A DNA stretch of 53,106 nt from Anaerolineales bacterium (GTDB lineage Bacteria; Chloroflexota; Anaerolineae; Anaerolineales; Villigracilaceae), in assembly GCA_013140605.1 (NCBI GenBank), contig JABFSL010000027.1, positions 1-53,106 on the forward strand, given 5' to 3'. The notes beneath the pieces were generated by a model. The model saw only the letters and a program-made list of their open reading frames with translations. It had not been told where the DNA came from and did not search any database. Positions 1 through 53,106 of this stretch are shown here, piece by piece. The position numbers and the translations under genes are program-made. Each line of letters starts with the position of its first letter. Within the stretch, counting starts at the first letter, position 1.

Positions 1-387
1 TAAAATAGGTGTCGTGCGGACAAAGTCCACAAAATAGGCATTGATGACATTCTCAGGAGTTTTGCTGATGGAGACCACAACCTTATCTCCGACCGAAAGA
101 TCATAATCACCCGAGCGGATCTGACGCTTGCCGTAATCAATTTCCATAATGATGCCCGCATATTCACCATCAAGAATATTCACACGAGCGATCTGATAGG
201 TCTGCGTACGGCCGCCCATATCGATCTCGCCCTCTTCGATGATTTGGGTTACTTCGGCCCGCACAGTATCCGCGCCAAAAGTGGAGAATCCTTCGCCGGG
301 CAATTCAACATTATTGAAATACGGCCATACAAAAAAGAAAACGATCGCCGCAATAATGAGAATGATCTGCCATTTGAACTGTTTCAT
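1..387 (-). CDS. YibE/F family membrane protein, N-terminal part (3' end outside window)
   Basis: Reading the minus strand from an ATG at 387 gives 129 open codons to the window edge. The protein starts with a short charged segment and one hydrophobic helix (about residues 6-20, IILIIAAIVFFFVW), followed by a beta-rich extracytoplasmic domain containing VRAEVTQIIEEGEI and RVNILDGEYAG. This arrangement resembles the N-terminal soluble domain of YibE/F proteins, whose multi-helix membrane part would follow outside the window. An AAGGAAT ribosome-binding site lies just upstream of the ATG. It is the last visible gene of a minus-strand run after the M50 protease and the solute-binding lipoprotein. 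The family call rests on remembered similarity; transport function in this family is not established. Confidence 0.6.
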   Translation of the reverse strand, partial: MKQFKWQIILIIAAIVFFFVWPYFNNVELPGEGFSTFGADTVRAEVTQIIEEGEIDMGGRTQTYQIARVNILDGEYAGIIMEIDYGKRQIRSGDYDLSVGDKVVVSISKTPENVINAYFVDFVRTTPIL

Positions 388-402
388 AAAATTCCTTGAT
401 AA

Positions 403-441
403 AGCTAACAGCTAAATGCTAATAGCTCTTAGCGTTTAGCT
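403..441. repeat. Stuttering quasi-palindrome between two genes
   Basis: The spacer is built from degenerate copies of GCTAA/TTAGC words that can fold on themselves (AGCTAACAGCTAA against TTAGCGTTTAGCT). It ends on the stop codon of the upstream gene. Similar low-complexity hairpins occur at 9905-9942 and 52685-52738. Confidence 0.5.
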
Positions 442-1810
442 ACTTACTCAAATCATTTGCAGTGGATTGCATTTGGGCCAATATCGCAGGTACCTGTCCG
501 CTTGGCAGGTTGACTCGATACATGTGGGCAAACCCATCGCCGAGCATGATCTTGACTCTGCGCCACGAAGCCAGTTGCGGCTGCATCTGACCTTGCGGCA
601 GGAGCGTGACCGCTTCCGCCCATTGGGGATGAGTCTTCTGGTAATCAGCAAGCAGCTCAACGGTCGAGGTGCGAAGCGGGAAGAGGTGAGTTGTCTCCAC
701 CCAGCGCGCATCCTGTTCCTTTTCCATCAGCCAGCGAGCAAATAACCATGCCGCAAGTTGTTCCTCATTCGTTGATTTTAGGATCACATACGAAGAGCCG
801 TAAACAGAAAAAGCATCTTGATTTTCTCCGGGGAATGCGGTCACTTCCCAGGTGTCAGTATTATTTGCACTTGCAAACGCGCGCGCCACTGTCGGCAGAT
901 CTTCAAGGCTGGCCGTGATGAACAACGCTTCACGAGCGGCGAATGCGGCGGTTGGGTCGGTTTCCACAGCCTGCCACGCACATTGTTTTTCAGAGAGTTC
1001 ACGCACGAATTTGAATGCGGCAATATTGTTTGGCGTGAGGAAACGATAATTGTTCTCTTCCACCACACCGCCTTCAAAAGCGAGCATCCATGCATACGCG
1101 GTGGGATGTTCGGTATCCACGATCCAGCCGCCCATGAAATCATTTTGCGCCGATGCATCTTTTAGCATGGATTGTTGCGCGCGGCACGCTTCCTGGCGAA
1201 AATCATCGGGCGCATCGGGTGATGAATCAAATCCCAACTCACCAGCCCAGGTTTTATTCCATAACAAAAAGCGCGCAGTCCGTTGCGCGGGCACAGCAAC
1301 ACGCACATCACCTGATAGATCCTGATCCCAAAACACAGTTGGAATATCGCTTGAGTCAATTCCGTACATGGGGTCATTCACATAGGGCGTCAGGTCTGTT
1401 ACCACGCCATCATCGTCCCAGCCCAATGCATGTTCAGGCAATGCGATCACCAGGTCAGGTTTATCCGCCGTAGGCAGGGATGCGGTCACGGTTTCATACA
1501 AGTTTGCAAAAGTGCCTTGATGTTGTGCCGTTACTCTGATGCCCCACTCATTTTTCAAATTGAACTCTTCGACAAATGAATCAAACAGACTCGACTCGAT
1601 GCCGTACCACGGAGTCCAGACTGTGATCTCGGAGCTTTTCAACGCTTCAATATTGACCTCAAGCCTGCTCGCTGTTTCGACGGGTGATTCTGGCTTCGGT
1701 GTTTTTGTTGCGGTCTTCGGTATTGATGCTTCTGCGGTGGATGTTCCGCCCGCCGTACAAGCGGACAAAATAATGGATGTGATGAATAGCAGGTTGATTA
1801 TTTTTTTCAT
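440..1810 (-). CDS. Extracellular solute-binding lipoprotein (ABC sugar-type, family 1)
   Basis: 456 residues when started at ATG 1810. That start gives a clean lipoprotein signal, MKKIINLLFITSIILSAC, with lipobox Cys18; the longer in-frame extension upstream lies inside the preceding gene and has no signal. A Thr/Pro-rich linker (about residues 20-45) leads to a type II periplasmic-binding fold. Typical elements are SEITVWTPW near the start, LPTADKPDLVIALP and GVVTDLTPYV, as in maltose/glycerol-3-phosphate-type binding proteins. Its ATG overlaps the protease stop as ATGA (1807-1810), so translation is probably coupled. No permease or ATPase of a sugar ABC system is in the window, so the substrate is unknown. 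Confidence 0.8.
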   Translation of the reverse strand: MKKIINLLFITSIILSACTAGGTSTAEASIPKTATKTPKPESPVETASRLEVNIEALKSSEITVWTPWYGIESSLFDSFVEEFNLKNEWGIRVTAQHQGTFANLYETVTASLPTADKPDLVIALPEHALGWDDDGVVTDLTPYVNDPMYGIDSSDIPTVFWDQDLSGDVRVAVPAQRTARFLLWNKTWAGELGFDSSPDAPDDFRQEACRAQQSMLKDASAQNDFMGGWIVDTEHPTAYAWMLAFEGGVVEENNYRFLTPNNIAAFKFVRELSEKQCAWQAVETDPTAAFAAREALFITASLEDLPTVARAFASANNTDTWEVTAFPGENQDAFSVYGSSYVILKSTNEEQLAAWLFARWLMEKEQDARWVETTHLFPLRTSTVELLADYQKTHPQWAEAVTLLPQGQMQPQLASWRRVKIMLGDGFAHMYRVNLPSGQVPAILAQMQSTANDLSK

Positions 1811-2991
1811 TGAGCAAGCGTCATGAATGGGACGGGCATCAAAACCAAAAAGAAGACAATGATCATTACATACCCGAGCAGTCGTCGGGGCGGGTCGAGC
1901 GTGGTGATCTGATCCAGCGGTTCCGCGTTGACTCGTCCCAGCCAGTATAGGATGATCGCCCACAGCCACCAGCCACTCCAAAAATATCCGCCCACGATCA
2001 GCAGACCGATAATAATTGGAAATGCCTTTCTGGCCTTGCTTCCAAACAAACCATAGATCACATGCCCGCCGTCCAATGTGCCTGCGGGGATGAGGTTCAA
2101 TGCGGTAACGAGAAGTCCCGCCCAGGCCGCAAATGCCACGGGATGAATGAACACATCCAGTCCGCCAAATGGAACGGGCTTGCCTGTGAAGAAGTAGCTG
2201 ACCCAGTATGAAATTCCCTGCGGCTCCACTGGAGCGGGGAGCAGTTTTCCAAATGTTACGAATTTTGCAAATAGATAAATAAGCGAGTTGCCTTCAAGAA
2301 AGCCGCCCGGACTTGGCTCAATGGTTCCTGTGGTGGAAAGTGATAGCCCCAGAAACAAAACAGGGATGGCGACAACAAGCCCCGCAATGGGACCTGCCAC
2401 GCCAATGTCAAAAAGGATACGTTTGTTCTTGGGGATTCCGCGCATGATAATTGCCGCGCCCATTGTCCCAAGCAATCCCAGCGGAGGTGGGAGCGGAATA
2501 AAGTAAGGCAATGTCGCGGGCGTCTTGTGATAGCGGCTCATGAAATAATGACCGAATTCATGGGCCAGCAGAATGCCAAGCAGACTGACTGCGAAAGGCC
2601 ATCCCGAGAAAATACTTTTTAAGAGCACGAGCATTTGCCCGCCAAAATCGGCAGGGAAGGGACCTTCAGGCTGCGCGCCTGCCAGCAGAACGCTAAATAC
2701 GGTCAACACGAAAAGGATGATGTTGGTGGAGATCTTATCCTTCTTCGGCTCTGGAGGCTTCGGCGCAAGATAGATCACCTGACGGCCGTCTTCGATCTTG
2801 AATAAAGGGATGGTACTGTATGGGATGAGCGAATCAGCCAAACGGTCGTAGAGAGACGCGGAATCTTCATCCAGCAGTTGACCGCGATAGCGCAGGAAAA
2901 ACCCCTTGCGTGGGTCTTCACTGGTCACATCTTCGATGCGAAAGACTCGTGATACAAGATTATTTAATACTTCAGTTTCAGGTAAAGACAT
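1807..2991 (-). CDS. Site-2-protease-type M50 membrane metalloprotease
   Basis: 394 residues. A cytoplasmic N-terminal domain of about 85 residues precedes a bundle of membrane helices. The zinc motif HEFGH is at residues 144-148 and the third ligand motif LDGGH at 306-310, preceded by NLIPAG. This layout, with a long loop between the motifs, fits the EGY/S2P-like group that cleaves membrane proteins within the bilayer. GAGGAAA lies just before ATG 2991. It is the first gene of a run with the solute-binding lipoprotein (4-bp overlap) and the YibE/F gene, so the three are probably cotranscribed. The substrate cannot be predicted. Confidence 0.88.
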   Translation of the reverse strand: MSLPETEVLNNLVSRVFRIEDVTSEDPRKGFFLRYRGQLLDEDSASLYDRLADSLIPYSTIPLFKIEDGRQVIYLAPKPPEPKKDKISTNIILFVLTVFSVLLAGAQPEGPFPADFGGQMLVLLKSIFSGWPFAVSLLGILLAHEFGHYFMSRYHKTPATLPYFIPLPPPLGLLGTMGAAIIMRGIPKNKRILFDIGVAGPIAGLVVAIPVLFLGLSLSTTGTIEPSPGGFLEGNSLIYLFAKFVTFGKLLPAPVEPQGISYWVSYFFTGKPVPFGGLDVFIHPVAFAAWAGLLVTALNLIPAGTLDGGHVIYGLFGSKARKAFPIIIGLLIVGGYFWSGWWLWAIILYWLGRVNAEPLDQITTLDPPRRLLGYVMIIVFFLVLMPVPFMTLAQ

Positions 2992-3010
2992 GTGTTTCCT
3001 CTTTATTTAC

Positions 3011-3060
3011 GAAACCCTAAAGGTCTTGCGTTTCTGGCATCAGCAGACCTTTAGTGTTTC
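3011..3060. repeat. Inverted repeat, AAACCCTAAAGGTCT family
   Basis: Two 16-nt arms (3011-3026 and 3045-3060) are inverted copies of each other with one or two mismatches, around an 18-nt centre. Related elements lie at 14607-14668 and 30999-31094. Confidence 0.65.
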
Positions 3061-3072
3061 CAGTGTACAAAG

Positions 3073-3166
3073 CGGGAGTGGATGGGAGTCGAACCCACCG
3101 CGGCCCGCAACGCGACCCGCCACAGGTGTTGAAGACCAGGAAGCCCACCGGGACCTAACCACTCCC
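3073..3166 (-). tRNA. selC: tRNA-Sec (anticodon TCA)
   Basis: On the minus strand the RNA starts GGGAGTGG and ends CCACTCCC plus discriminator G, an 8-bp acceptor stem, one pair longer than in ordinary tRNAs. A 5-bp T stem with a GGTTCGACTC loop region follows. The anticodon loop is CTTCAAC, anticodon TCA, closed by GGT/ACC with one T-T mismatch lower in the stem. The variable arm is long and GC-rich. Length is about 94 nt and CCA is not encoded. The 8+5 acceptor/T helix and the UCA anticodon are specific for selenocysteine tRNA. No selA, selB, selD or obvious selenoprotein gene is in the window. Confidence 0.85.
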
Positions 3167-3275
3167 GTTTGCAAGGATAACCGAGAGAAGATAGATTCGC
3201 AAGTTATAAGCGAATAGTCCACATAAAAGGTTAATACCTTACCCCGTATGGATTGCATCTTTTTCATATCGTTAA

Positions 3276-3314
3276 AAAATAAAACCGTCCTTTCAAAAGG
3301 ACGGTTTTATTTTG
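3276..3314 (-). terminator. Rho-independent terminator after tRNA-Pro
   Basis: AAAACCGTCCTTT and AAAGGACGGTTTT form a near-perfect hairpin flanked by AAAAT and ATTTT runs, so it could work in both directions. It sits directly 3' of tRNA-Pro on the minus strand and separates it from tRNA-Sec. Confidence 0.8.
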
Positions 3315-3317
3315 GCT

Positions 3318-3393
<76 letters not shown>

Positions 3394-3691
3394 ATTGAGC
3401 GAAGCGGATTATAGCCGTGTTTTGTCATTCTGGCAAATGAATTTTGCCAGACTTATGCCGCGTCTTATTGATACCGCCAATTACCCAAATCAGAATTATA
3501 ATTTTTGTCCATCCATTTTCATAAAATTTTGAAATTCATGCGACAAACAGTAACCGCAGGCATCCATCAGCCTGGACTGCGGAGTGCAGCACAAATTGCC
3601 AAATCAGGATATGATACTCACTTATAATTTCTTCCGGAAAGTTTAGCAAATTATGTAACAAGCGGTAAAATAGACGTATTGGAGTTGCCCC
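3394..3691 (+). promoter_or_regulatory. Intergenic region with likely promoter of the nuclease-domain gene
   Basis: No gene is visible in this 298-nt divergent spacer. Besides the tRNA-Pro promoter it holds TTAGCA (3643-3648), a 17-nt spacer and TAAAAT (3666-3671) on the plus strand, about 20 nt before the ATG at 3692. A second TATAAT-like word is at 3622. Confidence 0.45.
3408..3436 (-). promoter_or_regulatory. Sigma70-type promoter of tRNA-Pro
   Basis: On the minus strand TTGCCA (3436-3431) and TATAAT (3413-3408) are separated by exactly 17 nt. The tRNA 5' end lies 14 nt further downstream. Confidence 0.75.
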
Positions 3692-4255
3692 ATGTCAGAT
3701 ATGATTGAAGTGATTATTGATAGTATCCGCGTACACTTAATGACGCCGCAGCGTGTTGTCGTGCTTAAGCAGGCCAGCACAGACCGTTACCTTACCATTT
3801 GGGTGGGACCTTATGAAGCAGAAGCGATCACAGTTGCCTTACAGGAAGTTGAAATGGTGCGCCCGTTGACCCATGATCTGCTTAAGAATGTTTTTGGCGT
3901 CTTCAACGCGCGTATTATCCGCGTGGAGATCGTCCGCTTGCAGGATAATATTTTCTACGGGAATATTGTCGCTGAAGTCGATGGACAGGAAGTAAATGTA
4001 GATTCGCGCCCATCTGACGCCATTGCCATCGCTGTGCGTTCGCATGTGCCGATCCTTGTGCATGAAAGTGTAATGGAAACAGCGGGTGCGGAGCCTGATC
4101 AGGACCTGCCCGAGACAACGACCCCGCCGCGCAAGGAAGCGCCAGCCCCGCTTTCTGATGAAGCCAATGACAGATTATCCATTTTCAAGGATTTTATCGA
4201 CAAGCTTGATATTGATAATCCCGATACAGACAAACCCGATTCATCCTCACCCTAA
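3692..4255 (+). CDS. Bifunctional nuclease (BFN, DUF151) domain protein
   Basis: 187 residues. Residues 1-135 form a BFN domain: a start like MIEVIIDSIRVHL, the GPYEAEAITVAL segment, and VDSRPSDAIAIAVRSHVPI near the domain end. The remaining 50 residues are an acidic, Pro-rich tail. Plant members have reported nuclease activity on RNA and DNA; the role in bacteria is not settled. GGAG lies 8 nt before ATG 3692. It precedes dnaB by 16 nt and is probably cotranscribed with it. Confidence 0.82.
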   Translation: MSDMIEVIIDSIRVHLMTPQRVVVLKQASTDRYLTIWVGPYEAEAITVALQEVEMVRPLTHDLLKNVFGVFNARIIRVEIVRLQDNIFYGNIVAEVDGQEVNVDSRPSDAIAIAVRSHVPILVHESVMETAGAEPDQDLPETTTPPRKEAPAPLSDEANDRLSIFKDFIDKLDIDNPDTDKPDSSSP

Positions 4256-4271
4256 AGCTGATACAAACTCA

Positions 4272-5654
4272 ATGACAGATTATTTCCCCGAAACAGAATC
4301 CGCCGCCCCCGCCAGCCAGACGCCATCGGTAGTACCCCATAGCCGAGAAGCAGAGGAAGCCGTTGTAGGGGCGGTGCTGATTAATCCCGAAGCGTATTAC
4401 GATGTCGCCCAATTCCTTGCGGCGGATGATTTCTACATCCACCGCAACAAATGGATCTGGGAGGCGTTCACACGCTTGCACGAACAACGCATCCCCGTTG
4501 ACCTGCTGACATTATCTGAAGAACTGGATCGTTCCAACCTGCTTGCAGATGTGGGCGGTTCGGCTTATATCACCTCGCTCATCAATCAAGTCCCATCCTC
4601 GCTCAACGCGGAATCGTATGGCCGCATCGTTGAGGGACATTCCATCCGCCGTAAGATGATCACGGCCGCGAATAAGATCGCGTCCATCGCTTATAACGAA
4701 GCATCCACCGTTGATGATGTGATGAACGAGGCTGAGAAGGCCGTCTTCAACGTCAGCGAGCGCCGCCTCAAACATGACCTGCAACCGATCTCTGCCGTAT
4801 TGAGTGATTACTACGACCGTATAGATGAACTCGCCAAGCACCCTGATGACATTCACGGTGTGCCGACAGGTTTCATTGATCTAGATAGAATGTTGACAGG
4901 CTTACAGCCTTCCGACTTGCTGATCATCGCGGGACGTCCTGGTCAGGGTAAAACGGGTTTTCTACTTTCGATTGCCAAGAATGCGGCGCTGACCCATAAA
5001 AAGCATGTCGCCATCTTTTCATTGGAAATGTCCAATGAGCAGGTGGTTCAACGCCTGATCGCGCAGGAGACAGGCATTGACTCGCAGCGTTTGCGCAACG
5101 GAAAGTTGGCGGAAAATGAATGGCCGCTTTTTACTCATGCCGTTGAAGTGTTTTCCGATACACATATTTATTTGGACGATACGCCCGCCATCACGCCTTT
5201 GCAGTTGCGCACAAAATGCCGTCGTCTGCACATGGAATTTGGCATCGACCTGATCATCATCGATTATCTTCAGTTGATGGGCGGGGATTCGCGCAACGAT
5301 AACCGCGTGCAGGAAGTATCGCACATCTCACGCAGTTTGAAGGTATTGGCGCGCGAGTTGAATGTCCCTGTGCTGACCGCCGCCCAATTATCCCGTGCCG
5401 TTGAACAGCGCACTGACAAAAAACCCGTGCTTTCGGATCTGAGAGAATCGGGATCGCTGGAACAGGATGCCGATATCGTGATGTTCATCTATCGTCCCGA
5501 TCAATATGAGAAGGATACCGATAAACAGAATATTGCGGAGATCATTATCGCCAAGCATCGTAATGGACCTGTCGGCAGCGTGGAGTTAATCTTCCGCGGC
5601 GCGCTGGCGAAGTTCGAGAACGCCGCGACGAAGGTGTTTAGACCGAACGAATAA
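4272..5654 (+). CDS. dnaB: Replicative DNA helicase DnaB
   Basis: 460 residues from ATG 4272; upstream in-frame codons overlap the preceding gene and do not look like protein. The N-terminal helical domain (about 20-170) starts PHSREAEEAVVGAVLINPE. The RecA-like motor (about 190-455) has Walker A GRPGQGKTG at 221-229, Walker B LIIIDYLQLM at 327-336, and the DnaB4-type segments LKVLARELNVPV and LSDLRESGSLEQDAD. Full length, no intein. DnaB is the hexameric fork helicase, and it is followed here by a DnaD-domain protein and a DnaC-like ATPase, matching a helicase-loading function for those two. Confidence 0.96.
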   Translation: MTDYFPETESAAPASQTPSVVPHSREAEEAVVGAVLINPEAYYDVAQFLAADDFYIHRNKWIWEAFTRLHEQRIPVDLLTLSEELDRSNLLADVGGSAYITSLINQVPSSLNAESYGRIVEGHSIRRKMITAANKIASIAYNEASTVDDVMNEAEKAVFNVSERRLKHDLQPISAVLSDYYDRIDELAKHPDDIHGVPTGFIDLDRMLTGLQPSDLLIIAGRPGQGKTGFLLSIAKNAALTHKKHVAIFSLEMSNEQVVQRLIAQETGIDSQRLRNGKLAENEWPLFTHAVEVFSDTHIYLDDTPAITPLQLRTKCRRLHMEFGIDLIIIDYLQLMGGDSRNDNRVQEVSHISRSLKVLARELNVPVLTAAQLSRAVEQRTDKKPVLSDLRESGSLEQDADIVMFIYRPDQYEKDTDKQNIAEIIIAKHRNGPVGSVELIFRGALAKFENAATKVFRPNE

Positions 5655-5663
5655 TGTCATTGA

Positions 5664-5690
5664 GTAGGGGCGGGGTGACCCCGCCCCTAC
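5664..5690. repeat. Perfect GC-rich palindrome (12-bp arms, TGA loop)
   Basis: GTAGGGGCGGGG, TGA, CCCCGCCCCTAC. It lies between dnaB and the DnaD gene. Without a following T run it looks like a REP-type element rather than a terminator, although it could modulate expression inside the operon. Confidence 0.75.
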
Positions 5691-5699
5691 AAGAACAAT

Positions 5700-6356
5700 A
5701 TGGATAAATTTCCTGGCTTTACCTCCTCCGAAACATTCACTCAATTACCCGATTCGTTTATTCATCTCTTAAAAGAGATCGATGACGCGGCGGAGTTGAA
5801 GGTAATTCTCTATGCCATCTGGCGTATCGAGCATATCGAAGGACATTTCCGCGCATTGTGTGAAACTGATTTCGAGACTGAGTCGCTGGGGATGGGTCTT
5901 GGGGAGATTCAGACCGGGCTGGGAAAATCTGTCGAGCGCGGGACCATGCTCAGGTCAGAGCATGAAGCGGATGTTTTTTATTTCCTCAACTCTCCTCGGG
6001 GACGTCTCGCTGCTGAGGCGTTCGCAAAAGGCAATTGGCGTGAATCCGCAAGGATCATGTCTGAGCCAAGAAGAAAGTCAAATATTTTTAAATTGTATGA
6101 AGAAAACATTGGTGCACTCACGCCTTTATTATCAGACATGCTGCGTGAAGCGGAAAAAAATTATCCGAGCGCGTGGTTTGAAGAGGCGTTTGAAATTGCT
6201 GTAAGCCGTAATATTCGCAATTGGAAATATGTGGAAGCGATTTTGACGCGCTGGAAGGAAAAAGGGAAAGATGAAAGAAAAGATCAACAAGACATTGTCA
6301 AAGATGCAGACCGATACACGGACAGCGAGTTCTCCGAGTTCATCAACCGAGATTGA
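5700..6356 (+). CDS. DnaD-domain protein (replication initiation / helicase loading)
   Basis: 218 residues. The C-terminal part (about 125-190) has the DnaD/DnaB_2 helical domain pattern NIFKLYEENIGALTPLL, then AWFEEAFEIAVSRNIRNWKYVEAILTRW cut across two helices. The N-terminal 110 residues resemble a winged-helix-like region (GLGEIQTGLGKSVERGTML). In Firmicutes DnaD and DnaB_2 proteins help load the replicative helicase at origins. Here the gene lies between dnaB and a DnaC-like ATPase, and its 3' end overlaps the latter by 86 nt. No clear ribosome-binding site; it probably depends on the dnaB transcript. Confidence 0.8.
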   Translation: MDKFPGFTSSETFTQLPDSFIHLLKEIDDAAELKVILYAIWRIEHIEGHFRALCETDFETESLGMGLGEIQTGLGKSVERGTMLRSEHEADVFYFLNSPRGRLAAEAFAKGNWRESARIMSEPRRKSNIFKLYEENIGALTPLLSDMLREAEKNYPSAWFEEAFEIAVSRNIRNWKYVEAILTRWKEKGKDERKDQQDIVKDADRYTDSEFSEFINRD

Positions 6357-7794
6357 GAATTTGGTGAAAACACTGGGCGACCCGAACTGCCCGCATTGCG
6401 GGGGAGCGGGTTATGTCCGCATGGACTTGCCGCTCGGACATGAAAAATTTGGCAAATTGGAATCATGTGTATGCCGTGCGAAAGATGTGGCGCAGAGCGC
6501 GCGCAATCGTTTGTTTGCTTTAAGCAATTTGGATCGGCTGACCCATTTGCGGTTTGAAAACTTTAAAGCTGCGGGAAATGAAAAAGCAAAATTCATGACG
6601 CCGCAGGAAAAAGAAAATTTGTACAAGGCGTTTGAGACCTGTGAAGAATTTTCGCGCTTACATAACGGCTGGGTATTGCTCGAAGGCGGATATGGCTGCG
6701 GCAAGACTCATCTCGCGGCGGCGATTGCAAACGATGCGGTGGGCAAGGGAATGCCGACGCTTTTTATTACAGTGCCTGATCTGTTGGATTCATTGCGTTT
6801 TGCGTATGCAGACCCTGAGACAACTTTTGAGCAACGCTTTGATGAAATTCGCAGCGCGGACTTGTTGATCCTCGATGACTTTGGCACACAGAACGCAACC
6901 GCCTGGGCGCAGGAAAAATTATTCCAGATCATTAATTATCGTTATATCAATAAACTGGCGACTGTCATCACGACCAATTTGATGCTCGATGAGATCGAAG
7001 GACGTATCCGTTCGCGATTGCAGGATGATGAATTTGTAAAATATGTAAAGATTAACGCGCCTGATTATCGCCGCCCTGAAGAGACGAGTAATCCTGGCAT
7101 CTCAATGTTGTCTCTGCCTGAAATGAAAGCCATGACATTCGAGAAGTTTCAGATGCGTGAAGATGAGATCGGCAAGGAAGCGATCACAACGACCATCACC
7201 GAAAAGCAGGATAAGTTCGGGAATAAATACAAGGATAAAGAGATCACGCGCGTCAAAGTAACCAAGGAAGATGTAAAGACCTTGCATGAAGCTTTTGGCG
7301 CGGCGGCGCGTTTTGCGGAAGAACCGCATGGCTGGCTGGTGCTGCTGGGACAATCCTTCTGTGGAAAGACTCATCTCGCTTCGGCAATTGGCAATTACCG
7401 CATCGGTCTTGGCGGACAGGCGCTTCTGGTGGAAGTCTCTGCATTGCTCGATTATCTGCGTCAGACTTTTCGCCCCAGCTCCGAGGTCCCGTTTGATCGG
7501 CGTTTCCATGAAATCCGCACCACGCCTTTATTGATCCTCGATGATCTGAAAGAAAGCGGATCAAGTTCCGTCTGGGCGGAAGATAAGTTATACAGCGTTT
7601 TGAATTATCGTTACAACGCGCATCTTCCCACGGTGATTACTTCCACAATGCGGGCTGATTCCTTTGCGTTGAGTTATTCCAATTTATGGAACAAGCTGCT
7701 TGACCCAACTATGTCCCAAATCCTTGTGATCGACATGCCGCCGTATCGCCGCGTAATGAAAGCAAGCAGGGCAGGTTTGCACAAAAAGAAGTAA
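6271..7794 (+). CDS. DnaC/DnaI-like helicase loader with two tandem AAA+ domains
   Basis: 507 residues, about twice the usual DnaC length. A zinc-ribbon-like head has CPHC at 40-43 and CVC at 66-68. AAA+ domain 1 (about 95-270) has Walker A GGYGCGKTH (139-147), Walker B LLILDDF (198-204), sensor TTN (234-236) and SRL with Arg (248-250). AAA+ domain 2 (about 330-500) repeats the plan with GQSFCGKTH (360-368) and LLILDD (420-425), but TSTM replaces the sensor-1 TTN and no SRL arginine is seen. Start chosen because AAGGAAAAAGGG precedes ATG 6271; ATG 6304 is an alternative. It overlaps the DnaD gene, so translation is probably coupled. Likely loads DnaB; the second domain may be structural. Confidence 0.85.
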   Translation: MKEKINKTLSKMQTDTRTASSPSSSTEIENLVKTLGDPNCPHCGGAGYVRMDLPLGHEKFGKLESCVCRAKDVAQSARNRLFALSNLDRLTHLRFENFKAAGNEKAKFMTPQEKENLYKAFETCEEFSRLHNGWVLLEGGYGCGKTHLAAAIANDAVGKGMPTLFITVPDLLDSLRFAYADPETTFEQRFDEIRSADLLILDDFGTQNATAWAQEKLFQIINYRYINKLATVITTNLMLDEIEGRIRSRLQDDEFVKYVKINAPDYRRPEETSNPGISMLSLPEMKAMTFEKFQMREDEIGKEAITTTITEKQDKFGNKYKDKEITRVKVTKEDVKTLHEAFGAAARFAEEPHGWLVLLGQSFCGKTHLASAIGNYRIGLGGQALLVEVSALLDYLRQTFRPSSEVPFDRRFHEIRTTPLLILDDLKESGSSSVWAEDKLYSVLNYRYNAHLPTVITSTMRADSFALSYSNLWNKLLDPTMSQILVIDMPPYRRVMKASRAGLHKKK

Positions 7795-7894
7795 TTTGGA
7801 CAAGTCATCCCTTATTTGTGATGACTAATATCTATCATAAATGTGATAAATATCTTGTCAATTAACAGACCCACATGATACAATTTTTACAACA

Positions 7895-7922
7895 AAACAG
7901 CCTATATTTATAGGCTGTTTTT
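7895..7922 (+). terminator. Rho-independent terminator after the loader gene
   Basis: AAACAGCCTATA and TATAGGCTGTTTTT form a hairpin ending in a T run, 100 nt after the loader stop codon. It closes the dnaB transcription unit. Confidence 0.8.
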
Positions 7923-7951
7923 CATTCCCAATTTAAACGAGGTTAAAAAAC

Positions 7952-8803
7952 ATGGTTTCCTCATTTTTACTCTCCCTGCGCGAAGGCCTTGAGGCTGCGC
8001 TCATCATTGGAATTGTTCTGGGTGCGCTTCGCAAGATCCGCCGCACAGACCTTGCCCCTGCGCTCTGGCTTGGAACATTAGCCGCAACTGGCGTCAGCGT
8101 TCTGGCTGCTATCCTGCTGACCCTCTTTGGCTTGAGCCTGGAAGGCAGTGCCGAAAAAATTTATGAGGGCATTACAATGTTCCTCGCGGCAGGCATCCTG
8201 ACCTGGATGATCTTCTGGATGAGCGGACAGGCGCGCCACATGAAAAGCGAGCTTGAAGACGGCGTGAACAAAGCTGCCGTTTCGACTGGTAAGCGTTCCC
8301 TCTTTTGGCTGGCCTTTATCGCAGTGGTGCGCGAAGGCGTGGAGCTGGCCCTGTTTATCACTGCCGCATTTTTCGCGGGCAACAATGAACAGATTGGCAC
8401 GAACACCATTCAAACCCTTGCGGGTGTGGTGCTTGGCTTGGGGACAGCCATCCTGCTTGGCTGGTCATTGCTCGCGACCACGGTTCGGCTTGATTTGCGC
8501 CGTTTCTTTCAGGTCACAGGTATGCTGCTTATTATCTTCGCGGCTGGGCTTGTCGCGCATGGCATTCATGAATTCAACGAGATCAATTGGATTCCCGCCA
8601 TTGTTGAACACGTTTGGGATGTGAACTATTTTATTGATGAGACCTCCGTCTTTGGCGAATTGCTCAAAACCCTCTTTGGCTATAACGGCAATCCGTCTCT
8701 GACAGAGATGATCGGATACATTGGCTATTTGATCACCGTCAGTATTTTCTTCGGACGCGTTACTTCCAAACGCGACGTGAAGGCCGCTCAACCTCAAGCG
8801 TAG
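7952..8803 (+). CDS. FTR1-family iron permease
   Basis: 283 residues with about seven hydrophobic helices. The two iron-binding motifs of the family are present: REGLEA at 10-15 and REGVE at 127-131. This is the permease part of high-affinity iron uptake systems (yeast Ftr1, bacterial EfeU). No EfeO, EfeB, cupredoxin or multicopper oxidase partner is next to it, so how iron is delivered is not shown. No strong ribosome-binding site precedes ATG 7952 (ACGAGGTTAAAAAAC). It is monocistronic, bounded by terminators on both sides. Confidence 0.88.
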   Translation: MVSSFLLSLREGLEAALIIGIVLGALRKIRRTDLAPALWLGTLAATGVSVLAAILLTLFGLSLEGSAEKIYEGITMFLAAGILTWMIFWMSGQARHMKSELEDGVNKAAVSTGKRSLFWLAFIAVVREGVELALFITAAFFAGNNEQIGTNTIQTLAGVVLGLGTAILLGWSLLATTVRLDLRRFFQVTGMLLIIFAAGLVAHGIHEFNEINWIPAIVEHVWDVNYFIDETSVFGELLKTLFGYNGNPSLTEMIGYIGYLITVSIFFGRVTSKRDVKAAQPQA

Positions 8804-8824
8804 AAAAAACAAATTAAAAACTGG

Positions 8825-8863
8825 AACAGGTTTCGGGTCAGGCATGACGCGAAACCTGTTTTT
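8825..8863 (+). terminator. Terminator after the FTR1 gene
   Basis: AACAGGTTTCG and CGAAACCTGTT pair around a 14-nt loop and are followed by TTT, 22 nt after the stop codon. Confidence 0.75.
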
Positions 8864-8885
8864 CGTTACAATGTGTCCGCAAGGG

Positions 8886-8900
8886 TATACTAGGCTTATG
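8886..8900 (+). promoter_or_regulatory. -10 box abutting a start codon (leaderless promoter candidate)
   Basis: TATACT (8886-8891) is followed by only six bases before ATG 8898, so transcription would start at the A of the start codon. No Shine-Dalgarno sequence is present. Confidence 0.5.
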
Positions 8901-9905
8901 AATACTTTTCCCATCCCATCTTTTTTTGATGCCTCCCGCGTTGGCGAGATCTGGAAAGTGGATTACGCCGCCCGCGCAGATCAGGCACGTGACTGGGCGC
9001 ATCAACACAACCTGACGCCTGCTTCCGCTTCGAAAGAGAGAATCTCCCTTTTGATCATCGACGCGCAAAATACGTTTTGCATTCCCAATTTTGAACTCTT
9101 CGTTGGTGGCCGCAGCGGGCATGGCGCAGTGGACGATAACGTCCGCCTGTGCGAATTCATCTATCGCAATTTGGGAAACCTCACGCACATCACCGCCACG
9201 ATGGACACGCATCTTTCACAGCAAATTTTCCACCCGATATTTTTTGTGGATAAAGACGGGAATCATCCCGCGCCCTATACAGATATTCACGCTGCCGAAT
9301 TGCGCGAAGGCAAATGGAAATTCAACCCCGCGCTTGCTCCAAATTACCAGATCGCGCCTGAATACGGACAGCAAATGATGATCCATTACGCTGAAGAATT
9401 GGAACGCAAAGGCAAATACGCGCTGACCATCTGGCCGTATCACGCCATGCTTGGCGGCATCGGTCACGCGCTTGTGCCAGCCCTTGAAGAAGCTATTTTC
9501 TTTCATTCCATTGCGAGGCTTGCCCAACCTGATTTTGAGATCAAAGGGGACAAACCATTCACTGAAAATTATTCGGTTGTTGGTCCCGAAGTGTTGACGG
9601 GTCCAATGGGCGAGACACTCGGTATTCGTAATCCAAAATTCATTCTGCAATTACAGGATGTGGACAGGTTGTACATCGCAGGACAGGCAAAGAGTCACTG
9701 TGTCGCATGGACGGTTTCTGACCTGCTCGATGATATTCAAGCCACTGACCCTGAACTTGCAAAGAAAGTTTATCTGCTCGAAGACTGCACCTCCCCTGTG
9801 GTCGTGCCTGGGGTGGTGGATCATACCGAAGCGGCGAATGAAGCGTACGTCCGCTTTGCCAGTGCGGGGATGAAGATCGTCAAGTCAACGGATTCGATCA
9901 AGTAA
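8898..9905 (+). CDS. Isochorismatase-fold cysteine hydrolase, probable nicotinamidase-type
   Basis: 335 residues from ATG 8898. The ORF is open 18 codons further up, but that part lies in the FTR1 terminator. Family features are LLIIDAQN with the catalytic Asp55, a TMDTHL segment with His105, a Lys/Trp/His stretch near 172-182 and AGQAKSHCVAWT with nucleophile Cys268. It is longer than classical nicotinamidases (about 200 residues) because of an N-terminal extension and an insert in the middle. It lies 46 nt before a nicotinate phosphoribosyltransferase-family gene, the next step of NAD salvage, which supports nicotinamide deamidation. The exact substrate is inferred. Confidence 0.75.
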   Translation: MNTFPIPSFFDASRVGEIWKVDYAARADQARDWAHQHNLTPASASKERISLLIIDAQNTFCIPNFELFVGGRSGHGAVDDNVRLCEFIYRNLGNLTHITATMDTHLSQQIFHPIFFVDKDGNHPAPYTDIHAAELREGKWKFNPALAPNYQIAPEYGQQMMIHYAEELERKGKYALTIWPYHAMLGGIGHALVPALEEAIFFHSIARLAQPDFEIKGDKPFTENYSVVGPEVLTGPMGETLGIRNPKFILQLQDVDRLYIAGQAKSHCVAWTVSDLLDDIQATDPELAKKVYLLEDCTSPVVVPGVVDHTEAANEAYVRFASAGMKIVKSTDSIK

Positions 9906-9942
9906 TTGGTAATTCGTAAATTACCAATTACCAATTACACAC
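9905..9942. repeat. Stuttering AATTACC hairpin
   Basis: AATTGGTAATT and AATTACCAATT are inverted, and the second arm is repeated in tandem (ACCAATTACCAATTAC). It fills the spacer between the two NAD-salvage genes. Confidence 0.6.
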
Positions 9943-9951
9943 TGAGGAATC

Positions 9952-11298
9952 ATGTCCATTTTCAATAACACACGCCTGACAAACGAAACATTTAAATTAG
10001 ATATCGAAAGAATGCGCCGCGGCTGGTATTCGGATAAATACTTTGAGAATATCAACCGCATGTTGATCGCGCTTGCCCAGGATGGATACGTCTACTCGGG
10101 CGAATATCACAACTTGCCAGCGGGCGTCTCTGCCGAGAATATATCCGTGGGCGATATTGAAGTGGAAATGCAGTGGTTCACCCGTCGCCTTGGGACAACC
10201 GTGGTGGTTGGTGTGGACAAAGCGCTGGAGATGCTCCGTCATTGCACCGGATATTGGGAGAATGAGCGCTTCATCGAAACAGCCGATAAATTGGAAGTGT
10301 GGGCTGTGCAGGACGGTGACGTGACCGAGTCCACAGATGGCAACCCGATGAACGTTCAGCCTGTCATCAAAGTGCGCGGACGTTATCGCGATTTCGCCCT
10401 GCTTGAGACGCCCACCTTGGGAATCTTGACTCGCTCAAGCCGTGTATCTAGCAATGTCTATGAGACTTTAACTGCTGCACGCGGCAAACCAGTTTTGTTT
10501 TTCCCCGCGCGTTTTGACTTGCACGAAGTTCAGGCTTCGGATGGTTATGCCTACAACATTGCGGTGCAAAGATTCAATATGGATTATTCGCAAAAGCTGG
10601 GGCCGTTCGTTTCGACAGATGCGCAGGGAGATTGGTGGGGCGGCGCAGGCGGCGGGACGGTTGCTCATGCCGCGATCGCATCTTTTCTCGGTGATACTGC
10701 TGAAGCGATGATGGAGTTCTCGCGGATTCTGCCCGCACGCATTCCGCGCATTGCACTGGTGGATTTCAATAATGATTCTGTGCGCGATTCATTGCGCGTG
10801 TTGAATGCTCTGTTCGCAAAGTATCGTGAATTGGTGGATGCGGGGAATAAGGAAGAAGCGGAAAAATATAAACTGTATGGCGTGCGTTTGGATACAAGCG
10901 GAACTTTGCGTGATGTTTCTGTCCTGCCGCTTGGCGACCCAAGCCTTGACCTGGGAGTGAATCCGCGGCTGGTGTTCAACATCCGTCAGGCATTGGATTC
11001 TGAATCAGAAAACTGGAACCTGCCTGAGGTTTGGAAAGAGGCGGCGCGGGAATATTGCCGCAATGTAAAGATCGTTGTCTCCGGTGGATTCAATCCAGAA
11101 AAAATCCGCAGATTCGAAAAACTTGGAGTCCCCGCTGATATTTACGCAGTCGGTTCGTATCTGTTCAGCAACAACGGCATCACCGCGTCAGACTTTACGG
11201 CCGATGTGGTGCGTGTGAAAATTCACGACGAATGGCTGGATATGCCAAAGGTGGGCCGCAGGCCGCGCGATAATGCGAATATGGAGAGGGTTTGGTAG
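9952..11298 (+). CDS. Nicotinate phosphoribosyltransferase family protein
   Basis: 448 residues. It begins LTNETFKLDIERMRRGWYSDKYF, written here across the typical NAPRT start, and contains VVVGVDKALEML, LLETPTLGILTRSS, the glycine-rich DWWGGAGGGTVAHAAIASF phosphate-binding part, ALVDFNND and VSGGFNPEKI with GVGS-like AVGSYL near the end. The family transfers phosphoribose to nicotinate to make NaMN, feeding NAD synthesis. GAGGAATC precedes ATG 9952. The upstream cysteine hydrolase would supply nicotinate. Nicotinamide phosphoribosyltransferase activity is the alternative. Confidence 0.85.
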   Translation: MSIFNNTRLTNETFKLDIERMRRGWYSDKYFENINRMLIALAQDGYVYSGEYHNLPAGVSAENISVGDIEVEMQWFTRRLGTTVVVGVDKALEMLRHCTGYWENERFIETADKLEVWAVQDGDVTESTDGNPMNVQPVIKVRGRYRDFALLETPTLGILTRSSRVSSNVYETLTAARGKPVLFFPARFDLHEVQASDGYAYNIAVQRFNMDYSQKLGPFVSTDAQGDWWGGAGGGTVAHAAIASFLGDTAEAMMEFSRILPARIPRIALVDFNNDSVRDSLRVLNALFAKYRELVDAGNKEEAEKYKLYGVRLDTSGTLRDVSVLPLGDPSLDLGVNPRLVFNIRQALDSESENWNLPEVWKEAAREYCRNVKIVVSGGFNPEKIRRFEKLGVPADIYAVGSYLFSNNGITASDFTADVVRVKIHDEWLDMPKVGRRPRDNANMERVW

Positions 11299-11349
11299 AC
11301 AAAAAAAGTTTCAGAATAAAGGCATTAGTTGATATAAGATACCTGAATG

Positions 11350-11862
11350 TTATTCCGAAAGTTTTTTATGACGTGTGATTGAAGCAAGAAAACCAGCAAA
11401 CGCACTTATCAATACAAGAATTAGCAAAATATATATTTGACTACCTAACTCAGCCTCCAAGATTCGAATCGTTATTTGAGGCGTGATGAGGCCTTTTGCT
11501 AAGAATGCACGTTCTCGAAAACCGAAGAAATAATATTGGATATTACTTATTGACAAAGTGATGCTTGCGTAAAGAGTCCCAAGAATAGCTGCAAGTGGAA
11601 CTCCTAATTTAATTCTCTCTGAACGATCCAACAACTTGCTTGTAGCGAGAAGTATCAATGTGGTTATATAAACTAAAAAACCGTTTTGGAACAATGCCAA
11701 TTCGCAACTAAATAAGACGCTATTGTAAAAAATGGTTATTAAACTTACTGCTGCTGAGAATAGAATCAAGAATCTTGGCCTGAAAAAACGTGGATCTCTG
11801 AATATTTTGTTTATTAAGCCAATAACTGATTCTTTTACATTTTGCTCATGATTTAAATTCAT
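11350..11862 (-). CDS. Hypothetical membrane protein, AT-rich
   Basis: 170 residues from ATG 11862, chosen because GAGGAAAAC precedes it; the longer ORF would run into the pstB-like gene. It has about four hydrophobic helices (residues 30-50, 55-75, 85-105, 140-160) and no family I recognise. The DNA is visibly more AT-rich than its neighbours, with many TTA, ATA and AAA codons, which suggests recent acquisition. It lies downstream of the first pst operon in the same direction, with 25 nt between. It may be cotranscribed, but nothing ties it to phosphate uptake. Confidence 0.6.
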   Translation of the reverse strand: MNLNHEQNVKESVIGLINKIFRDPRFFRPRFLILFSAAVSLITIFYNSVLFSCELALFQNGFLVYITTLILLATSKLLDRSERIKLGVPLAAILGTLYASITLSISNIQYYFFGFRERAFLAKGLITPQITIRILEAELGSQIYILLILVLISAFAGFLASITRHKKLSE

Positions 11863-11887
11863 GTTTTCCTCAAAGCAAATACCAAAT

Positions 11888-12643
11888 TTAACCAAATCTT
11901 CCCATAATGTAATCTTCGGTTTTCTTTTGTTTGGGATTTGTGAAGAGGGTTTTCCCATCGCCGTATTCTATGAGTTCACCAGTTAAAAAGAATGCGGCAT
12001 GGTCCGCTGTGCGTGCGGCTTGTTGAACGGAATGCGGCACAAGAATCACCGTGAATTCTTTTTTTAATTCAGAGAGCGCGGCCTCCACTTTGCCGGTTGA
12101 GATCGGGTCAAGGCCTGAGGTGGGTTCATCGAGCAAAACAATTTCAGGTTGAAGCGCGAGCACACGTGCCAAACAAACACGCTGCTGCTGTCCACCCGAT
12201 AACGCTATGGCGGGTTCATCCAAACGGTCTTTGACTTCTTCCCAAACAGCGGAGAGTTTTAAACTTCGCTCAACCGCTTCATCCAATTTGGATTTCCGTT
12301 TTTCCCCCGCAAGTTCCAGCCCATAAATAATATTTTCGCGGATGCTCAATGGCAGGGGAACAGGCCGCGCGAAAACCATTCCCACCTTTCGACGCAGTGC
12401 GATCACATCTGTTTTCGGGTCGAGAATATTCTCGCCGTCGATCAGGATTCGCCCCGAGCTGGCTTTGACTTCGGTCAGATCGTTCAGGCGATTAAGACAT
12501 CTCAGCAAAGTGGATTTTCCGCCTCCCGCCGGACCGAATAAAACTGTTACAGCGTTCTGACGGATTTCCATGCTGACGCTACGAAGTGACTCGGTGCCGT
12601 CGGAGTATTGTAATGATAAGTTTTCGATGGTTATTTTGTTCAT
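11888..12643 (-). CDS. pstB: Phosphate ABC transporter ATPase, PstB-like (system 1)
   Basis: 251 residues. Walker A is GPAGGGKST, the signature LSGGQQQR, Walker B IVLLDEPTSGLD, and the H-loop His is in VPHSVQQAAR. PstB-type features are LLRCLNRLNDL after Walker A, RKVGMVFARPVPLPLS at the Q-loop region (Gln of the usual VFQKP replaced by Ala) and TEDYIMGRFG at the end. It is separated from its pstA by 190 nt of repeat DNA, and no ribosome-binding site precedes ATG 12643. It should energise the PstCA pair encoded upstream. The lost Q-loop glutamine is odd and may affect coupling. Confidence 0.85.
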   Translation of the reverse strand: MNKITIENLSLQYSDGTESLRSVSMEIRQNAVTVLFGPAGGGKSTLLRCLNRLNDLTEVKASSGRILIDGENILDPKTDVIALRRKVGMVFARPVPLPLSIRENIIYGLELAGEKRKSKLDEAVERSLKLSAVWEEVKDRLDEPAIALSGGQQQRVCLARVLALQPEIVLLDEPTSGLDPISTGKVEAALSELKKEFTVILVPHSVQQAARTADHAAFFLTGELIEYGDGKTLFTNPKQKKTEDYIMGRFG

Positions 12644-12662
12644 TTTATTTTTTTATATACTC

Positions 12663-12820
12663 GGTGGTCGAGTAGGCGGCGATGCTTTTCCGCCGCCGTA
12701 TCGAGACCACCTATTTCAAGGATATTTTCTCTAACATGGTGGTCTCGACACCTGCACTGCACCAAACGCAGTGCGGTGCAAGTGTACGCTCGCAAAGTGC
12801 GCTTGCTACTCGACCGCCAG
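12663..12820. repeat. Nested inverted-repeat element inside the first pst operon
   Basis: Three hairpins occupy the pstA-pstB spacer. GGTGGTCGA with inner GGCGGCG pairs to CGCCGCC and TCGAGACCACC (12663-12711). TCGAGACCACC (12701-12711) is repeated in inverse as GGTGGTCTCGA (12738-12748). GCACTGC and GCAGTGC pair at 12754-12774. GCTACTCGACCGCCA closes the element. No ORF. It looks like a non-autonomous repeat or MITE-like insertion. Confidence 0.6.
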
Positions 12821-12833
12821 ATGTAACTAGTCA

Positions 12834-13700
12834 CTACCATTGTCTTCTTGCTCTTGCCCTTGACCGAATTACAGTGGCAATTACATTCATAGTTAATACA
12901 AAAACTAAAAGAACCAGCGCTGTCCCGTATTGGATTTGGATCGGCATTTCAGGTACTTGCGTGGAAATGACGAACAGATGATATGGCAAAGCCATGGTCG
13001 CATCAAAAACTGAATGCGGGAGTCTCGGCAAAAAGAATGCCGCACCTGTGAATAGGATTGGAGCAGTTTCCCCGGCGGCGCGTTCGAGTCCGAGAATGAC
13101 GCCTGTCAGAATACCTGGCAACGCTTCTTTGATAATGATGCGGCTGATGGTCTGCCAGCGGGTTGCGCCGAGGGAGATGCTCACCGTGCGGAAGGATTGC
13201 GGCACGGCGCGCAGTGCTTCCTCCGAGGTGCTGATGATGACGGGCAGGGTCATGATCGAAAGTGTGAGCGATGCGGCCAGAATGGATGTGCCGAATTGCA
13301 GGAACAGCACGAACAATCCCAAACCAAATAATCCATAGACAACTGAAGGAATGCCTGCCAAGTTGATAATGGCAAGGCGGATGAGTCTGGTCACTTGGTT
13401 ATCTTTGGCATATTCTGAGAGATAAATGGCGGCGGCAATTCCCAAAGGGACTGAGAAAATTGCAGTCCCAATGGTGAGATAAAGCGTGCCGATAATGGCG
13501 GGCAGGATTCCGCCTGCGCGCATTCCGTCATGCGGAAAACCCGAGAGGAATTCCAATGAAATGGCGGATCCGCCTTTCACAAGAATGTAGATGACCGTGC
13601 CAATGATCGGCAGGACGGTAGCAACCGCCACTAATGTAATGGCGACAAATCCGAGTCTTTGGACGGTGTGACGATTACGGGAGAGGAATTTGGTCATCAT
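12834..13700 (-). CDS. pstA: Phosphate ABC transporter permease PstA (system 1)
   Basis: 288 residues, six predicted helices. Signature segments are GIAAAIYLSEYA, INLAGIPSVVYGLFGLGLF, and the EAA loop SLGATRWQTISRIIIKEALPGI followed by LGLERAAGETAPILFTGAAF. This is the usual PstA length. It forms the inner-membrane channel with PstC. Its start overlaps the pstC stop by 4 nt (13697-13700). The downstream pstB is displaced by a repeat element. Confidence 0.93.
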   Translation of the reverse strand: MMTKFLSRNRHTVQRLGFVAITLVAVATVLPIIGTVIYILVKGGSAISLEFLSGFPHDGMRAGGILPAIIGTLYLTIGTAIFSVPLGIAAAIYLSEYAKDNQVTRLIRLAIINLAGIPSVVYGLFGLGLFVLFLQFGTSILAASLTLSIMTLPVIISTSEEALRAVPQSFRTVSISLGATRWQTISRIIIKEALPGILTGVILGLERAAGETAPILFTGAAFFLPRLPHSVFDATMALPYHLFVISTQVPEMPIQIQYGTALVLLVFVLTMNVIATVIRSRARARRQW

Positions 13701-14593
13701 GACAATATCCTCTCCGCCCGTTTCTTGGCGCGGAAGACAACAGATGAGGCAATAACGTTTACGATCAACGAGATGATGAACAACACCATCCCGATAAAGA
13801 ACAAAACATGATAGTGCGTGCTGCCGTTCGCCACTTCACCCATTTCAGCGGCGATGGTGGCTGTCATGGTGCGGACGGGGGAGAAGAGGCTGCCAAGCCC
13901 GGTTGCCAGAACAGGCGCATTCCCCGTTACCATCATCACCGTCATGGTCTCGCCGATGGCGCGTCCCACACCGAGCATGATCGCAGTCAACACACCGGAC
14001 TTTGCGGCGGGCAATGTCACACGCCAGATGGTCTGCCATTTTGTCGCACCCAAAGCCCAGGCGCCTTCGCGGTATGCGCGCGGAACTGAGTCGAGCGCGT
14101 CCTCGGCTACGGATACGACTGTGGGTACTGCGATCCCTCCCAAAAGGAGAGAACCTGTAAAGGCTGTCAGACCAGTTGGCAGATCCAGAAAGACGCGTAG
14201 AAATGGGGAGAGCACGAGGATTCCAAGAAATCCCAAAACAACAGAGGGAAGTCCGCCAAGCAATTCCACCAGAGGCTTTAAGATTTCACGCATCCAACGC
14301 GGAGCGATCTCGGAGATGTACACGGCGGTACCGATGCCGAATGGAACTGCGATAAGCGCCGCGCCGAGAGTCACGATCAATGAACCGCTGAGCAGCGGCA
14401 GGATTCCGAAATAACTTTCAATGGGATACCAGCGGAAATTAAGAAGCGAGGAAGCGTCCACTTCGCTGAGTGTTGGCAGGCCTTCGCGCAGGAGGAAGAA
14501 AAATATAAGCGCAACAAATAAGATGGCTGAGTAACCAGAAGATTGGATCAATCTGGTGATAATGAATTCACGCCATGATAAAGATTTTTCCAT
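13697..14593 (-). CDS. pstC: Phosphate ABC transporter permease PstC (system 1)
   Basis: 298 residues, six helices. GIGTAVYISEIAP, LVELLGGLPSVVLGFLGIL, ALGATKWQTIWRVTLPAA and VGRAIGETMTVMMVTGN are the conserved PstC segments. It partners with PstA, whose gene overlaps by 4 nt. The spacer to pstS holds an inverted repeat that could reduce read-through from pstS. Confidence 0.93.
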   Translation of the reverse strand: MEKSLSWREFIITRLIQSSGYSAILFVALIFFFLLREGLPTLSEVDASSLLNFRWYPIESYFGILPLLSGSLIVTLGAALIAVPFGIGTAVYISEIAPRWMREILKPLVELLGGLPSVVLGFLGILVLSPFLRVFLDLPTGLTAFTGSLLLGGIAVPTVVSVAEDALDSVPRAYREGAWALGATKWQTIWRVTLPAAKSGVLTAIMLGVGRAIGETMTVMMVTGNAPVLATGLGSLFSPVRTMTATIAAEMGEVANGSTHYHVLFFIGMVLFIISLIVNVIASSVVFRAKKRAERILS

Positions 14594-14606
14594 AAGTCTC
14601 CGTTTA

Positions 14607-14668
14607 AGACCCTAAAGGTTTTTTTCTGTTAATCACGGCTCTGATTTATCAAGAAACCTTTAGGGTCT
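14607..14668. repeat. Inverted repeat, AGACCCTAAAGGTTT family
   Basis: Perfect 15-bp arms (14607-14621 and 14654-14668) around a 32-nt centre, in the pstS-pstC spacer. It is related to the elements at 3011 and 30999. Confidence 0.75.
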
Positions 14669-14671
14669 GAG

Positions 14672-15547
14672 TTATTTTATTGCAGGCACAAATCCCAACT
14701 CCGCAACGATCTGCTGCGCTTCGTCGGAAAGAATCCAATCGAGATAATCCTTGATAATGCCTGTGGGTTCGCCATTGGTATACATATAAAGGTCGCGCGC
14801 TATGGCATAGGTTTTATTATTCACGGTTTCAATGGAAGGCAGAACATATTCGCCGCCTTCCTCTTTTGCGATGGCGATCATCTTTAGATCTTTAGGCACA
14901 TAACCGAGTCCATCATAACCAATCGCATTCGGGTTATCGCGGACTTCTGAAATGATGCCCTCCGATGATGGCAGTAGTAATGTGTTCGTTGAAAAAAGAG
15001 TTTTATCTTCCTTGCTTCCCAAACGCAAAACAGTTTCCAAAAAATAAACGTGTGTGCCTGAATTGGTTTCGCGTGAAAGCCGCACAATGGGGCGGTCTTC
15101 GCCGCCGACTTCATTCCAGTTCGTATACTTGCCGCTGTAAATATCAGAGATCTGTTGAAGCGTTAATTCGTTGACTGGATTGTTCGGATTAACAATGACC
15201 GCGATCGCATCGCGCGCGATGATGTGCTCGACAGGCGCCACGCCATTGGCCTGAGCTTCGGAAGTTTCCTCATCTTTGATCTTGCGGGACGCATTGGCCA
15301 AATCCACCGTACCATTGACCAGCGCTGCGATCCCCGTCCCTGACCCGCCGCCTGTTACTGATATGCGGACATCTGGGTGGTCGCCCTGATATTTCTCCGC
15401 CCACGCCAGCGCGAGATTGACAATGGTGTCAGAGCCTTTGTTCTCGATGTAATTTGTCGGGGAATTTGAATCGGATGAATTGTTGGATGAGCCGCAGGAA
15501 GCCAGGATGAAAGCAGAAAGAAGAAAGAGTATGAGAAAGCGTTTCAT
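14672..15547 (-). CDS. pstS: Phosphate-binding lipoprotein PstS (system 1)
   Basis: 291 residues with a lipoprotein signal ending ILASC (Cys18). The phosphate-binding fold shows NKGSDTIVNLALAWAEKY, ISVTGGGSGTGIAALVNGTVDLANASRKI and SRETNSGTHVYFLE, the hallmark PstS ligand segments. It delivers phosphate to PstCA. TATAAT (15561-15556) lies 8 nt before the ATG and no ribosome-binding site is seen, suggesting a nearly leaderless mRNA. No Pho-box repeats precede this promoter, unlike the second pstS. Confidence 0.93.
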   Translation of the reverse strand: MKRFLILFLLSAFILASCGSSNNSSDSNSPTNYIENKGSDTIVNLALAWAEKYQGDHPDVRISVTGGGSGTGIAALVNGTVDLANASRKIKDEETSEAQANGVAPVEHIIARDAIAVIVNPNNPVNELTLQQISDIYSGKYTNWNEVGGEDRPIVRLSRETNSGTHVYFLETVLRLGSKEDKTLFSTNTLLLPSSEGIISEVRDNPNAIGYDGLGYVPKDLKMIAIAKEEGGEYVLPSIETVNNKTYAIARDLYMYTNGEPTGIIKDYLDWILSDEAQQIVAELGFVPAIK

Positions 15548-15555
15548 TGGATGGG

Positions 15556-15561
15556 ATTATA
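15556..15561 (-). promoter_or_regulatory. -10 box of pstS (system 1), near-leaderless
   Basis: TATAAT on the minus strand, eight bases before the start codon. No -35 box or 11-bp TTAAC repeats are recognised upstream. The rest of the 15548-15757 spacer shows no gene; it contains a GTGCGTCGCAC word also found near 40611 and 40880. Confidence 0.5.
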
Positions 15562-15757
15562 GTCGGTGGTAGACACGTACACAAGTAGACAGAAAACCCG
15601 CTTCTGACTCGCTGAAAGCTGATTCTGTTTCGATGGATATTTTCCCTGCCCGGAGTGCGTCGCACCTTACTTAATGCGGCGAATCAACTCGATGAGATTC
15701 TTCTCGTTAATTAAATTAAATCCACCTGTCTGATGCGATGCACCCACACTTTTTTGA

Positions 15758-15763
15758 TACAAT
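15758..15763 (+). promoter_or_regulatory. Extended -10 box of the divergent pstB, leaderless candidate
   Basis: TGATACAAT gives an extended -10 (TGn followed by TACAAT), seven bases before ATG 15771. No Shine-Dalgarno sequence. Confidence 0.5.
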
Positions 15764-15770
15764 CATCCCC

Positions 15771-16529
15771 ATGACCACAGACCAACCCGCCTTCTCCGTT
15801 CAGCAGCTTGATTTTTATTATGGCAAATCAAAAGCGCTTTCAGGGATCAACCTTGATATCCAGCCGCAAAAAGTGACTGCGTTGATCGGGCCGTCAGGCT
15901 GTGGAAAATCCACATTCCTGCGCTGCTTGAACCGCATGAATGATACGATCCATGGCACGCGTGTTGATGGAACGATATTGCTCAAAGGCGAAAATATTTA
16001 CAACGAAAAAATGGATGTGGTCAATTTGCGCCAGCGGGTGGGCATGGTGTTTCAAAAACCGAATCCATTCCCGCAATCCATTTATGACAACGTGGCCTTC
16101 GGTCCGCGTGTGATGGGGATGGATGTGAATTTGGATGATGTTGTTAAGAGCAGTTTGGAGCGTGCCGCATTATGGGATGAAGTAAAGGATGATCTAAAAT
16201 CCGACGCAATGGGATTATCGCTTGGTCAGCAGCAGAGATTATGCATTGCGCGCGTGGTGGCCGTTCAACCTGAAGTGATCCTCATGGATGAAGCCACTTC
16301 CGCGCTGGACCCGATCGCCACCCTGCGCGTGGAAGAATTGATCGCAGAGTTGAAACATGATTACACGATTGTCATTGTGACGCACAACATGCAGCAAGCC
16401 GCGCGCGTCTCAGATTTCACAGGTCTATTCTGGCTGGGTGAACTGGTGGAGTTCGCGAATACAAGTGACATGTTTACAAGGCCAAAGGAAGAATTGACAG
16501 AAGCGTATATTACGGGAAGAATGGGGTAG
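15771..16529 (+). CDS. pstB: PstB-like ATPase, stand-alone paralogue with altered motifs
   Basis: 252 residues from ATG 15771 (ATG 15738 is possible but upstream of the -10 box). Walker [10 protein letters not shown] and the PstB-specific [21 protein letters not shown] and EAYITGRMG are present. The signature is LSLGQ instead of LSGGQ and Walker B reads [11 protein letters not shown] with Ala for the usual Pro. It is transcribed alone and divergently from pstS of system 1. It may serve the first PstCA, whose own pstB has lost the Q-loop glutamine, or be regulatory. Two clean PstB motifs are altered, so reduced ATPase activity is possible. Confidence 0.88.
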
Positions 16530-16554
16530 GTAGTCGGATAGCCATTGGTCAAAC

Positions 16555-16589
16555 AAAAAAGGTGGACACAAAAACTTGTGTCCACCTTT
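16555..16589. terminator. Bidirectional terminator between pstB and phoU
   Basis: AAAGGTGGACACAA and TTGTGTCCACCTTT pair around a short loop, with an A run on one side acting as T run for the minus strand. It separates converging genes. Confidence 0.85.
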
Positions 16590-16610
16590 GCTTCTCACTT
16601 ATTACTATTC

Positions 16611-17291
16611 TTACTTCTTCCAAAACTCATCGTTGGTGGATTTGATCTCGCCCATTTCACCCGTTGCAATGAAGATCGTGCGTTCACAGATATTGGTTAC
16701 ACGGTCGGCAACTCGCTCCAAATTGTGGGCAACCCACAGAAGCCAGTTGGCGCGTTCAATGGATTTTGGATCCTGGATGATGATCATCATCAATTCACGA
16801 TAAATTTGATTATAGAGCGCATCCACTTCATCGTCCTCAACGGGGATGGCTTTGGCGGCTTCCACATCCTCTTTGATAAAAGCGGATAATGCGCGGTGAA
16901 GCATGCTCGTGCCGATCTGTGCCATGCGTGGGATGTCGATCAACGGCTTGAGCAGCGCCTCTTCCCCCATGCGGATGTTGATATTTGCGATGCCCTTTGC
17001 GTAATCGCCCATGCGTTCCAACTCTGAAATTATTTCCATCGTGGATGCCAGCAGACGCAGATCATGCGCCATCGGCTGCTGCGTGGCGATCAGGATCATC
17101 AATTGATTTTCAATCGCGAATCGTTTTTTGTTGATCTCGATATCTTCAGCGATGATCTTTTCCGCGCCTTTGAGGTCGCGCTTTTTTAGAACTTCCACTG
17201 AAGTGATGATGGCATGTTCCACCATGCTTCCCAACAGAAGCACTTCATCTTTTACATGTTGTATTTCGTGTTCGAATGTTTTTCGGATCAT
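16611..17291 (-). CDS. phoU: Phosphate signalling protein PhoU (system 2)
   Basis: 226 residues, all helical, two PhoU repeats. MIRKTFEHEIQHVKDEVLLLGSMVE starts it, written here as the canonical opening; the metal-binding helix segments are ELERMGDYAKGIANI in repeat 1 and NLERVADRVTNICERTIF in repeat 2. PhoU links Pst occupancy to PhoR and restrains the Pho response. AGAGGTAACC precedes ATG 17291. It is the last gene of the pstSCAB-arsC-phoU operon. Confidence 0.94.
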   Translation of the reverse strand: MIRKTFEHEIQHVKDEVLLLGSMVEHAIITSVEVLKKRDLKGAEKIIAEDIEINKKRFAIENQLMILIATQQPMAHDLRLLASTMEIISELERMGDYAKGIANINIRMGEEALLKPLIDIPRMAQIGTSMLHRALSAFIKEDVEAAKAIPVEDDEVDALYNQIYRELMMIIIQDPKSIERANWLLWVAHNLERVADRVTNICERTIFIATGEMGEIKSTNDEFWKK

Positions 17292-17328
17292 GGTTACCTC
17301 TGGCGAATTGTGTTTCTTATTTTACTAC

Positions 17329-17784
17329 TTACAATATCATCTGACGATAGTCGCGCGGGGCAATGCCTTGTTGAGTCAACCAAAGGCGCAGACGCTGCTC
17401 AATTTGGTCGCGCACGCGTCGGGTCGATTCGAGGCGCTGCTCTTCATCAAATTTGGCTGGGTCATCGAACGGCCAGTGTTCATGAGTCCCCATGTTGAGG
17501 AATACGGCGGGACAATTTTCCTCGGCATCCGCGCACACGGTGACGACATATCCGAAGTTGACCTTGCCCAGATATTCCATCACAGATTTTGACCACTGAC
17601 TCGAAACATCAATCCCGACTTCGCGCATCGCTTCCTGGACCTCGGGCAGGATTCTGCCCTTTGGTTCTGTGCCTGCGCTGAAAACTTCGAACTGCTCCCC
17701 CGCCAATGCACGCAAGAGTCCTTCCGCCATTTGACTGCGCGCTGAATTGCCGGTGCAAAGAAAAAGTACTTTGGGTTTATTCAT
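17329..17784 (-). CDS. arsC: Arsenate reductase / low-molecular-weight phosphatase family (ArsC)
   Basis: 151 residues. The P-loop CTGNSARS follows the first strand (Cys10), typical of thioredoxin-coupled arsenate reductases of the LMW-PTP fold. VVTVCADAEENCP supplies the second and third cysteine region (Cys near 83 and 89), and WPFDDP is the conserved downstream motif. It reduces arsenate to arsenite. Placement between pstB and phoU makes sense because arsenate enters through Pst. AGGAGA precedes ATG 17784. No arsenite exporter or ArsR is nearby. Confidence 0.88.
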   Translation of the reverse strand: MNKPKVLFLCTGNSARSQMAEGLLRALAGEQFEVFSAGTEPKGRILPEVQEAMREVGIDVSSQWSKSVMEYLGKVNFGYVVTVCADAEENCPAVFLNMGTHEHWPFDDPAKFDEEQRLESTRRVRDQIEQRLRLWLTQQGIAPRDYRQMIL

Positions 17785-17797
17785 GATAATCTCCTAT

Positions 17798-17882
17798 CCG
17801 TCATTGCGAGGAGGGCGCCTTTCCGACGTGGCAATCTGCAGTGTGTAGGAGATTGCTTCGCAAAGTGCGCTCGCAATGACGG
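17798..17882. repeat. GTCATTGCGAGG inverted-repeat element, copy 1
   Basis: CCGTCATTGCGAG on the left and CTCGCAATGACGG on the right bracket about 60 nt that hold a second inverted pair (GGCAATC and GATTGC). It is inserted between pstB and arsC of system 2. Other copies are at 43877-43970 and 49893-49932. Confidence 0.8.
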
Positions 17883-17885
17883 AGC

Positions 17886-18674
17886 CTATCCAAATCTTCC
17901 CGTCACATAATCTTCGGTGCGCTTGTCTTTGGGGTTGGTGAAAATCTTTTTTGTTTCTGAAAACTCTATCACCGTGCCTGATCGTGAACCGTCTTTTTCC
18001 AACATCATCATGGCTGTGTAATCGGATACGCGCGCGGCTTGCTGCATGTTGTGGGTGACGATGATGATGGTGTAGTTTTGCTTAAGCTCCTGCATGAGTT
18101 CTTCGATGCGAAGCGTTGAGATCGGGTCAAGCGCGGACGCGGGTTCGTCCATGAGAATGATCTCAGGTTGAATGGCAATTGTGCGCGCGATGCACAGACG
18201 CTGTTGCTGCCCACCAGAAAGTTCATAGGCGCTCTTCTTGAGTTTGTCTTTCACTTCTTCCCAAAGCGCCGCGCCTCGCAGGGACTGCTCCACCAGCTCA
18301 TCCATGTTTCCCTTGAAGCCGTTGATCTTCGCTCCCCAGGAAATATTTTCATAAATGGATTTCGGAAAGGGGTTTGGCTTTTGAAAAACCATGCCGATCT
18401 TGCGGCGCACTTCCACGGGGTCAATATCCTTGCCATACAGGTTTTGTCCTTGTAATAGGATTTCGCCTGTCACATAACTGCTGGGCACAAAATCGTTCAT
18501 GCGGTTGAAGGCGCGCAGGAGTGTGGATTTTCCGCATCCCGAAGGCCCGATGATGGCGGTGACCTTTTGCTTTTCGATCCTCATGTTCACTTCGCTGACT
18601 GCCGGGAAGCTGCCATAAAAAATGAAAAGGTTTTTTGTTTCGATTGCGTATTCTGGTGTTTGAATATTTTCCAT
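17886..18674 (-). CDS. pstB: Phosphate ABC transporter ATPase PstB (system 2)
   Basis: 262 residues with intact motifs: Walker [11 protein letters not shown]-loop VFQKPNPFP, signature [13 protein letters not shown], Walker [13 protein letters not shown], and [10 protein letters not shown] with the H-loop His. It ends [10 protein letters not shown]. It is the only one of the three pstB genes here with all canonical residues. It starts 4 nt after the pstA stop codon. Confidence 0.95.
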
Positions 18675-18678
18675 GAGT

Positions 18679-19917
18679 CTAATACTTCCTTTGCACGCGA
18701 TTGCGCAACAAGACCGCTGTGGCGTTTAGGGATAACAACAATATCAATAGGACGATGATGGCGCTTGCCGCAATGGAGTGGAATTCAGATTGCGCGCGCG
18801 TTGTCCATTGATAAATTTGAATTGGCAAGGCCGTGAACTTCGAGAATGGCCCCTCAGGGTCAAGGCTGATGAAGGTGGATGCGCCCACCACAATGAGCGG
18901 TGCGGTTTCACCAATCGCGCGCGAGACGGCCAGAATACTTCCTGTCAGAATGCCTGGCAGGGCATTGGGCAATACGTGATGCCAGACTGTTTGCCAACGG
19001 GTTGCGCCAACTCCAAACGCGGCCTGACGTAACGAATCAGGCACGGCTTTGATGGCTTCCTGCGCATTGATGATGATCAGCGGCAGGACGAGGGTTCCCA
19101 TCGTCAGCCCGGCGGATAGGATGGTGCGCCCATTCGAATCTGTGACGCCGAACATGCTTCCGCTTGTGAACGGTTCCAACGCCCGCACAAAGATCGCAAG
19201 TCCCAACATGCCGTAGACAATACTTGGCACACCAGCGAGGTTATTGATATTGGTCTGGATAACGCGGTTAAGGAAATTCTTGCTCGCATATTCTTGAAGA
19301 TAAATAGCCGCGCCTGTGCCGATGGGCAATGCGAACAGAATGGCAATTCCCACCATCCACAGTGAGCCGAGGATGGCGGTGCGCACGCCTGCGAATTCCG
19401 CCTTGGACGACATGGGCGTGGTCAGGAATACTGGCGTAAGCCACGAGCGGAATTCCAATTTTGCATCTGGATATTTTTTTGCAACTTCAGCTTTTATTTC
19501 GCTTGAACGAAAGATCGAATCAGTCATTGACCAGGTTTGTTTTGTGTCAATTTGGATAAGGCGTTCCAGCACCAGCGTGTACAGATCTGACTTGGAGCGT
19601 TTCTCCATTGCCTTTTCGTTGTCCAACTTTTTGAACGCGCCAGAGGAAAGATTGGTTGTGAGAATATCCAGTAATTCCTGTTTGTTCAAATCATCCAATG
19701 CTTTCGAGGTGAATTCGGACGGGTCATTCTTGTATTCGAATGCCACATAACCGAATGCTCCGTCAACAACGTTGTAGAGCAGGGCCGCAAGACTTAAGAT
19801 GGCGATCACCAATGCGGAGAAGAATAAGGTCTGCCAGATGGATGCGCTGCGATAGCGCCTGCTGAGAGAACGATGTAAGGCTTCGCCCTTGGGGTAATGG
19901 TCGCGGTTTGGATTCAT
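18679..19917 (-). CDS. pstA: Phosphate ABC transporter permease PstA (system 2), with large extracytoplasmic insert
   Basis: 412 residues against about 280-300 for normal PstA. After the first helix (about residues 30-52) comes an extra domain of about 110 residues, charged and probably extracytoplasmic, with [15 protein letters not shown] and [13 protein letters not shown]. The standard core follows: [54 protein letters not shown] and [16 protein letters not shown]. It overlaps pstC by 4 nt. The insert may contact PstS, which is inference. Confidence 0.93.
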
Positions 19918-20855
19918 TCATACCTCTGGCGGAATCTGTTAATAATTCCCTGACTGATGAGATTCAAAACCAAGGTTACAAGAAATAACATCAACGCAAT
20001 CGCAAATAGACTGTTGTAATCAATCGAGTTGTAGCTCAAGTCGCCGCCGCTGATACGGGCAATGTGACCTGTCATGGTTTCAGCAGCTTTGAATGGATTG
20101 AATGTAAAGTTTGGACCTGAACCTGCGGCTACAGCTACGATCATCGTTTCGCCGACAGCGCGGGAGATGCCAATGATCAGCGCCGCACCGATTCCTGATA
20201 AAGCGGCGGGCAATACAACCTGAATACTGGTCTCGAATTTCGTTGCACCCATGGCGTATGCGCCTTCACGTAGAGCGCGAGGAACCGCGCTCAATGCGTC
20301 TTCACTCATGGAGGAGATCAACGGCAGGATCATGATTCCCATCACGATGCCAGCGGAGAGCATGTTGTACACTTCCACGCCATCGCCGAAAATCTTTTGC
20401 AGGAGGGGAGTCATGAAGAGCAGGGCAAAATATCCGTAGACAACAGTTGGGATTCCAGCCAGGATTTCGAGGATGGGTTTTAACGCTGACCGTGCTTTCG
20501 GGGAGGCATATTCACTTAGAAACAGGGCAGCTGCCAGTCCAAGTGGAAGCGAGACGAACATCGCAATAAAACTGGTGACAAGGGTCGAAGTCACCAGCGG
20601 CCATATCCCGAAAAGTCCGATCCCTGGCTGCCATTGTGTTGTCCCAAAGAATTTTGCGAATGTCACATCGGGATTGTTGAAGAAAAGCAGGGCTTCCTTC
20701 CCCAATTCGTAGACGATGGCGACTGTTATGAATATGGATAAAACCCCTGAAATAAATAGCAGGGATTGAATGATACTTTCAGCGGGGCGCATTTTCTTTT
20801 TTAGATCGAGCGGACGGAAAATTTTATTTTCCATAATTGTGTTTTCTTGTTTCAT
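19914..20855 (-). CDS. pstC: Phosphate ABC transporter permease PstC (system 2)
   Basis: 313 residues, six helices. GLAAALFLSEYASPKAR, ILEILAGIPTVVYGYFALLF, AMGATKFETSIQVVLPAALSGI and ISRAVGETMIVAVAAGSG are conserved PstC segments. Start at 20855 or 20834 (second Met). A perfect palindrome (20873-20888) lies just upstream of the start. Confidence 0.94.
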   Translation of the reverse strand: MKQENTIMENKIFRPLDLKKKMRPAESIIQSLLFISGVLSIFITVAIVYELGKEALLFFNNPDVTFAKFFGTTQWQPGIGLFGIWPLVTSTLVTSFIAMFVSLPLGLAAALFLSEYASPKARSALKPILEILAGIPTVVYGYFALLFMTPLLQKIFGDGVEVYNMLSAGIVMGIMILPLISSMSEDALSAVPRALREGAYAMGATKFETSIQVVLPAALSGIGAALIIGISRAVGETMIVAVAAGSGPNFTFNPFKAAETMTGHIARISGGDLSYNSIDYNSLFAIALMLFLVTLVLNLISQGIINRFRQRYE

Positions 20856-21093
20856 TTTCGCTCATCTTCCATGGCGTTCGAGAACGCCTTTTATGAAGAA
20901 ATTTCCTGCCCAACAGTGATCGGGATAAATTCTCTAAGAGGAGAAGATTTTGATATTGAGTTCTGTTGGGCTTTCTTTCAAGCAATCCATACTCAATTTG
21001 CCCGAAGGCTCCCGATCATTAGACTGGCTTTATACAGCAAGAATGGGCTGGCCTCACTTATGGAGACCAGCCCTTGTGTTATTTGTTTATCTC
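20856..21093 (-). other. Structured spacer between pstS and pstC (system 2)
   Basis: No gene. On the minus strand it carries in order the GGGCTGG hairpin (see terminator), a 9-bp long-range stem GCCCAACAG/CTGTTGGGC (20908-20916 with 20963-20971), a competing TGATCGGG/CCCGATCA pair (20917-20924 with 21011-21018), and the palindrome GGCGTTC-GA-GAACGCC (20873-20888). This could attenuate or process the mRNA so that pstS is made in excess over the permease. Confidence 0.45.
21043..21075 (-). terminator. Terminator-like hairpin after pstS (system 2)
   Basis: GGGCTGG and CCAGCCC pair with an inner CCTC/GAG step, 19 nt after the pstS stop. The following T run is weak (ATTCTT), consistent with partial termination inside the operon. 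Confidence 0.55.
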
Positions 21094-22158
21094 TTACTTG
21101 GCTGTGGCAGTTGTCCAGGCATCCACCGCGCCTTGAAGATCGGCGGCGGGAGCGGGGAAGTAGCCAACATCGATAATGTTGTCATTGACGTTGCTCAAGT
21201 AGAAATAGATGAACGCGGCAACCTGAGGCTTCTCTGCGAGGATTTTCGCATCTGAGTAGATGAAGAGCGGGCGGGCGAGGGGATAAGTACCATCGTCCAC
21301 GGTGCCCTGATTGGGTTCAACACCTTCAACTGCAACGGCTTTCAAAGCGCCGGAGTTCTCAGTGAAATAAGCGAAACCAAAGTAACCGATCGCATAGGGG
21401 CTACCTTCAACGCCCTGAACGAGAACATTGTCATCTTCAGAGAATTGTGCGCCTTCGAGGCCGAGAATGGCTTCTTCGCCAGCGGCAACATCGGCTTTTC
21501 CATCAGCATTGAGATAGAGAGGAGCAACAACAGCTTCGTTGAAATAATCGAAAGTGCCGCTGTCAGCGCCTGGGCCGTAGACCAAAATTGCTTCGGCGGG
21601 GAAGGTCGCATCAACCTGATCCCAGGTAGTGAACTGGCCCGAGAAGATTTTGCCGAGTTGTTCCTTGGTGAGAGCGGTGACAAAATCATTCTCAGCGCTC
21701 ACGACCACGGCAAGGGCATCGGTTCCAACACGGAATTCGATGGGCTCACGGCCGATGGCTGCGCAGGCTTCCTTCTCGCTGTCTTTGATGGCGCGGGAAG
21801 CGTTTGAGATATCAGACTCACCAGCGGTGCAGAAGCGTTCGAAACCAGCGCCGGTACCGATGCTGTCAACGGTGATGTTGCCAGTGTAACCTTCCTGTTG
21901 GAAGAGTTCAGCCAAACGTTCGGAAAGGGGGAACACGGTGGAGGAGCCAGCGGTGATGATATCGCCAGTGACAGCGTCAGGGGCGTACATCGCCATCGGG
22001 TCTTCTGTCGGGGCGACAGTTGGCACTTCGGTGGCGGGAACTTCGGTTGCAACAACAGGGACTTCTGTGGCAGCCTCAGTGGCCGGGGCGCCGCAGGCGG
22101 CGAGCAAGAGGCTCATGGCCACTACAATAAACAATAATGAACGAACAGTTTTTAACAT
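21094..22158 (-). CDS. pstS: Phosphate-binding lipoprotein PstS (system 2), Pho-regulated
   Basis: 354 residues. Lipoprotein signal ends LLLAAC (Cys22), then a Val/Thr/Pro-rich linker with ATEVP repeats (about 25-55). The binding domain contains ITAGSSTVFPLSERLAELF, IGTGAGFERFC, DISNASRAIKDSEKEAC and YGPGADSGTFDYF, the phosphate ligand segments of the PstS/SphX-type family. AAAGGAGAAAAG precedes the ATG. Its promoter carries four 11-bp spaced TTAAC-like repeats, so it should rise in phosphate starvation. Confidence 0.95.
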   Translation of the reverse strand: MLKTVRSLLFIVVAMSLLLAACGAPATEAATEVPVVATEVPATEVPTVAPTEDPMAMYAPDAVTGDIITAGSSTVFPLSERLAELFQQEGYTGNITVDSIGTGAGFERFCTAGESDISNASRAIKDSEKEACAAIGREPIEFRVGTDALAVVVSAENDFVTALTKEQLGKIFSGQFTTWDQVDATFPAEAILVYGPGADSGTFDYFNEAVVAPLYLNADGKADVAAGEEAILGLEGAQFSEDDNVLVQGVEGSPYAIGYFGFAYFTENSGALKAVAVEGVEPNQGTVDDGTYPLARPLFIYSDAKILAEKPQVAAFIYFYLSNVNDNIIDVGYFPAPAADLQGAVDAWTTATAK

Positions 22159-22192
22159 TTCTTTTCTCCTTTAGGTTTTATACAACGATGAG

Positions 22193-22246
22193 ATGATAAC
22201 CATCCCCTCTTAAGGGCAATGGAAGAACAGGTTAACATCTTGTTAA
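22193..22246 (-). promoter_or_regulatory. Pho-box promoter of pstS (system 2)
   Basis: On the minus strand TTAAC (22246), TTAAC (22235), TTCCA (22224) and TTAAG (22213) start every 11 bp. A 10-nt gap follows, then TATCAT (22198-22193). The start codon is 35 nt downstream. This matches the layout at five other promoters here. Confidence 0.7.
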
Positions 22247-22300
22247 GGGATTCATGTCTTGAATTTTCCAATTGTTACTCGCCTTACGAAAAAAAGTGTC

Positions 22301-22400
22301 TTGACCCCGAAGGGGTCAAATGATTATAGATTTTGGGACGCGCCGAATTCAACCCCGATGGGGTGTAATACCTGTAAAACCCATGTCATCCCTTCGGGAT
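22301..22400. repeat. Composite CCCCGAAGGGG palindrome cluster; spacer 22159-22627
   Basis: TTGACCCC-GAA-GGGGTCAA (22301-22319), ACCCCGATGGGGT (22352-22364) and ATCCCTTCGGGAT (22388-22400) are three small hairpins. They are joined by AAATGATTATAGA and similar words. The same composite occurs at 40661-40742. Apart from this and the pstS promoter, nothing else is visible in the 469-nt spacer. Confidence 0.7.
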
Positions 22401-22627
22401 TTGATGACGGTTCTGACAATTTTCTCCTTTGTATGCGACTAAAAGTATTAACAGTACGAATGTTCTAGTAAGGCAAAGGTATACGCCATTCATCCGATAT
22501 GTCAATGTGGCCAATGGCTTGGATGAAAAACGAAAGGATGCATGTCTTCTGAGAGTCTTTGAAAGTTCTTGATGGCAGCAGGGCATTATCTTTGGCAAAA
22601 TTCATTGATGAAAAAGGAGCATGAACA

Positions 22628-24007
22628 ATGCGTGTTTTCGAGTGGCTTTTCTTATTGGTATTTACTCCCATTCTGCTGATCCCGTTTATTCCGCACACAT
22701 GGCGACGCCGCTGGTTGATCGTGTCTGCGCTGTTGCCAATTCTAATGGGTGGAATTCATTTGATCGCTGAGGGTTGGCGTATTCAGATGGCGCCCTTGTA
22801 TATGCTTGCCGTGTTGGCGCTGGCGGGTCGGCTGCCTGAACTGTTAGGGCGTGAAGGGGTGCGGCGCGGACGCGGTATTCTTGTGAGCGGTGTGACTGCG
22901 CTGTTTCTCATCTTCAGCGGTCTCCTCGCGGGCTGGCTGCTGCCAGTGGTGACACTGCCAGACCCCACTGGACCTTATCAGGTGGGTATCGTTGACCGCG
23001 AATTGGTGGATGAGGCGCGCGGGCGTCGATTGATGGTATCCATTTGGTATCCCGCTGCACAAGGCGGCAAGCCTGCGCCATTCACGCATTATCCCGATGA
23101 AGTGGCAACCGGGCTAGGGAAACTTTCAGGCCTGCCTGGATTGCCGTTTCAACACCTGCGCTATTTCAAGCTCGCCGCCAGCGAAGGTGCGCCTCCACTG
23201 GAAGATGGTGCTCCATTTCCCATCCTTGTATTTTCGCATGGCATGGTCGGACTGCGTCTGCAAAACAGCTCGACGCTGCAGGATCTGGCAAGTTGGGGTT
23301 ATGTTGTGGTGGCGATTGACCACACTGATGCGGCTGCTGTGACGGTGTTTCCTGATGGCGAGACGCGCTATTATGATCTGGAGCGCTTCGGTATCGATCC
23401 CGCCGATGGAGCGCCTGATAAGGCGCTGGTGGATGAGCGCGTGTTTCCGGCCTGGGTCGCTGACCAGCGTTTCGTCTACGATATGCTCGAAACGTGGGCT
23501 GTAGATGATCCCTTGTTCGCGGGCAAACTCGACCTGACACGCATCGGCTCATTCGGCCATTCCTTCGGCGGAGCGACTGCATTGGAAGTCTGTCTTGTTG
23601 ATACGCGCTGCCGCGCCGCTGTGGACATGGATGGCGGCCTCTACGGAACGATCATGACCCAGCCTGCTGTACGTCCGTTGTTGTTGATGAGTTCCGCTGA
23701 AAGCGGCAAACTCCCAGATGCAGTTGAAAAGTGGAAGAGCATGGTCGCGAATGCAAACGTGCCTGCATACTGGCTGGAACTGCCCAACAGTACACATTTT
23801 TCCTTTACCATCACTCAACTGCTCTCGCCGCTTCTCGTGCCGAAGGATTTCGATCCGCGCGACGGACTGCACATCGTAGATAAGTATCTGCGCATATTTT
23901 TCGATATGTATCTGCGTGATGTGGAGACACCTTCTTTGGAACCAGCATCCGCAGAAACGGATGTGCGTTGGTTCACGAAATCCCGACTTTATTCACCTGA
24001 CAAGTAA
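22628..24007 (+). CDS. Alpha/beta hydrolase, platelet-activating-factor acetylhydrolase-like, membrane-anchored
   Basis: 459 residues. Three or four hydrophobic helices fill residues 1-110. The hydrolase domain has nucleophile elbow GHSFGG (310-315, Ser312), VDMDGG with Asp335, and STHFSF with His390. From memory, human plasma PAF-AH uses S273, D296 and H351; the spacings +23 and +78 are identical here. Oxyanion segment VFSHGMVG lies at 202-208. These enzymes release short or oxidised acyl chains from phospholipids. AAGGAG is 9 nt before ATG 22628. It is divergent from Pho-regulated pstS, with no Pho box seen on its side. Confidence 0.82.
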   Translation: MRVFEWLFLLVFTPILLIPFIPHTWRRRWLIVSALLPILMGGIHLIAEGWRIQMAPLYMLAVLALAGRLPELLGREGVRRGRGILVSGVTALFLIFSGLLAGWLLPVVTLPDPTGPYQVGIVDRELVDEARGRRLMVSIWYPAAQGGKPAPFTHYPDEVATGLGKLSGLPGLPFQHLRYFKLAASEGAPPLEDGAPFPILVFSHGMVGLRLQNSSTLQDLASWGYVVVAIDHTDAAAVTVFPDGETRYYDLERFGIDPADGAPDKALVDERVFPAWVADQRFVYDMLETWAVDDPLFAGKLDLTRIGSFGHSFGGATALEVCLVDTRCRAAVDMDGGLYGTIMTQPAVRPLLLMSSAESGKLPDAVEKWKSMVANANVPAYWLELPNSTHFSFTITQLLSPLLVPKDFDPRDGLHIVDKYLRIFFDMYLRDVETPSLEPASAETDVRWFTKSRLYSPDK

Positions 24008-24060
24008 TTTTCCAATGAAATGGATGAACTTGGATCATAATTGATCCTGATGGATTGCCC

Positions 24061-24094
24061 GTAAAAAAAACTGCCCGCCATTTCTGACGGGCAG
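24061..24094 (-). terminator. Terminator after surE (also faces the hydrolase gene)
   Basis: CTGCCCG and CGGGCAG pair; on the minus strand an eight-T run follows. It lies between the converging hydrolase and surE genes. Confidence 0.85.
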
Positions 24095-24139
24095 CGTCTT
24101 CTCGTGGAAGACAATAAGGAGGAGAAGAATGAACGTTGT

Positions 24140-24967
24140 TTATTTTTCTGCCGCAACAACAGAATCTGTAAGCAACGATAATTCAAAAGGTTGGGAATGC
24201 CAGTTCCAAGTATTGAGATCGGAAATGGCGCGATAAGCTGTCAGGTCCAATTGCAGAGGCGTGACGGAGACAAACCCCGCAGCCAACGCCCCGACATCTG
24301 TTCCTGATTCTGATACACCCGTCGGCGCGTCGCCGCCGATCCAATAATAGGGGCGTCCGCGCGGATCGATGCGTTCGTCAAGGCGGCTGTGATACACGCG
24401 CAGTCCCTGACGGGTGATGCGGAAACCATGAATATCTTCCGCTTTAAGAAAAGGCACGTTGACGTTCAAGAGTGTGTCTGCGGGCAAACCGTTGGCGATC
24501 ACATTTTGAACGGCAATCCGCGCGGCGTATGCGGCGGGTTGAAAATCAATGGCGCCGACATGTATTTCGGGTACTTCGAGTGAAACTGCAACACCTGGCG
24601 CGCCCGCGATCACTGCTTCCATTGCGGCGGTGACAGTTCCTGAATAGGTCACATCATGCCCCAGGTTTGCGCCGACGTTGATACCCGAGACCACCAGATC
24701 AAATTTCTCTTTGAAGTATCCGAGCATTGCCAGTGCAACGCAATCGGATGGAGCGCCATCGCTTGCCAGCGCCACTGTCCCATCTTCAAGGTGAAACTCA
24801 CGCAGGCGCAAGGCGCGGTCTAATGTTTTTACATGTCCGCTGCCAGACCAGTTACGGTCGGGTGCGAGGATGGTTACTTTGCCGAGATTTCGCATTTCCT
24901 GTGCGAGAGCCAGAAGCCCGGGGGCCAGTATGCCATCGTCATTGGTTACTAAAATATTTTTGGTCAT
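24140..24967 (-). CDS. surE: 5'/3'-nucleotidase SurE
   Basis: 275 residues from ATG 24967; the longer frame upstream covers the small 47-aa gene. The start KNILVTNDDGILAPG carries the metal-binding Asp10-Asp11, followed by APDRNWSGSGHVKTLDRALR, SDGAPSDCVALAML and VSGINVGANLGHDVTYSGTV. SurE is a metal-dependent phosphatase of nucleoside monophosphates and, in E. coli, also of short-chain polyphosphate. That fits this phosphate cluster. GGAAA precedes the ATG. It is third in a unit with the PHP gene and the 47-aa gene. Confidence 0.93.
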   Translation of the reverse strand: MTKNILVTNDDGILAPGLLALAQEMRNLGKVTILAPDRNWSGSGHVKTLDRALRLREFHLEDGTVALASDGAPSDCVALAMLGYFKEKFDLVVSGINVGANLGHDVTYSGTVTAAMEAVIAGAPGVAVSLEVPEIHVGAIDFQPAAYAARIAVQNVIANGLPADTLLNVNVPFLKAEDIHGFRITRQGLRVYHSRLDERIDPRGRPYYWIGGDAPTGVSESGTDVGALAAGFVSVTPLQLDLTAYRAISDLNTWNWHSQPFELSLLTDSVVAAEK

Positions 24968-25019
24968 TTTATTTCCATGTTTCTTTCCATAGTATTTATT
25001 TCTGTCAAGGCGGGAGCGC

Positions 25020-25163
25020 CTATTCAAATGAAGACAAACGATCTTCGAGAATGTCATATCCTCTTTCTTGGTCATCCCACTTTGCCACAACCAGGGTTGT
25101 CCAGATCAATATGAGGATCGGTAGAACAATGACAAGATATGATGCCACGCAAAGTAGTAGCAT
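25020..25163 (-). CDS. Small single-helix membrane protein (47 aa)
   Basis: An open frame of 47 codons fits the gap between the PHP gene (12 nt upstream) and surE (52 nt downstream). It starts MLLLCVASYLVIVLPILILIW, a single hydrophobic helix, and ends in a charged tail, KWDDQERGYDILEDRLSSFE. No clear ribosome-binding site, so translation may be coupled to the PHP gene. I do not recognise a family. The helix-plus-acidic-tail pattern and tight fit in a Pho-controlled unit support a real gene, but chance is possible. Confidence 0.45.
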   Translation of the reverse strand: MLLLCVASYLVIVLPILILIWTTLVVAKWDDQERGYDILEDRLSSFE

Positions 25164-25175
25164 ATTAAATTCGCT

Positions 25176-25883
25176 TTACTGTGTGGCTATAGCCAATCGT
25201 ATAAAGACACTGCCTATGTAATTTAGCGCCCAGCTTCCCATTATTTTGTACATGCTCCATTCATTCTGCTTGCAGACTTTGGTGGTTTTGTTTTTCAATG
25301 CCATCAAGAGATCGGCCGCAGTACTGCCGTCGAATTCAGTCGCTCCAAAACCGATCGTATCTATGACATGCGCGTCACTGCTGCCGGTCTTTGCAATATG
25401 TAATCGGCTGGCGAGAAGGCTTGCGGAGTGGTTGCTGATGCGGTCTATGGATGTGCCGTTGTAGACTTCAATTCCAATTAAAGCTTCAGCTACAGCCGGG
25501 TTTCGCAACGCCTTCAAAATAGTGCGCGCCTTCAGGCTCTTCATTCCCATCCCGCCCGCCATTGGATGGGGAGCAACACAGACTCCGCCGAGTTCTCTCA
25601 CCCGTAAAACGGTTTCGACCAGCGAGAGACCAGCATCCACTTTTTCTGTGATGAAGAAGGCCAGCAGGTCACCGTCAGCGGTGGTAATTTCAATTCCGGG
25701 GATCACCTCCACGCCGTAGGCTGACGCGAGTTCCATCGCCTTGAGCGCTCCTTTAATTTCATCATGGTCTGTGATGGCGATCACATCCAGCCCCAGTTGT
25801 TTTGCGCGGTTTAAAACGGCAGGCACAGAGGCTGTGCCGTCATAGCTGTAAATTGTGTGTAAATGTAAATCTGCAAGTCCCAT
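25176..25883 (-). CDS. PHP-domain phosphoesterase
   Basis: 235 residues. HLHTIYSYDG (His7, His9) and ITDHDEIKG (His40, Asp41) are the first metal-binding motifs; IPGIEITT, APHPMAGGMG and KTGSSDAHV complete the trinuclear site. This small stand-alone PHP group hydrolyses phosphoesters, for instance in nucleotides or sugar phosphates; the substrate is not predictable. AAGGAG precedes ATG 25883. It is first in the unit PHP-47aa-surE, driven by a Pho-box promoter, and so probably scavenges phosphate. Confidence 0.88.
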   Translation of the reverse strand: MGLADLHLHTIYSYDGTASVPAVLNRAKQLGLDVIAITDHDEIKGALKAMELASAYGVEVIPGIEITTADGDLLAFFITEKVDAGLSLVETVLRVRELGGVCVAPHPMAGGMGMKSLKARTILKALRNPAVAEALIGIEVYNGTSIDRISNHSASLLASRLHIAKTGSSDAHVIDTIGFGATEFDGSTAADLLMALKNKTTKVCKQNEWSMYKIMGSWALNYIGSVFIRLAIATQ

Positions 25884-25904
25884 TTTTTCTCCTTGTTTCC
25901 ACCA

Positions 25905-25969
25905 AGTCTATCCGTTGGCTGTTAATGACCTGTGAAGATCGTTTTAAGGAATTGTATGGGTTCGGTTAA
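25905..25969 (-). promoter_or_regulatory. Pho-box promoter of the PHP-surE unit
   Basis: On the minus strand TTAAC (25969), CATAC (25958), TTAAA (25947), TTCAC (25936) and TTAAC (25925) keep an 11-bp phase. After 10 nt comes TAGACT (25910-25905). Confidence 0.65.
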
Positions 25970-25970
25970 C

Positions 25971-25999
25971 AAAAGCTGCCCGCAGAGTGTGCGGGCAGC
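25971..25999 (-). terminator. Terminator of the 35-aa gene
   Basis: GCTGCCCGC and GCGGGCAGC form a perfect 9-bp stem with a 7-nt loop; TTTTG follows on the minus strand. Confidence 0.8.
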
Positions 26000-26031
26000 G
26001 GCATTAACGAAGCAGTGGTGGGCGGTATGAA

Positions 26032-26139
26032 TTACGCGCGTTTGTGCTTTTTCAGGAATTCGCGGCGTTTGCGGGTTGCGTCCACGCTGAAGACAACGAC
26101 CATTGACAGGAAAATGACGGATGGCAAAATAGTTTCCAT
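26032..26139 (-). CDS. Pho-regulated membrane microprotein (35 aa)
   Basis: METILPSVIFLSMVVVFSVD forms one membrane helix and is followed by the strongly basic tail ATRKRREFLKKHKRA. GGAG lies 7 nt before the ATG (the upstream ATG at 26148 is out of frame). The gene is alone: its promoter has four 11-bp repeats and a TATCAT box, and a strong terminator follows 33 nt after the stop. A complete transcription unit around so short a frame argues it is real. The family is unknown to me; a regulator of a membrane transporter or kinase is a guess from size and topology only. Confidence 0.72.
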   Translation of the reverse strand: METILPSVIFLSMVVVFSVDATRKRREFLKKHKRA

Positions 26140-26162
26140 GATATCTCCATTTCTATAATGAA

Positions 26163-26216
26163 ATGATACATCAATCCCTTTAATGTTGACCTAAGAAACA
26201 GTTAACAACTTGTAAA
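26163..26216 (-). promoter_or_regulatory. Pho-box promoter of the 35-aa gene
   Basis: On the minus strand TTTAC (26216), TTAAC (26205), TTAGG (26194) and TTAAA (26183) are spaced by 11 bp. A 10-nt gap precedes TATCAT (26168-26163), the same -10 as for pstS of system 2. Confidence 0.72.
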
Positions 26217-26229
26217 CGAAATTACAGGA

Positions 26230-27258
26230 TCAATAGGCATCGACTGGTTCGCGTTTAAGGCGCGGTTGGGTCTGCCTGCGTTTTGCCCGCAATACTTCCG
26301 CGGGCGTACGTATTGTGTGTTCGCAGATATTCGCAATGTATTCCGCGGAGGCGCCGTCATTCTGAACGGGCATTAATCGTTTTAACTCTTCGATATTTAG
26401 ATTGGTATGAACTTCCTTTTCCAACCCGATTGCGACGAATGTGCAGGTGGATTGCTGGGTGATGACCACCTCTGCATTTGCGATCATTTGATTAATGTCC
26501 CCGTGCGCGAATACGACCGCTCCCGGAGCGTTTTCATGGATCTCGCGGATGGCCCTTTGGGCATTTTCCAGGGGATGCAGCTTGAAAATTAGATTTTTCT
26601 TCGCGGCAATTGCATTGCATTTACGAATGAAGGCCTTCCGATCATCGTAGCGAAAAGTTTCACGTAAGGGGGATGTCACAGCGAGGACGTATCCGCGAAA
26701 TGGGAAGTTATTATTTTGTGAAATTTTCATGTTATCGAAATTTGGTATGCCAGTCACCGCTATTTTTTCTTCCCATACTCCCTTGCGGACGAACAATTCC
26801 GCATATCCCTCAGATGCCACGCAAAAAATATCGTAATCATTGGATAGTCCATTGGTGGAAGTGTTGGCTAAATAGCGGGGCAGTTTCAGCCATTTGACCA
26901 GGTGATACATGATCCCTTCAGGTTCCGTGATCCCCTCCTGCACAAGGATCACCCGTTTGCCGCGAATATTGTTCTGGATTATCAGATCGCTGCATGTGAC
27001 CACCAGATCATACGGGCGGGCTTCTCCCCGCAGGTCAAGATTTAATGCATGGCGGGAAAGATATTCCATGGTTTCGCGTTTGTGGCGTCCGCCTAAAACC
27101 GTGAAATTCAGCCAGCCCATTTTGGCCGATAAGTCTACGATCCCATCTCCGTAATAGGGTGTGAAATAGCAATCGTGTTCTTTCATCATAGTACGGGCGA
27201 TTGCGTGCATTTGGGTGGTCTGGTTCAGTGACCCACAGATAAATAGAATATTTCCCAT
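26230..27258 (-). CDS. GT-B-fold protein, possible glycosyl- or glycerophosphotransferase
   Basis: 342 residues from ATG 27258, which has GGAG 8 nt upstream; ATG 27270 is an alternative. The N-terminal half starts GNILFICGSLNQTTQMHAIA, like epimerase/glycosyltransferase GT-B proteins. The C-terminal half holds VTSPLRETFRYDDR, FKLHPLENAQRAIRE and MIANAEVVITQQSTCTFVAIGL, similar to the donor-binding half of CDP-glycerol glycerophosphotransferases and UDP-GlcNAc 2-epimerases. It sits divergent from phoU-ppx and shares a spacer with GTTAAC palindromes. A role in envelope lipid or polymer remodelling during phosphate limitation is an inference. Confidence 0.55.
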   Translation of the reverse strand: MGNILFICGSLNQTTQMHAIARTMMKEHDCYFTPYYGDGIVDLSAKMGWLNFTVLGGRHKRETMEYLSRHALNLDLRGEARPYDLVVTCSDLIIQNNIRGKRVILVQEGITEPEGIMYHLVKWLKLPRYLANTSTNGLSNDYDIFCVASEGYAELFVRKGVWEEKIAVTGIPNFDNMKISQNNNFPFRGYVLAVTSPLRETFRYDDRKAFIRKCNAIAAKKNLIFKLHPLENAQRAIREIHENAPGAVVFAHGDINQMIANAEVVITQQSTCTFVAIGLEKEVHTNLNIEELKRLMPVQNDGASAEYIANICEHTIRTPAEVLRAKRRQTQPRLKREPVDAY

Positions 27259-27366
27259 GCGCTGCTCCATTGGTTTTTGGCAAGTGTAGTGGATGTGTAT
27301 TAAGCCTCTGGGAACAGGGAATTAAGATATTGTTTAAATCCAGCTATTATTTTTCTTTACCTGTTG

Positions 27367-27409
27367 TTAACAATACCTTTTGGGGGTGTTAACTTCGATG
27401 GATTATCTT
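27367..27409 (+). promoter_or_regulatory. Pho-box promoter of the polyphosphate operon
   Basis: TTAAC (27367), TTTTG (27378) and TTAAC (27389) keep the 11-bp phase; a 10-nt gap is followed by TATCTT (27404-27409). phoU starts at 27442. The GTTAAC words are self-complementary, so they could also serve the divergent gene, but no matching -10 was found on that side. The remaining spacer (27259-27441) shows nothing else. Confidence 0.65.
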
Positions 27410-27441
27410 CCATAGACATCATTCCCTAGTAGAGAAATAAT

Positions 27442-28104
27442 ATGCCAAGAAAAAGCCTTGACCAGAAGCTTCAAATTATTCGTGACGAACTGCTGCTCTT
27501 GAGCAGTATGGTTGAAACCGCATTAATTGAATCTGTAACTGCGCTAAGAGATCACGATATGGATAAATCGCGCGCTGTGTACGATAATGATACTTATGTC
27601 AATTCAAAACGGTTCCGACTGGAAAGACTGATCATCGTTACCATAGCTTCGGAGGCGCCCGTTCTTTTTGACCTGCGTTTCCTGGCCTCCGCGATGAATA
27701 TATGCACCGAACTGGAAAGGATCGGCGATTACGCCAAAACGATAGCCCGAATCAACCTAATACCAGAGGGAATTAGCGTTTCTCGTTTTTTGAGCATGCT
27801 CTATGATATGGGACTCAAAACATCAGATATGCTCCACCGTGCAATGACCGCGTTCATCCATGCCAATGTGCCCTCTGCCGTCCGTATAGTCTCTGATGAT
27901 GATATTATTGACGCAATGTACAATAATATTTATAAGGAGTTGATGGATTTTGTTATTCATGGCGCGCATAATGCGGAACGTGTCAACCATTTAATTTGGG
28001 TGGCACATAACCTGGAACGCGCCGCGGACCGTGTGACGAATATTTGCGAGCGCACGATTTATCTTGAAACGGGGGAACTGATTGATATGACATTTTCTAA
28101 ATAA
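27442..28104 (+). CDS. phoU: PhoU-family regulator (polyphosphate operon copy)
   Basis: 220 residues, helical, two PhoU repeats with CTELERIGDYAKTIARI and NLERAADRVTNICERTIYLETG. Compared with the phoU at 16611 it is clearly a paralogue, with a more divergent first repeat. It heads phoU-ppx-CHAD-sixA-ppk1. It may couple Pho signalling to polyphosphate turnover instead of Pst control. Only a weak ribosome-binding site (AGAG) precedes ATG 27442. Confidence 0.92.
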   Translation: MPRKSLDQKLQIIRDELLLLSSMVETALIESVTALRDHDMDKSRAVYDNDTYVNSKRFRLERLIIVTIASEAPVLFDLRFLASAMNICTELERIGDYAKTIARINLIPEGISVSRFLSMLYDMGLKTSDMLHRAMTAFIHANVPSAVRIVSDDDIIDAMYNNIYKELMDFVIHGAHNAERVNHLIWVAHNLERAADRVTNICERTIYLETGELIDMTFSK

Positions 28105-28118
28105 TAAAGAACTTATAC

Positions 28119-29630
28119 ATGCAAATACTTGCGGCAATTGATGTTGGCTCGAATGCCATGCGTATCCTGGTCGGACGGATCGTCTATGATGGGAAGATTG
28201 AAGTAATAGAAAATCTGCGTCTGCCTGTGCGTTTGGGGCAGGATGCCTTCACAACTGGCATTGTCAGCGAGGAAACCGCGCAACAGGCTGTGGATGCGTT
28301 CACCCGCTTTCGCAAGATCATGGATGATCATAAAGTGGAAAAAGTCCGCGCGGTTGCCACCAGCGCCATGCGCGAGTTGACCAACAGCGACCTCCTCATT
28401 GACCGCATTGCGCGTTCCACTGGCATTGAGATCGAGCTCATCAGCGGGGAGGAGGAAGCGCGGCTGATTCATCTGGCCGTGGCGCAGTCTGTAAACCTGA
28501 AGAATAAACATGCGTTGTTGATCGATATTGGGGGCGGCAGTGTGGAAGTGACTCTTTCACAAAACGGAAATATCCTTTCCACTGAAAGCTACAATATGGG
28601 GACAGTGCGCCTGCTTAAAAAGTTAAGCGGCGAAAAAAACTCCGCGATGCCTTTTCATAAACTGGTGCGGGAATATGCCGAAGCGGCACGTCACCGCATT
28701 GACCGTGAGCTTGGTTCGAAAAAAATAGACATTTGCGTCGGGACGGGGGGCAACATCGAGGAGATGGGCAATTTGCGCCAGAAACTTTTCAAGCGCGACA
28801 GCGAGCGTGCCATCACTCTCGAAGAGCTGGATAAACTCGTTGAAACACTGAGCAGGATGAAGGTCGAAGAAAGGATGCGCAAATTCAAGTTAAAGCCCGA
28901 TCGCGCAGATGTCATCCTGCCCGCGTCCATCGTTCTGCAAATGATCGCGCATGAGGCGAAGATCAAGGAAGTGGTTATCCCGAACGTTGGGCTGAAAGAC
29001 GGCGTGCTTTGGGATATGGCATATGACCTGCAAAAAACTGCGCGTGTTTCGCCGCGTGAACAGGTGTGGGCCTCAGCTTTGAGCCTTGGTGAAAAATATA
29101 AATTTGATGCCGACCATGCAAAACTTGTCGCCTATCATGCGGGGAAGCTGTTTGACCTGTCTCACGCTTTGCATAATCTAAATGATGAATATAGGTTGCT
29201 GCTTGAAATTGGCGCGTTGTTACATGATATTGGTCATTTTATAAATACAGTGGATCATAACAAGCACGGATATTACATCCTGAAAGCCAGCCCGCTGATC
29301 GGGTTATCTGAAGTTCAGCAAAATATTGTCGCCAATGTCATGTTGTATCACCGCAAATCAACGCCGTCTTTGGAAGATGGCGGCTTTAGGGCGCTGACGC
29401 CAAAAGACCGCCTTGTGGTAATAAAACTCTCCGCGCTGATGCGCCTTGCCGATGCGCTGGATGTGAGCCATACGGGGAGCGTAAAAGATATACAACTTGT
29501 AGAGCAAAGAAATAGCTGGAAGTTAAAGCTGAAAGGGAACGGCGATCTTATGCTCGAGAAATGGACACTTGAAAAACGTCAGAGGCTTTTTCAAGATGTA
29601 TTCGGCGTGAAACTGGAAATCACGAAATAA
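28119..29630 (+). CDS. ppx: Exopolyphosphatase / guanosine pentaphosphatase family (Ppx/GppA) with HD domain
   Basis: 503 residues. The ASKHA-type domain (about 1-300) has AIDVGSNAMRILVGR, VATSAMRELTNS, ISGEEEARLIHLAV, LLIDIGGGSVEVTL and CVGTGGNIEEM. An HD-type helical domain follows (about 310-500) with LHDIGHFINTVDHNKHGYYIL. The family removes terminal phosphate from polyphosphate or pppGpp. It lies in an operon with CHAD, SixA and Ppk1, which favours polyphosphate. It starts 14 nt after phoU. Confidence 0.93.
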   Translation: MQILAAIDVGSNAMRILVGRIVYDGKIEVIENLRLPVRLGQDAFTTGIVSEETAQQAVDAFTRFRKIMDDHKVEKVRAVATSAMRELTNSDLLIDRIARSTGIEIELISGEEEARLIHLAVAQSVNLKNKHALLIDIGGGSVEVTLSQNGNILSTESYNMGTVRLLKKLSGEKNSAMPFHKLVREYAEAARHRIDRELGSKKIDICVGTGGNIEEMGNLRQKLFKRDSERAITLEELDKLVETLSRMKVEERMRKFKLKPDRADVILPASIVLQMIAHEAKIKEVVIPNVGLKDGVLWDMAYDLQKTARVSPREQVWASALSLGEKYKFDADHAKLVAYHAGKLFDLSHALHNLNDEYRLLLEIGALLHDIGHFINTVDHNKHGYYILKASPLIGLSEVQQNIVANVMLYHRKSTPSLEDGGFRALTPKDRLVVIKLSALMRLADALDVSHTGSVKDIQLVEQRNSWKLKLKGNGDLMLEKWTLEKRQRLFQDVFGVKLEITK

Positions 29631-29633
29631 AAT

Positions 29634-30488
29634 ATGAAAACACAGAACCTTTTATCGAGTTCGTTGACCACCCGCTGGGGTAAATACAAAGCCGGGCTAA
29701 AAACTTGCCGCCGGGAGTTTTCTGAAGAAGCGGTCCACGATTTTCGCGTAGCGACACGCCGCATGCTCTCCTTTTTGGATATGCTGCGAACGTTAATGCA
29801 GGACCCAAAGATCCAGAAATTACGGCGCGCCCTTAAAAACCAGCTCGATGATCTTGATGACCTGCGTGATGCACAGGTATTGCTTGCCGATATATCCGAA
29901 GCGATTCGCGAAACCCCCGCTTTGCAATCATTTCAGGAATATTTACAGCATGAGGAAAAGAAACTTTTGCGTGCTGCGCGCAAAGAGATCAAGTCATTGA
30001 AGATCGTGAGTTTTTCAAAAAGGATTGGCAAGTTAATTCAAAAGATCGAAGAACTCGAACAGGCTGATTTGGAAGGGGACTTGTTATCAGCCATTGACGA
30101 GGCGTTTGCGGTTGTCAATCAACGCTATGCATTAATTGATCCTAAAGAGCCAGCCACAATCCACCGTTTGAGAATAGCATTTAAGAAATTTCGTTACATG
30201 GTTGAAGTTGTTTATCCCATTCTTCAGGATATCCCCGCTGACCATCTAAAAAAATTACACGACTATCAGGCGGCCATGGGAGACATTCAGGATATGGAAG
30301 TGGCGTTGCAGAAACTCGCAGATTTTGACGAACAGTCAACGGCACCCCATGATCTTGAGCCTGTCCGCTTATACTATAAAAAACGCCACGCACTTGCCTT
30401 GTCTCGTTATATCGAGGACAAAGGCGAGTTAATTAATTTTTGGCGTACTGCGCCAGATCAACAGTTTCCACAGGAGAAAAGAACATGA
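29634..30488 (+). CDS. CHAD-domain protein (polyphosphate-binding)
   Basis: 284 residues, helical throughout. The conserved basic motifs are VHDFRVATRRMLSFLDM (about 37-53) and IHRLRIAFKKFRYMVEVV (about 179-196), which form the positively charged pore that binds polyphosphate in CHAD structures. It begins 3 nt after ppx and overlaps sixA by 4 nt. It likely tethers or recruits the operon's enzymes to polyphosphate granules. Confidence 0.92.
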   Translation: MKTQNLLSSSLTTRWGKYKAGLKTCRREFSEEAVHDFRVATRRMLSFLDMLRTLMQDPKIQKLRRALKNQLDDLDDLRDAQVLLADISEAIRETPALQSFQEYLQHEEKKLLRAARKEIKSLKIVSFSKRIGKLIQKIEELEQADLEGDLLSAIDEAFAVVNQRYALIDPKEPATIHRLRIAFKKFRYMVEVVYPILQDIPADHLKKLHDYQAAMGDIQDMEVALQKLADFDEQSTAPHDLEPVRLYYKKRHALALSRYIEDKGELINFWRTAPDQQFPQEKRT

Positions 30489-30991
30489 ACTTATATATTA
30501 TCCGCCACGCCATCGCAGTCGATGAAGGCACACCTGAATATGAACAAGATAGCGAACGTCCGCTCACTGACAAAGGCAAAAAGAAAATGCGCCAGATCGC
30601 AAAGGGATTGCGCACTCTGGGCGCGGACTTTGATCTGATCCTATCCAGTCCGTATGTCCGCGCGAAAGAGACAGCTGAGATCCTTGCGGATGTTTTCAAG
30701 GTCAAAGCTGAAGTCGCTTTCAGCGACAACCTTGTCCCAATGGGTGACCCTGACCTGTTGATCGCTGAAATGAATGAAAAATACAGCGCGAACAGTATTG
30801 CATTGGTTGGGCATGAACCTCAATTAACCGCCCTAATCAGTCTGCTGGTGGCTGAAAATACAAGCGTGGACATGACTCTCAAAAAAGGCGGCGTATGCAG
30901 ACTTTCCGCCGACGACCTTCACCATACCCGCAAAGCTACGTTAGAATGGCTGCTTACGCCCGGTATTCTTGTTGAGATCAGTGAAGAATAA
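30485..30991 (+). CDS. sixA: Phosphohistidine phosphatase SixA-like
   Basis: 168 residues from ATG 30485 in an ATGA overlap with the CHAD gene. The histidine phosphatase motif is short, YIIRHAIA near the start (His9), with PLTDKGKKKMRQIA, LSSPYVRAKETAEIL and LVGHEPQL providing the second histidine. SixA removes phosphate from phosphohistidine domains. In polyphosphate operons its substrate is unclear; it might act on phospho-His intermediates, which is speculation. Confidence 0.9.
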   Translation: MNLYIIRHAIAVDEGTPEYEQDSERPLTDKGKKKMRQIAKGLRTLGADFDLILSSPYVRAKETAEILADVFKVKAEVAFSDNLVPMGDPDLLIAEMNEKYSANSIALVGHEPQLTALISLLVAENTSVDMTLKKGGVCRLSADDLHHTRKATLEWLLTPGILVEISEE

Positions 30992-30998
30992 AGATCGA

Positions 30999-31094
30999 AG
31001 ACCTGACAGGTTTTTACGCAAATTCGATTAATCAATCCGATTTTGATTCACAGGAAATTTTCTCAACATGCGCCGCATGAAACCTGTCAGGTCT
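30999..31094. repeat. Inverted repeat, AGACCTGACAGGTTT family
   Basis: Perfect 15-bp arms (30999-31013 and 31080-31094) around 66 nt, between sixA and ppk1. It could form a partial terminator separating ppk1 from the genes upstream. Confidence 0.75.
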
Positions 31095-31110
31095 ATAAGG
31101 AAGAAAATGA

Positions 31111-33225
31111 ATGGCTGAGCAAAAAATAAATATTCCCGAAACAGTTCCCGTTGACCTTACCTCTCCCGCTCTTTATCTTAACCGTGAGTTGAGTCTGCTT
31201 GAATTTCAGCGTCGTGTGCTGGAAGAGGCCTGGGATGAATCCAAGCCCTTGCTCGAACGCGCAAAATTCCTGGCCATCTTCGGCTCGAATATGGACGAGT
31301 TCTTTATGGTGCGCGTCTCAGGCATCCGCAAACAGGTGGAAGCGCGGATCATGGAAATCTCGCCAGATGGTTTAACTCCGCCAGATCAACTGGCTGCAAT
31401 CCGCAAATTGTCCCTGGAATTAATGATCGAGGCACAGCGCTGCTATCAGAAAAAACTTTTACCCAGGCTTGATAAAACTGGCATTCATATTATCGACTAT
31501 CAAAAATTAAACAAAACGCAAAAAGAACGGGCCGATACTTATTTCAAGGAAGTGGTCTACCCAGTACTTACGCCGCTCGCGCTTGACCCTGGTCACCCGT
31601 TCCCGCATATTTCAAATTTGAGTTTGAACCTTGCCATTGTGATCCGCGATAAAAAGGGGAATGAAAAATTTGCGCGCTTGAAAGTGCCAGATACTTTGCC
31701 GCGCCTTCTGCCAATCAAGCGTTCCTCAGGCAGTGTCCGCAAGGATGGGACAATCCCATATCAGCATTATTTTGTCTGGCTGGAGCAGGTCATCGCCGCA
31801 AATTTGGATAATCTCTTCCCCGGCATGGAAGTGACCGCCGCGCATCCCTTCCGCATTGTACGTGACGCCGATATTGAAATTCAGGAGCTCGAAGCGGATG
31901 ACCTGCTCGAAACCATGCAGCAGAACATCCGCAAACGCAAGTTTGGCTCGGTGGTGCAGGTGGCGGTGTACGAATCCATGCCTGAGAATATCCGCGAACT
32001 GCTTGTGGATAATCTTGAAGTAACCCGTAACGATGTTTATGTTTTGGATAGTCCGCTTGGTTTGAGCGGATTGTGGCAGCTTTACAGCAACGTGGAGCGG
32101 CACGATCTAAAAGATACCCCGTATAAGCCGCGTGTTCCCAAAGCATTCAGACGCGCCGCAAGTGCAGCGGATATTTTCGAAGCCATCCGAAACGAAAATA
32201 TCCTGATCCATCATCCTTATGATTCTTTCAACCCTGTCGTTGATTTCATCAATGCCGCCGCGCGCGATCCGCAGGTGCTGGCGATCAAACAAACTTTATA
32301 TCGTGTTGGAGCGAATGCGCCTGTAGTCGAAGCGCTGCTTGAAGCTGCCGAGCGCGGCAAGGAAGTGGCTGTGCTGGTTGAGCTGAAAGCGCGCTTTGAT
32401 GAAGAGTCAAATATTGGCTGGGCGCGCGCGTTGGAAGATGTGGGCGTGCATGTGGTCTATGGACTCGTTGGTTTGAAGACGCATTGCAAAGTGACAATGG
32501 TTGTCCGCCAGGAAGGCGATGGCATTCGCCGATATTTGCACCTTGCAACGGGAAATTACAACGCGAACACTTCCCGCATTTATGAAGATATCGGCATGTT
32601 TACTTGTGACGAACAGATTGGCGCAGATGCAACTGACTTGTTTAATTACCTGACAGGCTATTCAACAAAACAGGAATATCGCAAATTATTGGTTGCCCCC
32701 GTCAGCTTGCGCAAAAAACTTGAAAAGATGATCGTGCGTGAGATCGAACATGCACAGCAGGGACGCAAAGGCCACCTGATCTTCAAACTCAATTCACTGG
32801 TTGACCCACACATGATCCAGCTTTTATATCAGGCATCACAGGCGGGTGTGCAGGTGGATTTGCTTGTGCGCGGCATGTGCTGCCTGCGCCCGGGCATAAA
32901 AGGAATCAGTGAAAATATCCGCGTCATCAGTATTGTCGGACGTTATCTCGAACACAGTCGTATATTTTATTTCCATAATGATGGCAGGGAAAATATCTAT
33001 CTCGGCAGCGCAGACCTCATGACGCGTAATCTCAATCACCGCGTTGAAGTTGTCTTCCCAATCGAAAGCAAGGATCACATCCATTATTTACGTCAGCGCG
33101 TTTTGGATACGTATTTGAAGGATAATACCCGCGCGCGCATTCTTCAAACAAACGGCACATACATCCGCCTTGCCCCAGAGGCGGGAAAAGATATAGTTGA
33201 TGTTCAGGAAAAGTTTATGAGTTAA
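31111..33225 (+). CDS. ppk1: Polyphosphate kinase Ppk1
   Basis: 704 residues, full length. The N and head domains start LYLNRELSLLEFQRRVLEEA and FGSNMDEFFMVRVSG. The two phospholipase-D-like catalytic domains contain GLKTHCK with His458 and RYLEHSRIFYF with His615, equivalent to the phosphorylated and assisting histidines of the E. coli enzyme (435 and 592). It reversibly makes polyphosphate from ATP. AAGGAAGAAA precedes ATG 31111. It follows ppx-CHAD-sixA, so synthesis and degradation enzymes share one transcription unit. Confidence 0.96.
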   Translation: MAEQKINIPETVPVDLTSPALYLNRELSLLEFQRRVLEEAWDESKPLLERAKFLAIFGSNMDEFFMVRVSGIRKQVEARIMEISPDGLTPPDQLAAIRKLSLELMIEAQRCYQKKLLPRLDKTGIHIIDYQKLNKTQKERADTYFKEVVYPVLTPLALDPGHPFPHISNLSLNLAIVIRDKKGNEKFARLKVPDTLPRLLPIKRSSGSVRKDGTIPYQHYFVWLEQVIAANLDNLFPGMEVTAAHPFRIVRDADIEIQELEADDLLETMQQNIRKRKFGSVVQVAVYESMPENIRELLVDNLEVTRNDVYVLDSPLGLSGLWQLYSNVERHDLKDTPYKPRVPKAFRRAASAADIFEAIRNENILIHHPYDSFNPVVDFINAAARDPQVLAIKQTLYRVGANAPVVEALLEAAERGKEVAVLVELKARFDEESNIGWARALEDVGVHVVYGLVGLKTHCKVTMVVRQEGDGIRRYLHLATGNYNANTSRIYEDIGMFTCDEQIGADATDLFNYLTGYSTKQEYRKLLVAPVSLRKKLEKMIVREIEHAQQGRKGHLIFKLNSLVDPHMIQLLYQASQAGVQVDLLVRGMCCLRPGIKGISENIRVISIVGRYLEHSRIFYFHNDGRENIYLGSADLMTRNLNHRVEVVFPIESKDHIHYLRQRVLDTYLKDNTRARILQTNGTYIRLAPEAGKDIVDVQEKFMS

Positions 33226-33312
33226 TTCCCAACATAACACAATGTCCTTGCTGAAATTCAAAAATATTTTTGGGCAGACCGCTCAACTCAAAGGAACTTA
33301 AGAAAAGTGCAA

Positions 33313-33366
33313 TTAAGGGGGTGTTAACCTGCTGTTCAAGGGAAATTAATTGACATCATCTACAAT
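33313..33366 (+). promoter_or_regulatory. Pho-box promoter of the GAF-domain gene
   Basis: TTAAG (33313), TTAAC (33324), TTCAA (33335) and TTAAT (33346) are in 11-bp phase; 10 nt later comes TACAAT (33361-33366), then six bases and the GTG start. It is both a Pho-box and a leaderless promoter candidate. Confidence 0.72.
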
Positions 33367-33372
33367 ATCTTG

Positions 33373-34362
33373 GTGAATTCAAACCTTGCTTATCGTTCAA
33401 TTTTTAAGCTGCCCACTGGGCAGATGTATCCCTCCGTATCAGTAGGTGAGCTGCCTTCGCATGAATATCAGGTGTCCACCGAAACCATCACAGAAGAAGT
33501 CGCATCCCATCTGGAAGCGCATCCTGAAATCCCCGGTGTCATTCTGGTCAGCGGGAAAAAAATCCACAGCATGATTCCCCGCAATAAAATGTTCGAACGA
33601 CTGGGACATCGTTATGGTGTGGAATTATTCCTGCGGAAACCGATCATCGCATTGCAGGAAAACCTGGGGACGGGCGCCTTCTGGATTTCCAGCAACACAA
33701 GAATAAACACCGCAACCCAAATTGCCCTCGGCAGGCGGGCGGAAAATATATACGATCCGCTAATCATCGAATATGACGACGGTTCCTTCCGCCAGTTGGA
33801 TATGCACCTCCTGCTCATGGAGCAATCCCTGGTGATGGAAAACATGACCAACATCATCAGCAGTATGGACCGCATCGAGCAATCCATCAAGGCTGATATC
33901 CCGCTTGATACATCGCTGGACATGATCGTCGATTCGATAAAACGCACAACTCCGTATCATCGCGCGGCCATCCTGATCAAACCCAGCCACCGCGGAAAAA
34001 TTTCCAGCCACCACGAACTCTTACACGATCTGCATGAACCCTTGAACAGCCACCCCTTGATAAAATCAATCTGGGATACAGGAAAACATATGCACATTGA
34101 AGACACCAAACTGGCGCCGTCATGGAAGGGAATGGAGGCCATCGGTAAGACAAATGTATGGATGGGGCTTCCAATAGCAAGTGGAGGCAGTCTCGAAGGC
34201 ATTCTCTCCCTCAGCCGCACCACCAATACCCCCTTCAGCAAAAATGAAATAGATATGGCAAAGACCTTCTCCGATTTTCTCAGCATTGCAATTAATAGGA
34301 CCGCTGAAAATTATGACGATGATCAATTTGTAAACATGATAAAACGGAAGTTCATTTATTAA
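33373..34362 (+). CDS. GAF-domain signalling protein, Pho-regulated
   Basis: 329 residues from GTG 33373 (TTG 33370 would overlap the expected transcription start). The N-terminal 120 residues contain HPEIPGVILVSGKKIHSMIPR and GVELFLRKPI, resembling the CBS-like sensor module often found before GGDEF or SpoIIE domains. A short helix (about 140-170) leads to a GAF domain (about 180-315) with LDMIVDSIKRTTPYHRAAILI, MGLPIASGGSLEGILSLSR and FSDFLSIAINR. No output domain follows, so it should act by protein contacts or ligand sensing. It lies between ppk1 and phoR under its own Pho box. Confidence 0.72.
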   Translation: MNSNLAYRSIFKLPTGQMYPSVSVGELPSHEYQVSTETITEEVASHLEAHPEIPGVILVSGKKIHSMIPRNKMFERLGHRYGVELFLRKPIIALQENLGTGAFWISSNTRINTATQIALGRRAENIYDPLIIEYDDGSFRQLDMHLLLMEQSLVMENMTNIISSMDRIEQSIKADIPLDTSLDMIVDSIKRTTPYHRAAILIKPSHRGKISSHHELLHDLHEPLNSHPLIKSIWDTGKHMHIEDTKLAPSWKGMEAIGKTNVWMGLPIASGGSLEGILSLSRTTNTPFSKNEIDMAKTFSDFLSIAINRTAENYDDDQFVNMIKRKFIY

Positions 34363-34378
34363 TCCCCCGGATTATTTT

Positions 34379-35599
34379 TTATGGAACAGGTATCACAAAA
34401 TAAAAAACACTTCCACGCCCTTCGTTGCTCTCCGCCCAAATTTTTCCGCCGTGCGCTTCGATGATATGCTTTGAGATCGAAAGTCCAAGTCCCGTGCCTG
34501 AACCTGTGCGGGACTTGTCGACTCTGTAGAATCGCTCAAAGATACGGGATAGACTCTGCGCTGGGATCCCGACTCCCGAATCCCGCACAGCGAATCTGAT
34601 TCCGCCGTTGGCTGGTTCTGTTTCGACAGAGATCTCGCCCCCGGGCTTTGTGAACTTGACCGCGTTGTGAATCAGATTCACCAGCACCTGCTCCAGCCGT
34701 GATTTGTCTGCGCGGATGTTTGGCAGGCCATCCTCACACTTAATGGTTAACTTCAACCCTGCGCGTTCGGCTTGCATTCTCATGCGGTCAGCGGCAGATG
34801 TGACCAAGCTCTTCGGCGCAAGCGGCGCGAGGATCAATTCCACCTGGCCTGATTCAATGCGTGAGAGGTCGAGTAGTTCCTGGGCCATTTGCGTCAGCGC
34901 GTCTACTTCAGTGCTGATCCTGCCCAGGAAACGCGGACCAGCATCCGGGTCCGCGAGAGCGCCGCTTTGTAATGTCTCGGTTAATGCTTTGAGTGAAGCC
35001 AGCGGAGTCCGCAGTTCATGTGATACGTTCGAGATGAAATCCCGCCGCACAGTTTCGAGTCTGCGCACGCGGGTCAGATCCTGCACAAGTAAAAGGCTTC
35101 CGCTCGCATGAGTATCAGGGATGGCGATGATCTGTAAAAATTGATGGCGCGCAGGCAGTTCCACAGACTCGCTTTGCATTTCATTCGTTTGCTGACAGCG
35201 CCGCCACGCGTCCACGAGTTGATGATTGCGCACAACTTCGATGACACTGTGGCCAGGCGCATTTGAAATTTCAAAAAGTTTTTGCGCGGCTGGGTTCGCG
35301 AATTGGATCAGCCCGTTTGCGTCGACAATGATCACGCCGTCGGTGAGTTGTTCAAGAACGGTGGAAAGACGCGCGTTCTCTGAATTTAAGGTTGAAAGTT
35401 GAAAATTGAAGGCGGTTTGTAGTGAAGCAATGGCATTGGATAAATTTTCAATACGATTTACATCGGTGGGGAAATCAGCCTGGCTGCGGATGTGCTGGGC
35501 ATATTTATCCATTCGTCGTTTTAAATCATAATATCGCCACGCAAACCACGCAGCGACAAGAAACAAAATAATGCTCAAAGATAATAGAAATGAATTCAT
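34379..35599 (-). CDS. phoR: Sensor histidine kinase PhoR-like
   Basis: 406 residues. One N-terminal helix (about 4-22), a short coiled region, a PAS domain (about 80-175, LTDGVIIVDANGLIQFANPAA), the H-box SHELRTPL with His194, N-box NLIHNAVKFT (308-317), and G boxes DSGVGIP (340-346) and GTGLGLS. It lacks a large periplasmic domain, as usual for PhoR, which senses phosphate through Pst and PhoU. Residues about 63-73 are encoded by an imperfect TTGAAAGTTGAAAATTGAA stutter. phoB lies 47 nt upstream in the same direction. Confidence 0.9.
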   Translation of the reverse strand: MNSFLLSLSIILFLVAAWFAWRYYDLKRRMDKYAQHIRSQADFPTDVNRIENLSNAIASLQTAFNFQLSTLNSENARLSTVLEQLTDGVIIVDANGLIQFANPAAQKLFEISNAPGHSVIEVVRNHQLVDAWRRCQQTNEMQSESVELPARHQFLQIIAIPDTHASGSLLLVQDLTRVRRLETVRRDFISNVSHELRTPLASLKALTETLQSGALADPDAGPRFLGRISTEVDALTQMAQELLDLSRIESGQVELILAPLAPKSLVTSAADRMRMQAERAGLKLTIKCEDGLPNIRADKSRLEQVLVNLIHNAVKFTKPGGEISVETEPANGGIRFAVRDSGVGIPAQSLSRIFERFYRVDKSRTGSGTGLGLSISKHIIEAHGGKIWAESNEGRGSVFYFVIPVP

Positions 35600-35646
35600 C
35601 CCGACTTTCGACCTTTGACCTTCAACCAGTACCCTTCAACTGTTTT

Positions 35647-36357
35647 TCATCCTTCAAACCGATATCCGCCGCCTCTTACCGTAACAATGCGGGTGGGGTT
35701 GGAAGAATCGGCTTCGATCTTTTGCCTCAGCCAGCGGACGTGTACATCCACCGTGCGGCTGTCGCCGATGAAATCCCAGCCCCAAACACGCTCAAGGATG
35801 AACTCGCGCGAGAGCATTTGGCGGCGATGTTCGGCGAGGAATAACAATAACTCATATTCCTTTGGCTTGATCTGAATCGGCTTGCCGCTGAGAAGCACTT
35901 CGCGGCGGGTAAGGTCAATGGTGAGATTATCAAAAGTTAGTTTTTCGTGCGGTGTGTTTGCATCTTTCGATTTCCCCATTTCCTCGCGCAGTAAACGCGC
36001 CCGCCTAAGCTGTGACTTGACCCGCGCCATCAACTCGCGCATCGAAAACGGCTTGCTCATGTAATCATCCGCGCCGACTTCGAGCCCGACCACACGGTCA
36101 ATTTCATCGTCGCGCGCGGTGAGCATTAAAATGGCAGTGGACATTTCCTTGCGCAGAATGCGCGCAACTTCGAAGCCATCCATTTCGGGCAGCATGATAT
36201 CCAGCACGATCAGGTCAGGTTTTAATCGCCGCGCTGATTCGAGTGCGGCGCGGCCATCCCCAACTGTTTCCACCGTATAACCTTCCTTTTTCAGGTTATA
36301 GGCGAGTGTCTCCTGTAGGGAGAGTTCATCTTCAACGATCAGAATTGTTTCAGTCAT
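35647..36357 (-). CDS. phoB: Response regulator PhoB/PhoP-like (OmpR family)
   Basis: 236 residues. Receiver domain: acidic pocket Glu9-Asp10, phosphoacceptor Asp53 in [11 protein letters not shown], Thr80 and Lys102 in MSKPF. The C-terminal winged helix (about 140-236) has [26 protein letters not shown] and the recognition part [16 protein letters not shown]. Together with phoR it should govern the Pho boxes in this window. Its own promoter has such repeats, indicating autoregulation, and TATATT lies 7 nt before the ATG, so the mRNA may be leaderless. Confidence 0.92.
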
Positions 36358-36364
36358 TGATGGG

Positions 36365-36406
36365 AATATACCATAAAGGAAATTTTGTCTGTTAATGGGA
36401 TGTTAA
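36365..36406 (-). promoter_or_regulatory. Pho-box promoter of phoB
   Basis: On the minus strand TTAAC (36406) and TTAAC (36395) are 11 bp apart, a degenerate AATTT (36384) follows in phase, and after 9 nt comes TATATT (36370-36365). The start codon is 8 nt further on. Confidence 0.65.
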
Positions 36407-36408
36407 AG

Positions 36409-36434
36409 AAAAAAGCCTGCCGCGTTTGGCAGGC
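36409..36434 (-). terminator. Terminator of the 203-aa gene
   Basis: GCCTGCC and GGCAGGC pair around GCGTTT; on the minus strand TTTTTTC follows. Confidence 0.85.
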
Positions 36435-36441
36435 TCCAGTT

Positions 36442-37053
36442 TTAGGGGGCGATATCGAATTCGATTGTTTTACCAAGTATATTATTCAAATATATCTCAA
36501 CCTTGTATTTCCCCTCGGCCCAGGGATTGGCGCTGTGATCTGACAAGGTTGCAAATTTATTTTCTTTTATTATATAGGGCGTATCAGATTTTACAGCGCC
36601 TGCCTTAAAACCTTTTACATCCACCACCGACCAAACGATCCTTACAACATTTTTGCCTGTCGGATCATTAATATCGAAGAGCAAATAAATGGTTTCGTTC
36701 GGCTTAAATTGGGATTTGGGAATAAAGCCGTCAATATCCGCCGCGAGAAACTCGTTAAAGATACCTTCCTGCGGGGTGGCAGTTGCGGTGGGCAGCTCAA
36801 CGGTTGGGGTAAATGTAAACACAGCCGTTTCAGTGAAGGCAGGCGCGAGTGTCGGCGTATCTGTTGGAAGGATCGGCGCCGATGTGGCCGTGATGATGAT
36901 GGCAACAGGAGTTGCTGTTGGAGCGTTGGATCTATTGTTCAATATTACAGGAATGATTGCGGCAACGATGGTTGTAATTGCGCCAATGATCGCAATCAGC
37001 ATGTTTTGACTGATCTTTGAACCTTTTGCTTCGTCTGAGGTTTTATTTTCCAT
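36442..37053 (-). CDS. Hypothetical membrane-anchored protein with Thr/Pro linker
   Basis: 203 residues. One helix (about 17-38, MLIAIIGAITTIVAAIIPVIL) is followed by a Thr/Pro-rich linker with TATP and TPT words (about 45-95) and a C-terminal beta-sandwich-like domain of about 105 residues (KPNETIYLLFDINDPTG, GKYKVEIYLNNILGKTIEFDI). I do not recognise a family; the linker resembles other surface proteins in this window. It is monocistronic, with its own promoter and terminator. Confidence 0.7.
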   Translation of the reverse strand: MENKTSDEAKGSKISQNMLIAIIGAITTIVAAIIPVILNNRSNAPTATPVAIIITATSAPILPTDTPTLAPAFTETAVFTFTPTVELPTATATPQEGIFNEFLAADIDGFIPKSQFKPNETIYLLFDINDPTGKNVVRIVWSVVDVKGFKAGAVKSDTPYIIKENKFATLSDHSANPWAEGKYKVEIYLNNILGKTIEFDIAP

Positions 37054-37079
37054 GAGTTATACCTTTCCTCGTTTCGAAA

Positions 37080-37107
37080 ATTTTATACCAATTAACCCAA
37101 CTGTCAA
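37080..37107 (-). promoter_or_regulatory. Promoter of the 203-aa gene
   Basis: On the minus strand consensus TTGACA (37107-37102), a 16-nt spacer and TAAAAT (37085-37080). Confidence 0.7.
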
Positions 37108-37163
37108 GCAAAGTGCTTTGGAACTGCAATAATAATCTCATTGTAATGCTATAACCTGGAATT

Positions 37164-37205
37164 ATGAGTAAAATAATCCCGTTTACAGGCATCAAGGAAG
37201 CATGA
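37164..37205 (+). CDS. Possible 13-codon leader peptide before the cyclase
   Basis: MSKIIPFTGIKEA ends in a TGA that overlaps the cyclase ATG as ATGA. Its ATG lies 8 nt after TATAAC (37150-37155), so it could be translated from a leaderless mRNA. AAGGAA inside it would be the ribosome-binding site of the cyclase. It would couple cyclase translation to the leader. The frame is short enough to be chance. Confidence 0.35.
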   Translation: MSKIIPFTGIKEA

Positions 37206-39004
37206 ACAAGGAATTTCACTATAAATGGGTATGGGATCTAAAATCCTCGCCCGAGGCGCTCTGGCCGCTTGTGTCCGATACGAATCGCTTTAACCGCGAT
37301 ACCGGCCTTCCGCCGATGGAATTGCTGGGGATCTCAAATGGCGTCAAACACGTAAAATTCAAAATACCGTTGATTCGCGTGGAGTGGGAGGAGGAGCCGT
37401 TCGAGTGGACCTATCCCTATCGTTTTGGAATCCTGCGCCGCTATCGAAAAGGTCCGCTGGCAGAGATGCGGGTGGATTGTCAACTGGAGCGGCTTGAACC
37501 TTCAGGCACGCGGATTATTTACGAAACGTGGGTGGAGCCTGCAAATACTTTGGGATTGATCGGCATTCCGCTTGCGATAGGCATTGTCAGCGCAAAGCGA
37601 TTTGAGGCCGCATACAAACTTTATGACCGCATCGCTTCGAACCAAAGCCCGGAGCTGGTTTTTCCAAAAGGGAGGAATCTTTCCCCGAATGCCCGTGGCA
37701 GGTTTCAGGTCATGCGTGACCGATTACAGGATCAAGGCGTGGACAATGCGATCCTGGATCATCTTCATGAATTTTTGAATCACGCCGACGATCTTTCCAT
37801 CCAACGTATGAGGCCGTATGCTCTGGCGGATGGATGGGCTGCATCCCGCCGCGCCGTGCTGGAAACATTTTTGCGCGGAACGCGGGCTGGCATGTTCGAT
37901 ATGTATTGGGATCTGCTCTGCCCCGAGTGTCGCGGTGTGACTGAAAATCATGCGCGCCTCGGCGACGTTCATTCGACTTCGCATTGCAATACCTGTCAGA
38001 TCGATTTCAATGTGAATTTTGATCACAATGTTGAAGTGATCTTTCGCCCGAATCCGTCAGTGCGCGCTGTGGATGCGACTGTGGAATTTTGCGTGGGTAG
38101 CCCGCAGCGTCAGCCGCATATCGCTTTTTCATTGATCGTTCCGCCGCGTGAGGAATTACCATTTTCAACCATGCTGATGGCGGGAAGATATTCACTGCGT
38201 GTTTCGGGAATAGCAGGTTCACAACTTGTGCTTGCTACAAATAGCGGCGCGTCAAAAATTCAATTTTATGCGGATGACAGAGGCTGGCCTGGTGGCGTAT
38301 CGGAATTGGGACTCATGCCAACCATTCGCCTGATCAACGAAACCGATCAAGCGCGGACCTTTGAGCTGGTTCGCACAACCTGGTCTGATCAGGCGGCGAC
38401 GGCGGCGGATGTGACCATTCTGCAGGTGTTCCGCGATCTGTTCTCAAGTGAAGTCCTGCGCCCCGGCGAGGAAATTTCCATCGGCTCCACCACGTTGATG
38501 TTCACTGACCTGCGAGACTCGACCAGGCTGTATCGTGAGATCGGTGATGCGCCCGCGTTTGGGCGTGTGCGTGAGCATTTTGAGATTTTGGAAGAGGCCG
38601 TGGCCGAAGAGGGCGGATCAATTGTCAAAACAATGGGCGATGCGATCATGGCCGCTTTCCGCAGCCCGGTCTCTGCAGTGCGGGCGATCTCAAAGATACA
38701 GAAACAAATTGCAGTGAGGGGTGATCCGCCTTTATCCATCAAAGCTGGGATTCATCAGGGTCCATGTATAGTTGTCAATTTGAATGATCGCCTGGATTAT
38801 TTTGGCTCCACGGTAAATATCGCCGCGCGCCTGCCGAACTTTTCAAAGGATGGTGAAGCGATCCTTTCCGAGCCGATCCGTAATGACCAGGAAGTGCTTG
38901 AATTTTTGGAGAAGAACGCGCCGCCCAATTCGCTCAATCGCTTTCAAGCCGAGATCCGCGGATATGATCAAGCCATTGATCTGTGGCGCATCAAGATGTG
39001 GTGA
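37202..39004 (+). CDS. Class III adenylate/guanylate cyclase with SRPBCC-like and Cys4 regions
   Basis: 600 residues, soluble. Residues 1-150 resemble an SRPBCC lipid-binding fold (start WVWDLKSSPEALWPLVSDTNRF). Residues 160-420 hold a helical part and a possible zinc site, CPEC (240-243) with CNTC (262-265). The cyclase domain (about 425-600) has metal-binding LMFTDLRDST (Asp436) and MGDAIMAAF (Asp480), preceded by Lys476, and IHQGP and STVNIAARLPN. The family makes cAMP or cGMP; I cannot decide which. AAGGAA precedes ATG 37202. Confidence 0.87.
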   Translation: MNKEFHYKWVWDLKSSPEALWPLVSDTNRFNRDTGLPPMELLGISNGVKHVKFKIPLIRVEWEEEPFEWTYPYRFGILRRYRKGPLAEMRVDCQLERLEPSGTRIIYETWVEPANTLGLIGIPLAIGIVSAKRFEAAYKLYDRIASNQSPELVFPKGRNLSPNARGRFQVMRDRLQDQGVDNAILDHLHEFLNHADDLSIQRMRPYALADGWAASRRAVLETFLRGTRAGMFDMYWDLLCPECRGVTENHARLGDVHSTSHCNTCQIDFNVNFDHNVEVIFRPNPSVRAVDATVEFCVGSPQRQPHIAFSLIVPPREELPFSTMLMAGRYSLRVSGIAGSQLVLATNSGASKIQFYADDRGWPGGVSELGLMPTIRLINETDQARTFELVRTTWSDQAATAADVTILQVFRDLFSSEVLRPGEEISIGSTTLMFTDLRDSTRLYREIGDAPAFGRVREHFEILEEAVAEEGGSIVKTMGDAIMAAFRSPVSAVRAISKIQKQIAVRGDPPLSIKAGIHQGPCIVVNLNDRLDYFGSTVNIAARLPNFSKDGEAILSEPIRNDQEVLEFLEKNAPPNSLNRFQAEIRGYDQAIDLWRIKMW

Positions 39005-39012
39005 AAAAAGAA

Positions 39013-39057
39013 ATAACAGAAAGGCCGTCAGCTTAAACCTGACGGCCTTTCTGTTTG
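39013..39057. terminator. Bidirectional terminator between cyclase and DUF4349 genes
   Basis: AACAGAAAGGCCGTCAG and CTGACGGCCTTTCTGTT form a perfect 17-bp stem with a 7-nt loop; A and T runs flank it on both sides. Confidence 0.9.
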
Positions 39058-39068
39058 TTATTGAAATA

Positions 39069-40034
39069 TTATTGAATGGGCTTCTTTGATTTGCGCGTGA
39101 ACAATTTCCACAGACCCCAAATGACAAGAGCGGGCGGGGCGAGGATTGGAACAAGAACTATAAAGAACCAGATCAGGAAATCCACAATGCCTTGATATGC
39201 AAAGGTGACTGTATCTTTGGCGTTCTTGAATGTCTCGCCGGGATTCCACGGATTGGGCGTTGGGGTAACGGCGGGTTCCAGTTCGGGCAGTTCAGGCTCA
39301 AAGTTAATTGTGATTGTGGAATAAGCAGAGCGGTCTTGCAGATAATTCATTTGACCCTTGATCTGTTCGATCTGGGCTTCGATGTTGGAAAGTTCCTGAT
39401 TGATTCTCAGAGCTTCGTCCACTGTTTTGGCGCTGTCGAGAAAAGTTTTGATGCGTTCACGCGTGGCTTCAAGATTGGTGAGCTGTGATTGCAAGTCCAC
39501 GAATTGATCTGTGACATCATCGCCCGAAGCGGATTCATCGAGCACTTTAATGGAGAGGCCGCGTAATCGGCTGAGGGTATGCTCAAATTCTTGAACGGGA
39601 ACGCCGATGGTAATGGTGGCGTATTTGTAATTCTCCCCGTCATAATAGGGTTGATACCACACGCGGGAACTGACAATATATCCGCCCGCATCACCAACAA
39701 CCTGGGTGGCGCGGTCAATGGCTGTGTCTGTATCCGCGACAAGCAACTTAACCTCCGCGCTTTTGATGATCATGTGCGTGTTTGCGGCGGCGGGAGCGCC
39801 GTCAATGGGCGGCATGGCTGTGGCGTAAATGGGAAGATCGGAAGATGGGGCGTTTGCTTCTTTTGCGGCATCATTCGATCCTCCCGCGCTTTGAGCTGCT
39901 GCTGGATCTTCATACATTAATGCTTCGCTGACAGGCGCTTCCGTAGCGGCTGGCGCGGCGGCACCTCCGCAGGCGCTGAGAGTCAGCATTCCCAATAGAA
40001 CGAGCACAGCAAGAACATTGAAACGTGTTTTCAT
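39069..40034 (-). CDS. DUF4349 membrane lipoprotein
   Basis: 321 residues from ATG 40034, which follows GGAGGAAAAA. Lipoprotein signal ends LTLSAC (Cys22). The DUF4349 core shows MIIKSAEVKLLVADTDTAIDRATQVV and GGYIVSSRV, then VPVQEFEHTLSRLRGL and an amphipathic coiled coil (about 175-235, RERIKTFLDSAKTVDEALRI). One C-terminal helix (about 285-310) ends in a basic tail. Function of the family is unknown; the lipid anchor plus helix suggest it spans the envelope. Confidence 0.85.
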   Translation of the reverse strand: MKTRFNVLAVLVLLGMLTLSACGGAAAPAATEAPVSEALMYEDPAAAQSAGGSNDAAKEANAPSSDLPIYATAMPPIDGAPAAANTHMIIKSAEVKLLVADTDTAIDRATQVVGDAGGYIVSSRVWYQPYYDGENYKYATITIGVPVQEFEHTLSRLRGLSIKVLDESASGDDVTDQFVDLQSQLTNLEATRERIKTFLDSAKTVDEALRINQELSNIEAQIEQIKGQMNYLQDRSAYSTITINFEPELPELEPAVTPTPNPWNPGETFKNAKDTVTFAYQGIVDFLIWFFIVLVPILAPPALVIWGLWKLFTRKSKKPIQ

Positions 40035-40138
40035 TTTTTCCTCCAGAAGAATATTATTTCGGCGTTGTAGTGGTGACGCCAACTGGAGGAGAAAGGTTCC
40101 GCGCTTATAAAATTTGGTTGATCAATTTTGATGTGAGT

Positions 40139-40582
40139 CTATTTCTTTTCTACAGAAATTGTTACGGTTACTTGCGGCCAGCCTTCATGTGCGAAACGAA
40201 CAACCAATTCCGCAAGTTCACGCGGCAGGACGTTGTTGTTCATCACATCATCCATTGGCATCCAAAGTGGAAGGTAGGTTCCGTATGCGGGATTATATTC
40301 GCCGTATTCTTCGCCTGTGCCAGTGCCAAATTCCCCGCTTATTCTCGTGGCTAAAAAGTAATATTGTGTATTTCCATTGACGAGCAGCTCGACTATTTTT
40401 TGTTTGATCTCGACAATGATTCCCAATTCCTCCTCGGCCTCGCGGACTGCGGCTTGCTGCGGAGTTTCACCCTCATCAATGCCGCCGCCGGGAAAAATGA
40501 AGTAATGCAATCCATTTCGATGGCGTTCGATGAGGGCTAGTTTGTTATCTTCGATCAGGATAATACCGGAACGGTTTCGCAT
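40139..40582 (-). CDS. Nudix hydrolase
   Basis: 147 residues. The Nudix box GGGIDEGETPQQAAVREAEEELGI is complete when read across positions 31-54 (GGGIDEGETPQ, then REAEEELG). The family cleaves nucleoside diphosphates linked to another moiety. Substrate unknown. It lies alone; the 104-nt spacer to the DUF4349 gene shows no terminator. Confidence 0.9.
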   Translation of the reverse strand: MRNRSGIILIEDNKLALIERHRNGLHYFIFPGGGIDEGETPQQAAVREAEEELGIIVEIKQKIVELLVNGNTQYYFLATRISGEFGTGTGEEYGEYNPAYGTYLPLWMPMDDVMNNNVLPRELAELVVRFAHEGWPQVTVTISVEKK

Positions 40583-40895
40583 TTTGTGTTTCCCTATAAG
40601 ATCGGGTGTGTCGCACCTGACGGGTAGGTTTTTCTTATTAACTCACCTTACGCAGGCATAACTCCGAAGGAGTGAAATGATTCTAGAATCAACGCAAGAA
40701 TTCGCCCAACCCCGAAGGGGTGTCATGTCATCCCTGCGGGATTTGGGGATTCTGTACCGCAATTCTATAATCGTGTCATCTGTTTCGGCAGGCTCAACAC
40801 ACCGCCTTCGGGATTGTTTACTGCGTAACATCAGTTATTAATGAGCAGAATCTACTCGATTTAAATATCCTTGTTAGGTGCGACGCACCTGGAAT
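40583..40895. repeat. Repeat-filled spacer with CCCCGAAGGGG palindrome cluster
   Basis: No gene in 313 nt. ACTCCGAAGGAGT (40661-40673), ACCCCGAAGGGGT (40709-40721) and ATCCCTGCGGGAT (40730-40742), joined by GAAATGATTCTAGAAT, form the same composite as at 22301-22400. It is flanked by GGTGTGTCGCACCT (40606-40619) and near-palindromic AGGTGCGACGCACCT (40876-40890). Confidence 0.7.
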
Positions 40896-41813
40896 TTACT
40901 CAAGAATATCGCGTGTTTTGTCCACATCCTCGTGGATCTTTTCGATCAACGCATCCACTGAATCAAATTTCAACTCATCGCGGATGCGGGAGACGAATTC
41001 AAGTTTCAATTCCTGTCCGTAAATGTCGCGGTCAAAATCGAGGAGGTAGGCTTCGAGGCTGGGGGTTTGTCTTTCCGGTGTGAAAGTGGGGTTGAAACCA
41101 ATATTGGTGGCGGCCATGAATTTCTCTTCACCGATCCATGCCCAGGAAGCGTAGATGCCATTTGTTGGTATGACTTTTTGTTTTGGATAATCCACGTTGG
41201 CAGTGGGGAATCCGATCTTGCGTCCGCGTTCAGCGCCGTGGATGATCTTTCCGCTCATTGAGTAATTATAGCCAAGCAGTTTGGCGGCTTCGGTCACATT
41301 GCCGGTGGTAACGAGTTTGCGGATCTCTGTGGAGGAGATCACGCCGCTTTCGTCGCTGAGGGCCTGGATGACTTCGACGCTGTAATTTAATTCCTTGCCA
41401 ATTTCGGTCAGACGCGCTGCGTTGCCTTCACGTCCCTTGCCGAGGGCGAAGTCATAGCCGATGAGCAAGTGACTGAGGCCAAGAGTCTCTTTCAGACGCG
41501 ACATATATTCCATGGCAGTGGCAGTTGACAGGTCAGGGGTGAAGCGTTGGGTGATGACGATATCCACGCCCAGCGCCCCAAGCAGGTCCGCCCGTTCGGT
41601 TGGCGTGGTCAGGCATTTAATCTCCCGCCCGGTAAGGACGCTGGCGGGGTGCGGATCAAAGGTTAATAGAACCGCAGGCGCGTTATTGGTATGCGCATCT
41701 GCTACAAGTTTGCGGATGATCTGACGATGTCCGCGATGTACGCCATCAAAGACACCGACTGTCAGCCATGCGTTTTTTGCGGAAACTTCTTCGAGTGAAT
41801 AATAATGCTGCAT
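40896..41813 (-). CDS. ribF: Bifunctional riboflavin kinase / FAD synthetase RibF
   Basis: 305 residues. The FAD synthetase half has VGVFDGVHRGHRQII, LTFDPHPASVL, LLIGYDFALGKGREGN and ISSTEIRKLV; the riboflavin kinase half (about 185-305) has GRKIGFPTANV and NGIYASWAWI. It converts riboflavin to FMN and FAD. It is last in the nusA operon order, and a terminator separates it from truB, so its expression may depend on read-through. Confidence 0.95.
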   Translation of the reverse strand: MQHYYSLEEVSAKNAWLTVGVFDGVHRGHRQIIRKLVADAHTNNAPAVLLTFDPHPASVLTGREIKCLTTPTERADLLGALGVDIVITQRFTPDLSTATAMEYMSRLKETLGLSHLLIGYDFALGKGREGNAARLTEIGKELNYSVEVIQALSDESGVISSTEIRKLVTTGNVTEAAKLLGYNYSMSGKIIHGAERGRKIGFPTANVDYPKQKVIPTNGIYASWAWIGEEKFMAATNIGFNPTFTPERQTPSLEAYLLDFDRDIYGQELKLEFVSRIRDELKFDSVDALIEKIHEDVDKTRDILE

Positions 41814-41820
41814 AGGATGA

Positions 41821-41858
41821 AAAAAGCCGCCGCCCTTTGTAATTTAGGGCGAGCGGCA
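41821..41858 (-). terminator. Terminator between truB and ribF
   Basis: On the minus strand GCCGCTCGCCCT pairs imperfectly with AGGGCGGCGGC across AAATTACAA, followed by TTTTTT. Confidence 0.75.
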
Positions 41859-41880
41859 ATTTATTTATGATTTTCTCGGA

Positions 41881-42801
41881 TTAATCTGTAAAGAATACTT
41901 TTTTAGGCTGCCATTCGCGCGTGCCATCTTCGCTGACGGTGATTTCCATAAGGGCAACCAACTCGCCTTGTGTGCTGACGCCGCGGACTTTTGTCTCTGT
42001 CGGGTCGCCTACAACCTTGACACGATGACCATGACGAACGCCTTCCACTTCATCAGGGCTGAGTTCTATGGCGGGCCAATCGCCAAGTGCTTCTGCGGCA
42101 GGAATGAGGTATTGATACCAATTGCCGGCTGTGAAGGCTTCCTGAAGTTTTCGTAGAGGCACCGAATCACGCAGAGAGAAGCGTCCGCTTTTGGTGCGGC
42201 GCAGGCCGATAAGGTACGCGCCACAGCCCAACATCACACCGAGATCGTTCGCAAGGGAGCGGACGTAAGTGCCTGATGAACAATGCACATCGATCACTAC
42301 TTCGGGCGGAGTCCACTCAAGGACTTCAAGGTGATGGACAGTGATCTTGCGCGGAGCAAGTTCCACTTGTTCACCCTCGCGGGCCATTTCGTAGGCTTTG
42401 CGTCCCTGAACTTTTACGGCAGAGTAGGGCGGGGGAGTTTGTTCGATCTCGCCCACGAAGGTTTTTAGTGCTTCTTCAAACTGGGCCTCTGTCACACTGA
42501 CCGGGTCTTTTGTTAAAGTTACTAAGCCTTCTGCATCAAACGTATCAGTTGAGCCGCCTAAACGGATGATAGCTTGATAGCGTTTATCTGATGCAGATAC
42601 ATATTCACTTAGTCGCACTGCCGGGCCAACAAGGATGACTAATACACCAGATGCACGCGGGTCGAGCGTACCCGTGTGACCGGCTCGGCGCAAACCTGTT
42701 CCATTGCGGATCGCCTGCACCACATCATGTGATGTCATGCCGACAGGTTTATCTACAACCAGAGCGCCAGAAATGGCATTCTTAATATCCTGACTGTTCA
42801 T
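41881..42801 (-). CDS. truB: tRNA pseudouridine-55 synthase TruB
   Basis: 306 residues. VDKPVGMTSHDVVQAIR and RRAGHTGTLDPRASG with catalytic Asp47 are diagnostic; SGTYVRSLANDLG is the second conserved block and a PUA-like C-terminal part follows. AAGGAGGAA precedes ATG 42801. It modifies U55 in the T loop of tRNAs. Confidence 0.96.
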   Translation of the reverse strand: MNSQDIKNAISGALVVDKPVGMTSHDVVQAIRNGTGLRRAGHTGTLDPRASGVLVILVGPAVRLSEYVSASDKRYQAIIRLGGSTDTFDAEGLVTLTKDPVSVTEAQFEEALKTFVGEIEQTPPPYSAVKVQGRKAYEMAREGEQVELAPRKITVHHLEVLEWTPPEVVIDVHCSSGTYVRSLANDLGVMLGCGAYLIGLRRTKSGRFSLRDSVPLRKLQEAFTAGNWYQYLIPAAEALGDWPAIELSPDEVEGVRHGHRVKVVGDPTETKVRGVSTQGELVALMEITVSEDGTREWQPKKVFFTD

Positions 42802-42890
42802 CTTGATTCCTCCTTAAATTTTATCCACACATCAATTATGACATAAATGGGTGAATTTGCAATACAAATATTAGGGTAATTTATTAACTA

Positions 42891-43850
42891 TTATTTTAGA
42901 TTTAACATTTCGCGGGTCTTTTCCAAGACTTCCTTTTGGACTTCGCTCAAGCTGCCCCTGATATCTGCTCCTGCGGCTGCGGCATGACCGCCGCCTTGAA
43001 AGTGTTTTGCAATGGGCGATACATCCACACCAGCTTCCAGCGCGCGCCAGGATATCTTGACATGATTGTCCGTTTGCTCGACGAAAACCATTCCAACTTT
43101 GTTCCCGTCAATGGCTGAGATCATGTTGATCAGGTCTGCGTCATCGTTGCCGCCGTAGCCTGCGGCTTTGCGGTCTGCGACAGTCAGTGTTCCCCATACA
43201 ATTCCATTTTTGCTTTCGAGGCTGGAAAGACCTGCGCCCCAATACTTTGCGGCGGGAAATGTTTTCTTTACCAGCGCGCGCATGTAAATCTCGGGCATAT
43301 CCACGCCGGTCTCCATCAGCGTTGCGCATTGACGAAGCGCTTCCGGCGTGGTGTTCGATGTGCGGAAGCCTAACGTGTCGGTGATGATGCCTGTCAACAA
43401 GGCAGTGGCGATGGGTTGGGTGATCTTAAATCCCCATTCCGGCAGGTGTGCCGTGAGGATCGCAGAAGTGGCAACCTCTTCTGCTTCGATAAGATTTAAT
43501 TTTCCAAATCTTTCATTGGTCTTATGGTGATCAATATTAATATCGGGCTGGCCAAAATTTTCAAAGACTTTTCCCACTCGTTTGAAATCTGCGCAATCCA
43601 CTGTGATGAAGGTGTCGTGGCCGCCAACTGGTTCCTTCTTAATGAGTTTGCTTCCTTCAAGGTGTTTGAACGAAGCTGGCGCGCCATCCGCAAGAATCAT
43701 TTGCACAGATTTACCCGCGTCGCGCAGGGCTAATCCAAGCCCAAGTAATGACCCAATCGCATCCCCGTCTGGTCGAACATGCGAAGCAATAATGATATTG
43801 TTCGCAATTGATAATCTGTTTTTTATCTCCCCTATGAGTTGACTGTCCAC
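42891..43850 (-). CDS. nrnA: DHH-family phosphoesterase NrnA-like
   Basis: 319 residues, GTG start at 43850 with GGAGG about 10 nt upstream. HVRPDGDAIGS (24-34), NIDHHKTN with DHH at 107-109 and C-terminal FQGGGHAAAAGA define a DHH-DHHA1 protein. NrnA degrades short oligoribonucleotides and dephosphorylates pAp. It lies between rbfA and truB, its usual position in this operon. Confidence 0.94.
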   Translation of the reverse strand: MDSQLIGEIKNRLSIANNIIIASHVRPDGDAIGSLLGLGLALRDAGKSVQMILADGAPASFKHLEGSKLIKKEPVGGHDTFITVDCADFKRVGKVFENFGQPDINIDHHKTNERFGKLNLIEAEEVATSAILTAHLPEWGFKITQPIATALLTGIITDTLGFRTSNTTPEALRQCATLMETGVDMPEIYMRALVKKTFPAAKYWGAGLSSLESKNGIVWGTLTVADRKAAGYGGNDDADLINMISAIDGNKVGMVFVEQTDNHVKISWRALEAGVDVSPIAKHFQGGGHAAAAGADIRGSLSEVQKEVLEKTREMLNLK

Positions 43851-43876
43851 TTATGTATATCCTCCAAAAATATGCT

Positions 43877-43970
43877 CGTCATTGCGAGGAGGGCGTACTT
43901 CCCGACGAAGCAATCTCTAGTTTATCATGGGATTGCTTCGGGCAATAACAAGAGCGCCCTCGCAATGACG
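43877..43970. repeat. GTCATTGCGAGG inverted-repeat element, copy 2
   Basis: CGTCATTGCGAGGAGGGCG on the left and GCGCCCTCGCAATGACG on the right bracket the element. An inner pair GAAGCAATC and GATTGCTTC sits between. It is inserted between rbfA and nrnA. Confidence 0.85.
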
Positions 43971-43977
43971 TTATTAA

Positions 43978-44328
43978 TTATTTTTTCTCTCTTAACCTTG
44001 CCAGAACCTTTTCGATGTGGTCCGCGTTTTCGGGCGTGGGATCCCAATGGAATTTCAACTTTGGGAAGGCGCGCAATTCAACACGAGAGGCGAGAGTGCG
44101 CCTGAAAAATCCAGAAGCAGATTCAAGTCCTTCAAGGATCTCAGCAGAACGTGAGGCGCCTTCGATGGCCGAGACAAAGATATTCGCGAAAGCGAGTTCC
44201 TTGTCAATTTTCACATCGGTGATAAAGATATTTTTCAAGCGCGGATCATTGATCTCGCGGATGAGCAATTCTGACAGTTCCTGACGGACACGATCCTGAA
44301 TGCGTTGTAGACGAATTCCTGTTGGCAT
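43978..44328 (-). CDS. rbfA: Ribosome-binding factor A
   Basis: 116 residues. IRLQRIQDRVRQELSELLIREINDPR, split over its first 40 residues, and ITDVKIDKELAFANIFVSA are typical; PKLKFHWDPTPENADHIEKVL ends the fold. RbfA assists 16S rRNA 5'-end processing on the 30S subunit. It lies downstream of infB in the conserved operon. Confidence 0.94.
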   Translation of the reverse strand: MPTGIRLQRIQDRVRQELSELLIREINDPRLKNIFITDVKIDKELAFANIFVSAIEGASRSAEILEGLESASGFFRRTLASRVELRAFPKLKFHWDPTPENADHIEKVLARLREKK

Positions 44329-44346
44329 TTATTACTCACTATTTTC

Positions 44347-44406
44347 GCCACAGAGGGCACAGAGATTTTTGAGTTTTCCTCAACGCTTCTCAGCGCACTC
44401 TGTGGC
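44347..44406. repeat. GCCACAGAG inverted-repeat element
   Basis: GCCACAGAG (44347-44355) and CTCTGTGGC (44398-44406) enclose a spacer with AACGCTTCTCAGCGC, between infB and rbfA. Confidence 0.6.
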
Positions 44407-44415
44407 TATTATTAT

Positions 44416-46191
44416 TTACGAATTTTCAACGATATAACAAACCAATTGATCGCCGGGTTGAATGTCGTTGAAGCTTTTGAAACCAACGCCGCATTCGAAT
44501 CCCTGACGAATTTCTTTTACATCTTCCTTCTCATGGCGCAAGGACGACAAATCGCCTTCGTAGATCATGTCTGCGCTGCGGAAGAGACGTACGCGCGCAC
44601 CGCGTCTTAACTCACCGTCGGTAACTTTACAGCCTGCTACTTTTCCAAACTTGGAAGCGGAGAATACATCCAACACTTGTGCGCGTCCGATGACTTTTTC
44701 CACGAGCTTCGGCTCAAGCATACCATTAAGGGCCTTCTCAATGTCTTCGGTCATGCGGTAGATGATCTCGTACAGGCGAATATCCACGCCTTCTTTTTCA
44801 GCGAGGCGTCGTCCGTCCACATCCGCCTGAACATTGAAGCCGATGATGATTGCTTTTGAAGCGGATGCGAGCATCACATCGTTATTTCCAATGTTGCCAG
44901 TTTCCGCGTGAAGGATGTGCAGGCCGATTTCGCCTTCACCGAGTTTATTCAATTCGTTGACGATGGGATCAAGCGAACCCTGCACATCAGCTTTTATGAT
45001 GAGGTTGAGTCCCTTGGCTTCGCCTGCCTGCACGTTGGCGAATAGATCTTCGAGTGAAACTTTTTTCCTGGTTTGGGAAAGGGTCTTGGCGGCTTCCATG
45101 CGTTCGGCGACGATGTTGCGCGCCTCTTTTTCAGACTCAACGACCTGGAAGATATCTCCAGCGGAGGGCATGCCTGTTAAACCCATGACAGCTACCGGCG
45201 TGGACGGACCGGCTTTCTTGATCGGCTTGCCTTTGAAATCTGTGATGGCACGCAGTTTGCCGTAGGCGATCCCAGCCACAACAATGGAGCCTGGTTCGAG
45301 TGTTCCATTTTGAACGAGCAGGGTTGCGAGCACGCCTTTGGATTTGTCCAATTCGGCTTCGATGACGGTGCCGATCACTTTTCCATTTGGATTGGCTTTA
45401 ATCACATTGCTGTCGGCCACCAGCAAAATGCCTTCGAGCAGATCGTCAATGCCTTTGTTTTGTTTTGCTGAGACAGGTACGACCATTGTGTTACCGCCCC
45501 AATCATCCGGTACCAATTCAAGTTCTGCGAGTTGTTGTTTAACACGGTCGGGGTTGGCATTGGCCTTGTCTATTTTATTGAGAGCAACCATCAGCGGGAC
45601 GCGCGCGGCTTTTGCATGTGCGATTGCTTCACGGGTTTGCGGCATGACGCCATCATCCGCTGCGACTACGAGTACAACAATGTCCGCGCCTTGTGCGCCG
45701 CGGGCTCGCATTTGCGTGAATGCGGCATGACCGGGCGTATCAAGGAAGGTGATCAAGCGCCCCTTTTTCTCAACCTGATAAGCGCCGATGTGCTGTGTAA
45801 TGCCGCCGGCTTCACCGGAAGCCACTTCTGTCTGGCGGATGGCATCCAATAAACTGGTCTTGCCGTGATCTACATGTCCGAGGATCGTTACTACGGGCGG
45901 ACGTTGCTTTAAAAATTTGCCGTCTTCCCCGGCGATCATTTGACGCCAGAGCGGCACTTCGCCGATTTCTTCCTTGACTACTTCATCAGCAGCTTCGAGA
46001 ACCGCTTCGAATCCATACTCCCCGACCACGATCGCGGCTGTATCAAAATCCACAGTCTGATTAATGGTTGCCATTACGCCATTTGTCATCAATTTTTTGA
46101 TCAGGTCAATGGGGCTTTTTTCGATCTTCTGCGCCAAATCACGGATCACAATATTGGCGGGTAATTCAAGTTTGTTACCATTGCTACTCAT
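44416..46191 (-). CDS. infB: Translation initiation factor IF-2
   Basis: 591 residues, a short form lacking the long N-terminal region of many bacteria. The IF2N-like segment (about 9-60) is followed by the G domain: G1 GHVDHGKT (105-112), DTPGHAAF as G3 and NKIDKA as G4. Domains II-IV follow to the end. AGAAGGAGG gives a strong ribosome-binding site. IF-2 places initiator tRNA on the 30S subunit. Confidence 0.96.
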
Positions 46192-46295
46192 AGGCCACCT
46201 CCTTCTAGTGTGCGAATATCAGATTTCAATATTCGCGTAATTCTTTTTTCCCCAATAAGTGACCGGTGAGCGAGTGGCTATTCGTTCACATGGCT

Positions 46296-46616
46296 TTACT
46301 TAATGGGCTCTGCATGATCAGGTTGATCATGCGGCAAAGTATTCATAAAATTTTCCAATTGAGCGCGGTCTTCGGCGGTCAATTCTGCTTTGAGCGCATT
46401 CGCCAAAGCTCCCCTCAGGCCGCGCACCCAACATTCGCGGCGATCATGCAAATAAGCGCCCCTTCCAGCGAGTTTGCCAGTTGGGTCTATTCGTACCCCT
46501 TCGGTGGTGCGCACGATCCGCACCATCTGCCTTTTGGGAAGAACCTCGCGGCAAGCCACACAGGTCCGTTGGGGTACGTGTTTCATATGTTGGGCGGGTT
46601 TCTTTGTCACCTTCAC
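46296..46616 (-). CDS. ylxR: YlxR (DUF448) RNA-binding protein
   Basis: 106 residues from GTG 46616. A TTG at 46646 overlaps nusA and an ATG at 46556 would cut into the domain end; ATG at 46586 is another plausible start. RTCVACREVLPKRQMVRIVR and GRGAYLHDRRECW are the YlxR hallmarks. It sits between nusA and infB as in most bacteria and is thought to bind RNA or modulate RNase P. Confidence 0.88.
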   Translation of the reverse strand: MKVTKKPAQHMKHVPQRTCVACREVLPKRQMVRIVRTTEGVRIDPTGKLAGRGAYLHDRRECWVRGLRGALANALKAELTAEDRAQLENFMNTLPHDQPDHAEPIK

Positions 46617-46636
46617 ACTATCCGAAGATGTTAAAT

Positions 46637-48517
46637 TTATTCCCAATCTTCGCCGACAACATCGTCGCCGCGCTTGTGTTTCTTGCGGCCGACAACTGCG
46701 CCAAGGCCTTCATCGAATTCCAATTCGACGCCCTTCTTTTTGCCTTTCTTGCCGCCCTTCTTTTTGTCAGCGTCTTCTTCCACCACACCGGTGGTTTGGA
46801 ATATCTCCGGCTTCATCTTGAACAATTCATCGAGAGAGACTCCGTCTTTCGCGTTTTCATCCTCTTCTTCGACGACTCGCTTCGCGTCTTTCTTGCCTTC
46901 GGCCTGCTTCTTCTCAAGCGGTATTTCCTCCCCTGTGACAGGTTCAGCGGCAACAACACCAACAGCTTCCGCGATGACGGGTTCTTCCGCCTTCACAGGT
47001 TCAGCCACTACTGGCTCTGGGAAGGTAAGCGCGGCCAGCGATTCTTCAATATTTTGGATGGCTTTCGAGCCAACGCCCGCGAGACCAAGCACCTTGTCGG
47101 GGTCCGCCTTAAGAGCGAACATCAAACTGCCAACAGTCTCAAACCCGGCTTCGGTGAGAATGTTGAAGATGTGTTCCTTGATGCCAGCCTGATCGAGCGG
47201 CATGGTGAATGCCGCGGTGGGAATATCCGCGCGCGCTGCGGTGGTGCGTTCTTCCTCCACGCGGGCGGCCTCTTCCTTGATCTGGATCGTGCGTCGTTCC
47301 ACGCGGTCCACAAATTGACCAAGCGCTGTATATTCTTCCGGCATGATCGGGCGATTCTCGGCTTTCTTCGCGAGGATTTCCTGTATCTGTGGAATGGCTT
47401 CCACTGCGGTTGGTAACAATGCCGAAAGTTCCGCGTTGTTCTGTAATTTCTTAAGTGTATCGCCTGCGGCTTCGCTCAGTGACTTGATGTCAATGCGCCA
47501 GCCGGTCAGCTTCGCGGCCAGACGTGCATTCTGTCCATCGCGGCCAATGGCGAGGCTTAATTGATCTTCACCTACAACCACAGTGGCGGTGCGAGCGCCC
47601 TCGCTATCAACGAGATAGACACCGTTCACGCGCGCCGGGCTGATGGCCTTGGAAATATAAACAATCGGGTCTTGATCCCATTGAATAATGTCAATTTTTT
47701 CGTCGTGCAATTCCTTCACGATGGCTTGAATACGCACGCCTTTAATACCCACACATGCGCCGACCGGGTCAATTCCAGCCTGCGTAGCTGAGACTGCCAC
47801 TTTGGCGCGGGCACCGGGCTCACGCGCAATGGCGCGGATCTCAACAATGCCATGATAAATTTCAGGAACTTCATTTTCAAGCAGACGGCGCAGGAAATTG
47901 CGATGTGCGCGTGACAAAACGATCTGAGGGCCGCGCGTGCCATCTTTTACTTCCATGACAACCGCGCGAATGCGGTCATGTAATTTAAGTCTTTCGCCGG
48001 GAATCTTCTGGTTATTCGGCATAACGCCTTCGGCCTTCATATCCAGACCGACGGTTACGCTTTGAGCATTGGAAGCCTGCACCAGACCTGAAACGATCTC
48101 GCCAACCTGACGCTCGAAGTATTGCATTTGATTGGAACGTTCCGCCTCGCGGATGCGCTGCTGGATCACCTGACGCGCAGTCTGTGCGGCCACACGGCCA
48201 AAGTCAGCGGGCGTGGTTTCAACAACAACCATGTCGCCGAGTTGGGCTTCAGGGTTAACCTTGCGCGCCACTTCCAGCAATACTTCAGTGCGGTCATCGA
48301 CAATATTATCTTCGACCACTTCCTTTTCTGCGTACACTGTGACAATGCCAGTATCCGGGTCAAGTTTGGCTTCCACGTGCTGCGCTGTGGATGCACTTAC
48401 AGCGCGGCGATATGCGGAGACCATCGCTGATTCGATTGCGGAAACAACGATATCCTTGGCAAGCTGTTTTTCTTCCAGTACTTCATTGAAAGCTAAGGCG
48501 AACTCATTTTTTGGCAT
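46637..48517 (-). CDS. nusA: Transcription termination/antitermination factor NusA, with long C-terminal tail
   Basis: 626 residues from ATG 48517; the in-frame extension to 48622 covers promoter and leader hairpin. NusA N-domain (1-125), S1 (about 135-200), KH domains (about 205-345, [13 protein letters not shown] and [19 protein letters not shown]), then a helical linker and a helix-hairpin-helix (about 455-490, [16 protein letters not shown]). The last 130 residues are low complexity: Val/Glu/Pro repeats, Lys/Glu stretches and a short [14 protein letters not shown] motif. GGAG precedes the ATG. It heads the operon. Confidence 0.95.
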
Positions 48518-48551
48518 ACTACTTACTCCATCGCTCCTTCTATATACAAGC

Positions 48552-48576
48552 AAAAAAGTGGGGGATACCCACTTTT
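48552..48576 (-). terminator. Terminator-like hairpin in the nusA leader (attenuator candidate)
   Basis: On the minus strand AAAAGTGGG, TATCC, CCCACTTTT form a 9-bp stem followed directly by TTTTTT in total. It lies after the promoter and about 35 nt before nusA, and no gene upstream needs terminating. Confidence 0.7.
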
Positions 48577-48612
48577 CGATGTCTTCTTTATGGGGTTTTC
48601 CGTGCGCTTGAG

Positions 48613-48641
48613 ATTTTAGCATAGAGGGTTATAAGGCGCAA
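48613..48641 (-). promoter_or_regulatory. Promoter of the nusA operon
   Basis: On the minus strand TTGCGC (48641-48636), a 17-nt spacer and TAAAAT (48618-48613), about 95 nt before nusA. Confidence 0.65.
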
Positions 48642-48643
48642 GG

Positions 48644-48649
48644 TATAAT
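48644..48649 (+). promoter_or_regulatory. -10 box of the methyltransferase gene, near-leaderless
   Basis: TATAAT on the plus strand, eight bases before ATG 48658, with no ribosome-binding site. It lies back to back with the nusA promoter. Confidence 0.55.
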
Positions 48650-48657
48650 CGGCAGCT

Positions 48658-49416
48658 ATGACTGAAAGAGATATGCAAAAGGCCGCATTACGCGGCGAAC
48701 CATCTTATGTTTGGCGCGACGGTCAACAACGCCGCCTTGATATGATCGTATACGCTGCGGGGGATCGCCTTCGTGGGTTGGTACTTGAAAATGGCTGCGG
48801 GGTGGGAATGTATGTTGAAAAGCTGACAGGCCTCGGGAGCCATGTGATCGGATTGGAATATGATCTGGAGCGGGCTGTTGAAGCGCGAGTCAAATCAGAT
48901 AAGATCATCAATGCCGCAGGTGAATTCATCCCGCTTCCTTCTTCGACTTTTGACCTGATCCTCAGCCATGAAGTGATCGAACACGTTCAGGATGACCGCG
49001 CCGCGATTCTTGAAATGATTCGTTTGCTACGAAGTCCCGACCCAGTGTCGGGGAAAGTGGGCGGACGTGCCGTGATCTTTTGCCCCAACCTTGGATATCC
49101 ATTTGAGACGCACGGAGTTTTTTGGAAGGGAAAATATTTTTTCGGCAACAAATTGTTTATAAATTATTTGCCGCGCACCCTGCGGAATAAACTCGCGCCG
49201 CATGTACGTGTATATTCAAAACGCGATATGCAAAAATTGTTTGAAGGTTTGCCCGTAAAATTTATCGAGCGCACGATCATCTTCGGTGCGTACGATAACA
49301 TCATTGCGCGCTTTGGCCCATTGGGAAAATTCCTGCGCATGGTTTTGCAATTTCTCGAAACCACTCCATTGAAGTGGTTCGGACTTTCACATTTTTGGGT
49401 TGTGGAAAAGATATAA
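48658..49416 (+). CDS. SAM-dependent class I methyltransferase
   Basis: 252 residues. LVLENGCGVGMYVEKL is motif I, GLEYDLERAVEAR motif II, FDLILSHEVIEHVQDDRAAILEMIRLLR the motif IV-VI region (read in parts). It resembles type 11 methyltransferases acting on small molecules or lipids; substrate unknown. Residues about 127-136 (SPDPVSGKVG) are encoded over a CCCGAC/GTCGGG hairpin that looks inserted. Monocistronic. Confidence 0.85.
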   Translation: MTERDMQKAALRGEPSYVWRDGQQRRLDMIVYAAGDRLRGLVLENGCGVGMYVEKLTGLGSHVIGLEYDLERAVEARVKSDKIINAAGEFIPLPSSTFDLILSHEVIEHVQDDRAAILEMIRLLRSPDPVSGKVGGRAVIFCPNLGYPFETHGVFWKGKYFFGNKLFINYLPRTLRNKLAPHVRVYSKRDMQKLFEGLPVKFIERTIIFGAYDNIIARFGPLGKFLRMVLQFLETTPLKWFGLSHFWVVEKI

Positions 49417-49447
49417 AAAACTCCGAGTTCTCAAGAACTCGGAGTTT
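49417..49447. terminator. Bidirectional terminator between converging genes
   Basis: AAAACTCCGAGTTCT, CAA, then GAACTCGGAGTTTT. Strong stem with A and T runs on both sides. Confidence 0.9.
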
Positions 49448-49451
49448 TGCT

Positions 49452-49880
49452 TTATTCATCACCTTCATCATTGCTTGCTCTTCCGGGTTGTTCCACGCGT
49501 ATGATCTCGCCATGATAGTTGATGATCACTTTGAAGCCCATCATGCCGAGGTAGGCGCGCATATCTTCTGGAATACCGGTTTGCATGAGCGCATCAAATT
49601 GCTTGTCAATATTCTTGAGCTGCTGTTCGATGATCGCTTTGGAGAAAGGGTCTTCCTGACCGAGCATTTTGGCGGTCTGCTCTGAGAGGATATCTTCACT
49701 GCCTTTCATCATTTCAGCCATTTGAGCGAGCACGGCGCGGTCCACCTGTTCGGCTGGGATGTGACGGCGGAATCCCGAATCATCCACAACGTAGCACGGC
49801 TCACTCCCAATGAAGGATGATTCCGCGGGGCGGCCTGATTCGTCTATTACTAGTCCGGCAAAGAGGGGTTGATTTGGCAT
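49452..49880 (-). CDS. Conserved-looking hypothetical protein
   Basis: 142 residues, no family recognised. The N-terminal part has FAGLVIDESGRPAESSFIG and CYVVDDSGFRRHIPAEQVD, a beta-rich look; the middle is helical (VLAQMAEMMKGSEDILSEQTAKML), and the end has MRAYLGMMGFKVIINYHGEIIRVEQPG. No signal or membrane helix. The ATG at 49880 lacks a ribosome-binding site. Frame, length and codon use look like a real gene. Confidence 0.7.
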   Translation of the reverse strand: MPNQPLFAGLVIDESGRPAESSFIGSEPCYVVDDSGFRRHIPAEQVDRAVLAQMAEMMKGSEDILSEQTAKMLGQEDPFSKAIIEQQLKNIDKQFDALMQTGIPEDMRAYLGMMGFKVIINYHGEIIRVEQPGRASNDEGDE

Positions 49881-49892
49881 AATGATTTTTAT

Positions 49893-49932
49893 GTCATTGC
49901 GAGGGCGTTAAAAGCACCACCCTCGCAATGAC
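49893..49932. repeat. GTCATTGCGAGG inverted-repeat element, short copy 3
   Basis: GTCATTGCGAGGG (49893-49905) and CCCTCGCAATGAC (49920-49932) enclose only about 14 nt, a minimal version of the elements at 17798 and 43877. Confidence 0.8.
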
Positions 49933-49939
49933 GAAAGAA

Positions 49940-50515
49940 TTAACTCTGTCTTCCTTCAATCGCGGCCAAAAGAATCCCAGCGGCAATTCCAAGGCGTCGA
50001 TCCAGACGTTTGTTGATGTCCATGCTGAAATCCAAATTCAACTCATATTTGAAAGGGTTGAAGTTTTGTTTGAGATCGGCCACGCGGTCTGTGCCCATGG
50101 TGATATCGTAATTCTGCGGAACAAGACCTGTCAGGAAGCGGCGTACCAACGCCAGCCCCATGCTGTCTTCAAATAGCTTGCCGATCACATTGTCGCTTAC
50201 ATCGAGAATTTCCCATTCATCGCGCAACATGGAAGCCAGTCCCTTGCGACGGAGCGCGCCAATCTTTTGACCTGTGGAGCTGTCCACAACATCGAAGGCG
50301 GCGGAGAAGTCGATGATCTGACGTGCTTTGATCATCAACACTTCCTGTGTTTTGCTTTCATCTGAAAAGACGCGGATATCCTCCCGCAGTTTGAACATTT
50401 TCTGTTCGCTGAAGAGTACAAGTTTTCCGCCTGGCTCGTAGAAGCGGAATTTCCCCGCCAATGCAAACACCTGCCGTTTGAGTAAATACTGGTTGGATTG
50501 AAAAGCTGAATTCAT
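49940..50515 (-). CDS. LURP-one-related / tubby-like beta-barrel protein
   Basis: 191 residues. The pattern FALAGKFRFYEPGGKLVLFSEQKMFKLREDIRVFSDES, in successive beta strands, then IDFSAAFDVVDSSTGQKIGALRRKGLASMLRDEWEILD matches LURP-one-related (YxjI-like) proteins with a tubby-like barrel around a central helix. Related to scramblases by fold. Function unknown. AAGGAGAAAATCA precedes ATG 50515. Confidence 0.75.
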   Translation of the reverse strand: MNSAFQSNQYLLKRQVFALAGKFRFYEPGGKLVLFSEQKMFKLREDIRVFSDESKTQEVLMIKARQIIDFSAAFDVVDSSTGQKIGALRRKGLASMLRDEWEILDVSDNVIGKLFEDSMGLALVRRFLTGLVPQNYDITMGTDRVADLKQNFNPFKYELNLDFSMDINKRLDRRLGIAAGILLAAIEGRQS

Positions 50516-50539
50516 TGATTTTCTCCTTAAGATTTTAAA

Positions 50540-50571
50540 CTGGAGTCGGATGGCTTGCCATCCGACTCCAG
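50540..50571 (-). terminator. Terminator after the first L,D-transpeptidase
   Basis: CTGGAGTCGGATGGC and GCCATCCGACTCCAG are perfect 15-bp arms with a 2-nt loop; TTTAAAATCTT follows on the minus strand. Confidence 0.8.
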
Positions 50572-50576
50572 AGTTA

Positions 50577-51611
50577 TTACACGATGATAACGCGTGTTCC
50601 CTGACCCGGCAGATGTAGATAATCCTCTTCAGGCGGGACGAATGGGTTGGTCCAGCGATAGATCCATTTGGATAACTCTGACGGTAAATTCACACAGCCA
50701 TGACTGCGCGGACGTCCATAATCATTATGCCAATAGGTGCCGTGAAATGCGTGACCAGATCCTGTAAAGAATGAACACCACGGTACGCCAGCCAAATTGT
50801 AAACATTTTTTATTACCGCATCACCCTGACTATTCGTCATGTGAATGGAAGCGCCTTTGTGATAAGTGGAATGTTCGCCGGTGGGAGTATCTGTCCCTTT
50901 TTGTCCGCTGGAACAACGCGTGGTAAATACCATTTTCTCGCCTTCGAAGGCGGTGACCATTTGGGTGGCAAGATCGACGTGGATCAATTTATCGGCGGCG
51001 GGAACTTCCGGAGAAAGCATGGTCAGTTCCTCGGTCGGAACGAGGCGCATGTTGTAGGATGGGACGTAAAAGGATTTCATAAGTACGTTGTCATATATTT
51101 CGTACCAGATGCTTTTTTCATCCCGCGTTACGATAATTTTCATGATCCAATGTGTGGAGCCGTAATAGAGGCGGTGCGCGTTTTTGGAGTACGTGTATGG
51201 AGCCAGATGAGTGAGGCTCATGGGTACTGTAATTTCGCCGAGCCTTCCGCCAGTGGGAATATCATAGACGGGTTTTTGATAGTTGGTTTCCACAGGCTGT
51301 AGATCGCCTGAGAACATGTAGCCGCCATCCACTTCATACCAGATTTTATTGAACGGGTTGCCATAGCCTTCGTCGCCCTCCACCTCGGTTTTTAGCGAAA
51401 CAACTTTGTCTATGCCAAAAAGATGAAGTTGATTTGCTTTGAATGAGGGAGCGTCGTAAAGCGGAATGCCGCTCCAGGTGATTCGTCCCTGCGAGGCGGG
51501 CGGAGCGGCCAAGGCACGGTCAATGCCCATTTCGGAGAGAACAAACGCGAGTGCGCCTGATGCGGATATTTTTAAAAAGTCACGGCGGGAGAGTTGAAGG
51601 TTTTTCATCAT
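50577..51611 (-). CDS. L,D-transpeptidase (YkuD) with Tat signal, copy 1
   Basis: 344 residues from ATG 51611; an extension to 51641 lacks support. Tat motif SRRDFLK is followed by a hydrophobic stretch ending near DRALAAP. A middle region of SH3-like repeats (about 40-200, IWYEVDGGYMFSGDLQPV) precedes the YkuD domain (about 215-344) with FHGTYWHNDYGRPRSHGCVNL holding the catalytic His and Cys. Such enzymes make 3-3 peptidoglycan crosslinks or anchor proteins. First of three neighbouring paralogues. Confidence 0.9.
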   Translation of the reverse strand: MMKNLQLSRRDFLKISASGALAFVLSEMGIDRALAAPPASQGRITWSGIPLYDAPSFKANQLHLFGIDKVVSLKTEVEGDEGYGNPFNKIWYEVDGGYMFSGDLQPVETNYQKPVYDIPTGGRLGEITVPMSLTHLAPYTYSKNAHRLYYGSTHWIMKIIVTRDEKSIWYEIYDNVLMKSFYVPSYNMRLVPTEELTMLSPEVPAADKLIHVDLATQMVTAFEGEKMVFTTRCSSGQKGTDTPTGEHSTYHKGASIHMTNSQGDAVIKNVYNLAGVPWCSFFTGSGHAFHGTYWHNDYGRPRSHGCVNLPSELSKWIYRWTNPFVPPEEDYLHLPGQGTRVIIV

Positions 51612-51644
51612 TGTTTTATCGGACGTTCTTTTGTATCTCAATTC

Positions 51645-52679
51645 TTACACTACGATTTCCACGTGGGTTCCGCTGTATCCGTAGGCGAATTCCTTTTTAA
51701 GGGAAACCTGGGGGGAGGTCCAGCGATAGAGCCACTTTGCGGCCTGCGGTGAGAGGTTGATGCATCCATGAGAACGCGGTCGGCCAAAGTCATTATGCCA
51801 GAAGGTACCGTGGAATGAAATCCCACCTTTGGTAATGTATTGCACCCACGGCACACCGGGCAGGTCAAATCCGCTGGCGGCGATGTCGCCTGCGGCCATG
51901 TGGCGGGACGGGCGTTTGTAATAGGTAATGAACGAGCCTTTGGGCGTGGTGTATGTGCCGACCCGTAAAACTCCGCCCGTGGAAACTGGCGTTACAAAAA
52001 CAGGCGAGTTATTTTCATAAGCGATCACGATCTGTTCTTCAAGACGCACTACTATCTTTTTGTCCCTGCTGGGAATTTCCGGTGTGATCGGAGCAAGCTC
52101 ATCCTCCGTCATAATGCGGATGTGCTCCGCGCGCGCGTAATACAACTTGTCCCATTTATCGTCACGCACCTGATACCACACCTGACCATCCTGCGCGGTT
52201 GTCACAGATTTGACCCAGTGTGTCGTTTCATAATACATGCGGTACGCCGCTTTGGATGTTTTATCGGCGGCTTCATAGGCATCTGTATAAGGCACGCTGA
52301 TCTCAGCAAGCAGGCCTTCTTTTGGAATATCCATTTGCGGTGCATTGAGGATCGTCCGCACGGGTTGAATATTTCCAGAATATAAATAGCCTTCGCTCCC
52401 GACTTCATACCAGACACGGTTGTGCGCATCTTCATCATAGCTGATGGTTGTGTTGGTGATGTTCAAGAGTGTATCACGCTGACAGAGCCTGACCTGCGCG
52501 GCTTTAACCGATGGACGGTCGAACATCCAAACTGTGCGCGTGGTGACGCGTCCCTGCTGGGCGGCGAAGGGATCGTCAAAATAAAAATTGAGCGGAGGGA
52601 CAAGCAAGCCTGCCAGCCCGAATCCACTCAATTTTAAAAAGTCTCGTCGTGATAAAAAGGTCATTCGTCTTATAGTCAT
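51645..52679 (-). CDS. L,D-transpeptidase (YkuD) with Tat signal, copy 2
   Basis: 344 residues from ATG 52679 (ATG 52664 also possible). Tat motif SRRDFLK then a hydrophobic segment. Same layout as copy 1: SH3-like region with VWYEVGSEGYLYSGNIQPV and WYQVRDDKWDKLYYA, and a YkuD domain with FHGTFWHNDFGRPRSHGCINL. It lies 33 nt before copy 1 on the same strand and is probably cotranscribed with it. Confidence 0.9.
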   Translation of the reverse strand: MTIRRMTFLSRRDFLKLSGFGLAGLLVPPLNFYFDDPFAAQQGRVTTRTVWMFDRPSVKAAQVRLCQRDTLLNITNTTISYDEDAHNRVWYEVGSEGYLYSGNIQPVRTILNAPQMDIPKEGLLAEISVPYTDAYEAADKTSKAAYRMYYETTHWVKSVTTAQDGQVWYQVRDDKWDKLYYARAEHIRIMTEDELAPITPEIPSRDKKIVVRLEEQIVIAYENNSPVFVTPVSTGGVLRVGTYTTPKGSFITYYKRPSRHMAAGDIAASGFDLPGVPWVQYITKGGISFHGTFWHNDFGRPRSHGCINLSPQAAKWLYRWTSPQVSLKKEFAYGYSGTHVEIVV

Positions 52680-52684
52680 CTCGT

Positions 52685-52738
52685 CGGCTGGTCGGCTGGT
52701 TGACTAGCGACTAACGACTAGCCGACTAGTTGACCAAT
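52685..52738. repeat. Stuttering GTCGGCTGGT/GACTAGC hairpin
   Basis: GTCGGCTG repeated, then GACTAGCGACTAACGACTAG, then GCCGACTAGTTGACC; the halves are inverted. It separates copies 2 and 3 of the transpeptidase genes. Confidence 0.6.
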
Positions 52739-53106
52739 TTAATAATGCACATTCACCAACGTGCCGACCGATGAGAAGTTATACAACCACTCCGCATCCG
52801 GAATGGTGAGGTTGACACAGCCATGACTCATGGGCGTTCCGAAATTATTATGCCAGTATGTGCCGTGCAGTCCGTAGCCTTTATAGAAATACATCGTGTA
52901 TGGAACATTCGTTAAATAATAACCGGGACCCGACATGGTGGTTGAGCGTAATTTGATCCAGACGTTATATTTACCTGTCACAGTCGGCGTTTGCCATGTG
53001 CCAGTGGAAACAACAAAAGTATTCACAACGGTATCGCCTTCATAGGCATAAACACGCTGCTGCGAAAGATCGACATCGATACAATGTTCGCCGCCGTTGC
53101 CAATAC
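52739..53106 (-). CDS. L,D-transpeptidase (YkuD), copy 3, 5' part outside window
   Basis: The frame is open to the window edge; the shorter GTG at 53026 lies inside the domain. Visible residues include GGEHCIDVDLSQQRVYAYEG, the domain start, and LHGTYWHNNFGTPMSHGCVNL with the catalytic His and Cys. It ends 24 residues after the Cys motif, earlier than copies 1 and 2. Upstream sequence is needed to see any signal peptide. Confidence 0.85.
   Translation of the reverse strand, partial: IGNGGEHCIDVDLSQQRVYAYEGDTVVNTFVVSTGTWQTPTVTGKYNVWIKLRSTTMSGPGYYLTNVPYTMYFYKGYGLHGTYWHNNFGTPMSHGCVNLTIPDAEWLYNFSSVGTLVNVHY

Follow-up and report, generated by a model that had tools for sequence, protein, structure and literature searches.

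Does a frame of 35 codons, lying behind a series of direct repeats in a bacterial phosphate locus, represent a genuine gene, is it controlled by the Pho system, and in which process could its product take part? A first-pass annotation of the stretch of DNA analyzed here (53,106 nt, hereafter the window) had described this frame as part of a complete Pho-controlled transcription unit that encodes a membrane microprotein. The window contains a large phosphate locus with two pst sets, phoU, php, surE, a phoU-ppx-CHAD-sixA-ppk series and phoRB. Ten of its proteins were compared with Pfam and nine of them fitted the names used here; the other gene names follow from reading of their sequences.

Architecture of the unit and its Pho control as judged by motif

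A complete small transcription unit was located on the minus strand of the window (26217-25970). Its parts and the neighboring features are the following.

26174-26217, minus strand: Pho box of four 11-bp direct repeats, GTTTACAAGTT/GTTAACTGTTT/CTTAGGTCAAC/ATTAAAGGGAT (matrix score 56.3)
26163-26168, minus strand: -10 box TATCAT, at a fixed distance from the Pho box
26145-26148, minus strand: GGAG ribosome site
26032-26139, minus strand: microprotein gene, 35 codons (METILPSVIFLSMVVVFSVDATRKRREFLKKHKRA) and stop (pN/pS 0.16)
26083-26133, minus strand: predicted membrane helix, residues 3-19 (Kyte-Doolittle 2.38)
26035-26082, minus strand: conserved basic tail, residues 20-35, core D-A-x-R-K-R-R-E-F-L
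25970-25999, minus strand: intrinsic terminator with 10-bp stem, 5-nt loop and T-rich tail (terminator scan)
25927-25970, minus strand: second, weaker set of 11-bp repeats toward php (rank five in the window with -4.7, a score without significance)
25910-25905, minus strand: -10-like TAGACT of the repeat set before php
25176-25883, minus strand: php, PHP-domain protein (PF02811), next gene on the same strand
24140-24967, minus strand: Pho-type surE, SurE family (PF01975)
22204-22247, minus strand: Pho box of pstS1 (score 16.6, second in the window, above the simulated maximum of 10.2)
26230-27270, minus strand: gene of a 346-aa protein without Pfam match, just upstream of the microprotein gene
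27355-27398, plus strand: Pho-box-like site before phoU2-ppx (score 4.6, rank three in the window; simulated windows reached up to 10.2)
34379-36357, minus strand: phoR and phoB (HisKA/HATPase_c/PAS; Response_reg/Trans_reg_C)

Thus the four repeats, the TATCAT box, the GGAG site and the 35-codon frame were all found as described, with the Pho box starting at 26217, one base past the 26216 given before. The frame extends from an ATG at 26139-26137 to a stop codon at 26034-26032. The close comparison set comprised 38 homologues, 37 from the same genus (including the one from the window) and one from another genus of the same family (L106); four copies from genomes of the same genus (G398, G428, G431, G432), as well as one second copy each from G009 and G036, lie outside this set. 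The terminator stem (25999-25975) is followed by a TTTTG tail and has a predicted energy of -21.4 kcal/mol; the terminator scan found one such element against a shuffle mean of 0.4. A perfect-stem hairpin was present in 35 of the 38 homologues, the window's included, according to a search made for this analysis. Since the ten bases behind 17 of these 35 hairpins contain four T at most, the earlier description as a strong terminator holds for the unit of the window and does not extend to all homologues. The idea of a gene on the strand opposite the 3' UTR, with a separate ribosome site, was rejected, because the frames on that strand are short and vary from one relative to another. Rfam gave no family over the microprotein unit, and only two tRNAs in the window reached gathering scores, a selenocysteine tRNA and a tRNA-Pro at 3072-3166 and 3318-3393 (minus strand).

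The scoring matrix for Pho boxes was built from 34 distinct boxes of homologues of the microprotein gene in other genomes and therefore favors this gene. With this matrix the box of the microprotein gene scored 56.3, whereas the maxima of 60 simulated windows averaged -4.1 (sd 5.1) and went no higher than 10.2. All 38 homologues, the window's included, carry the 44-bp Pho box of tandem 11-bp repeats and the -10 box at the same spacing. The motif also occurs at the expected Pho promoters of the window: the pstS1 box stands out, and the phoU2-ppx site does so by rank alone. The proposal of a Pho-controlled unit is therefore supported by the motif. In the 70 loci collected, 47 of 49 sites scoring at least 20 are followed by a microprotein-like frame, a figure that reflects consistency rather than specificity, because every locus except one had been selected through the microprotein. 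The 11-bp spacing of the repeat set before php recurs in relatives (by eye). The genome G024 keeps a phoR-php-pstS locus in which the repeats of php are the only ones that remain (by eye) and in which a microprotein frame was looked for and not found. Four further copies (L043, identical with L014, as well as L115, L125 and L126) stand apart from any Pho-type gene; for three of them the surrounding frames look unrelated, and L125 resembles L126. The unit seems to be Pho-controlled in its own right, because these distant copies keep Pho-box-like repeats, judged by eye for L115, L125 and L126.

The homologues occur in two forms. In 24 of 38 the distance from the -10 box to the ATG is 6-7 nt and the gene looks leaderless; from this gap and the usual -10 spacing we infer that transcription starts at or beside the A of the start codon. 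The other 14 are leadered, with a gap of 22-86 nt and a GGAG near the ATG in every case, and the gene of the window has this form. In a PHP tree of 34 rows, from which the leadered L031 is absent, the leadered copies form one clade of 12 plus L017, so that the split between the two forms would rest on about three independent changes.

Coding evidence and distribution of the microprotein

In order to assess whether the frame is translated, substitutions were compared in the 29 of 38 sequences that are gap-free over 30 codons (69 pairs, 75-98% identity). Differences at codon positions 1, 2 and 3 amounted to 283, 70 and 799, respectively. The pN/pS ratio was 0.16 in frame. The two remaining sense frames gave 1.30 and 5.70, and the antisense frames gave 1.26, 0.33 and 6.08, of which 0.33 was taken as a product of shared wobble positions. 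Judged from these ratios, the 35-codon frame is a real gene under purifying selection, which is strongest in its own frame. The synonymous bias that the first-pass annotation had proposed as a check was thus found, and loss of the frame in relatives that keep the promoter, which it had named as a refutation, was looked for among the homologues, where frame and promoter are kept together.

Residues M1, D20, A21, K24 and R25 do not vary among 28 sequences, and in the tail the majority sequence of these reads DASRKRREFL. The best 17-residue Kyte-Doolittle value ranges from 1.95 to 2.68 across the 38 homologues (2.38 for residues 3-19 of the window's protein), and the charge is 0 or -1 in the N-terminal part and +3 to +6 in the tail. 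A single-sequence AlphaFold2 model consists of one helix (residues 4-34, mean pLDDT 88). Hydropathy, charge and model agree in predicting one membrane helix and a very basic tail, as had been proposed, and this make-up is constant in all 38. Small single-pass membrane proteins are recognized by selection at the protein level, which is found here, and by one helix with a positive-inside tail, which is predicted. The conserved part of the microprotein is the basic motif, for which a cytoplasmic position is predicted.

Searches of Pfam and NCBIfam with 28 members, a set without the paralogues of other genera, revealed no relative, and matches of single members to families at E 0.04-0.12 were treated as chance. 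The same holds for the PDB searched with a 41-sequence profile (matches at E 0.74 or worse treated as chance) and for the DUF1127 Pfam model, which matched none of the 28 members at E up to 10. An origin of the microprotein as partial duplicate of the N-terminal helix of PhoR was not supported by hhalign (probabilities 0.5% and 1.5%), and a simple PhoR decoy is disfavored, as there is no profile relation to this helix. Among 22 membrane segments compared with two profiles (one control, a hydrolase, gave no alignment and was dropped), the best look-alikes were C-terminal helices of PstA (31% and 23%), a resemblance explicable by a shared make-up of helix plus basic tail. In the titles and abstract openings of the literature matches listed, no such protein was found for Chloroflexota. 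The microprotein is a new family of a known kind, a regulon-encoded small membrane protein, with unusual expression features, and it is nameless in the family libraries consulted; a well-formed Pho promoter can evidently belong to a gene that these libraries leave unnamed.

A first protein search matched 32 of 61 genomes at E<=1, the window's own included; three of these matches, in other families, were weak (E 0.18-0.78) and the rest belonged to the same genus. The broader profile of 41 sequences, with a cut-off of E<=0.01, gave matches in one Anaerolineales family for 97 of 152 genomes, six of them weaker than 1e-5. Within the genus 41 of 57 genomes matched, and several of the 16 assemblies without a match are incomplete. 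Outside the family, the best value was E 0.0105 among 400 genomes taken from the larger group of the order, and E 0.0014, over 14 residues, among 400 genomes taken from the larger group of the phylum. Among the genomes searched, the microprotein is convincing, by profile match, in one Chloroflexota family alone. The relatives at 29 loci are labeled as MAGs of Anaerolineales, Anaerolineae or Chloroflexi, with a few Anaerolinea sp. or Brevefilum, and we take genomes so labeled to belong to the Villigracilaceae group.

Several other genera possess two classes of the microprotein. Members of the first have a short distance between -10 box and ATG, often end in ..VDTxQKRRAFLCQQ and are followed by a hairpin; in the second the stop codon abuts or overlaps the start of surE. 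One locus of G036 (L041, contig C97) carries two copies, at 6668-6772 and 10042-10146, of which one precedes php and the other stands immediately ahead of surE. For other Anaerolineales families the surE loci of 24 genomes were fetched and 25 scanned; seven did not fit the surE motif, and in the 18 readable regions before surE, from 16 genomes, no related small frame was found. One locus (L197) has an unrelated hydrophobic frame farther from surE. A contig binned with a genome of another family (L062, G042:C71) carries a microprotein-like frame of 27 residues and a surE 84% identical to that of the window; it is probably, to judge from these sequences, a misbinned contig of the microprotein's family.

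Gene neighborhood and proposed role

The neighborhood was surveyed in the window and 69 fetched loci from 69 genomes (G009 twice), which together hold 83 copies. These loci were selected by the microprotein and not by Pho genes, and the scan was limited to the 29 other query genes of the window. Seventy-two copies have phoB, phoR, a pst gene or phoU at a distance of at most 3 kb; the number rises to 78 once ppk and ppx are added and to 79 with php and surE too. The expectation that the same frame would stand beside phosphate genes in relatives was thereby borne out. The next gene on the same strand is php in 46 copies, surE in 20, phoU1 in 5, pstS1 in 4, and the 346-aa gene and phoB in 1 each; in 6 there is none within 1.5 kb. 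As next genes, php and surE thus outnumber pst and phoU, a class of neighbors beyond those named in the first-pass annotation. The nearest upstream gene on the same strand is phoR in 27 of 83 and the 346-aa gene (labeled CDPgly) in 13, and 30 copies have none within 1.5 kb. Across rearrangement and duplication the microprotein mostly appears to stay with phoBR/pst.

The explanation that we prefer is a genuine, lineage-specific microprotein of the Pho regulon that serves as a PhoB-induced accessory or feedback protein of phosphate sensing and uptake; taken as a whole, it has about an even chance. At low phosphate, phosphorylated PhoB would bind the four 11-bp repeats and switch the unit on, as motif and locus suggest. 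The 35-residue protein would then insert as one helix with its short N-terminal end outside and the basic tail DATRKRREFLKK in the cytoplasm; its coding is shown by selection and its insertion is predicted. We regard these two steps as very highly probable. In a third, presumed step, tail and helix would bind a membrane-bound component of the sensing and uptake apparatus, PhoR or PstSCAB-PhoU, and tune it, with feedback on the inducing response as the most likely effect. PhoR/Pst as the class of partner is a tentative assignment, somewhat short of an even chance. It is proposed because of the Pho promoter, the conserved basic tail, the linkage to phoBR/pst and the small proteins known to act on kinases; counted against it were the negative hhalign comparison, the lack of a match in 16 of the 57 genomes of the genus, its absence from G024 and the closer neighbors php and surE. 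The selection and the near-constant place in the sensing and uptake cluster are reasons to regard the microprotein as a real new part of the phosphate system.

The main alternative, which we regard as rather unlikely, is that the microprotein tethers or regulates the neighboring phosphatases PHP and SurE, for nucleotide scavenging at the membrane during phosphate starvation. The predominance of php and surE as next genes agrees with it, as does the second paralogue of other genera, whose abutting or overlapping stop suggests translational coupling to surE. Co-occurrence points the same way: among the 152 family genomes the microprotein was present in 53 of 58 with php versus 44 of 94 without, and in 58 of 62 with Pho-type surE versus 39 of 90 without (cut-offs E 1e-70 for php and between 408 and 392 bits for Pho-type surE; relatedness uncorrected). 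However, 30 of the 97 genomes with the microprotein have neither gene at these cut-offs, which may miss divergent ones, some copies stand before phoU1 or pstS1 or away from all such genes, and php has its own repeats downstream of the terminator (by eye).

3' UTR, further alternatives and comparison with known systems

The 3' UTRs of many homologues carry a conserved stretch, CUUCUCCUCC, which resembles an anti-Shine-Dalgarno sequence. Between stop codon and hairpin, within 60 nt of the stop, TTCTCCTCC was found in 25 of 38 homologues (shuffle mean 0.14, maximum 2), and 196 of the 225 motif bases in the 25 predicted folds are unpaired. For other genera, the sequence CTCCTCC was present in 17 of the 31 copies without surE behind (mean of shuffles 0.52, maximum 4) and in none of the 12 copies followed by surE. 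The motif follows the leaderless form, being present in 22 of 24 leaderless copies (absent in 2) versus 3 of 14 leadered ones (absent in 11). It is absent from the 3' UTR of the window's own microprotein gene.

The 12-mer CTTCTCCTCCTT occurs 3, 4, 4 and 5 times in four genomes. These 16 sites fall in three microprotein-gene 3' UTRs, one surE 3' UTR, eight copies of a small-RNA-like element, one CRISPR-like spacer and three other places. A general 3' UTR habit of carrying CTTCTCCTCC was not supported: three genomes contain the 14-mer 1, 1 and 0 times, respectively, and four genomes contain 3-5 occurrences of the 12-mer. The surE 3' UTR of the window has TTCTTCTCCTCCTT at 24116-24129 (minus strand) before a terminator-like hairpin, the sole copy of the 14-mer in the source assembly. 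The small-RNA-like element is conserved and intergenic; by eye it has 11-bp repeats of the CGTAGG type together with a -10-like box, CTTCTCCTCCTT and a GC hairpin (L171, L173, L174, L176, L179, L182, L183, L184); in the window's own genome it lies at G000 C19:51298-51309 (minus strand) and C99:167962-167973 (plus strand). It looks to be controlled by another response regulator. The CRISPR-like spacer (L172, G021 C1:35733-35744) matches about 31 nt of the element (by eye), for which reason the element may also occur on mobile DNA or be self-targeted.

These observations bear on a second alternative, in which the unit would mainly provide a regulatory RNA whose exposed anti-Shine-Dalgarno 3' UTR represses other mRNAs, the peptide being a second product. 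It draws on the frequent and largely unpaired motif, on its association with the leaderless form and on the 12-mer shared by microprotein-gene and surE 3' UTRs and the small-RNA-like element. We nevertheless consider it improbable, given that the window's gene and the twelve paralogues preceding surE lack the motif, that the protein is under strong selection and that the association with the leaderless form reduces to about three independent changes. A dual function of the Pho transcript is doubtful, though less so: in most of the relatives examined, the leaderless mRNA would make the microprotein and the exposed CUUCUCCUCC of its 3' UTR would pair with Shine-Dalgarno sites of other mRNAs. The lack of a leader would spare this mRNA from its own motif. 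The motif in the surE 3' UTR and in the repeat-controlled element would then be the shared seed of a small-RNA network in these Chloroflexota, and in the clade of the window the microprotein gene would have acquired a ribosome site while the motif was for the most part lost from it.

A leader peptide that attenuates the downstream php-surE-pst genes is very improbable: the short frame, the hairpin and the operon-like series on the same strand would suit it, but residues are conserved along the protein, copies exist without such genes behind them, the next gene has promoter-like repeats past the hairpin (by eye) and there is no clear run of one regulatory codon. Least probable of all is a type I toxin, suggested by the size and make-up of a short hydrophobic peptide with basic tail and by one antisense promoter-like match (26103-26130), since this match lacks conservation (present in 8 of 29, the window's included) and is close to shuffle level (1 found, mean 0.6), no toxin family matched the 28 members, and the stable synteny at the Pho locus and the Pho promoter speak against it.

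The Pho-induced accessory or feedback protein, the reading that we prefer, can be compared with several known systems. KdpF and CydX are small accessory subunits of about 30-40 residues with one helix, beside a membrane complex. The microprotein is like them in size, in its single predicted helix and in its proposed place beside a membrane complex; its residues differ, to our knowledge, and the conserved motif here is the basic tail. In alphaproteobacteria there are C-rich (CCUCCUCCC) and UTR-derived small RNAs. The DUF1127 gene ccaF1 is described as preceding four homologous sRNAs (PMC12501420). The order is alike, in that a CU-rich stretch resembling an anti-Shine-Dalgarno sequence lies behind the gene of a small basic protein, but phylum and protein are different, Rfam gave no match over the unit of the window, and an RNA activity is here putative.

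Two further known systems are the DUF1127 microproteins and MgrB. Basic DUF1127 microproteins (SDPs, YjiS) are reported to bind PhoR, and Pst expression to increase when they are lost; they often have fewer than 50 residues, are strongly basic and arginine-rich and have two predicted helices (PMC12501420). The microprotein resembles them in being small, basic and tied to phosphate control, and they provide a precedent for microproteins acting on PhoR; unlike them, it has one hydrophobic helix with a basic tail and no DUF1127 match. MgrB is reported to be made in the PhoQ/PhoP regulon and to inhibit PhoQ (PMC2789325, PMC8404706), binding its periplasmic domain (PMC12501420). The microprotein shares with MgrB that it is a membrane microprotein from a two-component regulon, and the same feedback logic is proposed for it; in contrast to MgrB it has almost no outer part and a conserved, predicted cytoplasmic tail, and it matches no family. 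In the paper on DUF1127 proteins, PhoR is described as having no outer sensing domain and as proposed to read the Pst transporter via PhoU, whose mode of action seems species-dependent (PMC12501420). A Pho-induced microprotein of little more than a helix and a basic cytoplasmic tail, conserved in a family and located beside phoBR/pst, is a compact new candidate in the PhoR/Pst/PhoU circuit.
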